Positions 1-54,217 of a stretch of 54,217 nucleotides of DNA are shown one piece after another. Source of the DNA: Candidatus Competibacteraceae bacterium (GTDB lineage: Bacteria > Pseudomonadota > Gammaproteobacteria > Competibacterales > JAHEDQ01); assembly GCA_024641125.1 (NCBI GenBank), contig JAHEDQ010000004.1:1-54217 (forward strand), written 5' to 3'. Both the position numbers and the translations under genes were made by a program. Every line of letters begins with the position of its first letter. The first letter of the stretch is position 1. The notes below the pieces were generated by a model. That model did not search any database, was not told where the DNA came from, and saw only the letters and a list, made by a program, of their open reading frames with translations.

Positions 1-40
1 GCTGCAACGCCGCAGTGGCGTATCTGGGGCGCTCCCGACG

Positions 41-171
41 GGCAAGGCGATAAGCGCCCATCCGCGGTGTTGGGCGCGCTTGAATGAGCGCAGGCTAGTC
101 CTGCGCCCGCCCGCCTAGCGCCTGGGCGCTTCTCGCCTTGCTGATATGCAACGAACTTATGGGACGGGACA
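41..171. repeat. Dispersed structured repeat, family R1 copy 1 (~131 bp)
   Basis: Closely matches 18775-18905 (ggcgataagcgcccatccgcggtgttgggcgcgct.gaatgagcgcagg...cctgcgcccgcccg.ct..cgcctgggcgct.ctcgccttgctga.atgcaa.gaact.atgg.acgggac). Contains an outer inverted repeat (aaggcgataagcgccca / tgggcgcttctcgcctt) and two inner hairpins. Confidence 0.85.
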
Positions 172-366
172 CTAGGTGTCCACCAGCGTAAACTCCGCCC
201 CGCAGTATGGACACTTGGCGTGCCCACCCTCCTCCAGCGAGAGATAGACCTTGGGATGAGAATTCCACAGGGTCATGCCGGGCATGGGACAGCTGAGGGG
301 CAGGTCAGCCCGGGAAACCGTGTACTGGTTCTCGGCGTTGGCCTGGACCGGTTCGATCTGCGCCAT
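172..366 (-). CDS. Small zinc-finger (CHCC-type) protein
   Basis: ORF protein MAQIEPVQANAENQYTVSRADLPLSCPMPGMTLWNSHPKVYLSLEEGGHAKCPYCGAEFTLVDT with C..H..CPYC pattern; GGAGG upstream of this internal ATG. Confidence 0.8.
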   Translation of the reverse strand: MAQIEPVQANAENQYTVSRADLPLSCPMPGMTLWNSHPKVYLSLEEGGHAKCPYCGAEFTLVDT

Positions 367-401
367 GGATGCCGTGCCTCCTGGAAAGTGTTTGTGTATG
401 C

Positions 402-1325
402 TCAATCGACCAGAGTCAGCCACTCGGGATACGCGTCCCGACGGCCGTGTACCTGGTCGAAGTACATGCTCTGCAGGCGCTCCGTGATGGGGCCTCGCCC
501 GCCGTTGCCGATATCCCGCCCGTCCACCTGACGAATCGGCGTCACCTCCGCCGCGGTACCGGTGAAGAAGGCCTCGTCGGCGGTGTAGACCTCATCCCGC
601 GTGATGCGCTTTTCAGTAACCTTGACGCCGATATCCTGGCAGAACCGCATGATGGTATCGCGGGTGATGCCCTCCAGACAGGCGCTTAGGTCGGGCGTGC
701 TAATCACCCCGTCTCGGACAAGAAAAATGTTCTCGCCGCTGCCTTCGGCCACAAATCCCTGGGTGTCCAGCAGCAGTGCTTCGTCGTACCCGTTTCTCAG
801 CGCTTCCTGCAGGGCCAGCATGGAATTGATGTAATTGCCGTTCGCCTTGGCTTTGCACATGGCGGCGTTGACGTGGTGGCGGGAGAACGAGGAGGCATGC
901 ACCCGGATGCCGCGTTCGATATTCTCGGCGCCCAGGTAAGCACCCCATTCCCACGCCGCCACCATCAGATGTACGCTCAGGTTGTCCGCCCTGAGGCCCA
1001 TCCCTTCGGAACCGTAGAACGCCATGGGCCGGATATAGGCGCTTTCCAGTTCATTCTGGCGGACCGCGTCCCGGCACACCTGGTTGATTTGTTCACGGCC
1101 GTAGGGTAGCGCCATACCCATGATCTTGGCCGATCGCATCAGCCGGTCGGTATGGGCATCGAGCCGAAAAATCGCCGCGCCCCGATCTGTGCGGTAGGCG
1201 CGCACGCCCTCGAACACCCCCATGCCGTAGTGCAGCGTATGGGTCAGCAGGTGGGTCTTGGCTTCACGCCAGGGAATCATCTGGCCGTCCAGCCAGATCA
1301 GGCCATCGCGGTCATCGAACGTCAT
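402..1325 (-). CDS. ilvE: Branched-chain amino acid aminotransferase
   Basis: 307 aa class IV aminotransferase: HYGMGVFEGVRAY, EALLLDTQGFVAEGSGENIFLV. Confidence 0.95.
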   Translation of the reverse strand: MTFDDRDGLIWLDGQMIPWREAKTHLLTHTLHYGMGVFEGVRAYRTDRGAAIFRLDAHTDRLMRSAKIMGMALPYGREQINQVCRDAVRQNELESAYIRPMAFYGSEGMGLRADNLSVHLMVAAWEWGAYLGAENIERGIRVHASSFSRHHVNAAMCKAKANGNYINSMLALQEALRNGYDEALLLDTQGFVAEGSGENIFLVRDGVISTPDLSACLEGITRDTIMRFCQDIGVKVTEKRITRDEVYTADEAFFTGTAAEVTPIRQVDGRDIGNGGRGPITERLQSMYFDQVHGRRDAYPEWLTLVD

Positions 1326-4282
1326 TCCGGTGTCTCCTCAAGCACAATCTCTGCATCCGTCCCGGGGGCCATGAGTCGGGACCATATGTCGCACACCCCC
1401 AGTCGGGCCCTTTCCAGGGACTCGGTCACCTGATCCACGGGCAGCAGCGCCTCGTTTCCGCGCAGCTTACCCAGGTGGCCGAGATGCCTCAGCGCCCGGT
1501 AGGCATCCCGCAGCAGACCCGCGTCTTCCGGCGCCATCAGGCCGCAGGCCTCCAGCGCGTCGAGTTGGCGGATGTTGTCGCTCCAGACCAGGAGTTCCGG
1601 ATGGGCGTGAGCGCCCGCCAGAACCGCGTATTGCACCATAAATTCGATGTCCGCGATACCGCCCGGATCGTGCTTGAGATCGAAGAAACCCGGCTTTTTG
1701 GCGCCCAGTTCAACCCGCATGCGTTCGCGCATTTCCCGAACTTCGACCCGCAGCGCATCCGCATCCCTGGGCTGCGACAGAATCTCCCGCCGAAGTTGCT
1801 CAAATGCCGCGGCCATCTCCTGGGGTCCGGCCACCACCCGGGTCCTGACCAGGGCCTGATGCTCCCAGGTCCAGGCCTGACTGCGCTGGTACTCGGCGAA
1901 CGCTGCCAGACTGGTCACCAGCAGACCCGATCGACCGCTGGGCCGAAGCCGGGTGTCCACCTCATACAGCACCCCTGCCGCGGTCTGAGTGCCCAGCATA
2001 TGGATGATGCGCTGGGCCAGGCGGACGAAAAAGCTTGAATTGTCCAGGGCGCGCGGACCATCGCACTCCTGACGCTGTCCATGGCTATCGTGCAAAAAAA
2101 CCAGATCCAAGTCCGATCCATAACCCAACTCGATGCCGCCCAGCTTGCCGTAGGCGACAACCGCAAAATCAGCTCGAACCCGCCGCCCATCAATCTCATA
2201 CCAGGGCTCCCCGTGCTTGCGGATCAGATCGTTCCAGGCGATATCAACCACTTTTCTGATGACGGTCTCGGCAATCCAGGTCAGGCAGTCACTCACCACC
2301 ATCAGGCGCATACCGCCGCTGACGTCGGCGGCGGCCACCCTCAGCATATTGGTCTGCTGGAAATGGCGCAGCGCGTCCATCTGCTGCTCCAGATCGTCGC
2401 CCGGCGCCCGGGCCAGGAACACGTCCAGTTCCCGGGCCAGAGCTTCCGGCCGCAGGGGTTCATAGAGCGTCCCCGGGGTCAGCAGATCATCCAGCAGCAG
2501 CGGGTGTTTGCCCAGGTACTCGGCTATCCATGGGCTTGCCGCGCACAGACGGACCAGCTGCGACAGGGCCAACGGGTTCTCCACCAACAAGGCCATATAC
2601 ACACTGCGGCGGGCGACGCTCTGCACCAGATTGAGCACCCGTACCAGGGTCTCGTCCGGATGCTCCACGCCGGCCACCGCACCCAGCAGCAGCGGCATCA
2701 AGGCGTTTAGACGTTCACGCCCGTTCTTGGTCAGCGCACGGCAGGCATGTCCGACACGCAGACGCTGCAGCTGCCCCAGGGCTGCATCCGGGTCGCTGAA
2801 ACCGCTCGCCCGCAACTGCGCAATGGCGGTCGCATCGGCAGTTGCGCCGGTCCAGATTCCGACCCAGCCCAGCTCCGCGGCATCGCCCTCTTCGCTCTGG
2901 GGCGCGGCAAACACCTGCTGGAATTGCTGCTCGACCCGGCGCACATGGACCATCAGGGCGCGCACGTAGCCGCCCCAGTCGTCAAACCCCATGGTCATGG
3001 CGAGCCGGGCCTTGCCCGGGTCATCCACCGGCAGATCGTGCGTTTGCTGGTCCTTGTACGCCTGAATGCGGTTTTCGCTGCGACGCAGGAACCGATACGC
3101 CTGTTTGAGATGGGCCACGGCGTAGGCGGGCAGATTGTCGTCCGCCGCCAATTGATCCAACACGGTGACGATGCTGCGGCTTTGCAGGGCCGGGTAGCGC
3201 CCCCCGTAGATCAGCTGAAAAGCCTGGCCGATGAACTCGATCTCACGGATGCCGCCGGGACCCAGTTTGACGTTGCGCCGCAGCCCTTTACGCTCCACCT
3301 CACGGGCGATCAGCAGCTTCATCTCGCGCAGGGATTCAAAGGCGCCGTAGTCCAGATACCGCCGATAGACAAACGGCCGCAAGCGGCGCATGAGTTTTTC
3401 GGCCTCGGCCCGATCCCCCGCTATCGGGCGCGCCTTGATCATGGCATAGCGTTCCCACTCCCGGCCGTGGATCTGGTAATAGTGTTCCAGCGCGTCGAAA
3501 TGCATCACCAGCGGACCCGCCTCACCAAAGGGCCGCAACCGCATATCCACCCGAAACACGAACCCCCGGTCGGTGTTCTCACCCAGCACTTTGATCAGTT
3601 TCTGGCCCAGGCCCCGAAAAAACTCCTCGTTTGTGATCGGCCGGCGAGCGTCGGTTTCACCCTTGTCCGGATAGGCGAAAACAAGATCAATATCGGACGA
3701 GAAGTTGAGTTCCATTCCGCCCAGCTTGCCCATGCCGAGCACCACCATGGTTTGCGGCTGACCCTTGGCGCTGCGCGGCTGGCCACGGCGTTCCGCCTCC
3801 CAGGCGTGCAAACGCCGCAGCGCCGCGTCGACGCAGGCGTCGGCCAGCCAGGACAGTTCGCGCAGCGTCTCATCGAGATCGGCCGCCCCGACCAGATCGC
3901 GCCAAGCCACGCGCACCATCTCACGGTTGCGAATCCGCCGCAGCGCGACGGACAGTTCGGTAATGGATTCGGCGGCCTGGGCGGCGTCATCCGTCCGCTG
4001 GGACAAGGCGTCAGCCGGGTAACCGCGGTTCAGATCCCCGGACGCCAGCAGCTGCGCCAGCATGTCCGGATCCCGTATACAGCTGCGGGCGACGAAGTCA
4101 CTGCCGGCCCATACCCGGATCACCGCATCGGACAACACGTCGTCGGCACGGATCTGATCAGCCAATTCCGGTGCCGCCTGGACAAAGGCTTCCCAACGGT
4201 CCGCCGTGGCATCGACCAGCGGCTCCGGTAGACGGTTGCGGATGGTGGACAACATGGCCTCATCCATACGCCGCGCCCGCAT
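1322..4282 (-). CDS. glnE: Bifunctional glutamine synthetase adenylyltransferase/deadenylase
   Basis: 986 aa with two nucleotidyltransferase modules (GMGKLGGMELNFSSDIDLVF; AYGKLGGIELGYGSDLDLVF); 4-nt overlap with ilvE. Confidence 0.95.
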   Translation of the reverse strand: MRARRMDEAMLSTIRNRLPEPLVDATADRWEAFVQAAPELADQIRADDVLSDAVIRVWAGSDFVARSCIRDPDMLAQLLASGDLNRGYPADALSQRTDDAAQAAESITELSVALRRIRNREMVRVAWRDLVGAADLDETLRELSWLADACVDAALRRLHAWEAERRGQPRSAKGQPQTMVVLGMGKLGGMELNFSSDIDLVFAYPDKGETDARRPITNEEFFRGLGQKLIKVLGENTDRGFVFRVDMRLRPFGEAGPLVMHFDALEHYYQIHGREWERYAMIKARPIAGDRAEAEKLMRRLRPFVYRRYLDYGAFESLREMKLLIAREVERKGLRRNVKLGPGGIREIEFIGQAFQLIYGGRYPALQSRSIVTVLDQLAADDNLPAYAVAHLKQAYRFLRRSENRIQAYKDQQTHDLPVDDPGKARLAMTMGFDDWGGYVRALMVHVRRVEQQFQQVFAAPQSEEGDAAELGWVGIWTGATADATAIAQLRASGFSDPDAALGQLQRLRVGHACRALTKNGRERLNALMPLLLGAVAGVEHPDETLVRVLNLVQSVARRSVYMALLVENPLALSQLVRLCAASPWIAEYLGKHPLLLDDLLTPGTLYEPLRPEALARELDVFLARAPGDDLEQQMDALRHFQQTNMLRVAAADVSGGMRLMVVSDCLTWIAETVIRKVVDIAWNDLIRKHGEPWYEIDGRRVRADFAVVAYGKLGGIELGYGSDLDLVFLHDSHGQRQECDGPRALDNSSFFVRLAQRIIHMLGTQTAAGVLYEVDTRLRPSGRSGLLVTSLAAFAEYQRSQAWTWEHQALVRTRVVAGPQEMAAAFEQLRREILSQPRDADALRVEVREMRERMRVELGAKKPGFFDLKHDPGGIADIEFMVQYAVLAGAHAHPELLVWSDNIRQLDALEACGLMAPEDAGLLRDAYRALRHLGHLGKLRGNEALLPVDQVTESLERARLGVCDIWSRLMAPGTDAEIVLEETPE

Positions 4283-4400
4283 CAGGTGGGTTCAAACAGC
4301 CCCGCATGTGCCCGTCCCCCCGATCAAGTCCGAATCCCAACACGCCACACTCCACATAAGGTCGCCAGCCAGAATCGCTCAAGCAGTACTGGCGTTCTGG

Positions 4401-5405
4401 TCAGCAGATCCTGGGCAAAGGATCGTCTTCAAGCTCTTCCAGGAAACGCTCGCCGCCCAGGTCGGTTTCCAGAACGACGCCGGCGCCGGGTTCCATCACC
4501 CCAACACGGGCCGCACCGGCACCGCTCGGCAGTTGCCACCATCGGCTCAGGGCCACATCCGCCGCTTCCGGCGAGAGTACGGCAACGACACGGCCCTCGC
4601 AGGCCAGACTGTAAGCATCGTACCCCAGCATCTCGCACACCGAGCGCACCGGATCCCGGACCGGCACCTGATTTTCCCACAACCGCGCAGCCATGCCCGT
4701 TGCTCTGGCCAGCTCATGGGCGACCCCGGTGAGCCCGCCCCGGGTTGGATCGCGCATGAACCGCAACCCTGGCAAATCCAGCAGCGCGCGAGTCAGCGGA
4801 AGCACCGAGGCGTTGTCCGATTGAAGATCGCCTTTCAGGCCAAACTGCTCCCGGGCCAACATCACGGTGATGCCGTGATCACCAATCGGACCGCTGACCA
4901 GAATCGCGTCGCCGAGCTGAACCTGGGCCATGCCCAGAGTAAGGCCAGGCGGCTTCACACCGACCCCGGCGCTGATGAGATACAGGCCGCCACCCTGTCC
5001 ACGTGGCACCACCTTGGTGTCGCCCGCCACCACCCGAACCTCGGATGACCGGGCCGCGGCAGCCAGATCGGCCACGATTCGGTCCAGCTGCGCCAGCGGC
5101 AAGCCTTCCTCGATCAGGGCGCTGAGACTGAGATAGCGCGGCGTAGCGCCTGCCACCGCCAGATCGTTGACCGTGCCGTGCACCGCCAGCGAGCCAATGC
5201 TGCCGCCGGGAAACTCCAGGGGCTGGACGGTGAAACCATCGGTGGTGAAATAGGGCGTCCCGCCTTCGAGAGTCAGAGGCACCGCATCGGCATGGGTATC
5301 CATTTCCGGATTGGCCAGGTGGCGCTCGAACACCTGCTCGATGAGTTCGCGCATATAGCGGCCGCCATTGCCATGGGACAAGGCAATGCGCAGATCATCC
5401 GCCAT
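4401..5405 (-). CDS. hypE: Hydrogenase maturation protein HypE
   Basis: RIALSHGNGGRYMRELI...; C-terminal PRIC tail typical of HypE; start taken at internal MADDLRIAL. Confidence 0.93.
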   Translation of the reverse strand: MADDLRIALSHGNGGRYMRELIEQVFERHLANPEMDTHADAVPLTLEGGTPYFTTDGFTVQPLEFPGGSIGSLAVHGTVNDLAVAGATPRYLSLSALIEEGLPLAQLDRIVADLAAAARSSEVRVVAGDTKVVPRGQGGGLYLISAGVGVKPPGLTLGMAQVQLGDAILVSGPIGDHGITVMLAREQFGLKGDLQSDNASVLPLTRALLDLPGLRFMRDPTRGGLTGVAHELARATGMAARLWENQVPVRDPVRSVCEMLGYDAYSLACEGRVVAVLSPEAADVALSRWWQLPSGAGAARVGVMEPGAGVVLETDLGGERFLEELEDDPLPRIC

Positions 5406-7716
5406 GCCCACGCCTCTGCTGTCGCATCTTGTTGCCTTCCTCGACGGCGGCCCACTCCACCACCTGGCCAAAACTGAGCCCACCGTCGTTACAGGGCACG
5501 ATCCGATGTTGGCATACCGGAAACCCCTGCCCAACAAGAGCGCCCGTCAGTCGCTCGCACAATACGCTGTTCTGGAATACGCCGCCGGTCAGACCGACAG
5601 CATCGAAACGGTGAGTCTCAGCCAGCCTGCGTGTGACCTCGGCCGCCGCCGCCACCAGCGTGTCGTGAAACAGCCCGGAACGCTGTTCCGGTGCACGGCT
5701 GGCATCGCACAAGGGCCCCAGCAGGGGGCCCCAGTCGACACGCAAAACACCCTCGGCATCGGTGTCCATGGGCAACCGAATGGGGTCATCGGGCACACCC
5801 GCCATGGCCTCGAGTTGCATGGGTCCCTGCCCTTCGAAACTGGTCCGGTGCAGATCCAGGATCAGCGATGCGGCCGCATCGAACAAGCGCCCGGCAGCGG
5901 ATGTTTCCGGGCTTTGCAGGCCTCGCTCCCAGGCCGACCGGACCAACTCGGGGGACGCCACCGGGGCGGTCCAGGCACGACCGCTTGCCCAGCACAGGCC
6001 CGCGGCGGAGCGCCAGGGTTCGCGCCCAGCGGCGTCGCCCCCTGGGGGGCGAAACGGCCGAAAGCTGGCAACCCTTTGCCATCGTCCAGACGCCCCCAGA
6101 AACACCTCACCACCCCACAGGGTTCCGTCAGCGCCGTAGCCAACCCCATCCCAGGTAAAGATCAACCAGCGTTCTATCTCAGGGTGCTCCCCGGCCAGGG
6201 CCGAGGCATGGGCATGATGGTGGAACACCGGTGTGACAGGGCGGCCGTCGTGTTTCGCCCATTGGCTGCTGGCGTAGCGAGGATGGGCATCGCACACCAG
6301 GGCTTGTGCCTGTATCCCATACAGACGCTGAAGGTCATCCGCCACCTGGCGGAACACGCGCTCGGCCCGGGGCGAATCCAGGTCACCAATGTGGGGCGAG
6401 ACCACGACCCGATCTTCCCAGGCCAGGGCCAGCGTGCACTTCATGTGTCCGCCCACGGCCAGGGCCGGTCGGGGAACGGGTATCGGCAACCTGTGTTCCA
6501 GAGGCGCGTTTCCACGCCCCAGGCGGATGGGCCGCGTGCCGCACCCCGTGCTGCGGTACACCGGATCATCCGCCGGACGCTGTATCGGTCGATTGTGGTG
6601 TAAAAACGCATCCGCCACCCGGAACAACTGGTGCTCGGCGTGGACCGGATCGGTGATCACCGGCTCACCGCTGAGATTGCCGGAGGTGGCCACCAGCGCC
6701 CGGTCGCAGGCTGCCAGCAGCAGACAGTGCAAAGGGCTGTAAGGCAGCAACACACCCAGATCGTTCAAGCCCGGCGCAAGCTGATCGGACAATCCGTTAT
6801 CGGCCCTGCGGGGTGCGAGTACAATCGGGCGCATCGGGTCGGCGAGGCGGTCCCTGGCCGTCACATTCAGCCGGACCGCACACGCCACCGCCCCCAGGCC
6901 GTCCGATCCGCGCAGGGGAAACATGACCGCCAGCGGCTTGCGCGGGCGCTGCTTGCGGGTACGAAGCCGGATTACCGCCGCATCACTGGCGGCGTCGCAC
7001 ATCAGGTGATAACCACCGACACCCCGCACCGCCAGCACCTGACCGCGCAGCAGAACCCGAACCGCGGCTGCGAGGGCATCCTGGTCACCCTGGATTTCGG
7101 TCGATTTGTCCTTGAACCGCAGGCTGGGACCACACGCAGGGCAGGCCAAGGGCTGGGCATGAAAGCGACGGTCCAAGGGGTTTTCATATTCACGGCGACA
7201 GTCCGGACATAGAACAAAGTCCCGCAGGGTCGTGTTGGGTCGGTCGTAGGGCAGTGCGGTGATAATGGTGTAGCGGGGACCACACTGAGTGCAGTTGATA
7301 AACGGATAGGCGTAGCGGCGCTGTCCGGGGTCACGCAACTCCGCAAGGCAGTCTTCGCAGACAAACTGGTCGGGGGGAATGTGGATGTCGGGCTGCACAC
7401 CTTCGGCGCTGGCCAGAATACGGAACGCCGAGTACCCGGCCGGAGCGCAGTCGGTTTCCGAAATCACCTCCGGTCGGGCCAGTGGCGGAGCGCTATGAAT
7501 CAGGTCTCGCTTAAAATCGGCCAGGGCCGCGGCCGCGCCCTCCACTACCACGGTAACCTGGCCGGTGCTGTTCCGCACCCAACCGGTGAGGCCATAACGA
7601 GCCGCCAGGCGGTAGATGAACGGCCGGAAACCCACCCCCTGGACACGCCCGCCCAGGGTCAAACGACGGGCGTACACCCCGTACCCATCAGGCCTGTTTC
7701 CGGGCGCAGTGCTCAT
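5395..7716 (-). CDS. hypF: Carbamoyltransferase HypF
   Basis: N-terminal acylphosphatase (GRVQGVGFRPFIYRLA), zinc-finger CxxC repeats, YrdC-like and Kae1-like domains; start taken at MSTAPGNRPDG. Confidence 0.93.
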   Translation of the reverse strand: MSTAPGNRPDGYGVYARRLTLGGRVQGVGFRPFIYRLAARYGLTGWVRNSTGQVTVVVEGAAAALADFKRDLIHSAPPLARPEVISETDCAPAGYSAFRILASAEGVQPDIHIPPDQFVCEDCLAELRDPGQRRYAYPFINCTQCGPRYTIITALPYDRPNTTLRDFVLCPDCRREYENPLDRRFHAQPLACPACGPSLRFKDKSTEIQGDQDALAAAVRVLLRGQVLAVRGVGGYHLMCDAASDAAVIRLRTRKQRPRKPLAVMFPLRGSDGLGAVACAVRLNVTARDRLADPMRPIVLAPRRADNGLSDQLAPGLNDLGVLLPYSPLHCLLLAACDRALVATSGNLSGEPVITDPVHAEHQLFRVADAFLHHNRPIQRPADDPVYRSTGCGTRPIRLGRGNAPLEHRLPIPVPRPALAVGGHMKCTLALAWEDRVVVSPHIGDLDSPRAERVFRQVADDLQRLYGIQAQALVCDAHPRYASSQWAKHDGRPVTPVFHHHAHASALAGEHPEIERWLIFTWDGVGYGADGTLWGGEVFLGASGRWQRVASFRPFRPPGGDAAGREPWRSAAGLCWASGRAWTAPVASPELVRSAWERGLQSPETSAAGRLFDAAASLILDLHRTSFEGQGPMQLEAMAGVPDDPIRLPMDTDAEGVLRVDWGPLLGPLCDASRAPEQRSGLFHDTLVAAAAEVTRRLAETHRFDAVGLTGGVFQNSVLCERLTGALVGQGFPVCQHRIVPCNDGGLSFGQVVEWAAVEEGNKMRQQRRGHGG

Positions 7717-8803
7717 GCGGTTCGCGTAATCCCGCCGCCCACCAGATTCGGCAGGCTCCCTCATCCGACACCATGCAGGGCCCGATGGGCTTTCGGGGCG
7801 TGCAGGCCCGGCCATACAGCGCACATTCGTTCGGGTAGATGCGCCCCAGAACGACACCGGCACAGTCACAACCTGGCGGCATCTCGCCGGCGCGACGGCG
7901 CGAAACCGGCGGCGCCGGGAATCGCAGACGGGCATCCGACGCTGCCCGATCGGGGCTGAGACCATAGCCCGAGGCCGTAATCTCGCCGATGCCCCGCCAG
8001 TTGGCGTCGATTACCCGAAACACCCGATCGAGTTGCCGCCGCGCCGTGGGATTGCCGCCGGGGCGCACCAGCTCCGGGTAGCAGTTGTCCAGGAATGGAC
8101 GGCCCTCCATGCTCTGCCGCAGCACCGAGTAAGTGGCAGCCAGCAGGCTCTCGGGATTGAAACCGGCAATGGCGGCCGGCATGGCATGCCGATCCACCAC
8201 GAATGACCATTCCTCGGGACCCATGACGGTGGCCACGTGACCGGGCGCAATCAATGCGTCGAACCGGGCCTCTCCACTGTCCAGCAGCATCGCCACCGCG
8301 GGCCAGGTGCGACGACCCGATAGCAGGATCGACAGGTTGCCCGGCACCCCCGCCGCCATCATTGCGGCTACCGGTGCGCTGGTGGTTTCAAACCCTGCGG
8401 CAAAAAACACAACCTGACGCCGGGGGTGCCGCTGGGCAATGGCCACCGCCTCCAGGGGTGAGGCAATGGGCCGAATGTCACCGCCTGCCGCGCGGGCCTG
8501 TTCCAGGCAGCGGGGCTCGCCCTTCGCGACGTTGACCGGCACTCGCAACATGTCGCCAAAGGCCACCAGCAGGACGTCTTCATCCAGGGCGAGCCGCATC
8601 GCTTCGTAGACATCCTCTTCCGGGCACACGCACACCGGGCAACCCGGGCCTGGAATCAGTTCCACCTGATTGGGCAGGGCGGTGCGTAAACCAGCCTGGG
8701 TGATGGCCCGCTCGTGACCGCCACAGACGTTCAGGATGCGGATGCGCTCGGGCAGGTTCAGCGCCCGTATGCGCTCCAACCAACTTCGGGCGCTGACCGT
8801 CAT
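7688..8803 (-). CDS. hypD: Hydrogenase maturation protein HypD
   Basis: ILNVCGGHERAITQAGLRTALP, GPGCPVCVCPE motifs; 371 aa. Confidence 0.95.
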   Translation of the reverse strand: MTVSARSWLERIRALNLPERIRILNVCGGHERAITQAGLRTALPNQVELIPGPGCPVCVCPEEDVYEAMRLALDEDVLLVAFGDMLRVPVNVAKGEPRCLEQARAAGGDIRPIASPLEAVAIAQRHPRRQVVFFAAGFETTSAPVAAMMAAGVPGNLSILLSGRRTWPAVAMLLDSGEARFDALIAPGHVATVMGPEEWSFVVDRHAMPAAIAGFNPESLLAATYSVLRQSMEGRPFLDNCYPELVRPGGNPTARRQLDRVFRVIDANWRGIGEITASGYGLSPDRAASDARLRFPAPPVSRRRAGEMPPGCDCAGVVLGRIYPNECALYGRACTPRKPIGPCMVSDEGACRIWWAAGLREPHEHCARKQA

Positions 8804-9645
8804 TGCGGCGCGGCTTCCGCCGCCGACGCCCCATGCCTATGCGCATGCACCCCGTCGCTCCGAACCGTTGGCTGGGTGGTTTCCCCGCCCCGCAGGTGCG
8901 CGCGATGGGCGGCCAAAACATCGTGCAGCCAGGCTAACCATGCGTCCATGCCGGCCCCGCTGCGCGCGGACAAGGCAATGACCGGGGCCTCGTTGGCCAG
9001 ATTGCGCAAAGCGGTCTCCGCGGACTGGGGACGAAAATCGTCCAGCACCGACAGAAGATCGGATTTGCTCAGCAGCATCAGATCGGCAGCACGGAACATG
9101 ACCGGGTACTTGGCCGGTTTGTCGTCACCCTCGGTGACCGACAACAGCGTTACATTGAGATGATGACCCAGGTCGAAACTGGCCGGACAGACCAGATTGC
9201 CCACGTTTTCGATAAAAACGATGTCGATACCCACCAGATCCATCGCGTGCAGGGCGTCGTGCACCATGTGGGCGTCCAGATGGCAGGCCGAACCAGTGCT
9301 GATCTGGACCGCGGGAACCCCTTTGGCGCGAATCCGGTTGGCGTCATTCTCGGTTTCCAGATCGCCCTCCACCACTGCAATACCCAAGGCCCCGCCCAGC
9401 GCGTCGATGGTGGCCTCCAGCAGCGCAGTCTTACCCGAACCCGGTGATGACATCAGATTGACTGCCAGTACACGGGCGCGATCGAAATGCGCGCGATTGT
9501 GTTCAGCCTGGTGATCGTTCTCGTGCAGCAGGTTCTGCAACACAGCCACCGCGGCGTGGCCATCGTGGGTATGGGCATGCTTGCCACCCGGCTCCACCAG
9601 ATGACGGTTGCCCGGCGTAATGTTGCAACCACAGGTTTCACACAT
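8800..9645 (-). CDS. hypB: Hydrogenase nickel incorporation GTPase HypB
   Basis: MCETCGCN N-terminus, short His-rich stretch, NLMSSPGSGKTALLE P-loop. Confidence 0.95.
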   Translation of the reverse strand: MCETCGCNITPGNRHLVEPGGKHAHTHDGHAAVAVLQNLLHENDHQAEHNRAHFDRARVLAVNLMSSPGSGKTALLEATIDALGGALGIAVVEGDLETENDANRIRAKGVPAVQISTGSACHLDAHMVHDALHAMDLVGIDIVFIENVGNLVCPASFDLGHHLNVTLLSVTEGDDKPAKYPVMFRAADLMLLSKSDLLSVLDDFRPQSAETALRNLANEAPVIALSARSGAGMDAWLAWLHDVLAAHRAHLRGGETTQPTVRSDGVHAHRHGASAAEAAPQ

Positions 9646-9997
9646 GCGATTCCTCCATCTCCAGCTCAATGCCGGTCATCAGCATTTCGTCGCCGCTGAC
9701 CAACTCGGTGTGCCAGTCCCCGCAGGCGCCACATATGAGTCGGTTGGGCGGCGTTTGGGTTTCCGCATGACAGGTGCGACAGCGAACACGAACCGGCAAC
9801 GCCTCGGTGACCAGTTCGGCCCGAGCCGCCCGGGTGCCGCAGCGCGCCACGGTGAAAGCCCGCTCTAGCAATGGCAGCTCGATACCGCTCAGCGGACCCA
9901 CGCTGAGTCGAATCAGTACAATGACCTCGGTGCCATGTTCGCGCGCCACTGCCTCCGCCTGCCGGATCAGGCTTTGGCATACGGACAACTCATGCAC
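9638..9997 (-). CDS. hypA: Hydrogenase nickel insertion protein HypA
   Basis: MHELSVCQSLIRQ...CRTCHAE...CGACGDWHTELVSGDEMLM. Confidence 0.95.
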   Translation of the reverse strand: MHELSVCQSLIRQAEAVAREHGTEVIVLIRLSVGPLSGIELPLLERAFTVARCGTRAARAELVTEALPVRVRCRTCHAETQTPPNRLICGACGDWHTELVSGDEMLMTGIELEMEESHV

Positions 9998-10235
9998 CTT
10001 CCGGCTCCGGCGGCGACGCCGCCAGCATTTGATCGTACAGCTCCCAGGCGCTGCGGGCGTCCGTCTCGGTCATTTTCTGTATCGCATAGCCCACATGAAC
10101 CATGACGTAGTCATCGGGCAGGACGGTTTCCTCCTGCAATAAGAAAAGGCTGACCTGGCGCTCGACCCCCTTGGCTTCGCATCGCGCCATAAAACCGTCG
10201 ACTTCTCGCACCTGCATCGGGATGCCAAGACACAT
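9990..10235 (-). CDS. hypC: HypC/HybG family hydrogenase chaperone
   Basis: MCLGIPMQVREVDG...LPDDYVMVHVGYAIQKM; start at internal MCLGIP. Confidence 0.94.
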   Translation of the reverse strand: MCLGIPMQVREVDGFMARCEAKGVERQVSLFLLQEETVLPDDYVMVHVGYAIQKMTETDARSAWELYDQMLAASPPEPEGA

Positions 10236-10299
10236 GGCCGCGCCCCTGCCGAGTATTGGGTAAGTGACAGCAACGCTAGCAGACCAAATGGCGGATTGT

Positions 10300-10313
10300 C
10301 TGATGCAGATCAA
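10300..10313. promoter_or_regulatory. Putative FNR/ANR-type box
   Basis: CTGATGCAGATCAA matches 9 of the 10 defined positions of TTGAT-N4-ATCAA; lies in the divergent hypC / hydrogenase intergenic region. Confidence 0.55.
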
Positions 10314-10408
10314 GATCATCACTTTATAAGCAAATAATAATTTCGCCTGATGCATATGTCCGATGGTTTGGATCTGTGCGAACGACGGCGACGGAACGAC
10401 CCGAACTC

Positions 10409-10894
10409 ATGCCCACTGCTAACCCCGTTCACTCAACCCTGGTACTCGGCATCGGCAACACACTGCTGTCGGATGAGGGCATCGGCGTTCACGTGGTCCA
10501 AAAGCTGGCCCATGATTCACCCAGCCTGCGGGCAACGTTCATGGACGGCGGCACTCTGAGTTTTTCCCTGGCCGGTCCCATCGAGGCTTGCCGGCGGCTG
10601 ATCGTGGTGGACGCGGCGGAACTCAAGGCACCTCCCGGCACCCTGCGGGTGTTTCTGGACGACGCCATGGACCGGCATGTGGCCGCCGGCGGCAAGCGCA
10701 GCGTTCACGAGGTCGGCCTCGCCGATCTGTTGGCGGTGGCCGCCTTGGCGGGCCGCCTGCCTCGGCAGCGGGCCCTGGTGGGTATCCAACCCGAATATGT
10801 GGACTGGGGCATGCGCCCCACCGAAGCGGTGGCGAATGCCCTGCCCAGCGCCTGCGCCGCGATCGAGCGGCTGGTCGAGGACTGGCCAACATGA
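10409..10894 (+). CDS. [NiFe]-hydrogenase maturation endopeptidase (HyaD/HupD family)
   Basis: TLVLGIGNTLLSDEGIGVHVVQKL; start at MPTANPVHS. Confidence 0.9.
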   Translation: MPTANPVHSTLVLGIGNTLLSDEGIGVHVVQKLAHDSPSLRATFMDGGTLSFSLAGPIEACRRLIVVDAAELKAPPGTLRVFLDDAMDRHVAAGGKRSVHEVGLADLLAVAALAGRLPRQRALVGIQPEYVDWGMRPTEAVANALPSACAAIERLVEDWPT

Positions 10895-11316
10895 AACTTC
10901 AAGACATTCCTGTGTCGGTTCAACCCACCGACAACGACGACGCGGAGTCCACCTTCACGCCGGCGCTATTGGCTGAGATCGCCGATCACCTGGAAGCATT
11001 ACAGGAGCGCGGTGCGACTCATCTGGTCGATCTGCGCGGGCTGCCCATGACTCGGTCGGACCGCAGCGCGCTGATCGGCGCTCTGGGACGGGGTGAAATC
11101 ACCATCCAGGTGGATGCGCTGGGCCGGAGCGAGGCCTGGGAAACGGGCTACGCCGGGGTCTGGTGGGTTGAGCATCGCTCGCCGGAGGGCATGGTGGTGG
11201 CCGAGCATATCGAGATCGCATTCGTTCCGCAGATCGTCCCGGCCCATCCGGACGACGTCCGCAGCGCACTGGCGCGGCTGCGTGCACGCAGCGAACCCGG
11301 AGGCGCAGTGCAATGA
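10891..11316 (+). CDS. HupH/HyaF-like hydrogenase expression protein (C-terminal domain only)
   Basis: MKLQDIPVSVQ...LLAEIADHLEAL..GATHLVDLRGLPM...ALGRGEITIQVDALGRSEAWETGYAGVWWVEH; ~141 aa; ATG overlaps the protease stop. Confidence 0.75.
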   Translation: MKLQDIPVSVQPTDNDDAESTFTPALLAEIADHLEALQERGATHLVDLRGLPMTRSDRSALIGALGRGEITIQVDALGRSEAWETGYAGVWWVEHRSPEGMVVAEHIEIAFVPQIVPAHPDDVRSALARLRARSEPGGAVQ

Positions 11317-11360
11317 AACCGCGCCCCGATCTTCACCCCCATCCGGCAGAGGAGAGCCCA

Positions 11361-12446
11361 ATGTCGCAACCCGAAACCCTCGGCCTGCAGCTCGCCAGAC
11401 GCGGCATAAGCCGCCGCAGCTTCCTGAAGTTCTGCACCGCCATGGCCAGCGCGATGGCCCTGCCGCCGGCAATGGCGGCGCAAATGGCCGACGCCCTGGC
11501 CAAAGCCCATCGCCAATCCGTGATCTGGTTGTCGTTTCAGGAATGCACGGGCTGCACCGAGTCCCTGACCCGATCTCACAATCCCTCGCTCGAGAGCTTG
11601 ATCTTCGATTTCATATCCCTGGATTACCACCATACGCTGCAGGCCGCATCCGGCGAAGCGGCGGAGCACGCCCGGGAAGCCGCCATGGCCGCCAATGCCG
11701 GCAACTACATCGTGGTGGTGGACGGTTCGGTGCCGCTGAAGGACGACGGGGTCTACTCCACCATCGCCGGCATCACCAATCTGCAAATGCTCAAGGATAC
11801 GGTGAAGGACGCGGCCGCGGTGGTGTCGGTGGGCACCTGCGCCGCGTTTGGCGGCATACCCAAGGCCAAGCCAAACCCGACCGGTGCGGTGGCCATTAGT
11901 GAAATCGTCACCGACAAGCCGGTCATCAATGTGTCGGGCTGCCCCCCGATTCCGGTGGTCATTACCGGTGTGCTGTCCCACGTGCTCACATTTGGCTCCA
12001 TACCCGAACTCGATCATCTGGGCCGGCCGTTGGCGTTTTTCGGAGAAACCATCCACGACCGTTGCTACCGGCGGCCGTTTTACGACAGGGGCCTGTTTGC
12101 CAAGGCGTTCGACGACGAGGGCGCACGCAAAGGCTGGTGTCTGTTCGAGCTGGGGTGCAAAGGCCCCACCACATACAACGCCTGTGCAACGGTCAAGTGG
12201 AACGACGGCACCTCGTTCCCGATCGAGTCGGGCCACGGTTGCCTCGGCTGCTCGGAACCGGATTTCTGGGATGGGGGTGGTTTTTACAAAGCCCTCTCCC
12301 AGGGCAACTGGGGCACCGCCGAGGGCATCGCCGCCGCGGCCGTGGCCGGCGCGGCGATCGGCACAGGCGCGGCGATGATGTCGCGCAAACGCCAGCAATC
12401 CATGGTTCAGGAACACGGCGAATCGGAAGGAGGTACCCTCAAATGA
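11361..12446 (+). CDS. hydS: [NiFe]-hydrogenase small subunit, Tat-exported (Isp-type, HydS/HynS)
   Basis: Tat motif SRRSFLKFC; WLSFQECTGCTES; C-terminal hydrophobic anchor; RBS gaggag upstream. Confidence 0.92.
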   Translation: MSQPETLGLQLARRGISRRSFLKFCTAMASAMALPPAMAAQMADALAKAHRQSVIWLSFQECTGCTESLTRSHNPSLESLIFDFISLDYHHTLQAASGEAAEHAREAAMAANAGNYIVVVDGSVPLKDDGVYSTIAGITNLQMLKDTVKDAAAVVSVGTCAAFGGIPKAKPNPTGAVAISEIVTDKPVINVSGCPPIPVVITGVLSHVLTFGSIPELDHLGRPLAFFGETIHDRCYRRPFYDRGLFAKAFDDEGARKGWCLFELGCKGPTTYNACATVKWNDGTSFPIESGHGCLGCSEPDFWDGGGFYKALSQGNWGTAEGIAAAAVAGAAIGTGAAMMSRKRQQSMVQEHGESEGGTLK

Positions 12447-13102
12447 CGCTGCTCGAGTTTGCCCGAGGTCCGGGCCTGCAATGGTCCCTGGTGATCCTGG
12501 CGGTCGGCATGATGTGGCGCCTGGTGGGCATTCTGGCCCTGAAACACAAGCCGGATTTCTCGGAACCCAGGGCCGGTGGTGGAGCGATGTTTGCCGGAGC
12601 AGTGAAGACCGTTTTCACCCGCATGGTGTACGCCAAACCGTTTCGCACCCAGACCACACTGGCCAGCTTGCTGAGCTATGTGTTCCATATCGGCCTGGCC
12701 ATCGTCGTGTTCGGCTTTGGGCCCCACATCCTGTTTATCCGGGATCTCACCGGATTGTCCTGGCCCAATCTGCCCTCGGGCATGATCTACCTGACCGGGG
12801 TGATCACCCTGGGCGCGCTGGTCGCGCTGCTGATCCGGCGCATGACACACCCGGTGCTGCGGCTGCTGTCTAACTTCGATGACTATTTCAGCTGGCTGGT
12901 GACGGTGCTGCCCATCGCCACCGGATTGCTGGCGGTGGCGCATCTGGGGGCTCGCTACGAAACCCTGCTGGGGCTGCACATACTCAGTGTCGAGCTGCTG
13001 TTGGTCTGGCTGCCGTTCGGCAAGCTGGGGCATGCATTCCTGGTGTTCGTCTCCCGCGCCACCACCGGCGCGGTGTTCGCACGGAGGGGGGCCGCGACAT
13101 GA
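12443..13102 (+). CDS. isp1: Isp1: NarI-like membrane cytochrome b subunit
   Basis: ~219 aa multi-TM protein MTLLEFARGPGLQWSLVILAVGMMWRLVGIL...; ATG overlaps hydS end; position between hydS and Isp2. Confidence 0.85.
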   Translation: MTLLEFARGPGLQWSLVILAVGMMWRLVGILALKHKPDFSEPRAGGGAMFAGAVKTVFTRMVYAKPFRTQTTLASLLSYVFHIGLAIVVFGFGPHILFIRDLTGLSWPNLPSGMIYLTGVITLGALVALLIRRMTHPVLRLLSNFDDYFSWLVTVLPIATGLLAVAHLGARYETLLGLHILSVELLLVWLPFGKLGHAFLVFVSRATTGAVFARRGAAT

Positions 13103-14466
13103 GCACTGCAGACATCAATGAGAAACACCCGCTGGATCTGGACCAGGCCCGGGTCAGTATCAAAAAGCCCGAAACACGATCCGATATCCAGGGCGATCTG
13201 ACCGACCAGGAACGGGTAGACACGGCGATGCGCAATTTCGTCAAGGACTTTGGCGCCGTGGCGGCAACCTACATGGAGGCCTGCGTGCACTGTGGCCACT
13301 GCGCGGAAGCCTGCCATTTCTATGTGCAGACCCAGGATCCGAAATACACCCCGATCTGGAAGCTCGAGCCGTTCAAACAGGCTTACAAGCGCGAAGCCGG
13401 ACCTTTTGCCTGGTTCTACCGGGCCTTGAATCTGAAGCGCAAGGTCACCACCAGGGAGCTCGAGGCATGGCAGGAGCTGATCTATGATTCCTGCACCATG
13501 TGCGGTCGCTGTTCCCTGATCTGCCCCATGGGAATCGACATCGCTACCTTGGTGGGCTTGGCACGCCACGGCATGTTCCAGGCCGGTCTGGTGCCCCATG
13601 AGCTGTGGGCGGTGGCAGAACGGGCCGAACGCGAAGGCAGCCCGCTGGGCGCCACCGCGGATGTGTTCGAGGACCGGGTCGAGTGGATGGGGGACGAGCA
13701 CGAGGTCGAAATGAATATCGACCTGGACCAGGCGGACGTTATGGTCACCCTGTCGTCGATCGAGATCCAGAAGTATCCAAAATCCATGGCGGATCTGGCC
13801 AAGGTAATGAACCACATGGGTCTGTCCTGGACTTTCCGGACCGACGGCTATGAGGCCACCAACTTCGGCATGTTATCGGGTAACAGCGCGTGGCAGCGGG
13901 ACATGAGCATGAAAATCATCGATGCGGCGATCAAGATCGGCGCGAAAACGGTGATTCTGCCCGAATGCGGGCATGCCTACGGGGCGCTGCGCTGGCAGGG
14001 GGCTAACGTCTACGGCAAACCACTGCCGTTCCGGGTGCGGCATATCTCCGAATTTCTGGCCGAGGCCGCCCGCGAGGGCAAACTCAAACTCAAGAAGGTC
14101 GACAAGAGTGTCACTTTTCACGACCCCTGCCAGGTCTCCAGGCGGGGCGGCGCGACCCAGGCGCCGCGGGACGTCATCAGCGCGCTGGGGCTGGAAATGC
14201 GCGAAACCCAGGATCATGGGGACTACAACTGGTGCTGTGGCGGGGGCGGCGGCGTCATCACCATTCACCGGGCCGACCCGATCCGTTACAAAGCCTTTGA
14301 AATCAAGATGCGGCAGATCGATGAAATCGAGGCAGACCTGATGGTCACCAGTTGCGCCAACTGCCGCCAGAACTTCGACGACAGCCAACAGCACTTTCAG
14401 TGGGATCGGAAAATGGAATCCCTGCTGGAACTGGTGGCCGACAACCTGATCGAGGATCCAGCATGA
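13099..14466 (+). CDS. isp2: Isp2: heterodisulfide-reductase-like Fe-S protein
   Basis: CVHCGHCAEACHFY, CTMCGRCSLICPMG, CCGGGGGV; 455 aa between isp1 and hydL. Confidence 0.87.
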   Translation: MSTADINEKHPLDLDQARVSIKKPETRSDIQGDLTDQERVDTAMRNFVKDFGAVAATYMEACVHCGHCAEACHFYVQTQDPKYTPIWKLEPFKQAYKREAGPFAWFYRALNLKRKVTTRELEAWQELIYDSCTMCGRCSLICPMGIDIATLVGLARHGMFQAGLVPHELWAVAERAEREGSPLGATADVFEDRVEWMGDEHEVEMNIDLDQADVMVTLSSIEIQKYPKSMADLAKVMNHMGLSWTFRTDGYEATNFGMLSGNSAWQRDMSMKIIDAAIKIGAKTVILPECGHAYGALRWQGANVYGKPLPFRVRHISEFLAEAAREGKLKLKKVDKSVTFHDPCQVSRRGGATQAPRDVISALGLEMRETQDHGDYNWCCGGGGGVITIHRADPIRYKAFEIKMRQIDEIEADLMVTSCANCRQNFDDSQQHFQWDRKMESLLELVADNLIEDPA

Positions 14467-16211
14467 GCAAACGTATCGTGGTCGATCCGATCACCCGAAT
14501 CGAGGGTCATCTGCGCATCGAGGCCGAGACCGACCCCAGTGGCAACATCAGTCAGGCCTATAGCTCCGGAACCATGGTGCGGGGCATCGAGATCATCCTG
14601 CGGGGGCGGGATCCGCGCGATGCCTGGGCGTTTGCCCAGCGTATTTGCGGTGTTTGCACCCTGGTCCACGGCATGGCCTCGGTGCGTTCGGTGGAGGACG
14701 CGCTCAACTATGAGATTCCCATCAACGCGCAGTTGATCCGCAATCTGATGATCGGGGCTCAGTACGTCCATGACCACGTGATGCATTTTTATCACCTGCA
14801 CGCCCTGGACTGGGTGGACGTGGTCTCATGCCTCAAAGCGGACCCGAAGGTGGCATCCGAGATCGCCCAGAGCCTGTCCAGCTGGTCCAAATCGTCGCCC
14901 GGCTACTTCGCGGACACGCAGACTCGGATCAAGGAGTTCGTTGAATCCGGTCAGCTGGGCATTTTCGCCAACGGCTACTGGGGCCATCCGGATTACCGGC
15001 TGCCCCCTGAGGTCAATTTGATCGCGGTGGCGCACTATCTCGAGGCGCTGGCCTGGCAGCGGGACGTAGTCAAGCTGCACGCCATTTTCGGCGGCAAGAA
15101 CCCGCACCCCAATTTTCTGGTGGGCGGCGCACCTTCGCCGATTTCCATCGACCCTGGCGGGATCGGCGGCGGCTCCGGATCCACCGCCCTCAACGTGGTC
15201 GGTCTCCAGCAGGTGCGGGACATCATCCTCAGCATGCAGCAGTTCGTGGACCAGGTTTATGTGCCTGACACCATCGCCATCGCTGGTTTCTACAAGGATT
15301 GGTTCGAGCGAGGCGAGGGGCTGGGCAATTTCATGACCTTCGGCGACTTCCCGATGCAGGGCATCAACGATCCGGACTCCTTCCTGATTCCGCGGGGTGT
15401 GATTCTGGACCGGGATCTGTCGACCATCCATCCGGTGGACTTGAACGACCCGGATCAGGTGCAGGAATTCGTCGCCCACTCCTGGTACGACTACGAGGGG
15501 GGCAAGGAACTGGGTCTGCATCCCTATGCCGGCGAGACCCAACTCAACTACACCGGACCCAAACCACCCTACGATCAGCTTGACGTGGACCAAAGCTACT
15601 CCTGGCTGAAGGCACCGCGCTGGCGGGGTAAAGCGGTGGAAGTCGGCCCGTTGGCGCGGGTGCTGATGCTGTATGCCAGCGGCCACGAACCGACTCGTGC
15701 GCTGGCAGATCAGACCCTGAGTGCTCTGGATCTGCCGCTAACGGCTTTGTATTCGACCCTGGGACGCACCGCCGCACGGACGCTGGAGACCAAAATCATC
15801 GCCGATCAGATGATGTCCTGGTGGCAGCAGCTGGTGGATAATATCAAGGGCGGGGACCGCAAGGTGCACAATGAAGCGCTGTGGGATCCCTCCACCTGGC
15901 CGTCGGAAGCCAAAGGCGTCGGCTTCATGGAAGCGCCCCGCGGCGCCCTGGCCCACTGGATCGTCATCAAGGACGAGAAAATCGACAATTATCAAGCTGT
16001 GGTGCCCTCCACCTGGAACGCCGGACCCCAGGACCCCACTGGCCAGCATGGCGCCTACGAGGCGGCTTTGATGGATCGTCATGCACTGTATGACCCACAG
16101 CAGCCACTGGAGATTCTGCGCACCATCCACAGCTTCGATCCCTGCATCGCCTGCGCAGTACATGTGTCCGATCCGGAGGGCAAAAAACTGGTTGAAGTAA
16201 AAGTACGCTGA
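14463..16211 (+). CDS. hydL: [NiFe]-hydrogenase large subunit (HydL/HynL)
   Basis: DPITRIEGHLRIE, RICGVCTLVHGMA (L1), DPCIACAVH (L2) followed by a ~15-residue cleavable tail. Confidence 0.95.
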   Translation: MSKRIVVDPITRIEGHLRIEAETDPSGNISQAYSSGTMVRGIEIILRGRDPRDAWAFAQRICGVCTLVHGMASVRSVEDALNYEIPINAQLIRNLMIGAQYVHDHVMHFYHLHALDWVDVVSCLKADPKVASEIAQSLSSWSKSSPGYFADTQTRIKEFVESGQLGIFANGYWGHPDYRLPPEVNLIAVAHYLEALAWQRDVVKLHAIFGGKNPHPNFLVGGAPSPISIDPGGIGGGSGSTALNVVGLQQVRDIILSMQQFVDQVYVPDTIAIAGFYKDWFERGEGLGNFMTFGDFPMQGINDPDSFLIPRGVILDRDLSTIHPVDLNDPDQVQEFVAHSWYDYEGGKELGLHPYAGETQLNYTGPKPPYDQLDVDQSYSWLKAPRWRGKAVEVGPLARVLMLYASGHEPTRALADQTLSALDLPLTALYSTLGRTAARTLETKIIADQMMSWWQQLVDNIKGGDRKVHNEALWDPSTWPSEAKGVGFMEAPRGALAHWIVIKDEKIDNYQAVVPSTWNAGPQDPTGQHGAYEAALMDRHALYDPQQPLEILRTIHSFDPCIACAVHVSDPEGKKLVEVKVR

Positions 16212-16234
16212 TGAAACATCCAATGGAGATCACG

Positions 16235-16489
16235 ATGAACAAAAGCCTGGTTGGCAGCTTCTTGTTGTTGGCATCGTTACCGGTCCTGGCCCACAGCGAC
16301 GGCGAACACCCCGGCGGCATTCTGGCCACGTTGCTGCACCTCATCACCAGCGCAGATCATCTGCTGACGGGCGCAGTGCTGGTTGCCGCAGGGTTGCTTG
16401 CCGCATGGGTCCTGCAAAAACCGGCCTTGCGGGCAATCGCCTTCGTCAGCACCCTGGCCGGCGCCATTTTGTTGCTCGGCTCGGTTTAG
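16235..16489 (+). CDS. Small HupE/UreJ-like membrane protein
   Basis: MNKSLVGSFLLLASLPVLAHSDGEHPGGILATLLHLITSADHLLTGAVLV...; signal peptide plus H..T..DHLL-type motif as in HupE. Confidence 0.55.
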   Translation: MNKSLVGSFLLLASLPVLAHSDGEHPGGILATLLHLITSADHLLTGAVLVAAGLLAAWVLQKPALRAIAFVSTLAGAILLLGSV

Positions 16490-16552
16490 ACCGAGCGTAG
16501 ATAAAGCAGCCGCCAATCTGCTTCGTCCAGAATAAATCAGAGGCTCCTGAAG

Positions 16553-16588
16553 AAAAGGCCCCCGCAGAGATCTCTGCGGGGGCCTTTT
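16553..16588. terminator. Bidirectional intrinsic terminator
   Basis: Perfect 36-nt palindrome aaaaggcccccgcagaga|tctctgcgggggcctttt between convergent hydL operon and groEL. Confidence 0.9.
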
Positions 16589-16612
16589 TCGGCGTCGCTA
16601 TGGCGCGCTGAT

Positions 16613-18268
<1,656 letters not shown>

Positions 18269-18311
18269 CTATCTAAAAATTGTTGAACGGAGGAGACGGG
18301 ACTCCGGGCGA

Positions 18312-18602
18312 TCAGTTGTCGATCACCGCCATGATGTCGTCTTCGCGCATCACCAGCAGCTCATCGTCACCCAGCTTGACCTCGCTGCCGGAGTACTTCC
18401 CGAACAGCACCTGGTCTCCCACTTTGACGTCCAGCGTGCGACGCTCTCCAGTATCGAGCACCTTGCCGTTACCGATGGCGACAATCTCGCCGCGGGAGGG
18501 CTTCTCCGCCGCCGAGCCTGGCAGGACGATGCCGCCGGCCGTGGTGGTCTCTTCTTCCATACGCTTGACGACGACACGATCGTGCAAGGGACGAATGTTC
18601 AT
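18312..18602 (-). CDS. groS: Co-chaperonin GroES
   Basis: 96 aa [31 protein letters not shown]. Confidence 0.98.
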
Positions 18603-18651
18603 TCTCTGGTTTCTCCTTGGGGAAACAGTCCTAATTCAATTCGTGAGGCTG

Positions 18652-18678
18652 TTAGCACTCGCCTCGAGCGAGTGCTAA
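18652..18678. promoter_or_regulatory. CIRCE operator (HrcA-binding)
   Basis: TTAGCACTC-GCCTCGAGC-GAGTGCTAA: perfect 9-9-9 CIRCE ~50 bp upstream of groES. Confidence 0.95.
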
Positions 18679-18774
18679 TAATAGTCAGCAACTCAAATCT
18701 GTCAATACGCGATCGAAGGAATGGGGACGACCAACCGAGGTTTCAAGTGCCGGGAGGGAATTGAGCGTCGGCAG

Positions 18775-18905
18775 GGCAAAGGCGATAAGCGCCCATCCGC
18801 GGTGTTGGGCGCGCTCGAATGAGCGCAGGACTGGCCTGCGCCCGCCCGTCTAACGCCTGGGCGCTCCTCGCCTTGCTGAGATGCAATGAACTCATGGAAC
18901 GGGAC
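18775..18905. repeat. Dispersed structured repeat, family R1 copy 2
   Basis: Same orientation and strong similarity to 41-171; stems retained, loops differ. Confidence 0.85.
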
Positions 18906-19047
18906 AGCAGCGTGTTGAAAGCGCCTCACTCCGCACGATACGGCGTTAAAATTCCGTAAAAACAAGCGCTTACCGGGTTTAAACTGCGCGTTCGCCGACG
19001 TTTTTAACTTGCCTCGCACCCGACCGAGACGCTTTCAACACGCTGCT
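18906..19047. repeat. 142-bp element with perfect 18-bp terminal inverted repeats
   Basis: agcagcgtgttgaaagcg (18906-18923) and cgctttcaacacgctgct (19030-19047) are exact reverse complements. Confidence 0.85.
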
Positions 19048-19516
19048 AGTCATCCTCCCGGCGCCACTCACCTTCGATGGTCGGGCGTCCTCTACCGCTC
19101 TGCGCCCCGGTTGCGGGGTTGTCCATGACCGGTCCGGCTGCGGCCGAGGCGGAAACAAGACCCGCGCGGCGAAGGGCGAGTTTGACCAGCCAGGCACGAC
19201 CCGCCGGCAGCAGGCAGGCGAAGCCGATGGCGTCGGTAAAAAACCCGGGTGTCAGCAGAAGTACACCGCCCACCGCCAAAAACACGGCATCCAGCAGCGA
19301 TTTCGCCGGGACCGCACCCTGCGCCATGCTGCGCTGTGCTTCCCGTAAGGTGGCGAGCCCCTGATGGCGCAAAAGCAGCGAACCCAAAACCGCCGTCAGA
19401 ACAATGAGACCGATGGTCGGCAGGACACCGATCCAGCCACCCACGGTGATCAGAAGATAGATTTCAAAAATGGGGACAATCAGAAATGCGAGCAATATAA
19501 GTTGACCAAGACGCAA
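19046..19516 (-). CDS. fxsA: FxsA family membrane protein
   Basis: LRLGQLILLAFLIVPIFEIYLLITVGGWIGVLPTIGLIVLTAVLGSLLLRHQG; TTG start with GGAG upstream; located beside groSL as in many gammaproteobacteria. Confidence 0.8.
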   Translation of the reverse strand: MRLGQLILLAFLIVPIFEIYLLITVGGWIGVLPTIGLIVLTAVLGSLLLRHQGLATLREAQRSMAQGAVPAKSLLDAVFLAVGGVLLLTPGFFTDAIGFACLLPAGRAWLVKLALRRAGLVSASAAAGPVMDNPATGAQSGRGRPTIEGEWRREDD

Positions 19517-19808
19517 TGCAGCGCTCCAGTTGGTGATGCCGATCGGGCATCTTATTATAGTCGGGCGGTCGAAGCAGCCGCGGTCGAGGGTCGGGCCGTG
19601 CAGCTGGGCCCGCGATTCAAACCCAGGGGAAAAGCGCGTCAGCTTTGCCCCTGGGCACGTATACATTGGTGCCCCGGGCTGCGGCCCCGAGGCGAACACC
19701 GGAACTGTACCCGGCTGCGCTGTTCAGACCTGCAGGCGCGCCGGCGGCGCGGACATGACGCGGGGGCAACGCTGAATCGTGCGCACGGATGATCCAAGGA
19801 AATCCCGA

Positions 19809-22106
19809 ATGAGCCGAATTTTGGTCGCGCTGATCTCGATGGCGCCGATGCTTGCGTCCGCCATAGACGAGTCGGAACTGCTGCCGCCGGAACAAGCCTT
19901 TCCGGCCACCGCTGCGGCGCTGGGGCCGGAGCGTATAGAGGCAAGCTGGGACATCGCCGAAGGATACTATCTCTATCAACACCGCCTGGCAGTCACCACG
20001 ACCACCGCGGGGATTGAGCTGGGTGAACCGGTTCTGCCGCCGGGTACGGAAAAAGAGGACGAATTCTTCGGCCGTGTGGTGACCTACCGCACACGGGTCA
20101 CCGCTGAAATCCCGGTCCTGAAGCGGCCTGCAGGGATAACCCCGGTGGTGCTGGATCTCGGGTCTCAGGGCTGTGCCGATGTTGGCGTCTGCTACCCGCC
20201 CATGTCGCAATCGACTGTGCTCGAACTGCCGTTGATGGCGCAAGCCAAACCCGCGCAAACCCTACCCGCGGCGGCCGTTCCGGCTGCCCCGGCCAGCCAG
20301 CGCCTGCAGAATCTCCTTGGCGGCGGCAGTAATAGCCTGGGTATCGCCGGCGACGATCTGCTGCCACCGGATGAGGCCTTCATGCCCACGGCCGAGTCCA
20401 CCGATGGCCGCAGCATCCGCATCAAATGGCGCATCGCCGACGGCTACTACCTCTACCGGGACAAGATCGGGCTGGCGTTAACCGAAGCCGACGGGGTCGA
20501 ACTGGGCACGGTGACCACGCCCGAGGGCGAGGAGAAAGAGGACGAGTTTTTCGGCCGCATACAGGTCTATTACGGGTCCGCGGAGGCCACTGCGCAGCTG
20601 CAACGAACGCAACCAGATGCCACCGAGGTGGTCCTCAAAGCGGAATACCAGGGCTGTGCGGACATAGGAGTCTGCTACCCGCCCATGGAACAAACCATCC
20701 CGGTGCTGCTGCGGGCTATTCCGGCGGCAGAGGCGGCGACAGAGGCGGCCCCGAACGGCACCGCGCCGGCCCAGGCGGCTACAACTGACCTGGATGCCCT
20801 GCTCGGATCCCCGCAACCGGTGGCGGAACAGGATCGACTGGCAGAGAGTCTGGCCCAGGGCGGGCTCCTGACGGTGGCAACCTTTTTCGGCCTTGGTCTG
20901 CTGCTGGCCTTCACCCCTTGCGTGTTCCCGATGATCCCAATTCTGTCCGGCATCATCGTGGGCCAGGGTAAGGACATCACCGTGCGGCGGGCTCTGCTGC
21001 TGTCGTTGATCTATGTGCTGGCTATGGCGCTCACCTACACGGTGGCCGGGATACTGGCCGGCTTGTTCGGGCAAAACCTGCAGGCTCTGTTCCAGCAAAC
21101 CTGGATCCTGGTGGTTTTCGCCATCGTGTTTGTGCTGTTGTCACTGTCCATGTTCGGATTCTACGAGCTGCAACTGCCGTCGACGCTGCAAACCCGGCTT
21201 GCCGCCATGAGCAATCGCCAGCAGGGCGGAAATTACCTGGGGGTGGCGATCATGGGCTTTCTGTCCGCCCTGATCGTCGGCCCCTGTGTGGCGCCACCTT
21301 TGGCCGGCGCTCTGATTTACATCGGACAGACCGGAGATGCGGTGCTGGGCGGTCTGGCTTTGTTCGCCCTAAGCATGGGAATGGGCGCGCCGTTGCTGGT
21401 GATCGGCGCATCGGCCGGCAAATTTCTGCCCCGTGCAGGCGCCTGGATGGATGCGATCAAGGCGGTGTTTGGGGTGGGACTGCTGGCGGTGGCCATCGTT
21501 CTGCTGGAGCGGGTTCTGCCAGCGGCTGTCTCGATGGTCCTCTGGGGGCTGCTGATGATCGGCTCGGCGGTTTACCTGCGGGCATTCGAGGCGGTCGAAG
21601 GCGGATGGTCACGTTTGTGGCGCGGCCTGGGCCTGGCACTGGCCGTTTACGGCGGGCTCATGTTGGTTGGTGCCGCTATGGGGGGTCGCGACACCTTGCA
21701 ACCCCTGCGCGGCGTGTTCGGCGGCGGCGCGGCCCATCAGGAGCTGACGTTCAAGAGGATTAAATCCAGTGCCGATCTGGACCGGGAAATTGCCGCCGCG
21801 GTGGCGGCCGGACGGCCGGTGATGGTGGATTTCTACGCCGACTGGTGCGTGTCCTGCAAGGAAATGGAGAAATACACATTCAGCGATCCGGCGGTGATCA
21901 CTGCGCTCTCGCCCGCGGTGCTGCTGCAGGCCGACGTGACCGCCAACGATGCCGAGGATCAGGCGTTACTCGCGCGCTTTGACCTGATCGGGCCGCCGAC
22001 CATCCTGTTCTTCGGGACGGATGGCGCCGAACGTCCCGGCTATCGCACCGTGGGCTTTGTCCCGGCGAACGAATTCCGTGAGCACGTTCAGGCCGCCATC
22101 CGGTGA
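19809..22106 (+). CDS. dsbD: Thiol:disulfide interchange protein DsbD with duplicated N-terminal domain
   Basis: CcdA-like membrane core (FTPCVFPMIPILSGII), C-terminal thioredoxin motif DWCVSCKEME, and two copies of nDsbD (GCADVGVCYPPM; GCADIGVCYPPM). Confidence 0.93.
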   Translation: MSRILVALISMAPMLASAIDESELLPPEQAFPATAAALGPERIEASWDIAEGYYLYQHRLAVTTTTAGIELGEPVLPPGTEKEDEFFGRVVTYRTRVTAEIPVLKRPAGITPVVLDLGSQGCADVGVCYPPMSQSTVLELPLMAQAKPAQTLPAAAVPAAPASQRLQNLLGGGSNSLGIAGDDLLPPDEAFMPTAESTDGRSIRIKWRIADGYYLYRDKIGLALTEADGVELGTVTTPEGEEKEDEFFGRIQVYYGSAEATAQLQRTQPDATEVVLKAEYQGCADIGVCYPPMEQTIPVLLRAIPAAEAATEAAPNGTAPAQAATTDLDALLGSPQPVAEQDRLAESLAQGGLLTVATFFGLGLLLAFTPCVFPMIPILSGIIVGQGKDITVRRALLLSLIYVLAMALTYTVAGILAGLFGQNLQALFQQTWILVVFAIVFVLLSLSMFGFYELQLPSTLQTRLAAMSNRQQGGNYLGVAIMGFLSALIVGPCVAPPLAGALIYIGQTGDAVLGGLALFALSMGMGAPLLVIGASAGKFLPRAGAWMDAIKAVFGVGLLAVAIVLLERVLPAAVSMVLWGLLMIGSAVYLRAFEAVEGGWSRLWRGLGLALAVYGGLMLVGAAMGGRDTLQPLRGVFGGGAAHQELTFKRIKSSADLDREIAAAVAAGRPVMVDFYADWCVSCKEMEKYTFSDPAVITALSPAVLLQADVTANDAEDQALLARFDLIGPPTILFFGTDGAERPGYRTVGFVPANEFREHVQAAIR

Positions 22107-22612
22107 TATTGCGGCACGCGCTGGTCGGCTTTCTGCTGGGCTTTGGCCTGCTGGGATGCGACACCGACGAGCACGGGATGGTCGGGCTGTCCACGGGAAC
22201 TGACGGCCCCCCATTGTCCCTGTTTGATCTGAACGGCAACCGTCGCGCCCTTTCGGAGTGGCAAGGCAAGGTTCTACTGGTGAATTTCTGGGCGACCTGG
22301 TGCGCACCTTGCCGCGCCGAAATCCCGGGCTTCATAGAGGTCAGGGAGCGCTACCGGGATCAGCCGTTCGAAGTAATTGGTATCGCGGTCGATCGACCCG
22401 ACTATGTGAAGGAATACGCCACGGATCTGGCGATCCCCTATCCTATTCTGTTGGATCCCATCAACGGCGGCAGCAGTCTGATTCCCTGGGGCAATCCCCA
22501 GGGCGTCCTGCCCTACAGTGTCTTGCTGGATCGAAACGGCAGGGTCGCGCTCACACATCTCGGCAAATTCAGCGTCCAGCAACTGCAGGCCCAATTGGAC
22601 GCTCTGCTCTAA
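22103..22612 (+). CDS. TlpA-like thioredoxin-fold lipoprotein
   Basis: LLGC lipobox-like start, NFWATWCAPCRAEIPGF; GTG start overlaps dsbD stop. Confidence 0.9.
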   Translation: MILRHALVGFLLGFGLLGCDTDEHGMVGLSTGTDGPPLSLFDLNGNRRALSEWQGKVLLVNFWATWCAPCRAEIPGFIEVRERYRDQPFEVIGIAVDRPDYVKEYATDLAIPYPILLDPINGGSSLIPWGNPQGVLPYSVLLDRNGRVALTHLGKFSVQQLQAQLDALL

Positions 22613-22750
22613 AGATCTGCACCGATTTGAATCGAACACGCACCGATCGTCTCCGAACTCGCCGGCAGATGGACAGGAAACGACGTTTGCATCATACTCG
22701 GCCGCTTGCCGGCTCGGCACTAATTTGCTTGCCACCTGGGGGCCGTCACA

Positions 22751-23215
22751 ATGAGTTCCATGGCGACATTCCTGGTTCTGAACGGTCCTAACCTCAATCT
22801 CCTCGGCACCCGGGAACCCGATCTCTACGGCGCAGATTCTCTGGCCGACATCGAACGCGTTTGCATGGACATGGCGAAGGCCTGGGGGGATACCCTGGCA
22901 TTTTTTCAAACCAACGCCGAACATCGAATGGTGGAGCGGATTCATCAAGCCGGCAGGGACGAGACCCGTTTCATTATCATCAATCCGGCCGCCTGGACCC
23001 ACACCAGTGTGGCCACACGCGATGCGCTGCTGGGCGTCCAAATTCCGTTTATCGAGGTACATCTTTCCAATGTGCACGCACGGGAGCCGTTTCGCCGACA
23101 TTCCTACCTGTCCGATGTGGCAGTGGGTGTGATCGCGGGTCTGGGCGCGCAGGGGTACGAGTTGGCCCTGCTCGCCGCCCGGGCCCATGTGCAACAACAG
23201 GACGCTAGAGGCTGA
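22751..23215 (+). CDS. aroQ: Type II 3-dehydroquinate dehydratase
   Basis: [21 protein letters not shown]...[17 protein letters not shown]; start may be MATFLV at 22760. Confidence 0.95.
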
Positions 23216-23688
23216 TGGACATTCGCAAAATCAAAAAACTGATCGACCTGCTGGAAGAATCGGGCGTTGCGGAGATCGAGATCCGCGAAGGCGAGGAATC
23301 GGTGCGAATCAGTCGTTACAGCATCAACGCACCGGCACCGGCCACGGCCCAGTCGATGCTGCCGGCTGCACCCGCGATCGCCGGAACGAAGCCGCCCACA
23401 CCATCCGAGGCCGCCCGCGGCAGCGACGAGCGCCGGGTTGAAGAAGAGCCATTGGGACACAAAGTACGTTCGCCCATGGTGGGCAGCTTTTACCGCTCTG
23501 CGACCCCGGGGGGCAAGTCCTTCGTCGAGGTGGGCAATCGGGTCAATGCAGGCGATACCCTGTGCATTATCGAGGCCATGAAGATGTTCAATCAGATCGA
23601 GGCCGATGTGTCCGGGGTGGTGAAAGCCGTCCTGGCCGAGAACGGCGATCCGGTCGAATACGACCAGCCCCTGTTCGTCATAGAGTGA
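23215..23688 (+). CDS. accB: Biotin carboxyl carrier protein of acetyl-CoA carboxylase
   Basis: [23 protein letters not shown]...[15 protein letters not shown]. Confidence 0.97.
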
Positions 23689-23763
23689 ATCCGTATCATC
23701 CCGCGCCGTTCACGACGAGGGTCGTTGAGAACGGTCGCCGCAGCCGTACCGGACACTGAAATC

Positions 23764-25104
23764 ATGCTGGACAAAGTGGTCATCGCGAATCGTGGCGAGA
23801 TCGCCCTGCGTATACTGCGGGCCTGCCGCGAACTCGGAATCCCGACGGTCGCGGCGCACTCGAGCGCCGATCGCCAGCTCAAACATGTTCTGCTGGCCGA
23901 CGAGGCAGTGTGTATCGGTCCCCCAGCGTCAGTGGACAGCTACCTCAACATGCCGGCCATTATCAGCGCCGCCGAGGTAACGGATGCCGTGGCCATCCAT
24001 CCTGGCTATGGATTTCTGTCCGAGAACGCGGACTTCGCCGAACGGGTCGAGCAAAGCGGGTTCATCTTTATCGGCCCCAGAGCGGAGACCATCCGCCTGA
24101 TGGGAGACAAAGTATCCGCCATCCGGGCGATGCAGGCGGCAAACGTGCCCTGTGTCCCCGGTTCCGACGGCCCTCTGGGCACCGATGACGAGGAAAACCT
24201 GCGTCTGGCCCGGGATATCGGGTTCCCGGTCATCATCAAGGCTTCCGGCGGCGGTGGCGGGCGCGGCATGCGCGTGGTGCATGGGGAAGCCACGCTTCTG
24301 GATGCCATATCGCTGACCCGCACAGAGGCCGGTGCCGCGTTCGGCAACGACACGCTGTACATGGAGAAGTTTCTGGAACGGCCACGCCACATCGAGATCC
24401 AGGTGCTGGCAGATGGCCAAGGTAAGGCGATCCATCTGGGGGAACGGGACTGCTCGATGCAACGCCGACACCAGAAGGTGGTGGAAGAATCCCCCGCCCC
24501 GGGGATCACCGAGGAACAGCGGACCAAGATCGGGCATCGCTGCGTGGACGCCTGCCTGAAGTTGGACTACCGCGGCGCCGGAACCTTTGAGTTTCTGTAT
24601 CAGGATGGTGACTTCTACTTTATCGAGATGAACACCCGGGTTCAGGTCGAGCATCCGGTGACGGAAATGGTGACCGGTGTCGATATAGTCAAAGAACAAC
24701 TCAGGATTGCCGCGGGCGAAGGCCTCAAACTGAACCAGCAGGACATCGTTATTCGAGGCCACGCAATTGAATGCCGGATCAATGCCGAGGACCCTGAAAC
24801 CTTCATGCCCTGTCCAGGCACCATTACTCAATATCACGCCCCCGGCGGCCCCGGTATTCGCGTAGACACCCATGTCTACAACAATTACCGGGTACCACCC
24901 TATTACGACTCGATGATCGCCAAGCTGATTTCCTACGGTGGTGACCGGCCAACGGCCCTGGCCCGAATGCGCGGCGCCCTGTCGGAGATCGTGATCGACG
25001 GCATTAAAACCAACGTGCCCCTGCACCGGCGCATTCTGGATGATGGGCACTTTCAGGCTGGGGGAACCAACATCCATTACCTGGAAAAAATGCTGGGACT
25101 GTGA
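23764..25104 (+). CDS. accC: Biotin carboxylase
   Basis: [26 protein letters not shown]..., [13 protein letters not shown]. Confidence 0.98.
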
Positions 25105-26015
25105 CCGACGCTGAACCGGCCAGTCCGCCCTGGATCCAGCTTGCATTCGAGACCGGAACCCATTCGGTCCAGGCGCTGGAGGATGCATTGCAAGCCAGCG
25201 GGGCGGTTGCGGTTACTCTGGAAGATGCGGCAGATGACCCGGTGCTGGAACCCGGGCCGGGGGAAACACCACTTTGGAAACAGACCCGGGTCACCGGCTT
25301 GTACGACGGCCGCACCATGGATCTCCCCGCAGTGGAACAGGCCATGCAGCGCGCGCTCGCGACACCACATCTGCCGCCATACCGGGCTTCGCCCCTGGAA
25401 CAGCGGGACTGGGTGCGGGCCTGGATGGATCACTATCACCCCATGCGCTTTGGCGAGGGCCTTTGGGTTTGCCCCAGCCACCTGACGCCACCCGACCCCA
25501 GCGCCACCACCATCATGATGGACCCGGGCCTCGCCTTCGGCACGGGAACCCACGCCACAACCGCTTTGTGTCTGGAATGGCTGTCCGCGCAAAGGGTAAC
25601 GGGCTGGTCGGTGGTCGACTACGGTTGCGGCTCAGGCATTCTCGCCATCGCGGCGCTATTGCTCGGCGCACGGCATGCGCTGGCGTTGGACATCGATCCC
25701 CAGGCGCTCATGTCGACCCGAACCAATGCGGAACGGAACGGCGTACTGCAACGGGTCCAGGTGTCCTTCCCCGACGACATCGAGCCACAGCCATCGGACC
25801 TGGTCATGGCCAACATTCTGGCCGGCCCTTTGCTGGCGTTGCGGGACCGGCTGAGCGCCCGCGTGCGGCCGGGAGGCAAGCTGATCATGTCCGGACTGCT
25901 CAGCCGCCATGCCAATGAGATCGAGCAGACTTATCGAAACGCGTTCGATTTCGGGCCCCGGCTGCAGCGGGACGACTGGATTCTCCTGGACGGCACCCGG
26001 CGCGCGTTGGTTTGA
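25101..26015 (+). CDS. prmA: Ribosomal protein L11 methyltransferase
   Basis: [41 protein letters not shown]. Confidence 0.95.
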
Positions 26016-26186
26016 TCGCCGGCCCACCCTCAAGCCCGGTTTGCGAATGGGCATATCTATACTATTCTGACCGTATAACGACGATGAAATTCAGGTTCAC
26101 CCAACGACGGGAGATCCTGTTGAGCCGCAACCCTCTGCGGCGTGAACGACCGGGCCCTACGGCCCGATACAGCTTTGCCAGGCACC

Positions 26187-27179
26187 ATGCGCATCGGTCC
26201 CTACGAACTGACAAATAACGTCGCTCTCGCACCCATGGCCGGCGTGACCGACCGCCCGTTCCGACAACTCTGTCGGAGATTGGGGGCAGGGTTTGCCGTG
26301 TCCGAAATGGTCAGCGCCAACCCCAGCTTGCGGCACACCCGCAAAAGCCGGCAACGACTCGACCACGCGGGTGAGGACGCGCCCATTAGCGTGCAGATCG
26401 CCGGCGCCGATCCCCACATCCTGGCCGAAGCCGCCCGAATCAATGTGGCCCATGGCGCCCAGATCATAGACATCAACATGGGCTGTCCGGCAAAAAAAGT
26501 GTGTAACGTCCTGGCGGGATCGGCGTTGCTTCGCGATGAGACACTGGTGGGCCGCATTCTGGCGGCAGTGGTGGACGCGGTGGACGTGCCGGTCACGCTG
26601 AAAATGCGTACCGGCTGGGCCGCGGATCACCGCAACGGGGTTCGGATAGCGCGCATGGCCGAAGCGGCCGGCATCCAGGCTTTGGCGGTCCACGGGCGAA
26701 CCCGAACCGACGGATACGGCGGCCCGGTGGACTACGACACCATCGCTCGGGTGAAAAACGAGGTGACCATCCCGGTCTACGCCAACGGCGATATCGACTC
26801 GCCGGCCAAGGCGGAAAGGGTGATGGCTCTGACCGGCGCCGACGGCGTGATGATCGGGCGTGCGGCACAGGGTCGTCCCTGGCTGCCAGGTCAGATAGCG
26901 GACTATCTGCGCACCGGCCAGAGGCACTCTGAACCGGCTGTGGCGGCGGTCCGAGACCTGCTGCTGGGCCACCTTGAGGAATTGTATCGGTTCTACGGTG
27001 CACATCAGGGGGTGCGCATCGCACGCAAGCACATCAAATGGTACTGCGCCGCGCACCCGGAGAGCGCAGCTTTCTGGCGGAACGTGAGCAGAGTCGAGTG
27101 CACCCGCCAGCAGACCCGCCTCACGCGGCAGCATTTCGACCGGCTGGCCATTGATTCACCCACCGGTTTGGCTGCCTAG
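26187..27179 (+). CDS. dusB: tRNA-dihydrouridine synthase DusB
   Basis: MRIGPYELTNNVALAPMAGVTDRPFRQLCRRLGAG; INMGCPAKKVCN. Confidence 0.95.
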   Translation: MRIGPYELTNNVALAPMAGVTDRPFRQLCRRLGAGFAVSEMVSANPSLRHTRKSRQRLDHAGEDAPISVQIAGADPHILAEAARINVAHGAQIIDINMGCPAKKVCNVLAGSALLRDETLVGRILAAVVDAVDVPVTLKMRTGWAADHRNGVRIARMAEAAGIQALAVHGRTRTDGYGGPVDYDTIARVKNEVTIPVYANGDIDSPAKAERVMALTGADGVMIGRAAQGRPWLPGQIADYLRTGQRHSEPAVAAVRDLLLGHLEELYRFYGAHQGVRIARKHIKWYCAAHPESAAFWRNVSRVECTRQQTRLTRQHFDRLAIDSPTGLAA

Positions 27180-27444
27180 GGCCTGTTGACACTATGCGGA
27201 TACCCATCGACAGAGCCCCATTTTTTGCAGGACCAGGCGCAGTGAGCGCTGCGTACCCGCCGTACATGAGCGAACCTGAAACGCAGGCCTGTGGAAAATG
27301 GGGCCTGTCCCTGCGGGTTGTCCCTCAAATCAGGCCATGCAGCGTTGCACATCGCTTATTTGGAATAACCAAACTGCGTTCTACGCGCCTTGCTTGGCCT
27401 GATTTGAGGGACAACGCTGGGCGTCCGAATAATGTCAACAGGCC
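27180..27444. repeat. MITE-like inverted-repeat element between dusB and fis
   Basis: Terminal ggcctgttgacactat / ataatgtcaacaggcc (1 mismatch in 16) plus internal perfect 21-bp inverted repeat gttgtccctcaaatcaggcca (27317-27337) / tggcctgatttgagggacaac (27395-27415). Confidence 0.85.
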
Positions 27445-27457
27445 GTAGAGCGTCCGA

Positions 27458-27715
27458 ATGAGCATCAAGATTTCCTGCGAAGACGCCAGCATCCCGCTCA
27501 GATCCCATGTTCAGACTGCACTCAGCGACTACTTTGAAAAGCTTGACGGCCATCCGACCTGCGGTCTGTACAAGTTGATCATAACCGAAGTGGAAAAACC
27601 CCTGTTGGAAGCCGCATTGCGACATGCGGGCGGCAATCAAACTCGGGCAGCTGAAATTCTGGGCATCAACCGCACCACCCTGCGCAAGAAGCTGCGGCTC
27701 TACGACATCGACTGA
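27458..27715 (+). CDS. fis: DNA-binding protein Fis
   Basis: 85 aa; EKPLLEAALRHAGGNQTRAAEILGINRTTLRKKLRLYDID. Confidence 0.95.
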   Translation: MSIKISCEDASIPLRSHVQTALSDYFEKLDGHPTCGLYKLIITEVEKPLLEAALRHAGGNQTRAAEILGINRTTLRKKLRLYDID

Positions 27716-27844
27716 AACGCCGCTCACGGCCGACCGTGGCCGTGATCAATCGGATGTTGCGTTGGCCTGCAACCCGCTATAATGCGCCGGCCGCGTAACC
27801 CACCGCTCCGTCCGCAGTCTTGCGGCCAACCCAGTACGGCTCAA

Positions 27845-29419
27845 ATGCAGCAGACCATTCCTATTCGACGTGCGCTTATCAGCGTTTCAGACAAGCACGG
27901 CCTGGTGGACTTCGCCCACCGCCTGGAGGATTTCGGTGTCGAGATTCTGTCCACCGGCGGGACCGCCAAGCTGCTGCGGGAAAACGCGATCCCGGTGGTC
28001 GATGTGTCCGACCACACCGGTTTCCCGGAATTGATGGATGGCCGGCTCAAAACCCTGCACCCACGAATACACGGCGGTCTGCTGGGCCGTCGTGGCGTCG
28101 ATGACGGGGTTATGGCCGAGCACGACATTGCCCCCATCGACATGGTGGTGGTCAACCTCTACCCGTTCGAGCAAACCATCGCCCGTCCGGACTGCGACCT
28201 GGAGATGGCAATTGAGAACATCGACATTGGCGGGCCAGCCATGCTGCGCGCCGCCGCCAAAAATCACGCGGGCGTGGCCGTGGTGATCGACGTGGCGGAC
28301 TACGCTGTGGTGATCGAGGAAATGGAGCGCGAGGGAGGGGCCTTGACCGCTGCCACGCGCTACCGCCTGGCGGTAAAGACCTTTGCCCGCACAGCCGGCT
28401 ATGACGGCACCATCGCTAACTATCTCGGCCGCACCAACCCGGATGGCACTCAGTCCCGGTTCTCGGATACCTTCACGCTGCAGCTGCGCAAGGCCCAGGA
28501 CATGCGTTACGGGGAAAACCCCCATCAGCAAGCGGCGTTTTATGTGGAAGCGAATGCCGGCGGCGCAAACGTGGCCGGCGCCCGCCAGCTGAACGGCAAG
28601 GCCCTGTCATACAACAACGTGGCCGACACGGATGCAGCGCTGGAATGCATCAAACAGTTCGATCAGCCCGCGTGCGTCATTGTCAAACACGCAAATCCCT
28701 GCGGCGTGGCTGTGGCGCCCAGCCTGTTGATGGCCTATGAGCGCGCTTTTCAGACCGACCCAACCTCAGCCTTTGGCGGCATCATCGCTTTCAATCGGCC
28801 GCTGGACGGCGATACCGCTTTTGCCATCGTGGAACGCCAGTTCGTGGAGGTCATCATTGCCCCCGGAGTCAGCGAGGCCGCGCTGCAGGCCGTGGCGACA
28901 AAGAAGAACATTCGTCTGCTGAGTTGCGGAGCGTGGACCGACGATCTGGAATCCGGGCTGGATTTTAAGCGCGTCAGCGGTGGCCTGCTGATACAGGATC
29001 GGGATACGGGACGAATCTCCGAAGCCGATCTGAAAGTCGTGACCAAGCGCCGGCCCAGCGCGCAGGAGCTGACAGACCTGATTTTCGCCTGGCGGGTCGC
29101 CAAATGCGTCAAATCCAACGCCATCGTCTATGCCCGGGACCAGCAGACCATCGGCGTCGGCGCAGGCCAGATGAGCCGGGTTTACTCGGCCCGCATCGCC
29201 GCGATCAAGGCCGAGGACGAGGGGATTCGCGTGGCCGGGGCGGTTATGGCGTCGGACGCTTTTTTCCCATTCCGGGACGGCATCGACTCGGCCGCCCAAC
29301 ATGGCATTACCGCAGTCATCCAACCCGGGGGTTCGCTACGCGACCAGGAAGTGATAGCGGCGGCGGATGAACAGGGAATGGCCATGGTGTTTACCGGTAT
29401 GCGCCACTTCCGGCACTAA
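27845..29419 (+). CDS. purH: Bifunctional AICAR formyltransferase/IMP cyclohydrolase
   Basis: [38 protein letters not shown]; start at MQQTIPIRR. Confidence 0.97.
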
Positions 29420-29431
29420 CTGGAGCGGATC

Positions 29432-30730
29432 ATGAAAGTACTGATCGTCGGAGGCGGCGGGCGTGAACACGCGATGGCCTGGAAATGCGCCCAGTCGCGA
29501 CGGGTGGATACCGTCTTTGTCGCCCCCGGCAACGCCGGCACCGAGAGCGAGGCCAAGGTTCGCAACATCGATCTGGCGGCGAACGACATCGAGGGCTTGG
29601 CCCGCTACGCCGCCGAGACCGGGGTGGATTTGACCATTGTCGGCCCCGAAGCCCCGCTGGTGGCCGGGATCGTGGACACGTTCACCTCGGCCGGATTGCG
29701 TTGTTTTGGTCCATCACGGGACGCGGCGCAACTGGAAGGGTCCAAGGCCTTCAGCAAGGATTTCCTGGCGCGCCATCGAATCCCTACCGCCGGCTATAGC
29801 GTGTTCTCGGAAATCCGGCCCGCCGTTGATTACATACGCACTCAGGGCGCGCCCATCGTGGTCAAGGCCGACGGCCTGGCGGCGGGCAAGGGCGTCATCG
29901 TGGCGGAAAGCGAAGCCGAGGCAATCGCCGCGGTGGAAGCGATGTTGGCCGACAACCGATTCGGCCAGGCCGGCAGCCGCGTTGTGATCGAGGCATTTCT
30001 GCGCGGAGAGGAAGCCAGTTTTATCGCGATGGTGGATGGCACCCACGTGCTGCCCATGGCGACATCCCAGGATCACAAGGCCCGCGAAGAGGGTGATCAC
30101 GGGCCAAATACCGGCGGCATGGGCGCCTACTCGCCGGCGCCGGTGATCACCCGGGAGATCCACGAACGTGTTATGTCCGAGGTCATACTGCCGACGGTCC
30201 GAGGCATGGCGGAGGACGGCCATCCCTACACCGGCTTTCTCTATGCCGGTCTCATGATCGATCAGGACGGATCGCCGCAGGTGCTGGAGTACAACTGCCG
30301 GCTCGGTGACCCGGAGACGCAGCCCATCCTGATGCGGCTGAGATCGGATCTGACCGGACTCTGCGAGCTGGCTCTTGACGGTCGTCTCGATCAGGCGGTT
30401 GTCGAGTGGGACCCACGGCCGGCGCTGGGCGTGGTGATGGTAGCCGGGGGCTATCCGGGTTCCTACCGCAGTGGCGATCCCATATCGGGGCTGAACCTGG
30501 GCGACGCGCCGGACTGCAAGATCTTCCACGCGGGGACCGTGAGACGCGACCAGGAGGTGGTCACCAGCGGTGGGCGCGTATTATGCGTCACCGCACTGGG
30601 AGATTCAGTGGCGTCGGCCCAGACACGAGCCTATGAAATCGTGCGGACGGTCCGGTGGAATCATGCTGGGTTCCGCCGGGACATCGGTTATCGGGCGGTG
30701 GCGCGGGAACAGTCGCACGCCAAACCCTGA
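29432..30730 (+). CDS. purD: Phosphoribosylamine-glycine ligase
   Basis: MKVLIVGGGGREHAMAWKCAQS; HGPNTGGMGAYSPAP. Confidence 0.97.
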   Translation: MKVLIVGGGGREHAMAWKCAQSRRVDTVFVAPGNAGTESEAKVRNIDLAANDIEGLARYAAETGVDLTIVGPEAPLVAGIVDTFTSAGLRCFGPSRDAAQLEGSKAFSKDFLARHRIPTAGYSVFSEIRPAVDYIRTQGAPIVVKADGLAAGKGVIVAESEAEAIAAVEAMLADNRFGQAGSRVVIEAFLRGEEASFIAMVDGTHVLPMATSQDHKAREEGDHGPNTGGMGAYSPAPVITREIHERVMSEVILPTVRGMAEDGHPYTGFLYAGLMIDQDGSPQVLEYNCRLGDPETQPILMRLRSDLTGLCELALDGRLDQAVVEWDPRPALGVVMVAGGYPGSYRSGDPISGLNLGDAPDCKIFHAGTVRRDQEVVTSGGRVLCVTALGDSVASAQTRAYEIVRTVRWNHAGFRRDIGYRAVAREQSHAKP

Positions 30731-30824
30731 CCGAACCACAATCGGCCTGACTGCGGTACCGGCGTATAGTGGGCATAGAATGGTCCGTCGCCAATGTCCT
30801 GTGCCGGGTTCGGGATCAGTCGCC

Positions 30825-31307
30825 ATGCGGGAACGCGGATTCACACTCACCGAGGTGCTGCTGGCCATCGTGGTGATGACCCTTGGTCTGTTGGGTCTGG
30901 CCAACCTCCAGTTCCAATCGCTGCGCGCGAATCAGGATGCCTACCACACCAGCCAGGCGGCGTTCCTGGCCGAAGAAATTCTGGAACGCATGCGCGGCAA
31001 CCCGGTTCAGGCGCTGGCCGGGCGCTATGACCTGGCCTATGACGCGGCCGGACCAGCGCCGGTGAACTGCATCGGCAGCAGCCAGACCTGTTCCCCAGAG
31101 CAACTGCGGGCCTATGATCTGTCGGACTGGATCGCTACCGTCGCGCAGCGACTGCCGGCCGGGGTCGGCGCCATCAGTACCGCGCCTGGACCCGCCGCCA
31201 ACGCGCGGGTCACCATCCGACTCCGCTGGGAAAACAGACTGCGATGGTCTGGCCCCACACCAGGCGACGCGTCCACCACCGAACTCCGTTTCGATGCGGT
31301 GCTTTGA
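30825..31307 (+). CDS. pilV: Type IV pilus minor pilin PilV
   Basis: Prepilin motif RGFTLTEVLLAIVVMTLGLLGLANLQ. Confidence 0.87.
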   Translation: MRERGFTLTEVLLAIVVMTLGLLGLANLQFQSLRANQDAYHTSQAAFLAEEILERMRGNPVQALAGRYDLAYDAAGPAPVNCIGSSQTCSPEQLRAYDLSDWIATVAQRLPAGVGAISTAPGPAANARVTIRLRWENRLRWSGPTPGDASTTELRFDAVL

Positions 31308-31989
31308 ATCCCACTTCCGGCGCACCCAGCGCGGATTCACCCTGACCGAGCTGATGGTGGCTCTCACCCTTGGACTCATCGTCAGCGCCGGCATAATCCA
31401 GATTGTGCTCTCGGCACGAGCAAGCCAGCGCATTCAGTACGCACTGACCGATCTGCAGGAAAGCGGGCGTGCCGCGGTTTCGCTGCTGGGGGAACGCATC
31501 CGGTTGGCCGGATATGACAATCCGGCGACGCTCAGAAAACCGGTTTCACCAGCCGTGCGGGGCGATGTTGGTCCGGATGCGATCCAAATCGCATTTGAAG
31601 GCGGGGACGATGTGGTGGACTGCCGGGGCCAAACAGTGGCTGAAGATACGGTGGTCACCGAGCGCTTCGAGGTGGTCGACGGGCAACTCCGGTGCAGCCT
31701 GCTGGACCAGCCGCTGGTGGATGGCATCAGCGATCTGCATATACTGTATGGGCTCGATACCGACTTTCCGCCGGATGGGCTGCCCAATCGATTTGTGGAC
31801 GCGGCCGGTGTGGGTGCGAACTGGGGGCAGGTGACGGGCGTGCGGCTGGCCGTGCTGGCGATCAGCAACGATGACGTGGGTCTGGACCCCGACACGCGGG
31901 CGCTGATGCTGCTCGATAACAGCATTGGGCCATTTGCTGACCGCAGATTGAGGGCAGTGTTCTCGACCACCGTACAATTGCGCAACTGA
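31294..31989 (+). CDS. pilW: Type IV pilus minor pilin PilW
   Basis: RGFTLTELMVALTLGLIVSAGI...ERIRLAGYDNP; overlaps pilV end. Confidence 0.85.
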   Translation: MRCFESHFRRTQRGFTLTELMVALTLGLIVSAGIIQIVLSARASQRIQYALTDLQESGRAAVSLLGERIRLAGYDNPATLRKPVSPAVRGDVGPDAIQIAFEGGDDVVDCRGQTVAEDTVVTERFEVVDGQLRCSLLDQPLVDGISDLHILYGLDTDFPPDGLPNRFVDAAGVGANWGQVTGVRLAVLAISNDDVGLDPDTRALMLLDNSIGPFADRRLRAVFSTTVQLRN

Positions 31990-32004
31990 GGGGCCCGTGA
32001 TCTA

Positions 32005-32153
32005 TTCTGGACGAAACAGATTGGAAGGTTAAAGGTGCAGCTTCAAGACGCAGATCGCGGGTAACAGTTGTTCTATTGCCAAGATTTTCAACGAGAAAGC
32101 TGTGTATTTCAGTCCCAAGATGCGCGTTCACCAGTAGGTCAGAGGCTCCCTGA
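32005..32153. repeat. Dispersed repeat family R2, copy A
   Basis: Matches 40703-40852 over ~148 bp (ttcaagacgcagatcgcgg.ta.cagt.gttct.ttgccaa.at...tttcagtcccaagatgc...agtaggtcagaggctccctg). Confidence 0.85.
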
Positions 32154-32194
32154 AGAACGTCACCCGGAACACCCGGTGACCTGGAACAACGACC

Positions 32195-33526
32195 ATGATG
32201 CCTGATCCGTCCGTGGGCCATCCACCCCTGCCAAATTCACCGGGCCGGCTGCGGTCAGGGCTGGTCCGTTCGGGTCGCACACCGCGGCACCAACGCGGCA
32301 TGGCGCTGGCTACCAGCCTGATCATGTTGTCGCTGATGACCCTGATGGGTATCAGCGGAATGAACACCAGTATCCTGGAACAGCGGATAGCGGGTAACCA
32401 GAAACAACGGTGGCAGGCCATGGCGCTGGCCGACAGTGGACTTCGGCAAGCGGAAAGTCTGCTCAAAGCGCCCTGCGGCAACCGGGTCGATTTCACCGCC
32501 GAGTTGCAGAACAATGGCGGCCTGTTGATCGCCGACACCGAACTGGGACTGGGCCGTTACCGCGTCGCCGTTGAAGACAACAGCGGTGATTCGAATCCAA
32601 GTCAGCAGATCGACGGTGACGGTGTGGTGCATCTGCTGGCTACAGGGGAAGTGGGCCAGGACCCCAACCTGGCGGTGGTGAGACTCCAACGGACGCTGCG
32701 GCGACAGTTGACGGCCCATGACTACGCGGTGCTCACGGGGGCGGATACCGTGATCGAAGGGGCGCCCATCATTGACGGCTGCGCCGCAAACCTGCACGTC
32801 AACGGCAACATGAGCCTGCTCGGCGGCGGAACACTGGAAGGCAACCTATCTGCCGCGGGCCAGGTCATCAACGCGGGCGCAGCGGTGATCAACGGCGACA
32901 TTACCGCCGATGCCCTGCTGCTTCCAACACCCGAAATCGAACCCGAGGATGTGCGTGCAAGCGCCGACTACGTGCTGACGGATACGGGCCAGGTGCGAGA
33001 TAACGCGGGTCAGGTCTTAGCAGATGGCAACAACGACTGGAACGGCTGGCGGTACAGCGGGGGACAATGGGAACTGGGCGGCGATACGCCGCCAAACGGC
33101 ATTTACTTTGTCAATGCCAACGTTCTGATCTCGGGCTCACCGGGACGGAGCGGATCGGCCTGGCGGGCCACAATCGCGGCCCGGGACGACATACAGGTCA
33201 CCGGCGAAATGAGCGCCCGAAGCTACTCCGACGACCTGCGCCTGGGGGATGTGGGCGACCTGCTGCTGGTTGCCGGCGGCGATCTCCAGATCACCGCTCA
33301 GCCATCACAAATCCTGTCCGGTGCCTTGGTCGCCGGGCAACAGATTGAAATCGTAGGTGATCTGACGATAGAAGGACGTATCATCGCCCGAGGCGACGAT
33401 GCCGGCACATCTCTGGTGGATATCAACCACCTGTCCGGCGACATGCACATAAACGGACAGAGCGCACTGCCGTCAAGCGCAAACGGTGGTTTGGTTCTGT
33501 TGGCTTGGCGGGAACTCTACCAGTAA
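32195..33526 (+). CDS. pilX: PilX-like pilus assembly protein with long C-terminal repetitive beta domain
   Basis: HQRGMALATSLIMLSLMTLMGISGMNTSILEQRIAGNQKQR (PilX N-term); C-terminal VNGNMSLLGGGTLEGNLSAAG..., QITAQPSQILSGALVAGQQIEIVGDLTIEGRIIARG. Confidence 0.8.
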   Translation: MMPDPSVGHPPLPNSPGRLRSGLVRSGRTPRHQRGMALATSLIMLSLMTLMGISGMNTSILEQRIAGNQKQRWQAMALADSGLRQAESLLKAPCGNRVDFTAELQNNGGLLIADTELGLGRYRVAVEDNSGDSNPSQQIDGDGVVHLLATGEVGQDPNLAVVRLQRTLRRQLTAHDYAVLTGADTVIEGAPIIDGCAANLHVNGNMSLLGGGTLEGNLSAAGQVINAGAAVINGDITADALLLPTPEIEPEDVRASADYVLTDTGQVRDNAGQVLADGNNDWNGWRYSGGQWELGGDTPPNGIYFVNANVLISGSPGRSGSAWRATIAARDDIQVTGEMSARSYSDDLRLGDVGDLLLVAGGDLQITAQPSQILSGALVAGQQIEIVGDLTIEGRIIARGDDAGTSLVDINHLSGDMHINGQSALPSSANGGLVLLAWRELYQ

Positions 33527-33529
33527 CGA

Positions 33530-34789
33530 TCAGCGTTTCATGGCAGCGAAAAATTCCGAGTTGGACTTGGTCGCCTTGAGCTTGTCCAGCAGAAACTCCA
33601 TGGCGGCGAGTTCGTCCATTGAGTGCAGGATCTTGCGCAGGATCCACACCTTCTGCAGCTCATTCGGGTCCATCAGCAACTCCTCGCGCCGGGTGCCCGA
33701 GCGATTGATGTCGATGGCCGGATAGATCCGTTTCTCAGCGATCCGCCGATCGAGATGAATCTCCATGTTGCCGGTGCCCTTGAACTCCTCGTAGATCACA
33801 TCGTCCATGCGCGATCCGGTGTCCACCAAGGCGGTGGCAATGATCGTGAGGCTGCCCCCCTCTTCGATATTCCGCGCGGCGCCAAAAAAGCGCTTCGGGC
33901 GATGCAGCGCGTTGGCATCGACGCCGCCGGTCAGCACCTTGCCCGATGACGGAACCACCGTGTTGTATGCCCGGGCAAGGCGGGTGATGGAATCCAGCAG
34001 AATGACCACGTCGCGCCGATGCTCCACCAGACGTTTGGCCTTCTCGATGACCATTTCAGACACTTGAACATGACGGCTGGCGGGCTCATCGAAGGTGCTG
34101 GACACCACCTCGCCCCGCACCGAACGCTGCATCTCGGTGACTTCCTCCGGCCGCTCGTCAATCAGCAGGACGATCAGGTAACACTCGGGGTGATTGAAGG
34201 AAATGCTCTGGGCGATGTTTTGCAGAATCATGGTCTTGCCCGCTTTGGGCGGTGAAACGATCAGTCCGCGTGCCCCCTTTCCGATGGGCGCCACCAGGTC
34301 GATGGTGCGTGCGGTCAAGTCCTCGGTGCTGCCATTGCCACGTTCCAGATCCAGACGCTCGGTGGCATGAAGCGGCGTGAGGTTCTCGAACAGAACCTTG
34401 TTCTTGGCATTTTCCGGCGGCTCGAAATTGATCTCGCTGACTTTCAGCAGCGCAAAATACCGTTCCCCCTCCTTGGGCGGCCGAATCTTGCCGGAAACGG
34501 TGTCGCCGGTGCGAAGACTGAACCGTCGGATCTGACTGGGGGAGACATAAATGTCGTCCGGACCGGCCAGATAGGAGCTGTCCGCCGAGCGCAGAAAACC
34601 GAAACCGTCCTGCAGGATCTCGAGTACGCCATCGCCGTGGATATCCTCTCCGCTTTTGGCATGGGCTTTGAGAATCGCGAAAATCAGATCCTGCTTGCGC
34701 GAGCGGGCGAGGTTATCCAGTCCAATGGACCGAGCCACTTCGATCAGCTCAGACGCAGATTTTTTCTTCAGTTCCGTCAGGTTCATCAA
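33530..34789 (-). CDS. rho: Transcription termination factor Rho
   Basis: 419 aa [25 protein letters not shown]...; [14 protein letters not shown]. Confidence 0.98.
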
Positions 34790-34961
34790 TGAATTCCAGG
34801 TTTGCTACCCGCCAGCGGACCGGTCGGCCTGCACGAATGACGGATGAGGTAGGAGGGTCTAGAATCGGGGGCAGGTACGGTATATCGGTTTCAAGGTCTT
34901 GAAAAAAAACGGGTATCCGCCGTGACGACAGGCACAGCGCCGTCGCCACGGCACGTGCGTA

Positions 34962-35288
34962 TCAGAGGCTGCCGTCGAGAAACGCCGTCAGCTGAGATTT
35001 GGACACGGCGCCAACTTTGGTCGCCTCCACCGCCCCTTCCTTGAACAGCATCAAAGTTGGAATGCCACGGATGCCAAACTTCGGCGGCGTTGCCGGATTC
35101 TCGTCTATATTCAGTTTGCAGATCTTCAGGCGACCAGAATACTCGCCCACCACCTCGTCCAGGATCGGGGCGATCATCTTGCACGGGCCGCACCATTCCG
35201 CCCAGTAGTCGACCAGCACGGGATGTTCAGACTGCAAGACCTCGTTTTCGAAAGTGTCGTCGGTAACGTGGACAATGTCATCGCTCAC
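34962..35288 (-). CDS. trxA: Thioredoxin
   Basis: [22 protein letters not shown], 108 aa. Confidence 0.98.
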
Positions 35289-35484
35289 GGGAAATCTCTC
35301 CGTTCTCAGCCGACCGGCGCATGATTACGTCAGAGTGTTATGATTGCTTATGGGCAGGGCTGTCCGGAATCACTCTGCCTAAGGATCGCAACGGCGACCG
35401 GAGTTCCGGCTTAAAGAAGTACACAGCCCTAAGTTTGAGCCCAATCCACACTCTTTTTCAAGTCTCCTGCGAGAAATTCGCTTA

Positions 35485-36909
35485 ATGCCCAACCAGCACC
35501 TGACCAACACACGTTTCCGCTCCCTCGACTTATCCCCTGCCCTGGTGAAGGGATTGGATGATCTGGGATTCGACTATTGCACACCAATACAGGCCAAGAC
35601 TCTGCCACTGGCACTGGCAGGCAAAGACGTCGCCGGCCAGGCGCAGACCGGAACCGGCAAGACGGCCGCGTTCCTGCTTGCCACCATGCACCACCTGATG
35701 CGCCACACCGAGGCGCCACCGCCAGAGGCCGAGCACACGGATCCCCGGGCCATCATACTGGCGCCGACCCGCGAGCTCGCGATTCAGATCGAACGAGACG
35801 CCGAAGCGTTGGGCAAACACACCGGCCTGCGCACCGGCCTGGCTTATGGCGGCACCGGCTACGAGAGTCAGCGGCGGCGACTGGAAGAGGGTGTGGACAT
35901 TCTGATCGGAACGCCCGGACGGACCATCGACTACTTCAAACAGAAAGTGTTCAGCCTCAGACGAATCGAAGTGGTGGTGCTCGACGAAGCGGACCGCATG
36001 TTCGACCTCGGCTTCATCGCCGACCTGCGCTTTCTGTTGCGCCGAATGCCGCCGCCGGGACAACGGTTGAACCTGATGTTCTCTGCAACCCTCTCGTTTC
36101 GCGTCCACGAACTCGCCTATGAGCACATGAACTCGCCAGCGGAGGTTTCGATAGAGCCTGAGCAGGTAACCGCGGACCGGGTGGAGCAGGTGCTATATCA
36201 TGTGGCCATCAACGAGAAAATACCGTTGTTGCTGGGTCTGCTTAGGCAAGTGGACAAACAGCGCGTGCTGATATTCGTGAACACCAAACGGGTCGCTGAA
36301 ATTGTCGGCCGATACCTGGGCGGCAATGGCATGGAGGCCGCGGTTCTGTCGGGTGATATTCCGCAGAAGAAGCGGCAGCGTCTGCTGGAGCGATTTACTG
36401 CCGGCGAACTGACCGCGCTGGTGGCAACCGATGTGGCCGCGCGCGGATTACACATCCCCGATGTGGCCATGGTGGTGAACTTCGATCTGCCTCAGGACGC
36501 GGAGGACTATGTTCACCGCATTGGCCGAACGGCCAGAGCCGGGGCGGCGGGTCTGGCGGTCAGTCTGGCCTGTGAGGAGTATGTGTATTCGCTGCCGGAA
36601 ATCGAACAATACATCGGCCAACCCATACCAACGGCGCCAATCGAAGACGATTTTCTGGTGACTCCGTCACCACCTGAGCCACGACGCCCCAGCGAAAAAC
36701 CCGGCGGCCATGGCCGGAATCCCCGATCACGGCGCAGCGGCGGGCGGCGTGGCCAACCGCAGCGGAGCGACGACGCACAGTCACACACTGCTGCAGCCGG
36801 CGACGCAAATCCGGCGCCGGCGGCCGCCGACAGCGAGGCCGCACCCGCGCGCCCGAAACGCCGTCGTCGGCCGCGGCGCAAGTCCGAACCGAGTACGCCG
36901 GCCAAGTGA
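35485..36909 (+). CDS. rhlB: DEAD-box ATP-dependent RNA helicase (RhlB-like)
   Basis: [32 protein letters not shown]; downstream of divergent trxA/rho as in enterobacteria and pseudomonads. Confidence 0.85.
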
Positions 36910-36949
36910 CACATGAGAACCGCCGCGGCAGAACCGCCGAACTCGGTTG

Positions 36950-38497
36950 TCAGTGGTCTGCTGACCGAAAACGCAGTTTGTAGGCAGCTGCTTTGAGCAG
37001 GCCCGCCTCGGCCTCCAGATCGGCACGGGTGAGGGGGTGATCTTCCAGCCAGCCGGCCTCGAAAATCAGCGTAAGCGTGCGCTCCTGGCGCAGCAGCTCG
37101 GGGGTGGGCACGTTGACCTCGGTTCGGCCCCGATGGAGCAATACCGCCAGACGCAGGAGTATGCACAGATCAATCGCGGGCTGGCGGATTTCATCGGGCA
37201 GTTCCTCGAACGTGGATTGGGGGAATTTGCGCCGATGGCCGCGAATCAGCACCGAAAGCAGACGTTGCTCACCCCGCGCAAAACCGGCCAAATCGGCATG
37301 GCGCAGGAGATAGGCGCCGTGTTTGTGATACTGCGTATGTGAAACCGACAGGCCCAGTTCATGAAGATGGGCCGCCCAGTTGAGAAAGTTGCGGCATTCC
37401 TGATCCGTTGCAGCCCGGCAACTGCCGGCCTGATCGTAAAGGGCCAGGGCGGTACCGGACACCCTTTCGGCATGCTCGGTATCGATGACATATCGACGCT
37501 CGAGCGCCCAGACCGTGCGCTCGCGCACATCTTCATGGCGCAGGCGTCCGAGCAGGTCGTAGAGCAACCCTTCGCGCAACGCCCCGTCCGACACCTCGAG
37601 ATGCTCAATGCCCAGGGACTCGAACACCCCGTACAGAATGGCAAATCCACCCGGAAACACGGTGGCACGTTCCGGGCTGATTTCGAGCCGTTCGGACAAA
37701 GCTGCCACGCTGCCCGCTTCGATCATGGCTGCGCGCAGTCGTTTCAGGCTTTCGCGGGTGATCCCGTGTACACTCCAACCCGCGGCTTCCACCGCCTTGC
37801 GAATGGCCCGGATGGTGCCGGAAGCACCGGTGGCCACATCCCACTGCCCGGGCATGAATTCCCAGCGCACCGGTTCGAGTTCCAGGCGCGCCGCCACCTC
37901 GGCCCGCTGCATCTCCGCTTTGCTGATGACACCGTCGGCGAAAAACCTCTGGGTCATGGAAACACAGCCCATAAACAGGCTTTCCAGGCGCTGGGGTTCA
38001 AAATTCTCGCCGAGAATCAGCTCGGTACTGCCACCGCCGATGTCCATCACCAGCCGGCGTCCATCCGCAGCGATGGTGCTGTGCGCAACACCGAGATAAA
38101 TCAGCCGCGCCTCTTCCAAGCCGGATACCACTTCCACCGGGTGGCCCAGGGCGCGCTCTGCCTCCAGCAGAAATTCGCGCCCGTTGCGCGCGCGTCGCAG
38201 GGTGTTGGTACCGACCACGCGTACGTTTTCCGGTTGCAGGGATCGCAACCGCTGTCCGAACCGCTCAAGGCATGCAATGCCCCGGGTCCGGGAGTCGACC
38301 GTAAGTCGATTCCGATGGTCCAGGCCGGCGGCCAAACGCACCATCTCACGCAAGCGATCAAGGACTTGGAACTGATCGTCCACTTGACGCGCGACCATCA
38401 TATGAAAGCTGTTGGAGCCAAGATCGATGGCGGCAAAAAGATTGCTGTCGGAATGAACCGGCACGTCGGAGTTGGTCAAGGGAACGTCCGCGCTCAA
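36950..38497 (-). CDS. ppx: Exopolyphosphatase (Ppx/GppA family)
   Basis: FAAIDLGSNSFHMMVAR; VMDIGGGSTELILG. Confidence 0.95.
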   Translation of the reverse strand: MSADVPLTNSDVPVHSDSNLFAAIDLGSNSFHMMVARQVDDQFQVLDRLREMVRLAAGLDHRNRLTVDSRTRGIACLERFGQRLRSLQPENVRVVGTNTLRRARNGREFLLEAERALGHPVEVVSGLEEARLIYLGVAHSTIAADGRRLVMDIGGGSTELILGENFEPQRLESLFMGCVSMTQRFFADGVISKAEMQRAEVAARLELEPVRWEFMPGQWDVATGASGTIRAIRKAVEAAGWSVHGITRESLKRLRAAMIEAGSVAALSERLEISPERATVFPGGFAILYGVFESLGIEHLEVSDGALREGLLYDLLGRLRHEDVRERTVWALERRYVIDTEHAERVSGTALALYDQAGSCRAATDQECRNFLNWAAHLHELGLSVSHTQYHKHGAYLLRHADLAGFARGEQRLLSVLIRGHRRKFPQSTFEELPDEIRQPAIDLCILLRLAVLLHRGRTEVNVPTPELLRQERTLTLIFEAGWLEDHPLTRADLEAEAGLLKAAAYKLRFRSADH

Positions 38498-39000
38498 TCC
38501 TTCAGATCGCGCAGCTGAGCCGGTGTCAACGCCCAGCGCATCATGCCGGTAGCGGGCTTGGGCTCGCCTTCGTACTCAAGCAGGCACACTCCGCCCTTCT
38601 TGAGCGCGATCACCCGCAACGGCCGACCGCATACCATATAGCCCGCCAGCCGGCCCAAATCCGGCTCGTGGCCCACCAACGCGATGGTATCCTCCGACCC
38701 AAAACGGTTCAGCCAGTCCAACACCGCCTGCGGATGCCCGCCCGGTTCCAACGCCGCGACCCGTTCGGATTTGGCCCGGCCGTAACTGCGGCCAAGCAAC
38801 GCGGCGGTCTCGCTGGCCCTGACCAGGCCACTGGTGCCGATGACATCCAATCGCTTGATCAGGCGTCGAAGGCGGCTCGCATTTTTTCGCATTCTGCGGC
38901 GCCCGGCGTCGGTCAAGGACCGTTTTGCGTCGTCAACTGTGGCGGACGAAACAGAATCGGGCACCTCGGCGACAGCATGGCGAATCAAGAGGATTTTCAT
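38494..39000 (-). CDS. sixA: Phosphohistidine phosphatase SixA
   Basis: MKILLIRHAVAEVPDS (RHG-like phosphatase motif), VGHEPDLGRLAGYM. Confidence 0.92.
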   Translation of the reverse strand: MKILLIRHAVAEVPDSVSSATVDDAKRSLTDAGRRRMRKNASRLRRLIKRLDVIGTSGLVRASETAALLGRSYGRAKSERVAALEPGGHPQAVLDWLNRFGSEDTIALVGHEPDLGRLAGYMVCGRPLRVIALKKGGVCLLEYEGEPKPATGMMRWALTPAQLRDLKD

Positions 39001-39037
39001 TGTGGTGACTCACCAACAGGCCTCAACGGAATGCGGG

Positions 39038-40396
39038 TCAGGCCTGTTTTGCGGTTTTGAACGCCGCCATCGTGGACGGATTCTGCCCAGCCAGTTGGCG
39101 ATCCGGAGTGATACCACGTTTGTCGTCGAAGCGACAGGTAAACACGCTGCCCTGACCGATTTGACTCTGGATTTCCAGTCGCGCGTCGTGGCGCAGCAGC
39201 ACGTGTTTGACAATAGCCAGACCCAGTCCGGTCCCTCCGGCCTCGCGGGAACGCGCCACATCCACCCGGTAGAAGCGCTCCGTCAGCCGCGACAGATGCT
39301 GAGCTGGAATCCCTTCACCGTTATCGGTTACAGACAAACAAAGACTGCGGTCTTGGTCCCGATACCAGTGAATGCCGATCCGCCCGCCGTCGGGAGTATA
39401 GCGGACCGCATTGAACACCAGGTTGGAGAAGGCACTGCGCAGCTCCCGCTCCTGGCCAAGCAGCCACTCGGATGCATCCGCAGAGAGGGTCACCTCATGA
39501 GCACGGGAACCGCTGAGTGAAAGCGCATCCTCCCGGATCACCGCCAGAATACCGTGTACTGGCACCGGTTCATCGGGCTGCCGCCGACCGCCTGATTCAA
39601 GCCGGGATAAGGTCAGCAGATCCTCGACCACGGTAAACATCCGGACGGCTTGCTGATTGATGTGTTGCAGCGGCCTCTGCCAGGGCGAATTCAGAAACTC
39701 CCCGCTGTCCAGCATGGACTCGGCATATCCGCTGAGCACCGTCAGGGGCGTTCGCAGCTCATGGGACATATTGGAGACGAAATCCCGACGGGTCCGCTCC
39801 AGGTTACGCAGGCGGGTTATGTCGGCGGACAGGAGCAAATCCTGGTCCTCGTCATAGTTCACCAACCGAAGGCTGAGCTGAACAGACTCGTTGACCGGCG
39901 ACGGGACTTCCACCGCCCCGTCGAACCGCCCGGCACGCAATAATGCAGTGAACTCGGGGTTACGCACCAAATTGCTGATGGGCCGATTGAGATCGCGCCG
40001 TCTCAGCCCCAGCATGCGCGCGGCGGCGCTGTTGTACCAAAGAATCCTTCGTTCCGGCCCCAGCGCCACCGCGCCGTCCGGTAGGGCCTCGGCCGCTTCC
40101 CGAAACCGCGACAAGAACTGGGCGAGGCGCCGCTTTCCCTGCCGGTTGCGCGACCTGAGATTGTAGAGGCTATCGTAAACCTGCGCCCAGATGCCGTAAG
40201 CTTTTGGGGGTCGATCGGTGCGGTGCGCCTTGAGCCATCGGTCCAGGCGATACAGACTCAGCAGATGCCAGCCAAGGCAGCCGCTAAGGGCCGCCACCAT
40301 GCACCAGGCGACCTCACCCAGAACGAGCCCCAGCACCAGGGAGACACCGAGAACGGTGACCAGTCTAAGGCCCACCCAAAGCCAGGCGGTGTTCAA
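39038..40396 (-). CDS. phoR: Phosphate regulon sensor histidine kinase PhoR
   Basis: PAS region then FVSNMSHELRTPLTVLSGYAE, GLGLAIVKHVLLRH. Confidence 0.94.
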   Translation of the reverse strand: MNTAWLWVGLRLVTVLGVSLVLGLVLGEVAWCMVAALSGCLGWHLLSLYRLDRWLKAHRTDRPPKAYGIWAQVYDSLYNLRSRNRQGKRRLAQFLSRFREAAEALPDGAVALGPERRILWYNSAAARMLGLRRRDLNRPISNLVRNPEFTALLRAGRFDGAVEVPSPVNESVQLSLRLVNYDEDQDLLLSADITRLRNLERTRRDFVSNMSHELRTPLTVLSGYAESMLDSGEFLNSPWQRPLQHINQQAVRMFTVVEDLLTLSRLESGGRRQPDEPVPVHGILAVIREDALSLSGSRAHEVTLSADASEWLLGQERELRSAFSNLVFNAVRYTPDGGRIGIHWYRDQDRSLCLSVTDNGEGIPAQHLSRLTERFYRVDVARSREAGGTGLGLAIVKHVLLRHDARLEIQSQIGQGSVFTCRFDDKRGITPDRQLAGQNPSTMAAFKTAKQA

Positions 40397-40415
40397 ACGA
40401 ACCCTTGATCCAGGA

Positions 40416-40696
40416 AAGGTCTGGTCAATTGCTGCGGGCGCGCCGACGCCTTTGCGCGCTCTCGTGCGAGTCGCACCGGGCGAAGTTGGCCCGAGGCATA
40501 TAAGCGAGTTGCCGATGAGCGAGGTGCAACGCGGTACCGAGGGCGCGAAAGCCCGATCCCGCTGGGGTTTTGCTCACAAGAGCGCATCTGCCGCGTTTCG
40601 CGGCTTGGCCATGGACTGACTGTGGCGCTGCGCCGGGAGCCTACCATCTGCGCCCATGCGGACCGAAGCGCGATTCGTATCAATTGATCAGACCTT
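40416..40696. repeat. Repeat family R3, long form (281 bp) in phoB-phoR intergenic region
   Basis: Ends aaggtctggtcaattgctgcg (40416-40436) and cgtatcaattgatcagacctt (40676-40696) form terminal inverted repeats and match both halves of the hairpin at 54118-54173. Confidence 0.75.
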
Positions 40697-40702
40697 ACCT
40701 AG

Positions 40703-40852
40703 TGTGGACGCATCAGGTGGGAGGGTAAAATGCGCAGGTTCAAGACGCAGATCGCGGATAGCAGTGGTTCTTTTGCCAAAATCTGCAACGATGCAACTGT
40801 GCATTTCAGTCCCAAGATGCAGGCTCACGAGTAAATCAGCGGCTCCCTGGCA
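40703..40852. repeat. Dispersed repeat family R2, copy B
   Basis: Homologous to 32005-32153; bracketed by CTAG at 40699-40702 and 40853-40856. Confidence 0.85.
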
Positions 40853-41548
40853 CTAGACCTTGGTCGAGAAACGGTAACCCGCGCCTCGAACCGTCTGGAC
40901 CAGCGCATCGTAACCGGCCGGTTGCAGCGCTTTACGCAGTCGGCGAATGTGCACATCGATGGTGCGCTCCTCCACGTACACGTTGCTGCCCCAGACCCGG
41001 TCCAGCAGCTGGCCCCGGGTATATACCCGCTCCGGGTGGGACATGAAAAACTTCAGCAGCCGGTACTCGGTGGGGCCAACCTCTAGCTCTGCGCCCCTGG
41101 CCGAAGTCACTCGGTGGCTTGCCATATCCAGGGTCAAGCCATTGGCGCGCAGCAAATCGTCATTTCCCTCAGGCGCCGACCGGCGCAATACCGCCTTGAT
41201 TCGGGCCGCCAGTTCCCGCGGTGAGAACGGCTTGGTGACGTAGTCATCCGCCCCGGTCTCCAGACCCCGCACTTTGTCATCCTCCTCGGCCCGAGCGGTC
41301 AACATCACAATCGGTATGTCGGCGGTCAGCTCCTCCTTCTTCCAACGCCGCGCCAGTTCCAGACCGCTGACGCTGGGGAGCATCCAATCCAGCAGTATCA
41401 GGTCGGGCCTTTGATCTGCGATCAGTGACTGCGCTTCACGCGCGTCCACCGCCTCCTGGGTATGATAGCCGGCCTGGCGTAGAGCGAAGGCAGTCATCTC
41501 CCGGATGGCTTGCTCGTCTTCAACAATCAGGATGTATGGCGCGCTCAT
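40853..41548 (-). CDS. phoB: Phosphate regulon response regulator PhoB
   Basis: [23 protein letters not shown]...[11 protein letters not shown]-terminal winged helix; start at MSAPYILIV. Confidence 0.95.
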
Positions 41549-41992
41549 ATTCCGTCCCGCGTTACGTAGTGCCCCTCCTCCATTGAAGACCACCCATGTT
41601 ACAGTCAGATGACGACCAGGGTGACCTGGAATCGTGCCACGAACGGATTTCCGAAATACCGGCCATGTCCAAGTCATCCAGGATCCCGTGCAAACCCGCC
41701 TGAGCGCTTATCTCCTTACCCGTCGGAATGGCGCCGCGGGAGCCGGACGCAGAACGATAAACAGGACAGCGAGGCAGGCAACGACCTAGTGATGGATTTT
41801 CTCCGTGGTTGCGGGCAGTCCTGGAAAACACAATACCCGGCTGACCGTTATGTGGATACGTGTCAGGTTTATTGTGAGTATGTTGGCCAATACGGCATTG
41901 ACAAGTGAAGCCCATGACTCTACAACTTTAGACGCAGTATAAACTAGCGCTGCAAGTAGGCAGTATTCAGTAGATCGACAGGAGGGAAAGCG

Positions 41993-42412
41993 ATGGATCT
42001 CAAAGGCAGCAAGACGGAAGGTAACCTGAAGGACGCATTTTCGGGTGAGTCACAGGCCAACCGCCGGTACTTGTACTTCGCCGCCAAGGCGGATGTGGAG
42101 GGTTACAATGACGTGGCAGCCGTGTTCCGCTCCACCGCGGAGGGTGAAACAGGCCATGCCCACGGCCATTTGGAATATCTGGAATCCGTTGGCGATCCGG
42201 CAACCGGTCTACCGATTGGCGCAACCGGCGACAATTTGAAAGCCGCCATCGCCGGCGAAACCCATGAGTACACCGACATGTACCCGGGCATGGCCAAGTC
42301 AGCCCGAGATGAAGGTTTCGACGAAATCGCCGACTGGTTTGAAACCCTGGCCAAGGCCGAACGGTCTCATGCCAACCGGTTCCAGAAGGCTTTTGACAGT
42401 CTGGATGCCTGA
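41993..42412 (+). CDS. Rubrerythrin (ferritin-like diiron domain, no rubredoxin domain)
   Basis: 139 aa [63 protein letters not shown]; ends without CxxC rubredoxin domain. Confidence 0.92.
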
Positions 42413-42424
42413 GTCGGCACCATC

Positions 42425-42454
42425 CGAGGGGCGGGTCATCGCCCCTCGCTTTTC
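42425..42454 (+). terminator. Terminator-like hairpin after rubrerythrin
   Basis: cgaggggcg-ggtcat-cgcccctcg followed by cttttc. Confidence 0.7.
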
Positions 42455-42480
42455 AATCTCAAAAAGGCAAAGGCCCGATC

Positions 42481-43827
42481 ATGTCAGCAGCGACCGGTGG
42501 CACGCGCGAGGGGAGTCTGGAGGCACCCACCCGACATCCGCTCGATTGGAAGAACGCAACGTTCTGGGATCAGGAGAACCTGGATCGAGAACTTGAGCGT
42601 GTGTTCGATATATGCCACGGCTGCCGGCGATGCGTCAGTCTGTGCAACTCATTTCCGACGCTGTTTGACCTGGTGGATGAATCCGACACCATGGAAGTGG
42701 ACGGTGTCGCCAAGTCAGACTATTGGAAGGTGGTTGAACACTGTTACCTGTGCGATCTCTGCTACCTGACCAAGTGCCCCTATGTGCCGCCCCATGAGTG
42801 GAACGTGGATTTTCCTCACCTCATGCTCAGGGCCAAGGCGGTACACTTCAAGGAACACGGCGCGAGCCTACGCGACCGGGTGCTGAGTTCAACCGATACG
42901 GTGGGCAAACTCGCCGGCATTCCGGTGGTGAGCGGTGTGGTCAACGCCAGTAACCGGAACGGCACGATGCGGCGGGTTCTGTCAAAGGCCCTGGGGGTGC
43001 ACGAGAACGCACCGGTGCCGCCCTACCATAGCGACACGCTGAGCAAGCGCATGGCCAAACGCCAGCCCTCATCGTTGCAAGCTGAATCTACCGATCTGAC
43101 CACAGGAAAGGTGGCGCTGTTCGGCACCTGCTACGGCAACTATAACGAACCGGATATCGGCACCGATCTGGTGTCCGTTTTTGAGCACAACGGCGTCCCT
43201 GTGACTCTGGTCGAGAAAACCCGGTGTTGCGGCATGCCCAAGCTGGAACTGGGTGATCTGGATGCCGTCGCCGCCGCCAAGGACATCAATATTCCGCTGC
43301 TGGCATCTCTGGTGGATCAGGGCTATGACATCGTTGCCCCGGTGCCGTCCTGTACATTGATGTTCAAGCAGGAACTGCCACTGATGTTCCCGGATGATGC
43401 TGAGGTGGCCAAGGTGCAGCAGCGTATTTTCGACCCGTTCGAGTATCTTATGCTCCGCCACAAGGCGGGCAAGCTTGCCACCGACTTCAAGCAGTCCCTG
43501 GGCAAGGTCGCCTATCATGTCGCCTGCCATCTACGGGTCCAGCGAATCGGTCTGAAGACCCGCGACCTCCTGCAACTGGTGCCCGACACCCAAGTCGAGC
43601 CGATAGAGCGCTGCTCGGGTCATGACGGTACCTATGCGGTCAAGCAGGAGTTCCACGACATTTCGATGAAAATCGCACGGCCCGTGGTAACCCGGGTGGA
43701 GAAAATGGACGCCGATCATTATGGTAGCGATTGTCCGATGGCCGGGCATCAAATTGAGAACGGTCTGGGCAAGGAAATGCATCCGGAGCACCCCATGACC
43801 CTGCTCCGCAAGGCTTACGGAATCTGA
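42481..43827 (+). CDS. Heterodisulfide reductase/GlpC-like 4Fe-4S and CCG-domain protein
   Basis: CHGCRRCVSLCNSFP, CYLCDLCYLTKCPYVPP, RCCGMPKLELGD, RCSGHDGTYAVK. Confidence 0.88.
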   Translation: MSAATGGTREGSLEAPTRHPLDWKNATFWDQENLDRELERVFDICHGCRRCVSLCNSFPTLFDLVDESDTMEVDGVAKSDYWKVVEHCYLCDLCYLTKCPYVPPHEWNVDFPHLMLRAKAVHFKEHGASLRDRVLSSTDTVGKLAGIPVVSGVVNASNRNGTMRRVLSKALGVHENAPVPPYHSDTLSKRMAKRQPSSLQAESTDLTTGKVALFGTCYGNYNEPDIGTDLVSVFEHNGVPVTLVEKTRCCGMPKLELGDLDAVAAAKDINIPLLASLVDQGYDIVAPVPSCTLMFKQELPLMFPDDAEVAKVQQRIFDPFEYLMLRHKAGKLATDFKQSLGKVAYHVACHLRVQRIGLKTRDLLQLVPDTQVEPIERCSGHDGTYAVKQEFHDISMKIARPVVTRVEKMDADHYGSDCPMAGHQIENGLGKEMHPEHPMTLLRKAYGI

Positions 43828-43846
43828 ACAAGAAGAGGACCACCCC

Positions 43847-44146
43847 ATGTCGAATGAGGGTTACCACGAGCCGATTGGCGAACTGAGCGACGAGACGCGC
43901 GACATGCACCGCGCCATCGTATCGCTGATGGAAGAACTCGAAGCGGTCGACTGGTACAACCAGCGCGTGGATGCCTGCAAGGATGCCGACCTGAAGCACA
44001 TTCTTGAGCACAATCGTGACGAAGAGAAAGAACATGCCGCTATGGTGATGGAGTGGATTCGGCGGAAAGATCCGACCTTCGACAAGGAACTGCGTGACTA
44101 TCTGTTCACCGACGCACCCATTGTCGACCCGGACCACGGACACTGA
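43847..44146 (+). CDS. Encapsulated-ferritin-like (EncFtn-type) ferritin-like protein
   Basis: 99 aa; ETRDMHRAIVSLMEELEAVDWYNQRVDAC...ILEHNRDEEKEHAAMVMEWIRRKDP...LRDYLFT: recalled EncFtn-type sequence pattern (EELEAVDWY, HNRDEEKEHAAM). Confidence 0.82.
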   Translation: MSNEGYHEPIGELSDETRDMHRAIVSLMEELEAVDWYNQRVDACKDADLKHILEHNRDEEKEHAAMVMEWIRRKDPTFDKELRDYLFTDAPIVDPDHGH

Positions 44147-44193
44147 CAGAAGCAGCCGACAATACCTGGCAGAAACTGAAAAGCGTACACACG

Positions 44194-44820
44194 ATGACTG
44201 AGATACCGATTGGTTCGGAGCCATCACGAATGGAAAAGTTGTCCCGACAAGATTTGTTTTCCCTGGAGGCCTATGCCGAGGCGCGACCGGATTTCCGCGC
44301 TCAGGTCCTCAGGCACAAGGCGGCTCGGCGCATAGAGCTTGGCGATCACGCGACACTCTACTTCGAGGATCGGATGACCATGCAGTACCAGATTCAGGAA
44401 ATGCTGCGGGTCGAACGCATTTTTGAGGCCAGCGGCATTCAGGAAGAGTTGGACGCATACAACCCGATGATCCCGGACGGCAACAACTGGAAAGCCACCT
44501 TTATGCTGGAGTATGAGGACGTGGCCGAGCGGCGCGATGCGCTGGCCGCCCTGATCAATGTGGAAGATCACACCTGGGTGCGGGTGGCTGACATGCAGCC
44601 GGTTTACGCCATCGCCGACGAAGATCTGGAGCGGGAAACCAGTGACAAAACTTCATCGGTGCACTTCATGCGCTTCGAGCTGACGCCCCAGATGGTCGAG
44701 GCCGCCACCGCCGGTGCACCGATCAGCATAGGCATCGACCATCCGGCCTACACCGTGTCCCTGGAACCTATTCCAGAGCCTTCGCGGGAATCGCTCGCGG
44801 CCGATCTCAAGGCCGGCTGA
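44194..44820 (+). CDS. DUF3501 family protein
   Basis: Start taken from ORF track; EKLSRQDLFSLEAYAEARPDFRAQVLRHKAARRIELGDHATLYFEDRMTMQYQIQEMLRVERIFE typical of DUF3501. Confidence 0.85.
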   Translation: MTEIPIGSEPSRMEKLSRQDLFSLEAYAEARPDFRAQVLRHKAARRIELGDHATLYFEDRMTMQYQIQEMLRVERIFEASGIQEELDAYNPMIPDGNNWKATFMLEYEDVAERRDALAALINVEDHTWVRVADMQPVYAIADEDLERETSDKTSSVHFMRFELTPQMVEAATAGAPISIGIDHPAYTVSLEPIPEPSRESLAADLKAG

Positions 44821-44851
44821 CAGGCAAACAAGGCGGCACGCATTGGGCGAG

Positions 44852-47131
44852 TCAACGGCCTGCCCGAATCAAGGCGCCCAACCCGGCCCGATCGAGCGCG
44901 TCTGACAGCAACGCCTCCACTTCGGCAGGGCTTTCGAGCGCGACCGCCTCTTGTGCCAACCGCTGAGCCTGATTCAGGGTAAAACTCTTGAGCACCCATT
45001 TGACCTTATTCAGGCTGGCATGGCTGGTGCTAAGGCTGTCGATACCGAGACCCACCATCAGCAAACACCCCGCGGGATCTCCGGCCAGCTCGCCACAAAC
45101 CGCCACCGGACATCCCAGTGGCGCAGCCTGCTCGGCCACACCTCCGATGGCCTTGAGCACGGCCGGGTGCAAACCGCTGTACAGCGCAGCGACCCGGCTG
45201 TTGGTCCGATCGGTCGCCAGCAGGTATTGAGTCAGGTCGTTGGTGCCAATAGACAATGCGTCGACCCGCCTGGCATATGCCTCCACCTGATACAGCACGG
45301 CCGGTACCTCAACCATCACGCCCACCTCGGGGTTGCCGACCGGGATGCCCTCTTCCAGCAATTCAGCCCGCGCCCGGGCCAGCAGCCCGAGCGCCTCGTC
45401 CAGTTCCGGTAGCTGGCTTATCATGGGGAAAAGAATACGGTAGCGGTCACCCGCCTCCCCCGCCCGGAGCATGGCCCGCAGCTGGGTCAGGAATATCTCC
45501 GGATGATCCAGTGTCACGCGCATGCCACGCCACCCCAGATAGGGATTGGCTTCGTTGATCGGAAAATACGGTAGCGCTTTGTCCCCGCCGATATCCAGAG
45601 TGCGCAGGCTCACCGGGTAGGGCGAGAACATGCGAATCACTCGCCGGTAGATCCCGGCCTGCTCAGTTTCTCCGGGAAAGCGGTCACGCACGGCAAAATG
45701 CATCTCGGAGCGGTACAGACCGATGCCCGCAGCGCCGCTCTGCCGCGCCGCCGCAATATCCGCAAACAGCGCCGTGTTGGCCATCAGGCTCACCGGGTGA
45801 GCGTCGGCCGTGGCGCAGGGATGGTCGCGCAGCCGCTCCAAATCCCTGGACAGCGCCTGCTCCTCGAGTTCCAGACGCAGATACTCCCGACGAAGCTGTG
45901 GCCGCGGTTCGATGCACACCCGGCCGGAGTAACCGTCCACCACGATCTCCAGCCCCTCTAGACCGGCCACCGGAAGGTTTCCGACACCGAACACCGCCGG
46001 GATGCCCATGCCCCGGGCCAGCACTGCCACATGGGAAGCCGAGGTTCCGCTGGCCGACACCACGGCGGAAAGACAGGCCACCGGCACATCTGTGATATCG
46101 GTGGCGGTAACGTCTTCGCCCACCAATACGACCCGTGCGGGGTATTCACGCTCTTGTTCGCCGGTGCTGCGAAGACGACGCAGGAGGCGTTCACCCAGGT
46201 CGCGCAGGTCATCGGCCCGGGTGCGGATGTAGGGGTCGTCCAATGCCTGTAACTGGTTCGCCTGGCGATCGATCACATGGCGCACCGCACCGGGCGCCCA
46301 ATTGCCTGACGCAATACCGGTGGCCACCTCGCCGGCGAAGGAGCCGCCCTCCAGAATCAGGATATAGGCATCGAACAGCGCCAGATCGGCTTCGGCCAAT
46401 CGCGGAGCCATGTTGAGCCGTATGGCGCGCATGGACGCGATCTCGGTCTGCAGAGCGGAACGAAATCGAGCCAACTCAAGCTCCACGTCGTCCGCAACCC
46501 GGTCGGGGGTTGTGGCCAATACGCGCGCCGTACGCACCGCCACCGCGCTGCCTACGGCAACCCCACGGACGGAATCCGTGCCGGATAAGATCACGTTGCG
46601 GGATGCAGCTTTACCGGGCCCTAGCGACCCTGTGTCAGGCTTGAGATACTCGGCCACTTCGATCTGAGCGAGTACCCCAGCGACTTGGGCCGCCAACGTG
46701 ACCAGAAAAGCGCCCTCGTCATCACCGAACCGGCGCCGGGCACTCTGTTGCACCACCAGCACGCCGAGTACACGACGGGCCAGAATTACCGGCACGCCCA
46801 GGAATCCGTGAAACGGAGCCTCCCCTGTTTTCGGTACGAACTGATAGCTCGGGTGGGCAGAGGCATCGTCCAGATTCACCGGCTCCGCGCGGGCGGCCAC
46901 CAGACCGACAAGCCCGCCCGTCCGGGGCAATCGCACTGCTCCGACTGCGTCAGGCCGCAAACCGTCGCTGGCCACCAGTACATGTTCCGCACGCCGCTCA
47001 TCGGCGATGTACACGGAGCATACGTCGCAACCGATCTCGGCCTTGACCCGGGCAACAATGAGGTTCAGGGCGGTGCGCGAATCCGGTGCGGAGCTGACAT
47101 CGACCACGATCCGGCGCAACGCTTCAAGCAT
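44852..47131 (-). CDS. ptsP: Phosphoenolpyruvate-protein phosphotransferase PtsP (EI-Ntr, GAF domain)
   Basis: GAF-like N-terminus; SGTSASHVAVLARGMGIPAV; MFSPYPVSLRTLDIGGDKALPYF; SIGTNDLTQYLLATDRTN. Confidence 0.95.
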   Translation of the reverse strand: MLEALRRIVVDVSSAPDSRTALNLIVARVKAEIGCDVCSVYIADERRAEHVLVASDGLRPDAVGAVRLPRTGGLVGLVAARAEPVNLDDASAHPSYQFVPKTGEAPFHGFLGVPVILARRVLGVLVVQQSARRRFGDDEGAFLVTLAAQVAGVLAQIEVAEYLKPDTGSLGPGKAASRNVILSGTDSVRGVAVGSAVAVRTARVLATTPDRVADDVELELARFRSALQTEIASMRAIRLNMAPRLAEADLALFDAYILILEGGSFAGEVATGIASGNWAPGAVRHVIDRQANQLQALDDPYIRTRADDLRDLGERLLRRLRSTGEQEREYPARVVLVGEDVTATDITDVPVACLSAVVSASGTSASHVAVLARGMGIPAVFGVGNLPVAGLEGLEIVVDGYSGRVCIEPRPQLRREYLRLELEEQALSRDLERLRDHPCATADAHPVSLMANTALFADIAAARQSGAAGIGLYRSEMHFAVRDRFPGETEQAGIYRRVIRMFSPYPVSLRTLDIGGDKALPYFPINEANPYLGWRGMRVTLDHPEIFLTQLRAMLRAGEAGDRYRILFPMISQLPELDEALGLLARARAELLEEGIPVGNPEVGVMVEVPAVLYQVEAYARRVDALSIGTNDLTQYLLATDRTNSRVAALYSGLHPAVLKAIGGVAEQAAPLGCPVAVCGELAGDPAGCLLMVGLGIDSLSTSHASLNKVKWVLKSFTLNQAQRLAQEAVALESPAEVEALLSDALDRAGLGALIRAGR

Positions 47132-47303
47132 GGAGCGACTCTTCACTTACCCGGGCACCTCAGGCATTCGCAGCATACTGGATGGCAAAGTACATAACGT
47201 CGCTGATCAGTAGGAGCGGAGGGCAAGACGATTCCAACACTCGGTGGGATCGCCTTGCCACGACGGGGTAGACAATCCCGCCAGCGAGGCGACTTAGGCT
47301 TTG

Positions 47304-47346
47304 GTTTCATGCGTCAGAAGTTCGCAGCACTTCTGACGCATGAAAC
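47304..47346. repeat. Perfect 18-bp-stem hairpin between rppH and ptsP
   Basis: gtttcatgcgtcagaagt-tcgcagc-acttctgacgcatgaaac; no adjacent T-run. Confidence 0.85.
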
Positions 47347-47900
47347 TACCGGCGCCGTTCCGGAGCACCGTTCCTGCTCGACCCCTGGCCCCGATGCTCG
47401 CGGACAGAGGCATCCCGTGGTTCGTAGTTTGGAAACAAGAGAGGGGCAAACTCCCTCAGCGCCCGCGCGTACACATCCCGTTTGAAGTGGACGACGGCCT
47501 GGTGGGGGTACCAGTAGTCGACCCAACGCCAGAAATCGAACTCAGGCCGTTGAGAGCAGGCCAGATTCACATGCTGCTCGGAACCGGTCAGACGCAGCAG
47601 GTACCATATCTGCTTCTGCCCAATGCACAAGGGCTGACGATGGCGGCGGATAAATCGTTCAGGCAAGCGATATCGCAGCCAGCGATCCGTCCTGCCCAGG
47701 ATGGTGACATGGTCAGGCAATAGACCGGTTTCTTCCTCCAACTCCCGGAACATAGCCTCTTCTGGCGATTCCGCGCCTTTGATGCCGCCTTGCGGAAACT
47801 GCCATGAGGGCTGTCCGACCCGGCGTCCCCAGAACACACGACCATCAACGTTGCTGAGAATGATCCCGACGTTGGCGCGATATCCCTCCCGGTCGATCAC
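47346..47900 (-). CDS. rppH: RNA pyrophosphohydrolase (Nudix)
   Basis: [63 protein letters not shown] start (alternative GTG at 47909). Confidence 0.94.
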
Positions 47901-48123
47901 GGCACACACCTAAGCCCTTTGTACTTCCCCATTTTTCCACAAAGCCCGGCGATGAGTCACGTCTGACGAAAACAGGACTGGCCGCGTGGGCTAGATTCAT
48001 GCCCTGATTGGCCCGCAGCGCCGTTTGCAGACCCGCCTGGTCCCATGTATCTGGACCCAAGAATCCGAGCGTTGCGCCACTGCACCGCCGTGGCCGCCGC
48101 AGCGAAACGGCCGTGATGCGGGC

Positions 48124-48666
48124 TCATCTCTGATGCAAACGACTGCGCAACGCCTGAAATCGCGATGGCATGCTGCGGCCGAACAGGGGATCCTCCATGT
48201 GCACCAGCCTGCGGGCAATGGTCTGCCAATCGGCCGATTCGAAAATCTGGTCCACCAGCGGCAGTACGGATCCCTCCTCCACCTCCATGTGCCGATGGAA
48301 GCAAACGGTATAGGCCTGGCCAAGATTTGAGACCATGTCAACGTCAAACTCGCATGTCCGCTCGGCCCACGCGACCGCCAGGCGCAGTTCCGCACCCCGT
48401 TCCGCCAGTTCAACGTGCTCCCGCACGAGTTCAGCGAGCAGATCCGCCAGACTGGCATCCCGAGCCACCAGGCGCTTGAAAATTACATCTTCATTCGGAT
48501 GGTGAAACAGCTCTGCATAATCGAGGATATACGCCATGGCGTCCCCGATCAGTTGAAAATCGGCCTCGTTGCCGGCACGCAGCCGATCGAACTCGGCGCC
48601 CATCCACCTGAGTACACGCGCTGCGTTATCGTGGTCCAGATAAAGTCGATCGAGGGCCGCATGCAT
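48124..48666 (-). CDS. Hemerythrin HHE domain-containing protein
   Basis: LYLDHDNAARVLRWM...AELFHHPNEDVIFKRL...LVREHVELAERG...FHRHMEVEEGSVLP. Confidence 0.88.
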   Translation of the reverse strand: MHAALDRLYLDHDNAARVLRWMGAEFDRLRAGNEADFQLIGDAMAYILDYAELFHHPNEDVIFKRLVARDASLADLLAELVREHVELAERGAELRLAVAWAERTCEFDVDMVSNLGQAYTVCFHRHMEVEEGSVLPLVDQIFESADWQTIARRLVHMEDPLFGRSMPSRFQALRSRLHQR

Positions 48667-48732
48667 GACCACTTTCCCCCTTTCTTGCACACCGCGGCCA
48701 TTCGCCAGCGCGGTGCTCCGCGGTGCGGATCG

Positions 48733-49311
48733 TCAAGTTCGGTCGAACAAGGGCGCCTGTTCCGGGTGTTCACGCTCATATCGGAACATAAACGCGGAGG
48801 CGGCCGAATCCAGTTGTTCGATATGAAGCCGCCACCAGGTCGGCGCCGTGTGACCCAGAAACTCCAGGCAGGATTCCGCCGATGTGGTGTGTCCCAGCAG
48901 CCGGCAGTGCAGTGTCAGCAAGCTTAGAAAACGTTGGTGCGCCAAAACATGCTTGGCTGCGCCGGGACAGCCGCTTCGCTGCATCGCCCGCTGCTCAGCC
49001 GCGAACAACTCTTTGGATGCGTTGGTGAGCTGATCGAACTCGCCGCCCAGCAAAGCCGACAGGGTGGTATCCCCAGCGGGCCGTGAGATGCAGATGTCGC
49101 ACATTTTGGCAAGGTGCGACAAAATCACCTGATGGCGATGGCGCATGAACTCAATGCACACATCGGCGCTGTCTGGAATCATCGGCTGTGCGCTTTCGTA
49201 TTCTGCCACCATCACCGCCTGCAAATACCGGTCTCCAGTATGTGGACTGGAAACGTGCCCGACCCCTCGCCTACCTGGACAGAGCGCCGATATCGACGCC
49301 ATCACGAGCAT
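48733..49311 (-). CDS. Hypothetical protein, possible divergent hemerythrin-like
   Basis: RHRHQVILSHLAKM...ELFAAEQRAMQRSGCPGAAKHVLAHQRFLSLL resembles the bacteriohemerythrin pattern HF..EE..M...gyp....H...H..F, with the first H replaced. Start uncertain (perhaps MVAEYESAQP). Confidence 0.5.
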   Translation of the reverse strand: MLVMASISALCPGRRGVGHVSSPHTGDRYLQAVMVAEYESAQPMIPDSADVCIEFMRHRHQVILSHLAKMCDICISRPAGDTTLSALLGGEFDQLTNASKELFAAEQRAMQRSGCPGAAKHVLAHQRFLSLLTLHCRLLGHTTSAESCLEFLGHTAPTWWRLHIEQLDSAASAFMFRYEREHPEQAPLFDRT

Positions 49312-49499
49312 AATCCGACCCTACCGCCGTTCGGATTCGGGATACTTGTCACAGATCAAGTTTCCCAAACCTGACACGGGCCCGATCGGGTCTCACACAG
49401 CGGCAATCGAATCGCGATCCACTCCACATACCGGGTACTTGAGCGCCCGACCCCCGGTGCGTAGGCTGTGGCTGACGTGTTCTCGATGCGGCGCACAAA

Positions 49500-50168
49500 A
49501 TGACCGACAACTTGGCCATCTTCGATTTGGACGACACCCTGCTGGCCGCCGACAGCGGCAGCCTGTGGGGCGAGTTTCTGGTTGCTCAGGGGGTATTGGA
49601 AGCGGAGGTGTTTCAGCGCGCCAACGACCAATTCGAGCGCCAGTACCGGGCCGGTATGCTGGATGTGGTGGCGTTCCTGGAGTTCTCCCTCGCCCCGCTG
49701 GTCCCGCTGAGCCCGGATCGTCTGCAGAGGCTCCGTGCACACTTTCTCGAAGCGCACATCCCCGACGTGATCGCACCCGGGGCACCGGCGCTGCTGAACA
49801 GGCACCGGCAGCAGGGTGACCTGCTGATGGTGATCACGGCCACGCATCGCCTGCTGACACAACCGATCGTGGAGCACCTGGGGATCGACCTCCTGCTGGC
49901 CAGCGAACCGGTGCTGCTGGACGGACACCCCACCGGCGCGATCCAGGGCACACCCTGTTACCGGGAAGGCAAGGTGGAGCGTCTGAGGGAATGGCTTGAT
50001 GAGGACGGTTTCAAACCCCGGCGAACCTGGTTTTACAGCGACTCGCTGAACGACCTTCCGCTGCTTGAGCAGGTCACAGATCCCGTGGCTGTAGACCCGG
50101 ATCCGACCCTGACCCGAGAGGCACGCCGCCGTGGCTGGCCGATCATCTCGCTGCGCCATGATTACTGA
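49500..50168 (+). CDS. HAD-IB family hydrolase (SerB-like)
   Basis: NLAIFDLDDTLLAADSGSLWGEFL; FYSDSLNDLPLLEQVTDPVAVDPDPTL. Confidence 0.92.
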   Translation: MTDNLAIFDLDDTLLAADSGSLWGEFLVAQGVLEAEVFQRANDQFERQYRAGMLDVVAFLEFSLAPLVPLSPDRLQRLRAHFLEAHIPDVIAPGAPALLNRHRQQGDLLMVITATHRLLTQPIVEHLGIDLLLASEPVLLDGHPTGAIQGTPCYREGKVERLREWLDEDGFKPRRTWFYSDSLNDLPLLEQVTDPVAVDPDPTLTREARRRGWPIISLRHDY

Positions 50169-51465
50169 TGCGCCGAAACCGCAGCACCAGCAACGCCGCC
50201 GCCACGCTCAAACCCAGCGTCAGACCCATCCACAGGCCAACGGCACCCAACGGGGTGCGAAAAGCCAGCCAGTACGCGCAGGGCAAACCCACCAGCCAGT
50301 AAGCCACCAGGGTATTCAGCATGGGGAGAAACGTATCATGCAGGCCACGCAATGCCCCCAGGGCGCCGACCTGAATTCCATCCGACACCTGGAACAGGGC
50401 TGCAACCATCAGCAGTTGACGCGCCAGATCCACCACGCCCGCATCGCTGGAGTAGAGCTGGGCAATGTCGCCAGCGAAGACCCAGATCGCGGCGGCGGCG
50501 AACACCATCACCAATCCGGTGACGCCAATGCCGGCGAAACCACGCGACCGCGCCTCCGGCAACCGCTCCGCGCCCACCGCATGACCGACCCGCACCGTCA
50601 CCGCCATGGACAAGCCCAGAGGCACCATAAAGGTCAGGGCGGCAAAGTTCAGGGCCACCTGGTGAGCGGCTACGGCCAGGGTGCTGATCCGGCCCATTAG
50701 AAGCGCAACGGCGCTGAACAACCCGGTTTCCAGTAGCGTGGCGCCGGCGATGGGCAGTCCGATCTTGACCAGTTCCAGTTGGGCCTTGAGGTCGAAACGC
50801 CGGCTCAGCCTCAAGCGCCCCGTGCGGAACACATAGAACATGACCAGAGCGAGATTCAGCCAAATGACGATGACGGTGGACCACGCCGCTCCGATCGCGC
50901 CCAGTCGGGGTAAGCCCAAGTGACCGAACATCAGTACATAGTTGCCCACTCCATTGACGAGCAATGCGACGATCTGGATAAACATGATCGGACGGGTATG
51001 ACCCAGGCCCTCGCACAGAAACCGCAGAGGCAGGTAGAGGCAGAGCGCCGGCATGGACCAGGCCAGGGTTTGCGCATAGCGCCCGGCGAGATCCTGTACC
51101 AGCGGGTCGACGCCCGCCCAAGCCAGTAGCCGATTGACCTCATGGACCGCGGGCGTCGCCAGCAGGGCCAGACCCAATGCCAGCCACATGGCGGCGTTCA
51201 GGACTGCTGCGACGCGGTCCGCCTGGCCCGCCCCCCGGGCCCGGGCCACCATGGGCGAGACCGCCATCATCAGACCGGTGCAGCCCAACATGATGGGCAT
51301 CCACAGGGACGCACCCAGCCCGACCGCCGCCAGTTCAAGCCCGCCCAAGCGGCCAACCATAAGAACGTCAGTGACCGCCATGCCGACCTGCACCAGCTGC
51401 GCCGCCACCAGCGGAGCACCGAGACGCAGCAGTGCTCGGGCTTCGCAGGCCAACTGGTTTAACAC
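50143..51465 (-). CDS. MATE family efflux transporter (NorM-like)
   Basis: LGAPLVAAQLVQVGMAVTDVLMVGRLGGLELAAVGLG; start taken at GTG (VLNQLACEARALLRLG). Confidence 0.9.
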   Translation of the reverse strand: MLNQLACEARALLRLGAPLVAAQLVQVGMAVTDVLMVGRLGGLELAAVGLGASLWMPIMLGCTGLMMAVSPMVARARGAGQADRVAAVLNAAMWLALGLALLATPAVHEVNRLLAWAGVDPLVQDLAGRYAQTLAWSMPALCLYLPLRFLCEGLGHTRPIMFIQIVALLVNGVGNYVLMFGHLGLPRLGAIGAAWSTVIVIWLNLALVMFYVFRTGRLRLSRRFDLKAQLELVKIGLPIAGATLLETGLFSAVALLMGRISTLAVAAHQVALNFAALTFMVPLGLSMAVTVRVGHAVGAERLPEARSRGFAGIGVTGLVMVFAAAAIWVFAGDIAQLYSSDAGVVDLARQLLMVAALFQVSDGIQVGALGALRGLHDTFLPMLNTLVAYWLVGLPCAYWLAFRTPLGAVGLWMGLTLGLSVAAALLVLRFRRISNHGAAR

Positions 51466-51520
51466 GGCCGGCCTGTCAAGCTTCCGGGCAGATCTGCCTG
51501 GTTCGCCGGCGGACCGATTC

Positions 51521-54079
51521 TCAGTCAAGCGGTACCGGCCGCCGGCGGTCCTTTCCGCCCTCCACCTTCTTGTCTTCTCCCCCGGACAGCGGTGGCACCG
51601 GGCCAAGCCCCCAGATCTGTTCGCTGTACTCGCGTATGGTCCGGTCAGTGGAGAACTTACCGCTGGCTGCGCTGTTCAGGATGCTCATGCGTACCCAGCG
51701 AGGGCGGTCGGCATAGGCTTTGGCCACCTCTCCCTGCGTATCCACATAGGCGCGGAAATCCGCGGCGGTCATCCACGGATCGTTGACGCTGAGCACCGCG
51801 TCGACAATGGGCTCGAACAGACCCGGCTCGAAGCGACTGAAATGACCGCTCCGGATGAGATCGAGGACGACCTGCAAGTCGGTATCCACTTCAGGCGCAA
51901 CGCCCGCATCTGCCTGCTGGCGCGCTGCGTGGATCTGCTCGACGGTGAGACCAAACAGAAAAAAATTGTCCGCCCCAACCTCTTCGCGGATCTCGATGTT
52001 GGCCCCGTCGAGGGTACCGATGGTCACCGCACCGTTCATCATGAACTTCATGTTGCCGGTGCCCGATGCCTCCTTGCCGGCGGTGGATATCTGCTCGGAC
52101 AGATCGGTACCCGGGCAGATCTGCTCCATGGCGGAAACCCGATAGTCGGGCAGGAAAGCCAGCCGCAGCCACGGTGTTACCTGCCGGTCCGCATTGATCA
52201 CGGCGGCCACGTTGTTCACCAGTTTGATGATCAGCTTGGCCATGACATAGCCGGGCGCCGCTTTGCCGCCGATCAAAACACAGCGCGGCGTCATACCATC
52301 GGTATCTCCCGCCTTGATGCGTCGGTAGAGATGGATGACGTGCAGCACGTTCAACAACTGACGCTTGTACTCGTGAATACGCTTGACCTGCACATCGAAC
52401 AACGCGTCGGTGTCGAATTCGATACCGCAGTCACGTAGAACAGCGGCTGCGAGTCGGGCCTTGTTGGCCTGCTTGACGCCCTGCCAGCGGGCATGGAACG
52501 AAGGATCGTCCGCCAAGGCCCGTAATCCGCTCAAACGCTCCAAATCGGTAACCCAGGTCGAGCCCAGGGTCTCGTCGAGCAGATCGGCCATACCCGGGTT
52601 GCAGCCCAGCAACCACCGCCGCGGCGTGACGCCGTTGGTTTTATTGTTGAACCGCTGTGGCCAAAGCTGGAAGAAATCCCGAAACAGGCCTTCCGTCAAG
52701 AGGCGCGAGTGCAAGGCGGCTACGCCGTTGACCGAGGCGCTGCCGACGATGGCCAGGAACGCCATGCGCACCATGGGCTCGTGTCCGTTCTCGGCAATGA
52801 TGGACATGCGCCGCAGGCGGTCATTGTCACCGGGCCAGGCCTGAGCAACCTGGGTCAGAAAGCGCGCGTTGATCTCGAAGATGATTTCCATCAACCGGGG
52901 CAGCAGCGTTTTGAACTGGCGAACCGGCCATTGCTCCAGGGCCTCGGGCAGCAACGTGTGGTTGGTATAGGCCATCGTCTGGGTGGTGATCTCCCAGGCC
53001 GCGTCCCATTCCAATCCGTGATCATCCATCAGCAGGCGCATCAGTTCCGGAACCGCGCAGGTCGGATGGGTATCGTTGAGCTGGAAGCGGTTCTTATCGG
53101 CAAAGTCGGCAAAATTCTCACCGTGGAACCGCTTCCAGTAACGCAAGGCATCCTGCATGCTGGCCGACGCCAGAAAATACTGCTGCCGGAGTCGCAGCTC
53201 CTTGCCGTTCTCACTGGCATCGTTTGGGTAGAGCACCATGCTGATGTGCTCCGCGGCGTTCTTTGCCGCCACCGACTCCGGGTAGCTGCCGGCATTGAAC
53301 TCGCCCAGGTCAAACTCATCGGTTGCGGCCGCCTTCCACAGCCGCAAGGTGTTAACTGTGCCGTTGCGATACCCGGGAACCGGCACATCGTAGGGCACAG
53401 CCAGTACGTCCTGGCTGTCCACCCAACGACCGCGCTGGCGGCCGTCGGCGTCGCGGTACATTTCTCCCCGCCCGCCGAACTTCACGCGCTGGGTGAACTC
53501 CGGGCGCTCGATCTCCCACGGATTGCCGTTGCGCAGCCAGTGATCGGGTTCCTCAACCTGATGGCCATTCTCAATGTGTTGCCGGAACATGCCGTACTCG
53601 TAGCGAATGCCATAACCCTTCACCGGTAACTGCAGGGTGGCGCAGCTGTCCAGGAAACAGGCTGCCAGACGGCCCAGACCGCCATTTCCCAATCCCGCGT
53701 CCTGCTCGGCCTGTTCCAGGTCGGCAAGCTGGAGCCCCAACTTTTCCAGACCCTCGGAAACCGCATCCCGCAATCCCAGATTCAGCAGGGCGTTGTCCAG
53801 GGTTCGTCCCATGAGAAACTCGAGGGACAGGTAGTAGGTACGGCGGCAGGAACGCTCCTGGTATGCATACAGGGTAAGCTGCCAGCGTTCCATCAAGCGA
53901 TCCCTTACTGCCAGGGCAAGCGCCTGGAACAGATAGTGCGGCGAACGGCAATAGCGGTCTCGCCCCAGGGTGTGGCTGAAATGACGGCGCAAATCGTCAA
54001 TCACGCTTTCCTCGTCCATGCCCATGGCACGACGCTCAATCAAACTGTCTCCGGGGTATCCGTTCTCGGTTTGCAACAT
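51521..54079 (-). CDS. glgP: Glycogen/starch phosphorylase
   Basis: 852 aa; YYLSLEFLMGRTLDNALLNL, GNGGLGRLAACFLDS, KEASGTGNMKFMMNGAVTIGTLDGANIEI. Confidence 0.97.
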   Translation of the reverse strand: MLQTENGYPGDSLIERRAMGMDEESVIDDLRRHFSHTLGRDRYCRSPHYLFQALALAVRDRLMERWQLTLYAYQERSCRRTYYLSLEFLMGRTLDNALLNLGLRDAVSEGLEKLGLQLADLEQAEQDAGLGNGGLGRLAACFLDSCATLQLPVKGYGIRYEYGMFRQHIENGHQVEEPDHWLRNGNPWEIERPEFTQRVKFGGRGEMYRDADGRQRGRWVDSQDVLAVPYDVPVPGYRNGTVNTLRLWKAAATDEFDLGEFNAGSYPESVAAKNAAEHISMVLYPNDASENGKELRLRQQYFLASASMQDALRYWKRFHGENFADFADKNRFQLNDTHPTCAVPELMRLLMDDHGLEWDAAWEITTQTMAYTNHTLLPEALEQWPVRQFKTLLPRLMEIIFEINARFLTQVAQAWPGDNDRLRRMSIIAENGHEPMVRMAFLAIVGSASVNGVAALHSRLLTEGLFRDFFQLWPQRFNNKTNGVTPRRWLLGCNPGMADLLDETLGSTWVTDLERLSGLRALADDPSFHARWQGVKQANKARLAAAVLRDCGIEFDTDALFDVQVKRIHEYKRQLLNVLHVIHLYRRIKAGDTDGMTPRCVLIGGKAAPGYVMAKLIIKLVNNVAAVINADRQVTPWLRLAFLPDYRVSAMEQICPGTDLSEQISTAGKEASGTGNMKFMMNGAVTIGTLDGANIEIREEVGADNFFLFGLTVEQIHAARQQADAGVAPEVDTDLQVVLDLIRSGHFSRFEPGLFEPIVDAVLSVNDPWMTAADFRAYVDTQGEVAKAYADRPRWVRMSILNSAASGKFSTDRTIREYSEQIWGLGPVPPLSGGEDKKVEGGKDRRRPVPLD

Positions 54080-54117
54080 GTGGCCGAAACTCCGTCAAAT
54101 TTATGGATCGTTGCGTA

Positions 54118-54173
54118 TTAAGGAGGGTCTGATCAATTGCTGCGATCGTATCAATTGATCAGACCTTCCTTAA
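54118..54173. repeat. Repeat family R3, short hairpin form upstream of glgP
   Basis: ttaaggagggtctgatcaattg-(12 nt)-caattgatcagaccttccttaa: 22-bp stem with one mismatch; shares ends with 40416-40696. Confidence 0.8.
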
Positions 54174-54217
54174 GCCGCCCTAATCCGGTGCCCATTTGAA
54201 CAACCCGGCACCCAGGG

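What the first reader, a model, noticed from the sequence alone, without database searches (positions are those of the whole stretch)
43847..44146. EncFtn-type ferritin without an encapsulin shell gene nearby
The 99-aa protein matches the recalled encapsulated-ferritin pattern (EELEAVDWYNQR, HNRDEEKEHAAM). However, its C-terminus (FTDAPIVDPDHGH) shows no obvious encapsulin-targeting peptide and no encapsulin shell gene is found in this window. Known EncFtn systems pair with an adjacent encapsulin. This may be a shell-free ferroxidase working with a rubrerythrin and an Fe-S oxidoreductase.
Basis: partly seen in the sequence, partly recalled or inferred. Interest (0 to 1): 0.65.

Follow-up and report, generated by a model that had tools for sequence, protein, structure and literature searches.

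The report
Shell-less EncFtn in rubrerythrin operon
The gene encodes a ring-forming iron-oxidising ferritin of a type usually packed in a protein shell, but here and in most related bacteria there is no shell; it sits inside a peroxide-defence operon, and this recurs in unrelated bacteria, which gives a testable hint of what the naked version does.

Summary
Window 43847-44146 (+) encodes a 99-aa EncFtn-family protein (Pfam EncFtn-like, 152 bits). It has every ferroxidase-centre residue, no targeting peptide, and no encapsulin gene in the window or its 94%-complete genome. The implied anomaly is wrong, because shell-less EncFtns are known: N. europaea NE0167 (PDB 3k6c, 79% identical), "Non-EncFtn" (He 2016), "s-FLP" (2024 review). 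In 276 Gammaproteobacteria, 76 genomes carry EncFtn, and 59 of them carry no classical encapsulin. Among the sampled loci, the targeting tail went with an adjacent shell gene in 16 of 17 cases and was absent in all 63 without one.

The new part is the neighbourhood. The gene lies in an operon RBR > RFO > EncFtn > DUF3501, the known "aerobic-type rubrerythrin" module with EncFtn in the RFO/DUF3501 junction. EncFtn is in this module in 18 of 63 shell-less loci (16 in exactly this slot), in another class of the phylum, and in three genomes that also hold a separate encapsulin-paired EncFtn. I found no report of the four-gene form in the literature held here.

Best reading: an unencapsulated decameric ferroxidase that removes Fe2+ while rubrerythrin removes peroxide. 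Identity and linkage are shown; the mechanism is inferred. Novelty is modest and the open question is directly testable.

The parts
41993..42412 (+). aerobic-type rubrerythrin (RBR/erythrin, 139 aa, no rubredoxin domain)
   Evidence: Pfam Rubrerythrin 103 bits; closest solved chains 9onm, 4di0 and 8fuh rubrerythrins and sulerythrins
42425..42448 (+). 10-bp hairpin in the RBR-RFO gap followed by CTTTTC; possible attenuator or processing site
   Evidence: Scan hit; a stem of 8 bp or more lies in this gap in 57 of 64 modules, mean 11.2 bp against 6.3 in shuffles
42481..43827 (+). [quoted passage not shown]
   Evidence: Pfam CCG x2; NCBIfam GlpC model 257 bits, below its cut-off of 278; name from Cardenas 2016
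43847..44146 (+). shell-less EncFtn (s-FLP), 99 aa; ferroxidase centre E30, Y37, E60, H63; entry site E29, E32; putative exit site H55, E59, E62
   Evidence: all nine residues invariant in 81 homologues; AlphaFold model best matches 3k6c
44230..44820 (+). DUF3501 protein (ORF opens at 44194; ATG 44230 fits homologue N-termini)
   Evidence: Pfam DUF3501 250 bits; model matches 3fjv, unknown function, TM 0.91

Best explanation
The protein is a shell-less EncFtn (s-FLP type) that forms the usual decameric ring with five di-iron ferroxidase centres, and it works free in the cytoplasm as one part of a four-gene peroxide-defence operon. Proposed working: RBR reduces H2O2 with electrons supplied by RFO. 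EncFtn meanwhile takes up Fe2+ through E29/E32 and oxidises it at E30/Y37/E60/H63, which removes Fenton fuel. The ring holds only a few tens of Fe3+ and passes iron on (candidate sink: the classical ferritin on contig C75) or has it re-reduced. DUF3501 has an unknown supporting role. Shown here: family, residues, missing tail, missing shell gene, conserved operon. From literature on relatives: decamer (3k6c), ferroxidase activity and low capacity (R. rubrum). Inferred: co-transcription, the RFO electron route, functional coupling with RBR, and the fate of Fe3+.
For: Family and residues. No shell; the single-contig genome G017 carries the module EncFtn and no PF04454. Tail against shell: 16 of 17 encapsulin-paired EncFtns carry (V/I)G(S/P/N/D)L on a 28-48 aa tail, while 0 of 63 shell-less ones do, with a median tail of 9 aa (14 in the module). 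Operon: RBR>RFO>EncFtn>DUF3501 on one strand with short gaps (68, 19 and 47 nt in the window) in 16 loci with differing outer flanks (one of them cut before RBR by a contig end), plus two with EncFtn after DUF3501. In another class the order is the same (L278). Of 46 genomes with both genes, 18 have them adjacent, about 0.2% expected by chance. Genome-level co-occurrence of shell-less EncFtn with DUF3501: odds ratio 4.5, P 7e-7, not corrected for phylogeny. Peroxiredoxin, OxyR-like and glutathione-reductase genes recur near other shell-less copies. Separate copies: G012, G175 and G218 have one EncFtn with encapsulin and another in the module. Isolated R. rubrum EncFtn is a ferroxidase and binds about 48 Fe per decamer (PMC5012862).
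Against: No expression or biochemistry was tested. In He 2016 shell-free R. rubrum EncFtn was slow, precipitated with excess iron and showed no peroxidase activity, so a naked ring may be a poor detoxifier. 45 of 63 shell-less EncFtns lie outside the module, and of 80 close named relatives only 2 are in it, so the module cannot be the sole context. On the RBR-RFO-DUF3501 tree EncFtn comes and goes at least 7 times, and presence is barely clustered. A Dps-substitute role gets only weak support (P 0.02, lost within DUF3501+ genomes).
Confidence: 0.55

Rival explanations
1. EncFtn is only co-located: the operon gives it a peroxide-responsive promoter, and it acts independently of RBR, RFO and DUF3501 as a generic iron oxidiser.
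For: Most shell-less EncFtns stand elsewhere with no constant neighbour. Gain and loss of EncFtn from the module are frequent, and in 59 of 60 examined modules without EncFtn, RFO and DUF3501 are direct neighbours, so the module works without it (the 60th is cut by a contig end).
Against: The same slot (RFO/DUF3501 junction) is used in 16 of 18 cases, on divergent backgrounds and in a second class. Shell-less EncFtn also co-occurs with DUF3501 genome-wide.
Confidence: 0.27
2. It supplies or withdraws iron for RBR: an iron-loading or iron-salvage partner for the rubrerythrin di-iron site, with RFO providing electrons to release Fe2+ from the ring.
For: Gene order RFO>EncFtn; iron sites on the ring surface and limited capacity suit a transient buffer.
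Against: Most modules lack EncFtn, so RBR does not generally need it. No iron-transfer motif was tested.
Confidence: 0.12
3. It is encapsulated after all, by an encapsulin in the unassembled part of the genome or through an unrecognised tail signal.
For: The genome is 94% complete; the 2024 review leaves s-FLP encapsulation open; the family-2 shell search had no working control.
Against: No TP, against 16 of 17 shell-paired relatives with one; 59 of 76 EncFtn genomes in the class have no PF04454, including complete ones; in G012 and G218 the tail is kept only on the shell-paired copy.
Confidence: 0.04

Closest known systems
N. europaea NE0167 (PDB 3k6c), 's-FLP' / 'Non-EncFtn'
   Same: About 79% identical; 95 against 99 aa; same short tail without targeting peptide; same ferroxidase residues. 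3k6c is a decamer.
   Different: In the window the gene is inside the RBR module. NE0167's own context was not examined here (no N. europaea record among the fetched loci).
Encapsulated EncFtn of R. rubrum (Rru_A0973) and H. ochraceum
   Same: Fold, ferroxidase-centre and entry-site residues
   Different: Those carry a long C-terminal tail with a targeting peptide and are paired with an encapsulin; here neither is present. In the survey, position 71 is I in 94% of shell-less and L in all sampled shell-paired proteins; position 44 is Cys in 60 of 63 shell-less against 6 of 18 shell-paired.
Aerobic-type rubrerythrin module RBR-RFO-DUF3501 (Cardenas et al. 2016, PMC5114695)
   Same: The same three genes in the same order, including a rubrerythrin without rubredoxin domain
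   Different: An EncFtn is inserted between RFO and DUF3501. The paper's text has no 'encapsul' and mentions 'ferritin' only for the superfamily in the passages found. Its Figure 3 shows unnamed 'HYP' genes that I could not view.
Flp-fusion encapsulins in operons with rubrerythrins (large-scale encapsulin survey 2021, PMC8346489)
   Same: EncFtn domain genetically linked to a rubrerythrin
   Different: There the EncFtn is fused to a capsid protein; here no capsid was found.

Membership tests
EncFtn-like family (PF22277 / TIGR04535) | Profile score above curated cut-off | tested here: met
   151.9 bits (cut-off 27) and 138.1 bits (cut-off 125)
EncFtn-like family (PF22277 / TIGR04535) | Ferroxidase-centre residues (Rru E32, Y39, E62, H65) | tested here: met
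   E30, Y37, E60, H63, invariant in 81 homologues, mapped
EncFtn-like family (PF22277 / TIGR04535) | Two antiparallel long helices plus a short third helix | tested here: met
   AlphaFold H15-43, H47-74, H78-86; best PDB match 3k6c. TM 0.70 with rmsd near 5 A, so helix packing of the isolated monomer is loosely modelled
EncFtn-like family (PF22277 / TIGR04535) | Annular decamer | not testable with these tools
   No multimer prediction available; inferred from 79% identity to 3k6c
Encapsulated (shell-paired) EncFtn | C-terminal targeting peptide | tested here: not met
   Tail ends FTDAPIVDPDHGH; 0 of 63 shell-less against 16 of 17 shell-paired match the motif
Encapsulated (shell-paired) EncFtn | Encapsulin gene adjacent or in the genome | tested here: not met
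   None in window genome for PF04454, with the 94% completeness caveat
Shell-less EncFtn (s-FLP / Non-EncFtn) | EncFtn core, short tail, no targeting peptide, no adjacent shell | tested here: met
Aerobic-type rubrerythrin module (RBR-RFO-DUF3501) | RBR without rubredoxin domain, RFO and DUF3501 as one co-oriented cluster | tested here: met
Aerobic-type rubrerythrin module (RBR-RFO-DUF3501) | Co-transcription and peroxide-reductase function | not testable with these tools
   Inferred from spacing and gene identity only

The most novel reading that the evidence does not exclude
The naked EncFtn ring is not a storage protein but a rechargeable iron buffer: it oxidises Fe2+ during a peroxide burst, and RFO, which also powers rubrerythrin, re-reduces the Fe3+. 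The four genes would then form one redox circuit joining peroxide removal to reversible iron withdrawal, an encapsulin-independent role for EncFtn.
Probability: 0.15. Interest if true: 0.65.

Novelty: new variant of a known kind. Interest (0 to 1): 0.4.

Why it matters
Isolated EncFtn oxidises iron but cannot store it (He 2016; PMC8346489), so what the many shell-less EncFtns do, and whether they are encapsulated, is open (review PMC11202242). The survey shows that the targeting tail and the shell gene go together, and that the shell-less form dominates in the Gammaproteobacteria sampled. It also identifies a recurrent peroxide-defence operon as the most frequent neighbourhood of the shell-less form in that sample, which makes the function testable by simple gene removals. 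It further adds a candidate partner to the rubrerythrin/RFO/DUF3501 module, whose electron route and DUF3501 role are unsolved.

Tried and rejected
Encapsulin elsewhere in the genome: none found with PF04454; PF19307 was uninformative because no control rang. A single clade of module EncFtns: the tree needs 13 changes and is poorly resolved (89 columns), and on the 781-column RBR-RFO-DUF3501 tree presence needs 14 changes, at least 7 forced by well-supported branches, so there was no single capture without repeated loss. EncFtn as a Dps substitute: weak anticorrelation (10 of 63 against 65 of 213, P 0.02) that vanishes among DUF3501+ genomes; not claimed. DUF3501 function by fold: the only real match is 3fjv, itself of unknown function. 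L174 first looked like RFO next to EncFtn; the hit is only 30 bits and was dropped.

Full report
What is there. The ORF at 43847-44146 (+) encodes a 99-aa protein. It scores 151.9 bits on Pfam EncFtn-like and 138.1 on TIGR04535. Its nearest solved relative is NE0167 of Nitrosomonas europaea (3k6c), followed by H. ochraceum and R. rubrum EncFtn. Mapped from the R. rubrum residues given in He et al. 2016, the ferroxidase centre is E30, Y37, E60 and H63, the entry site E29/E32, and the putative exit site H55/E59/E62. All are invariant in 81 homologues, shell-paired and shell-less alike. AlphaFold gives the expected helices (pLDDT 84), and Foldseek ranks 3k6c and the EncFtn crystal structures first.

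No shell. The tail after YLFT is about ten residues without a targeting peptide. The window's genome (4.76 Mb, 94.4% complete, 357 contigs) has one EncFtn and no PF04454 encapsulin. The family-2 shell search had no working control. The one PF00210 ferritin found is on contig C75, and no Dps was found. I read the C75 protein as FtnA-like from its sequence, without a subfamily test.

How unusual is that? Not very. In 276 Gammaproteobacteria of at least 90% completeness, 76 genomes have a full-length EncFtn. Seventeen have an encapsulin, and in all 17 an EncFtn lies next to it; 59 have EncFtn with no PF04454. I fetched 80 further EncFtn loci and classified them by neighbours. With the window this makes 17 shell-paired EncFtn genes, one degraded fusion-like locus (L132), 18 in the rubrerythrin module and 45 elsewhere. 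Of the 17 shell-paired proteins, 16 carry a (V/I)G(S/P/N/D)L peptide on a 28-48 aa tail. None of the 63 shell-less proteins does. Eighty close named relatives (Gamma-, Beta-, Alpha- and Zetaproteobacteria) had no adjacent encapsulin. He et al. 2016 already named a 'Non-EncFtn' group, and the 2024 review calls them s-FLP and leaves their encapsulation open. These sets are samples, and many genomes are metagenome-assembled.

The surroundings. The window gene is third of four co-oriented genes: rubrerythrin without rubredoxin domain, RFO, EncFtn, DUF3501, with gaps of 68, 19 and 47 nt. RBR-RFO-DUF3501 is the aerobic-type rubrerythrin module of Cardenas et al. 2016, also found in mitochondria-targeted form in Andalucia. 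I fetched 60 modules from genomes whose EncFtn, if any, is not in the module. In 58 of them RBR, RFO and DUF3501 follow one another directly; the other two (L217, L243) are cut by a contig end, L217 still showing RFO-DUF3501. In the 18 EncFtn-bearing modules of the class sample, EncFtn sits between RFO and DUF3501 in 16, and after DUF3501 in two: L055 with a peroxiredoxin between, L072 next to an OxyR-like gene. The outer flanks differ between families. The same four-gene order appears in a genome of another class (L278) and in two named records, one of them Thioalkalivibrio sp. (L194; L175). Adjacency in 18 of 46 genomes that hold both genes is far above the roughly 0.2% expected by chance placement. 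G012, G175 and G218 keep a shell-associated EncFtn and a separate module copy.

History. A 781-column tree of RBR+RFO+DUF3501 needs 14 changes of EncFtn presence, at least 7 forced by well-supported branches, and presence is hardly clustered. The EncFtn tree is too short to resolve the order, but shell-paired proteins separate from shell-less ones with few changes, 3 against 16 in shuffles. Repeated gain into one slot, or repeated loss, cannot be told apart.

Mechanism. Established for relatives: the decamer; Fe2+ oxidation; about 48 Fe per decamer, then precipitation; no peroxidase activity; bulk storage needs the shell. RFO as electron supplier for RBR is Cardenas's proposal. My inference: when peroxide rises, RBR removes H2O2 while the naked ring removes Fe2+, and the small Fe3+ load is passed to ferritin or re-reduced. 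The weak point is the fate of Fe3+. A Dps-replacement version was tested and found weak. DUF3501 remains unknown; its fold matches only 3fjv.

Novelty. The protein is a new member of a known kind. The four-gene RBR-RFO-EncFtn-DUF3501 operon is a variant of a known module that I did not find described: EncFtn with rubrerythrin gave 8 papers and DUF3501 gave 5, judged from titles, abstracts and the passages read, not full reading of all. Subscription papers and figures were not available, so earlier mention cannot be excluded.

Noticed in passing
window 42425-42448 and the RBR-RFO gap of the modules in L055-L272: A GC-rich hairpin of varied sequence sits in the rubrerythrin-RFO gap: stem of 8 bp or more in 57 of 64 modules, mean 11.2 bp against 6.3 in shuffled gaps. 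It may be an attenuator that sets rubrerythrin above the downstream genes.
   Followed up: partly
L098:4896-5264 (-): A shell-less EncFtn with a Lys/Pro/Ala-rich, histone-H1-like C-terminal tail (AEKPAAKPKAAPKAKKPTPKSE); possible DNA binding in the manner of Dps.
   Followed up: no
window 43847-44146 codon 44 and homologues: Cys44, by the predicted turn between the two long helices, is kept in 60 of 63 shell-less EncFtns but only 6 of 18 shell-paired ones; the reason is unknown.
   Followed up: partly
L079:4015-5291: Rubrerythrin-like ORF directly upstream of a shell-less EncFtn; no RFO or DUF3501 in the locus and no DUF3501 hit in that genome: a reduced RBR-EncFtn pair.
   Followed up: no
L132:4527-5933 (-): EncFtn domain joined in one frame to the C-terminal half of an encapsulin, with the N-terminal half missing: fusion or decayed remnant.
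   Followed up: no
L285, L286 (G337, G484): Divergent EncFtn-like proteins (about 65 bits to the window protein) ending ILFTTGDIVKAGERGEKKVD; an encapsulin lies elsewhere in G337 and G317 but none was found in G384 or G484.
   Followed up: no
window 48124-48690 (-) and 48733-49311 (-): A hemerythrin-domain (HHE) protein next to a 192-aa ORF without any Pfam match.
   Followed up: no
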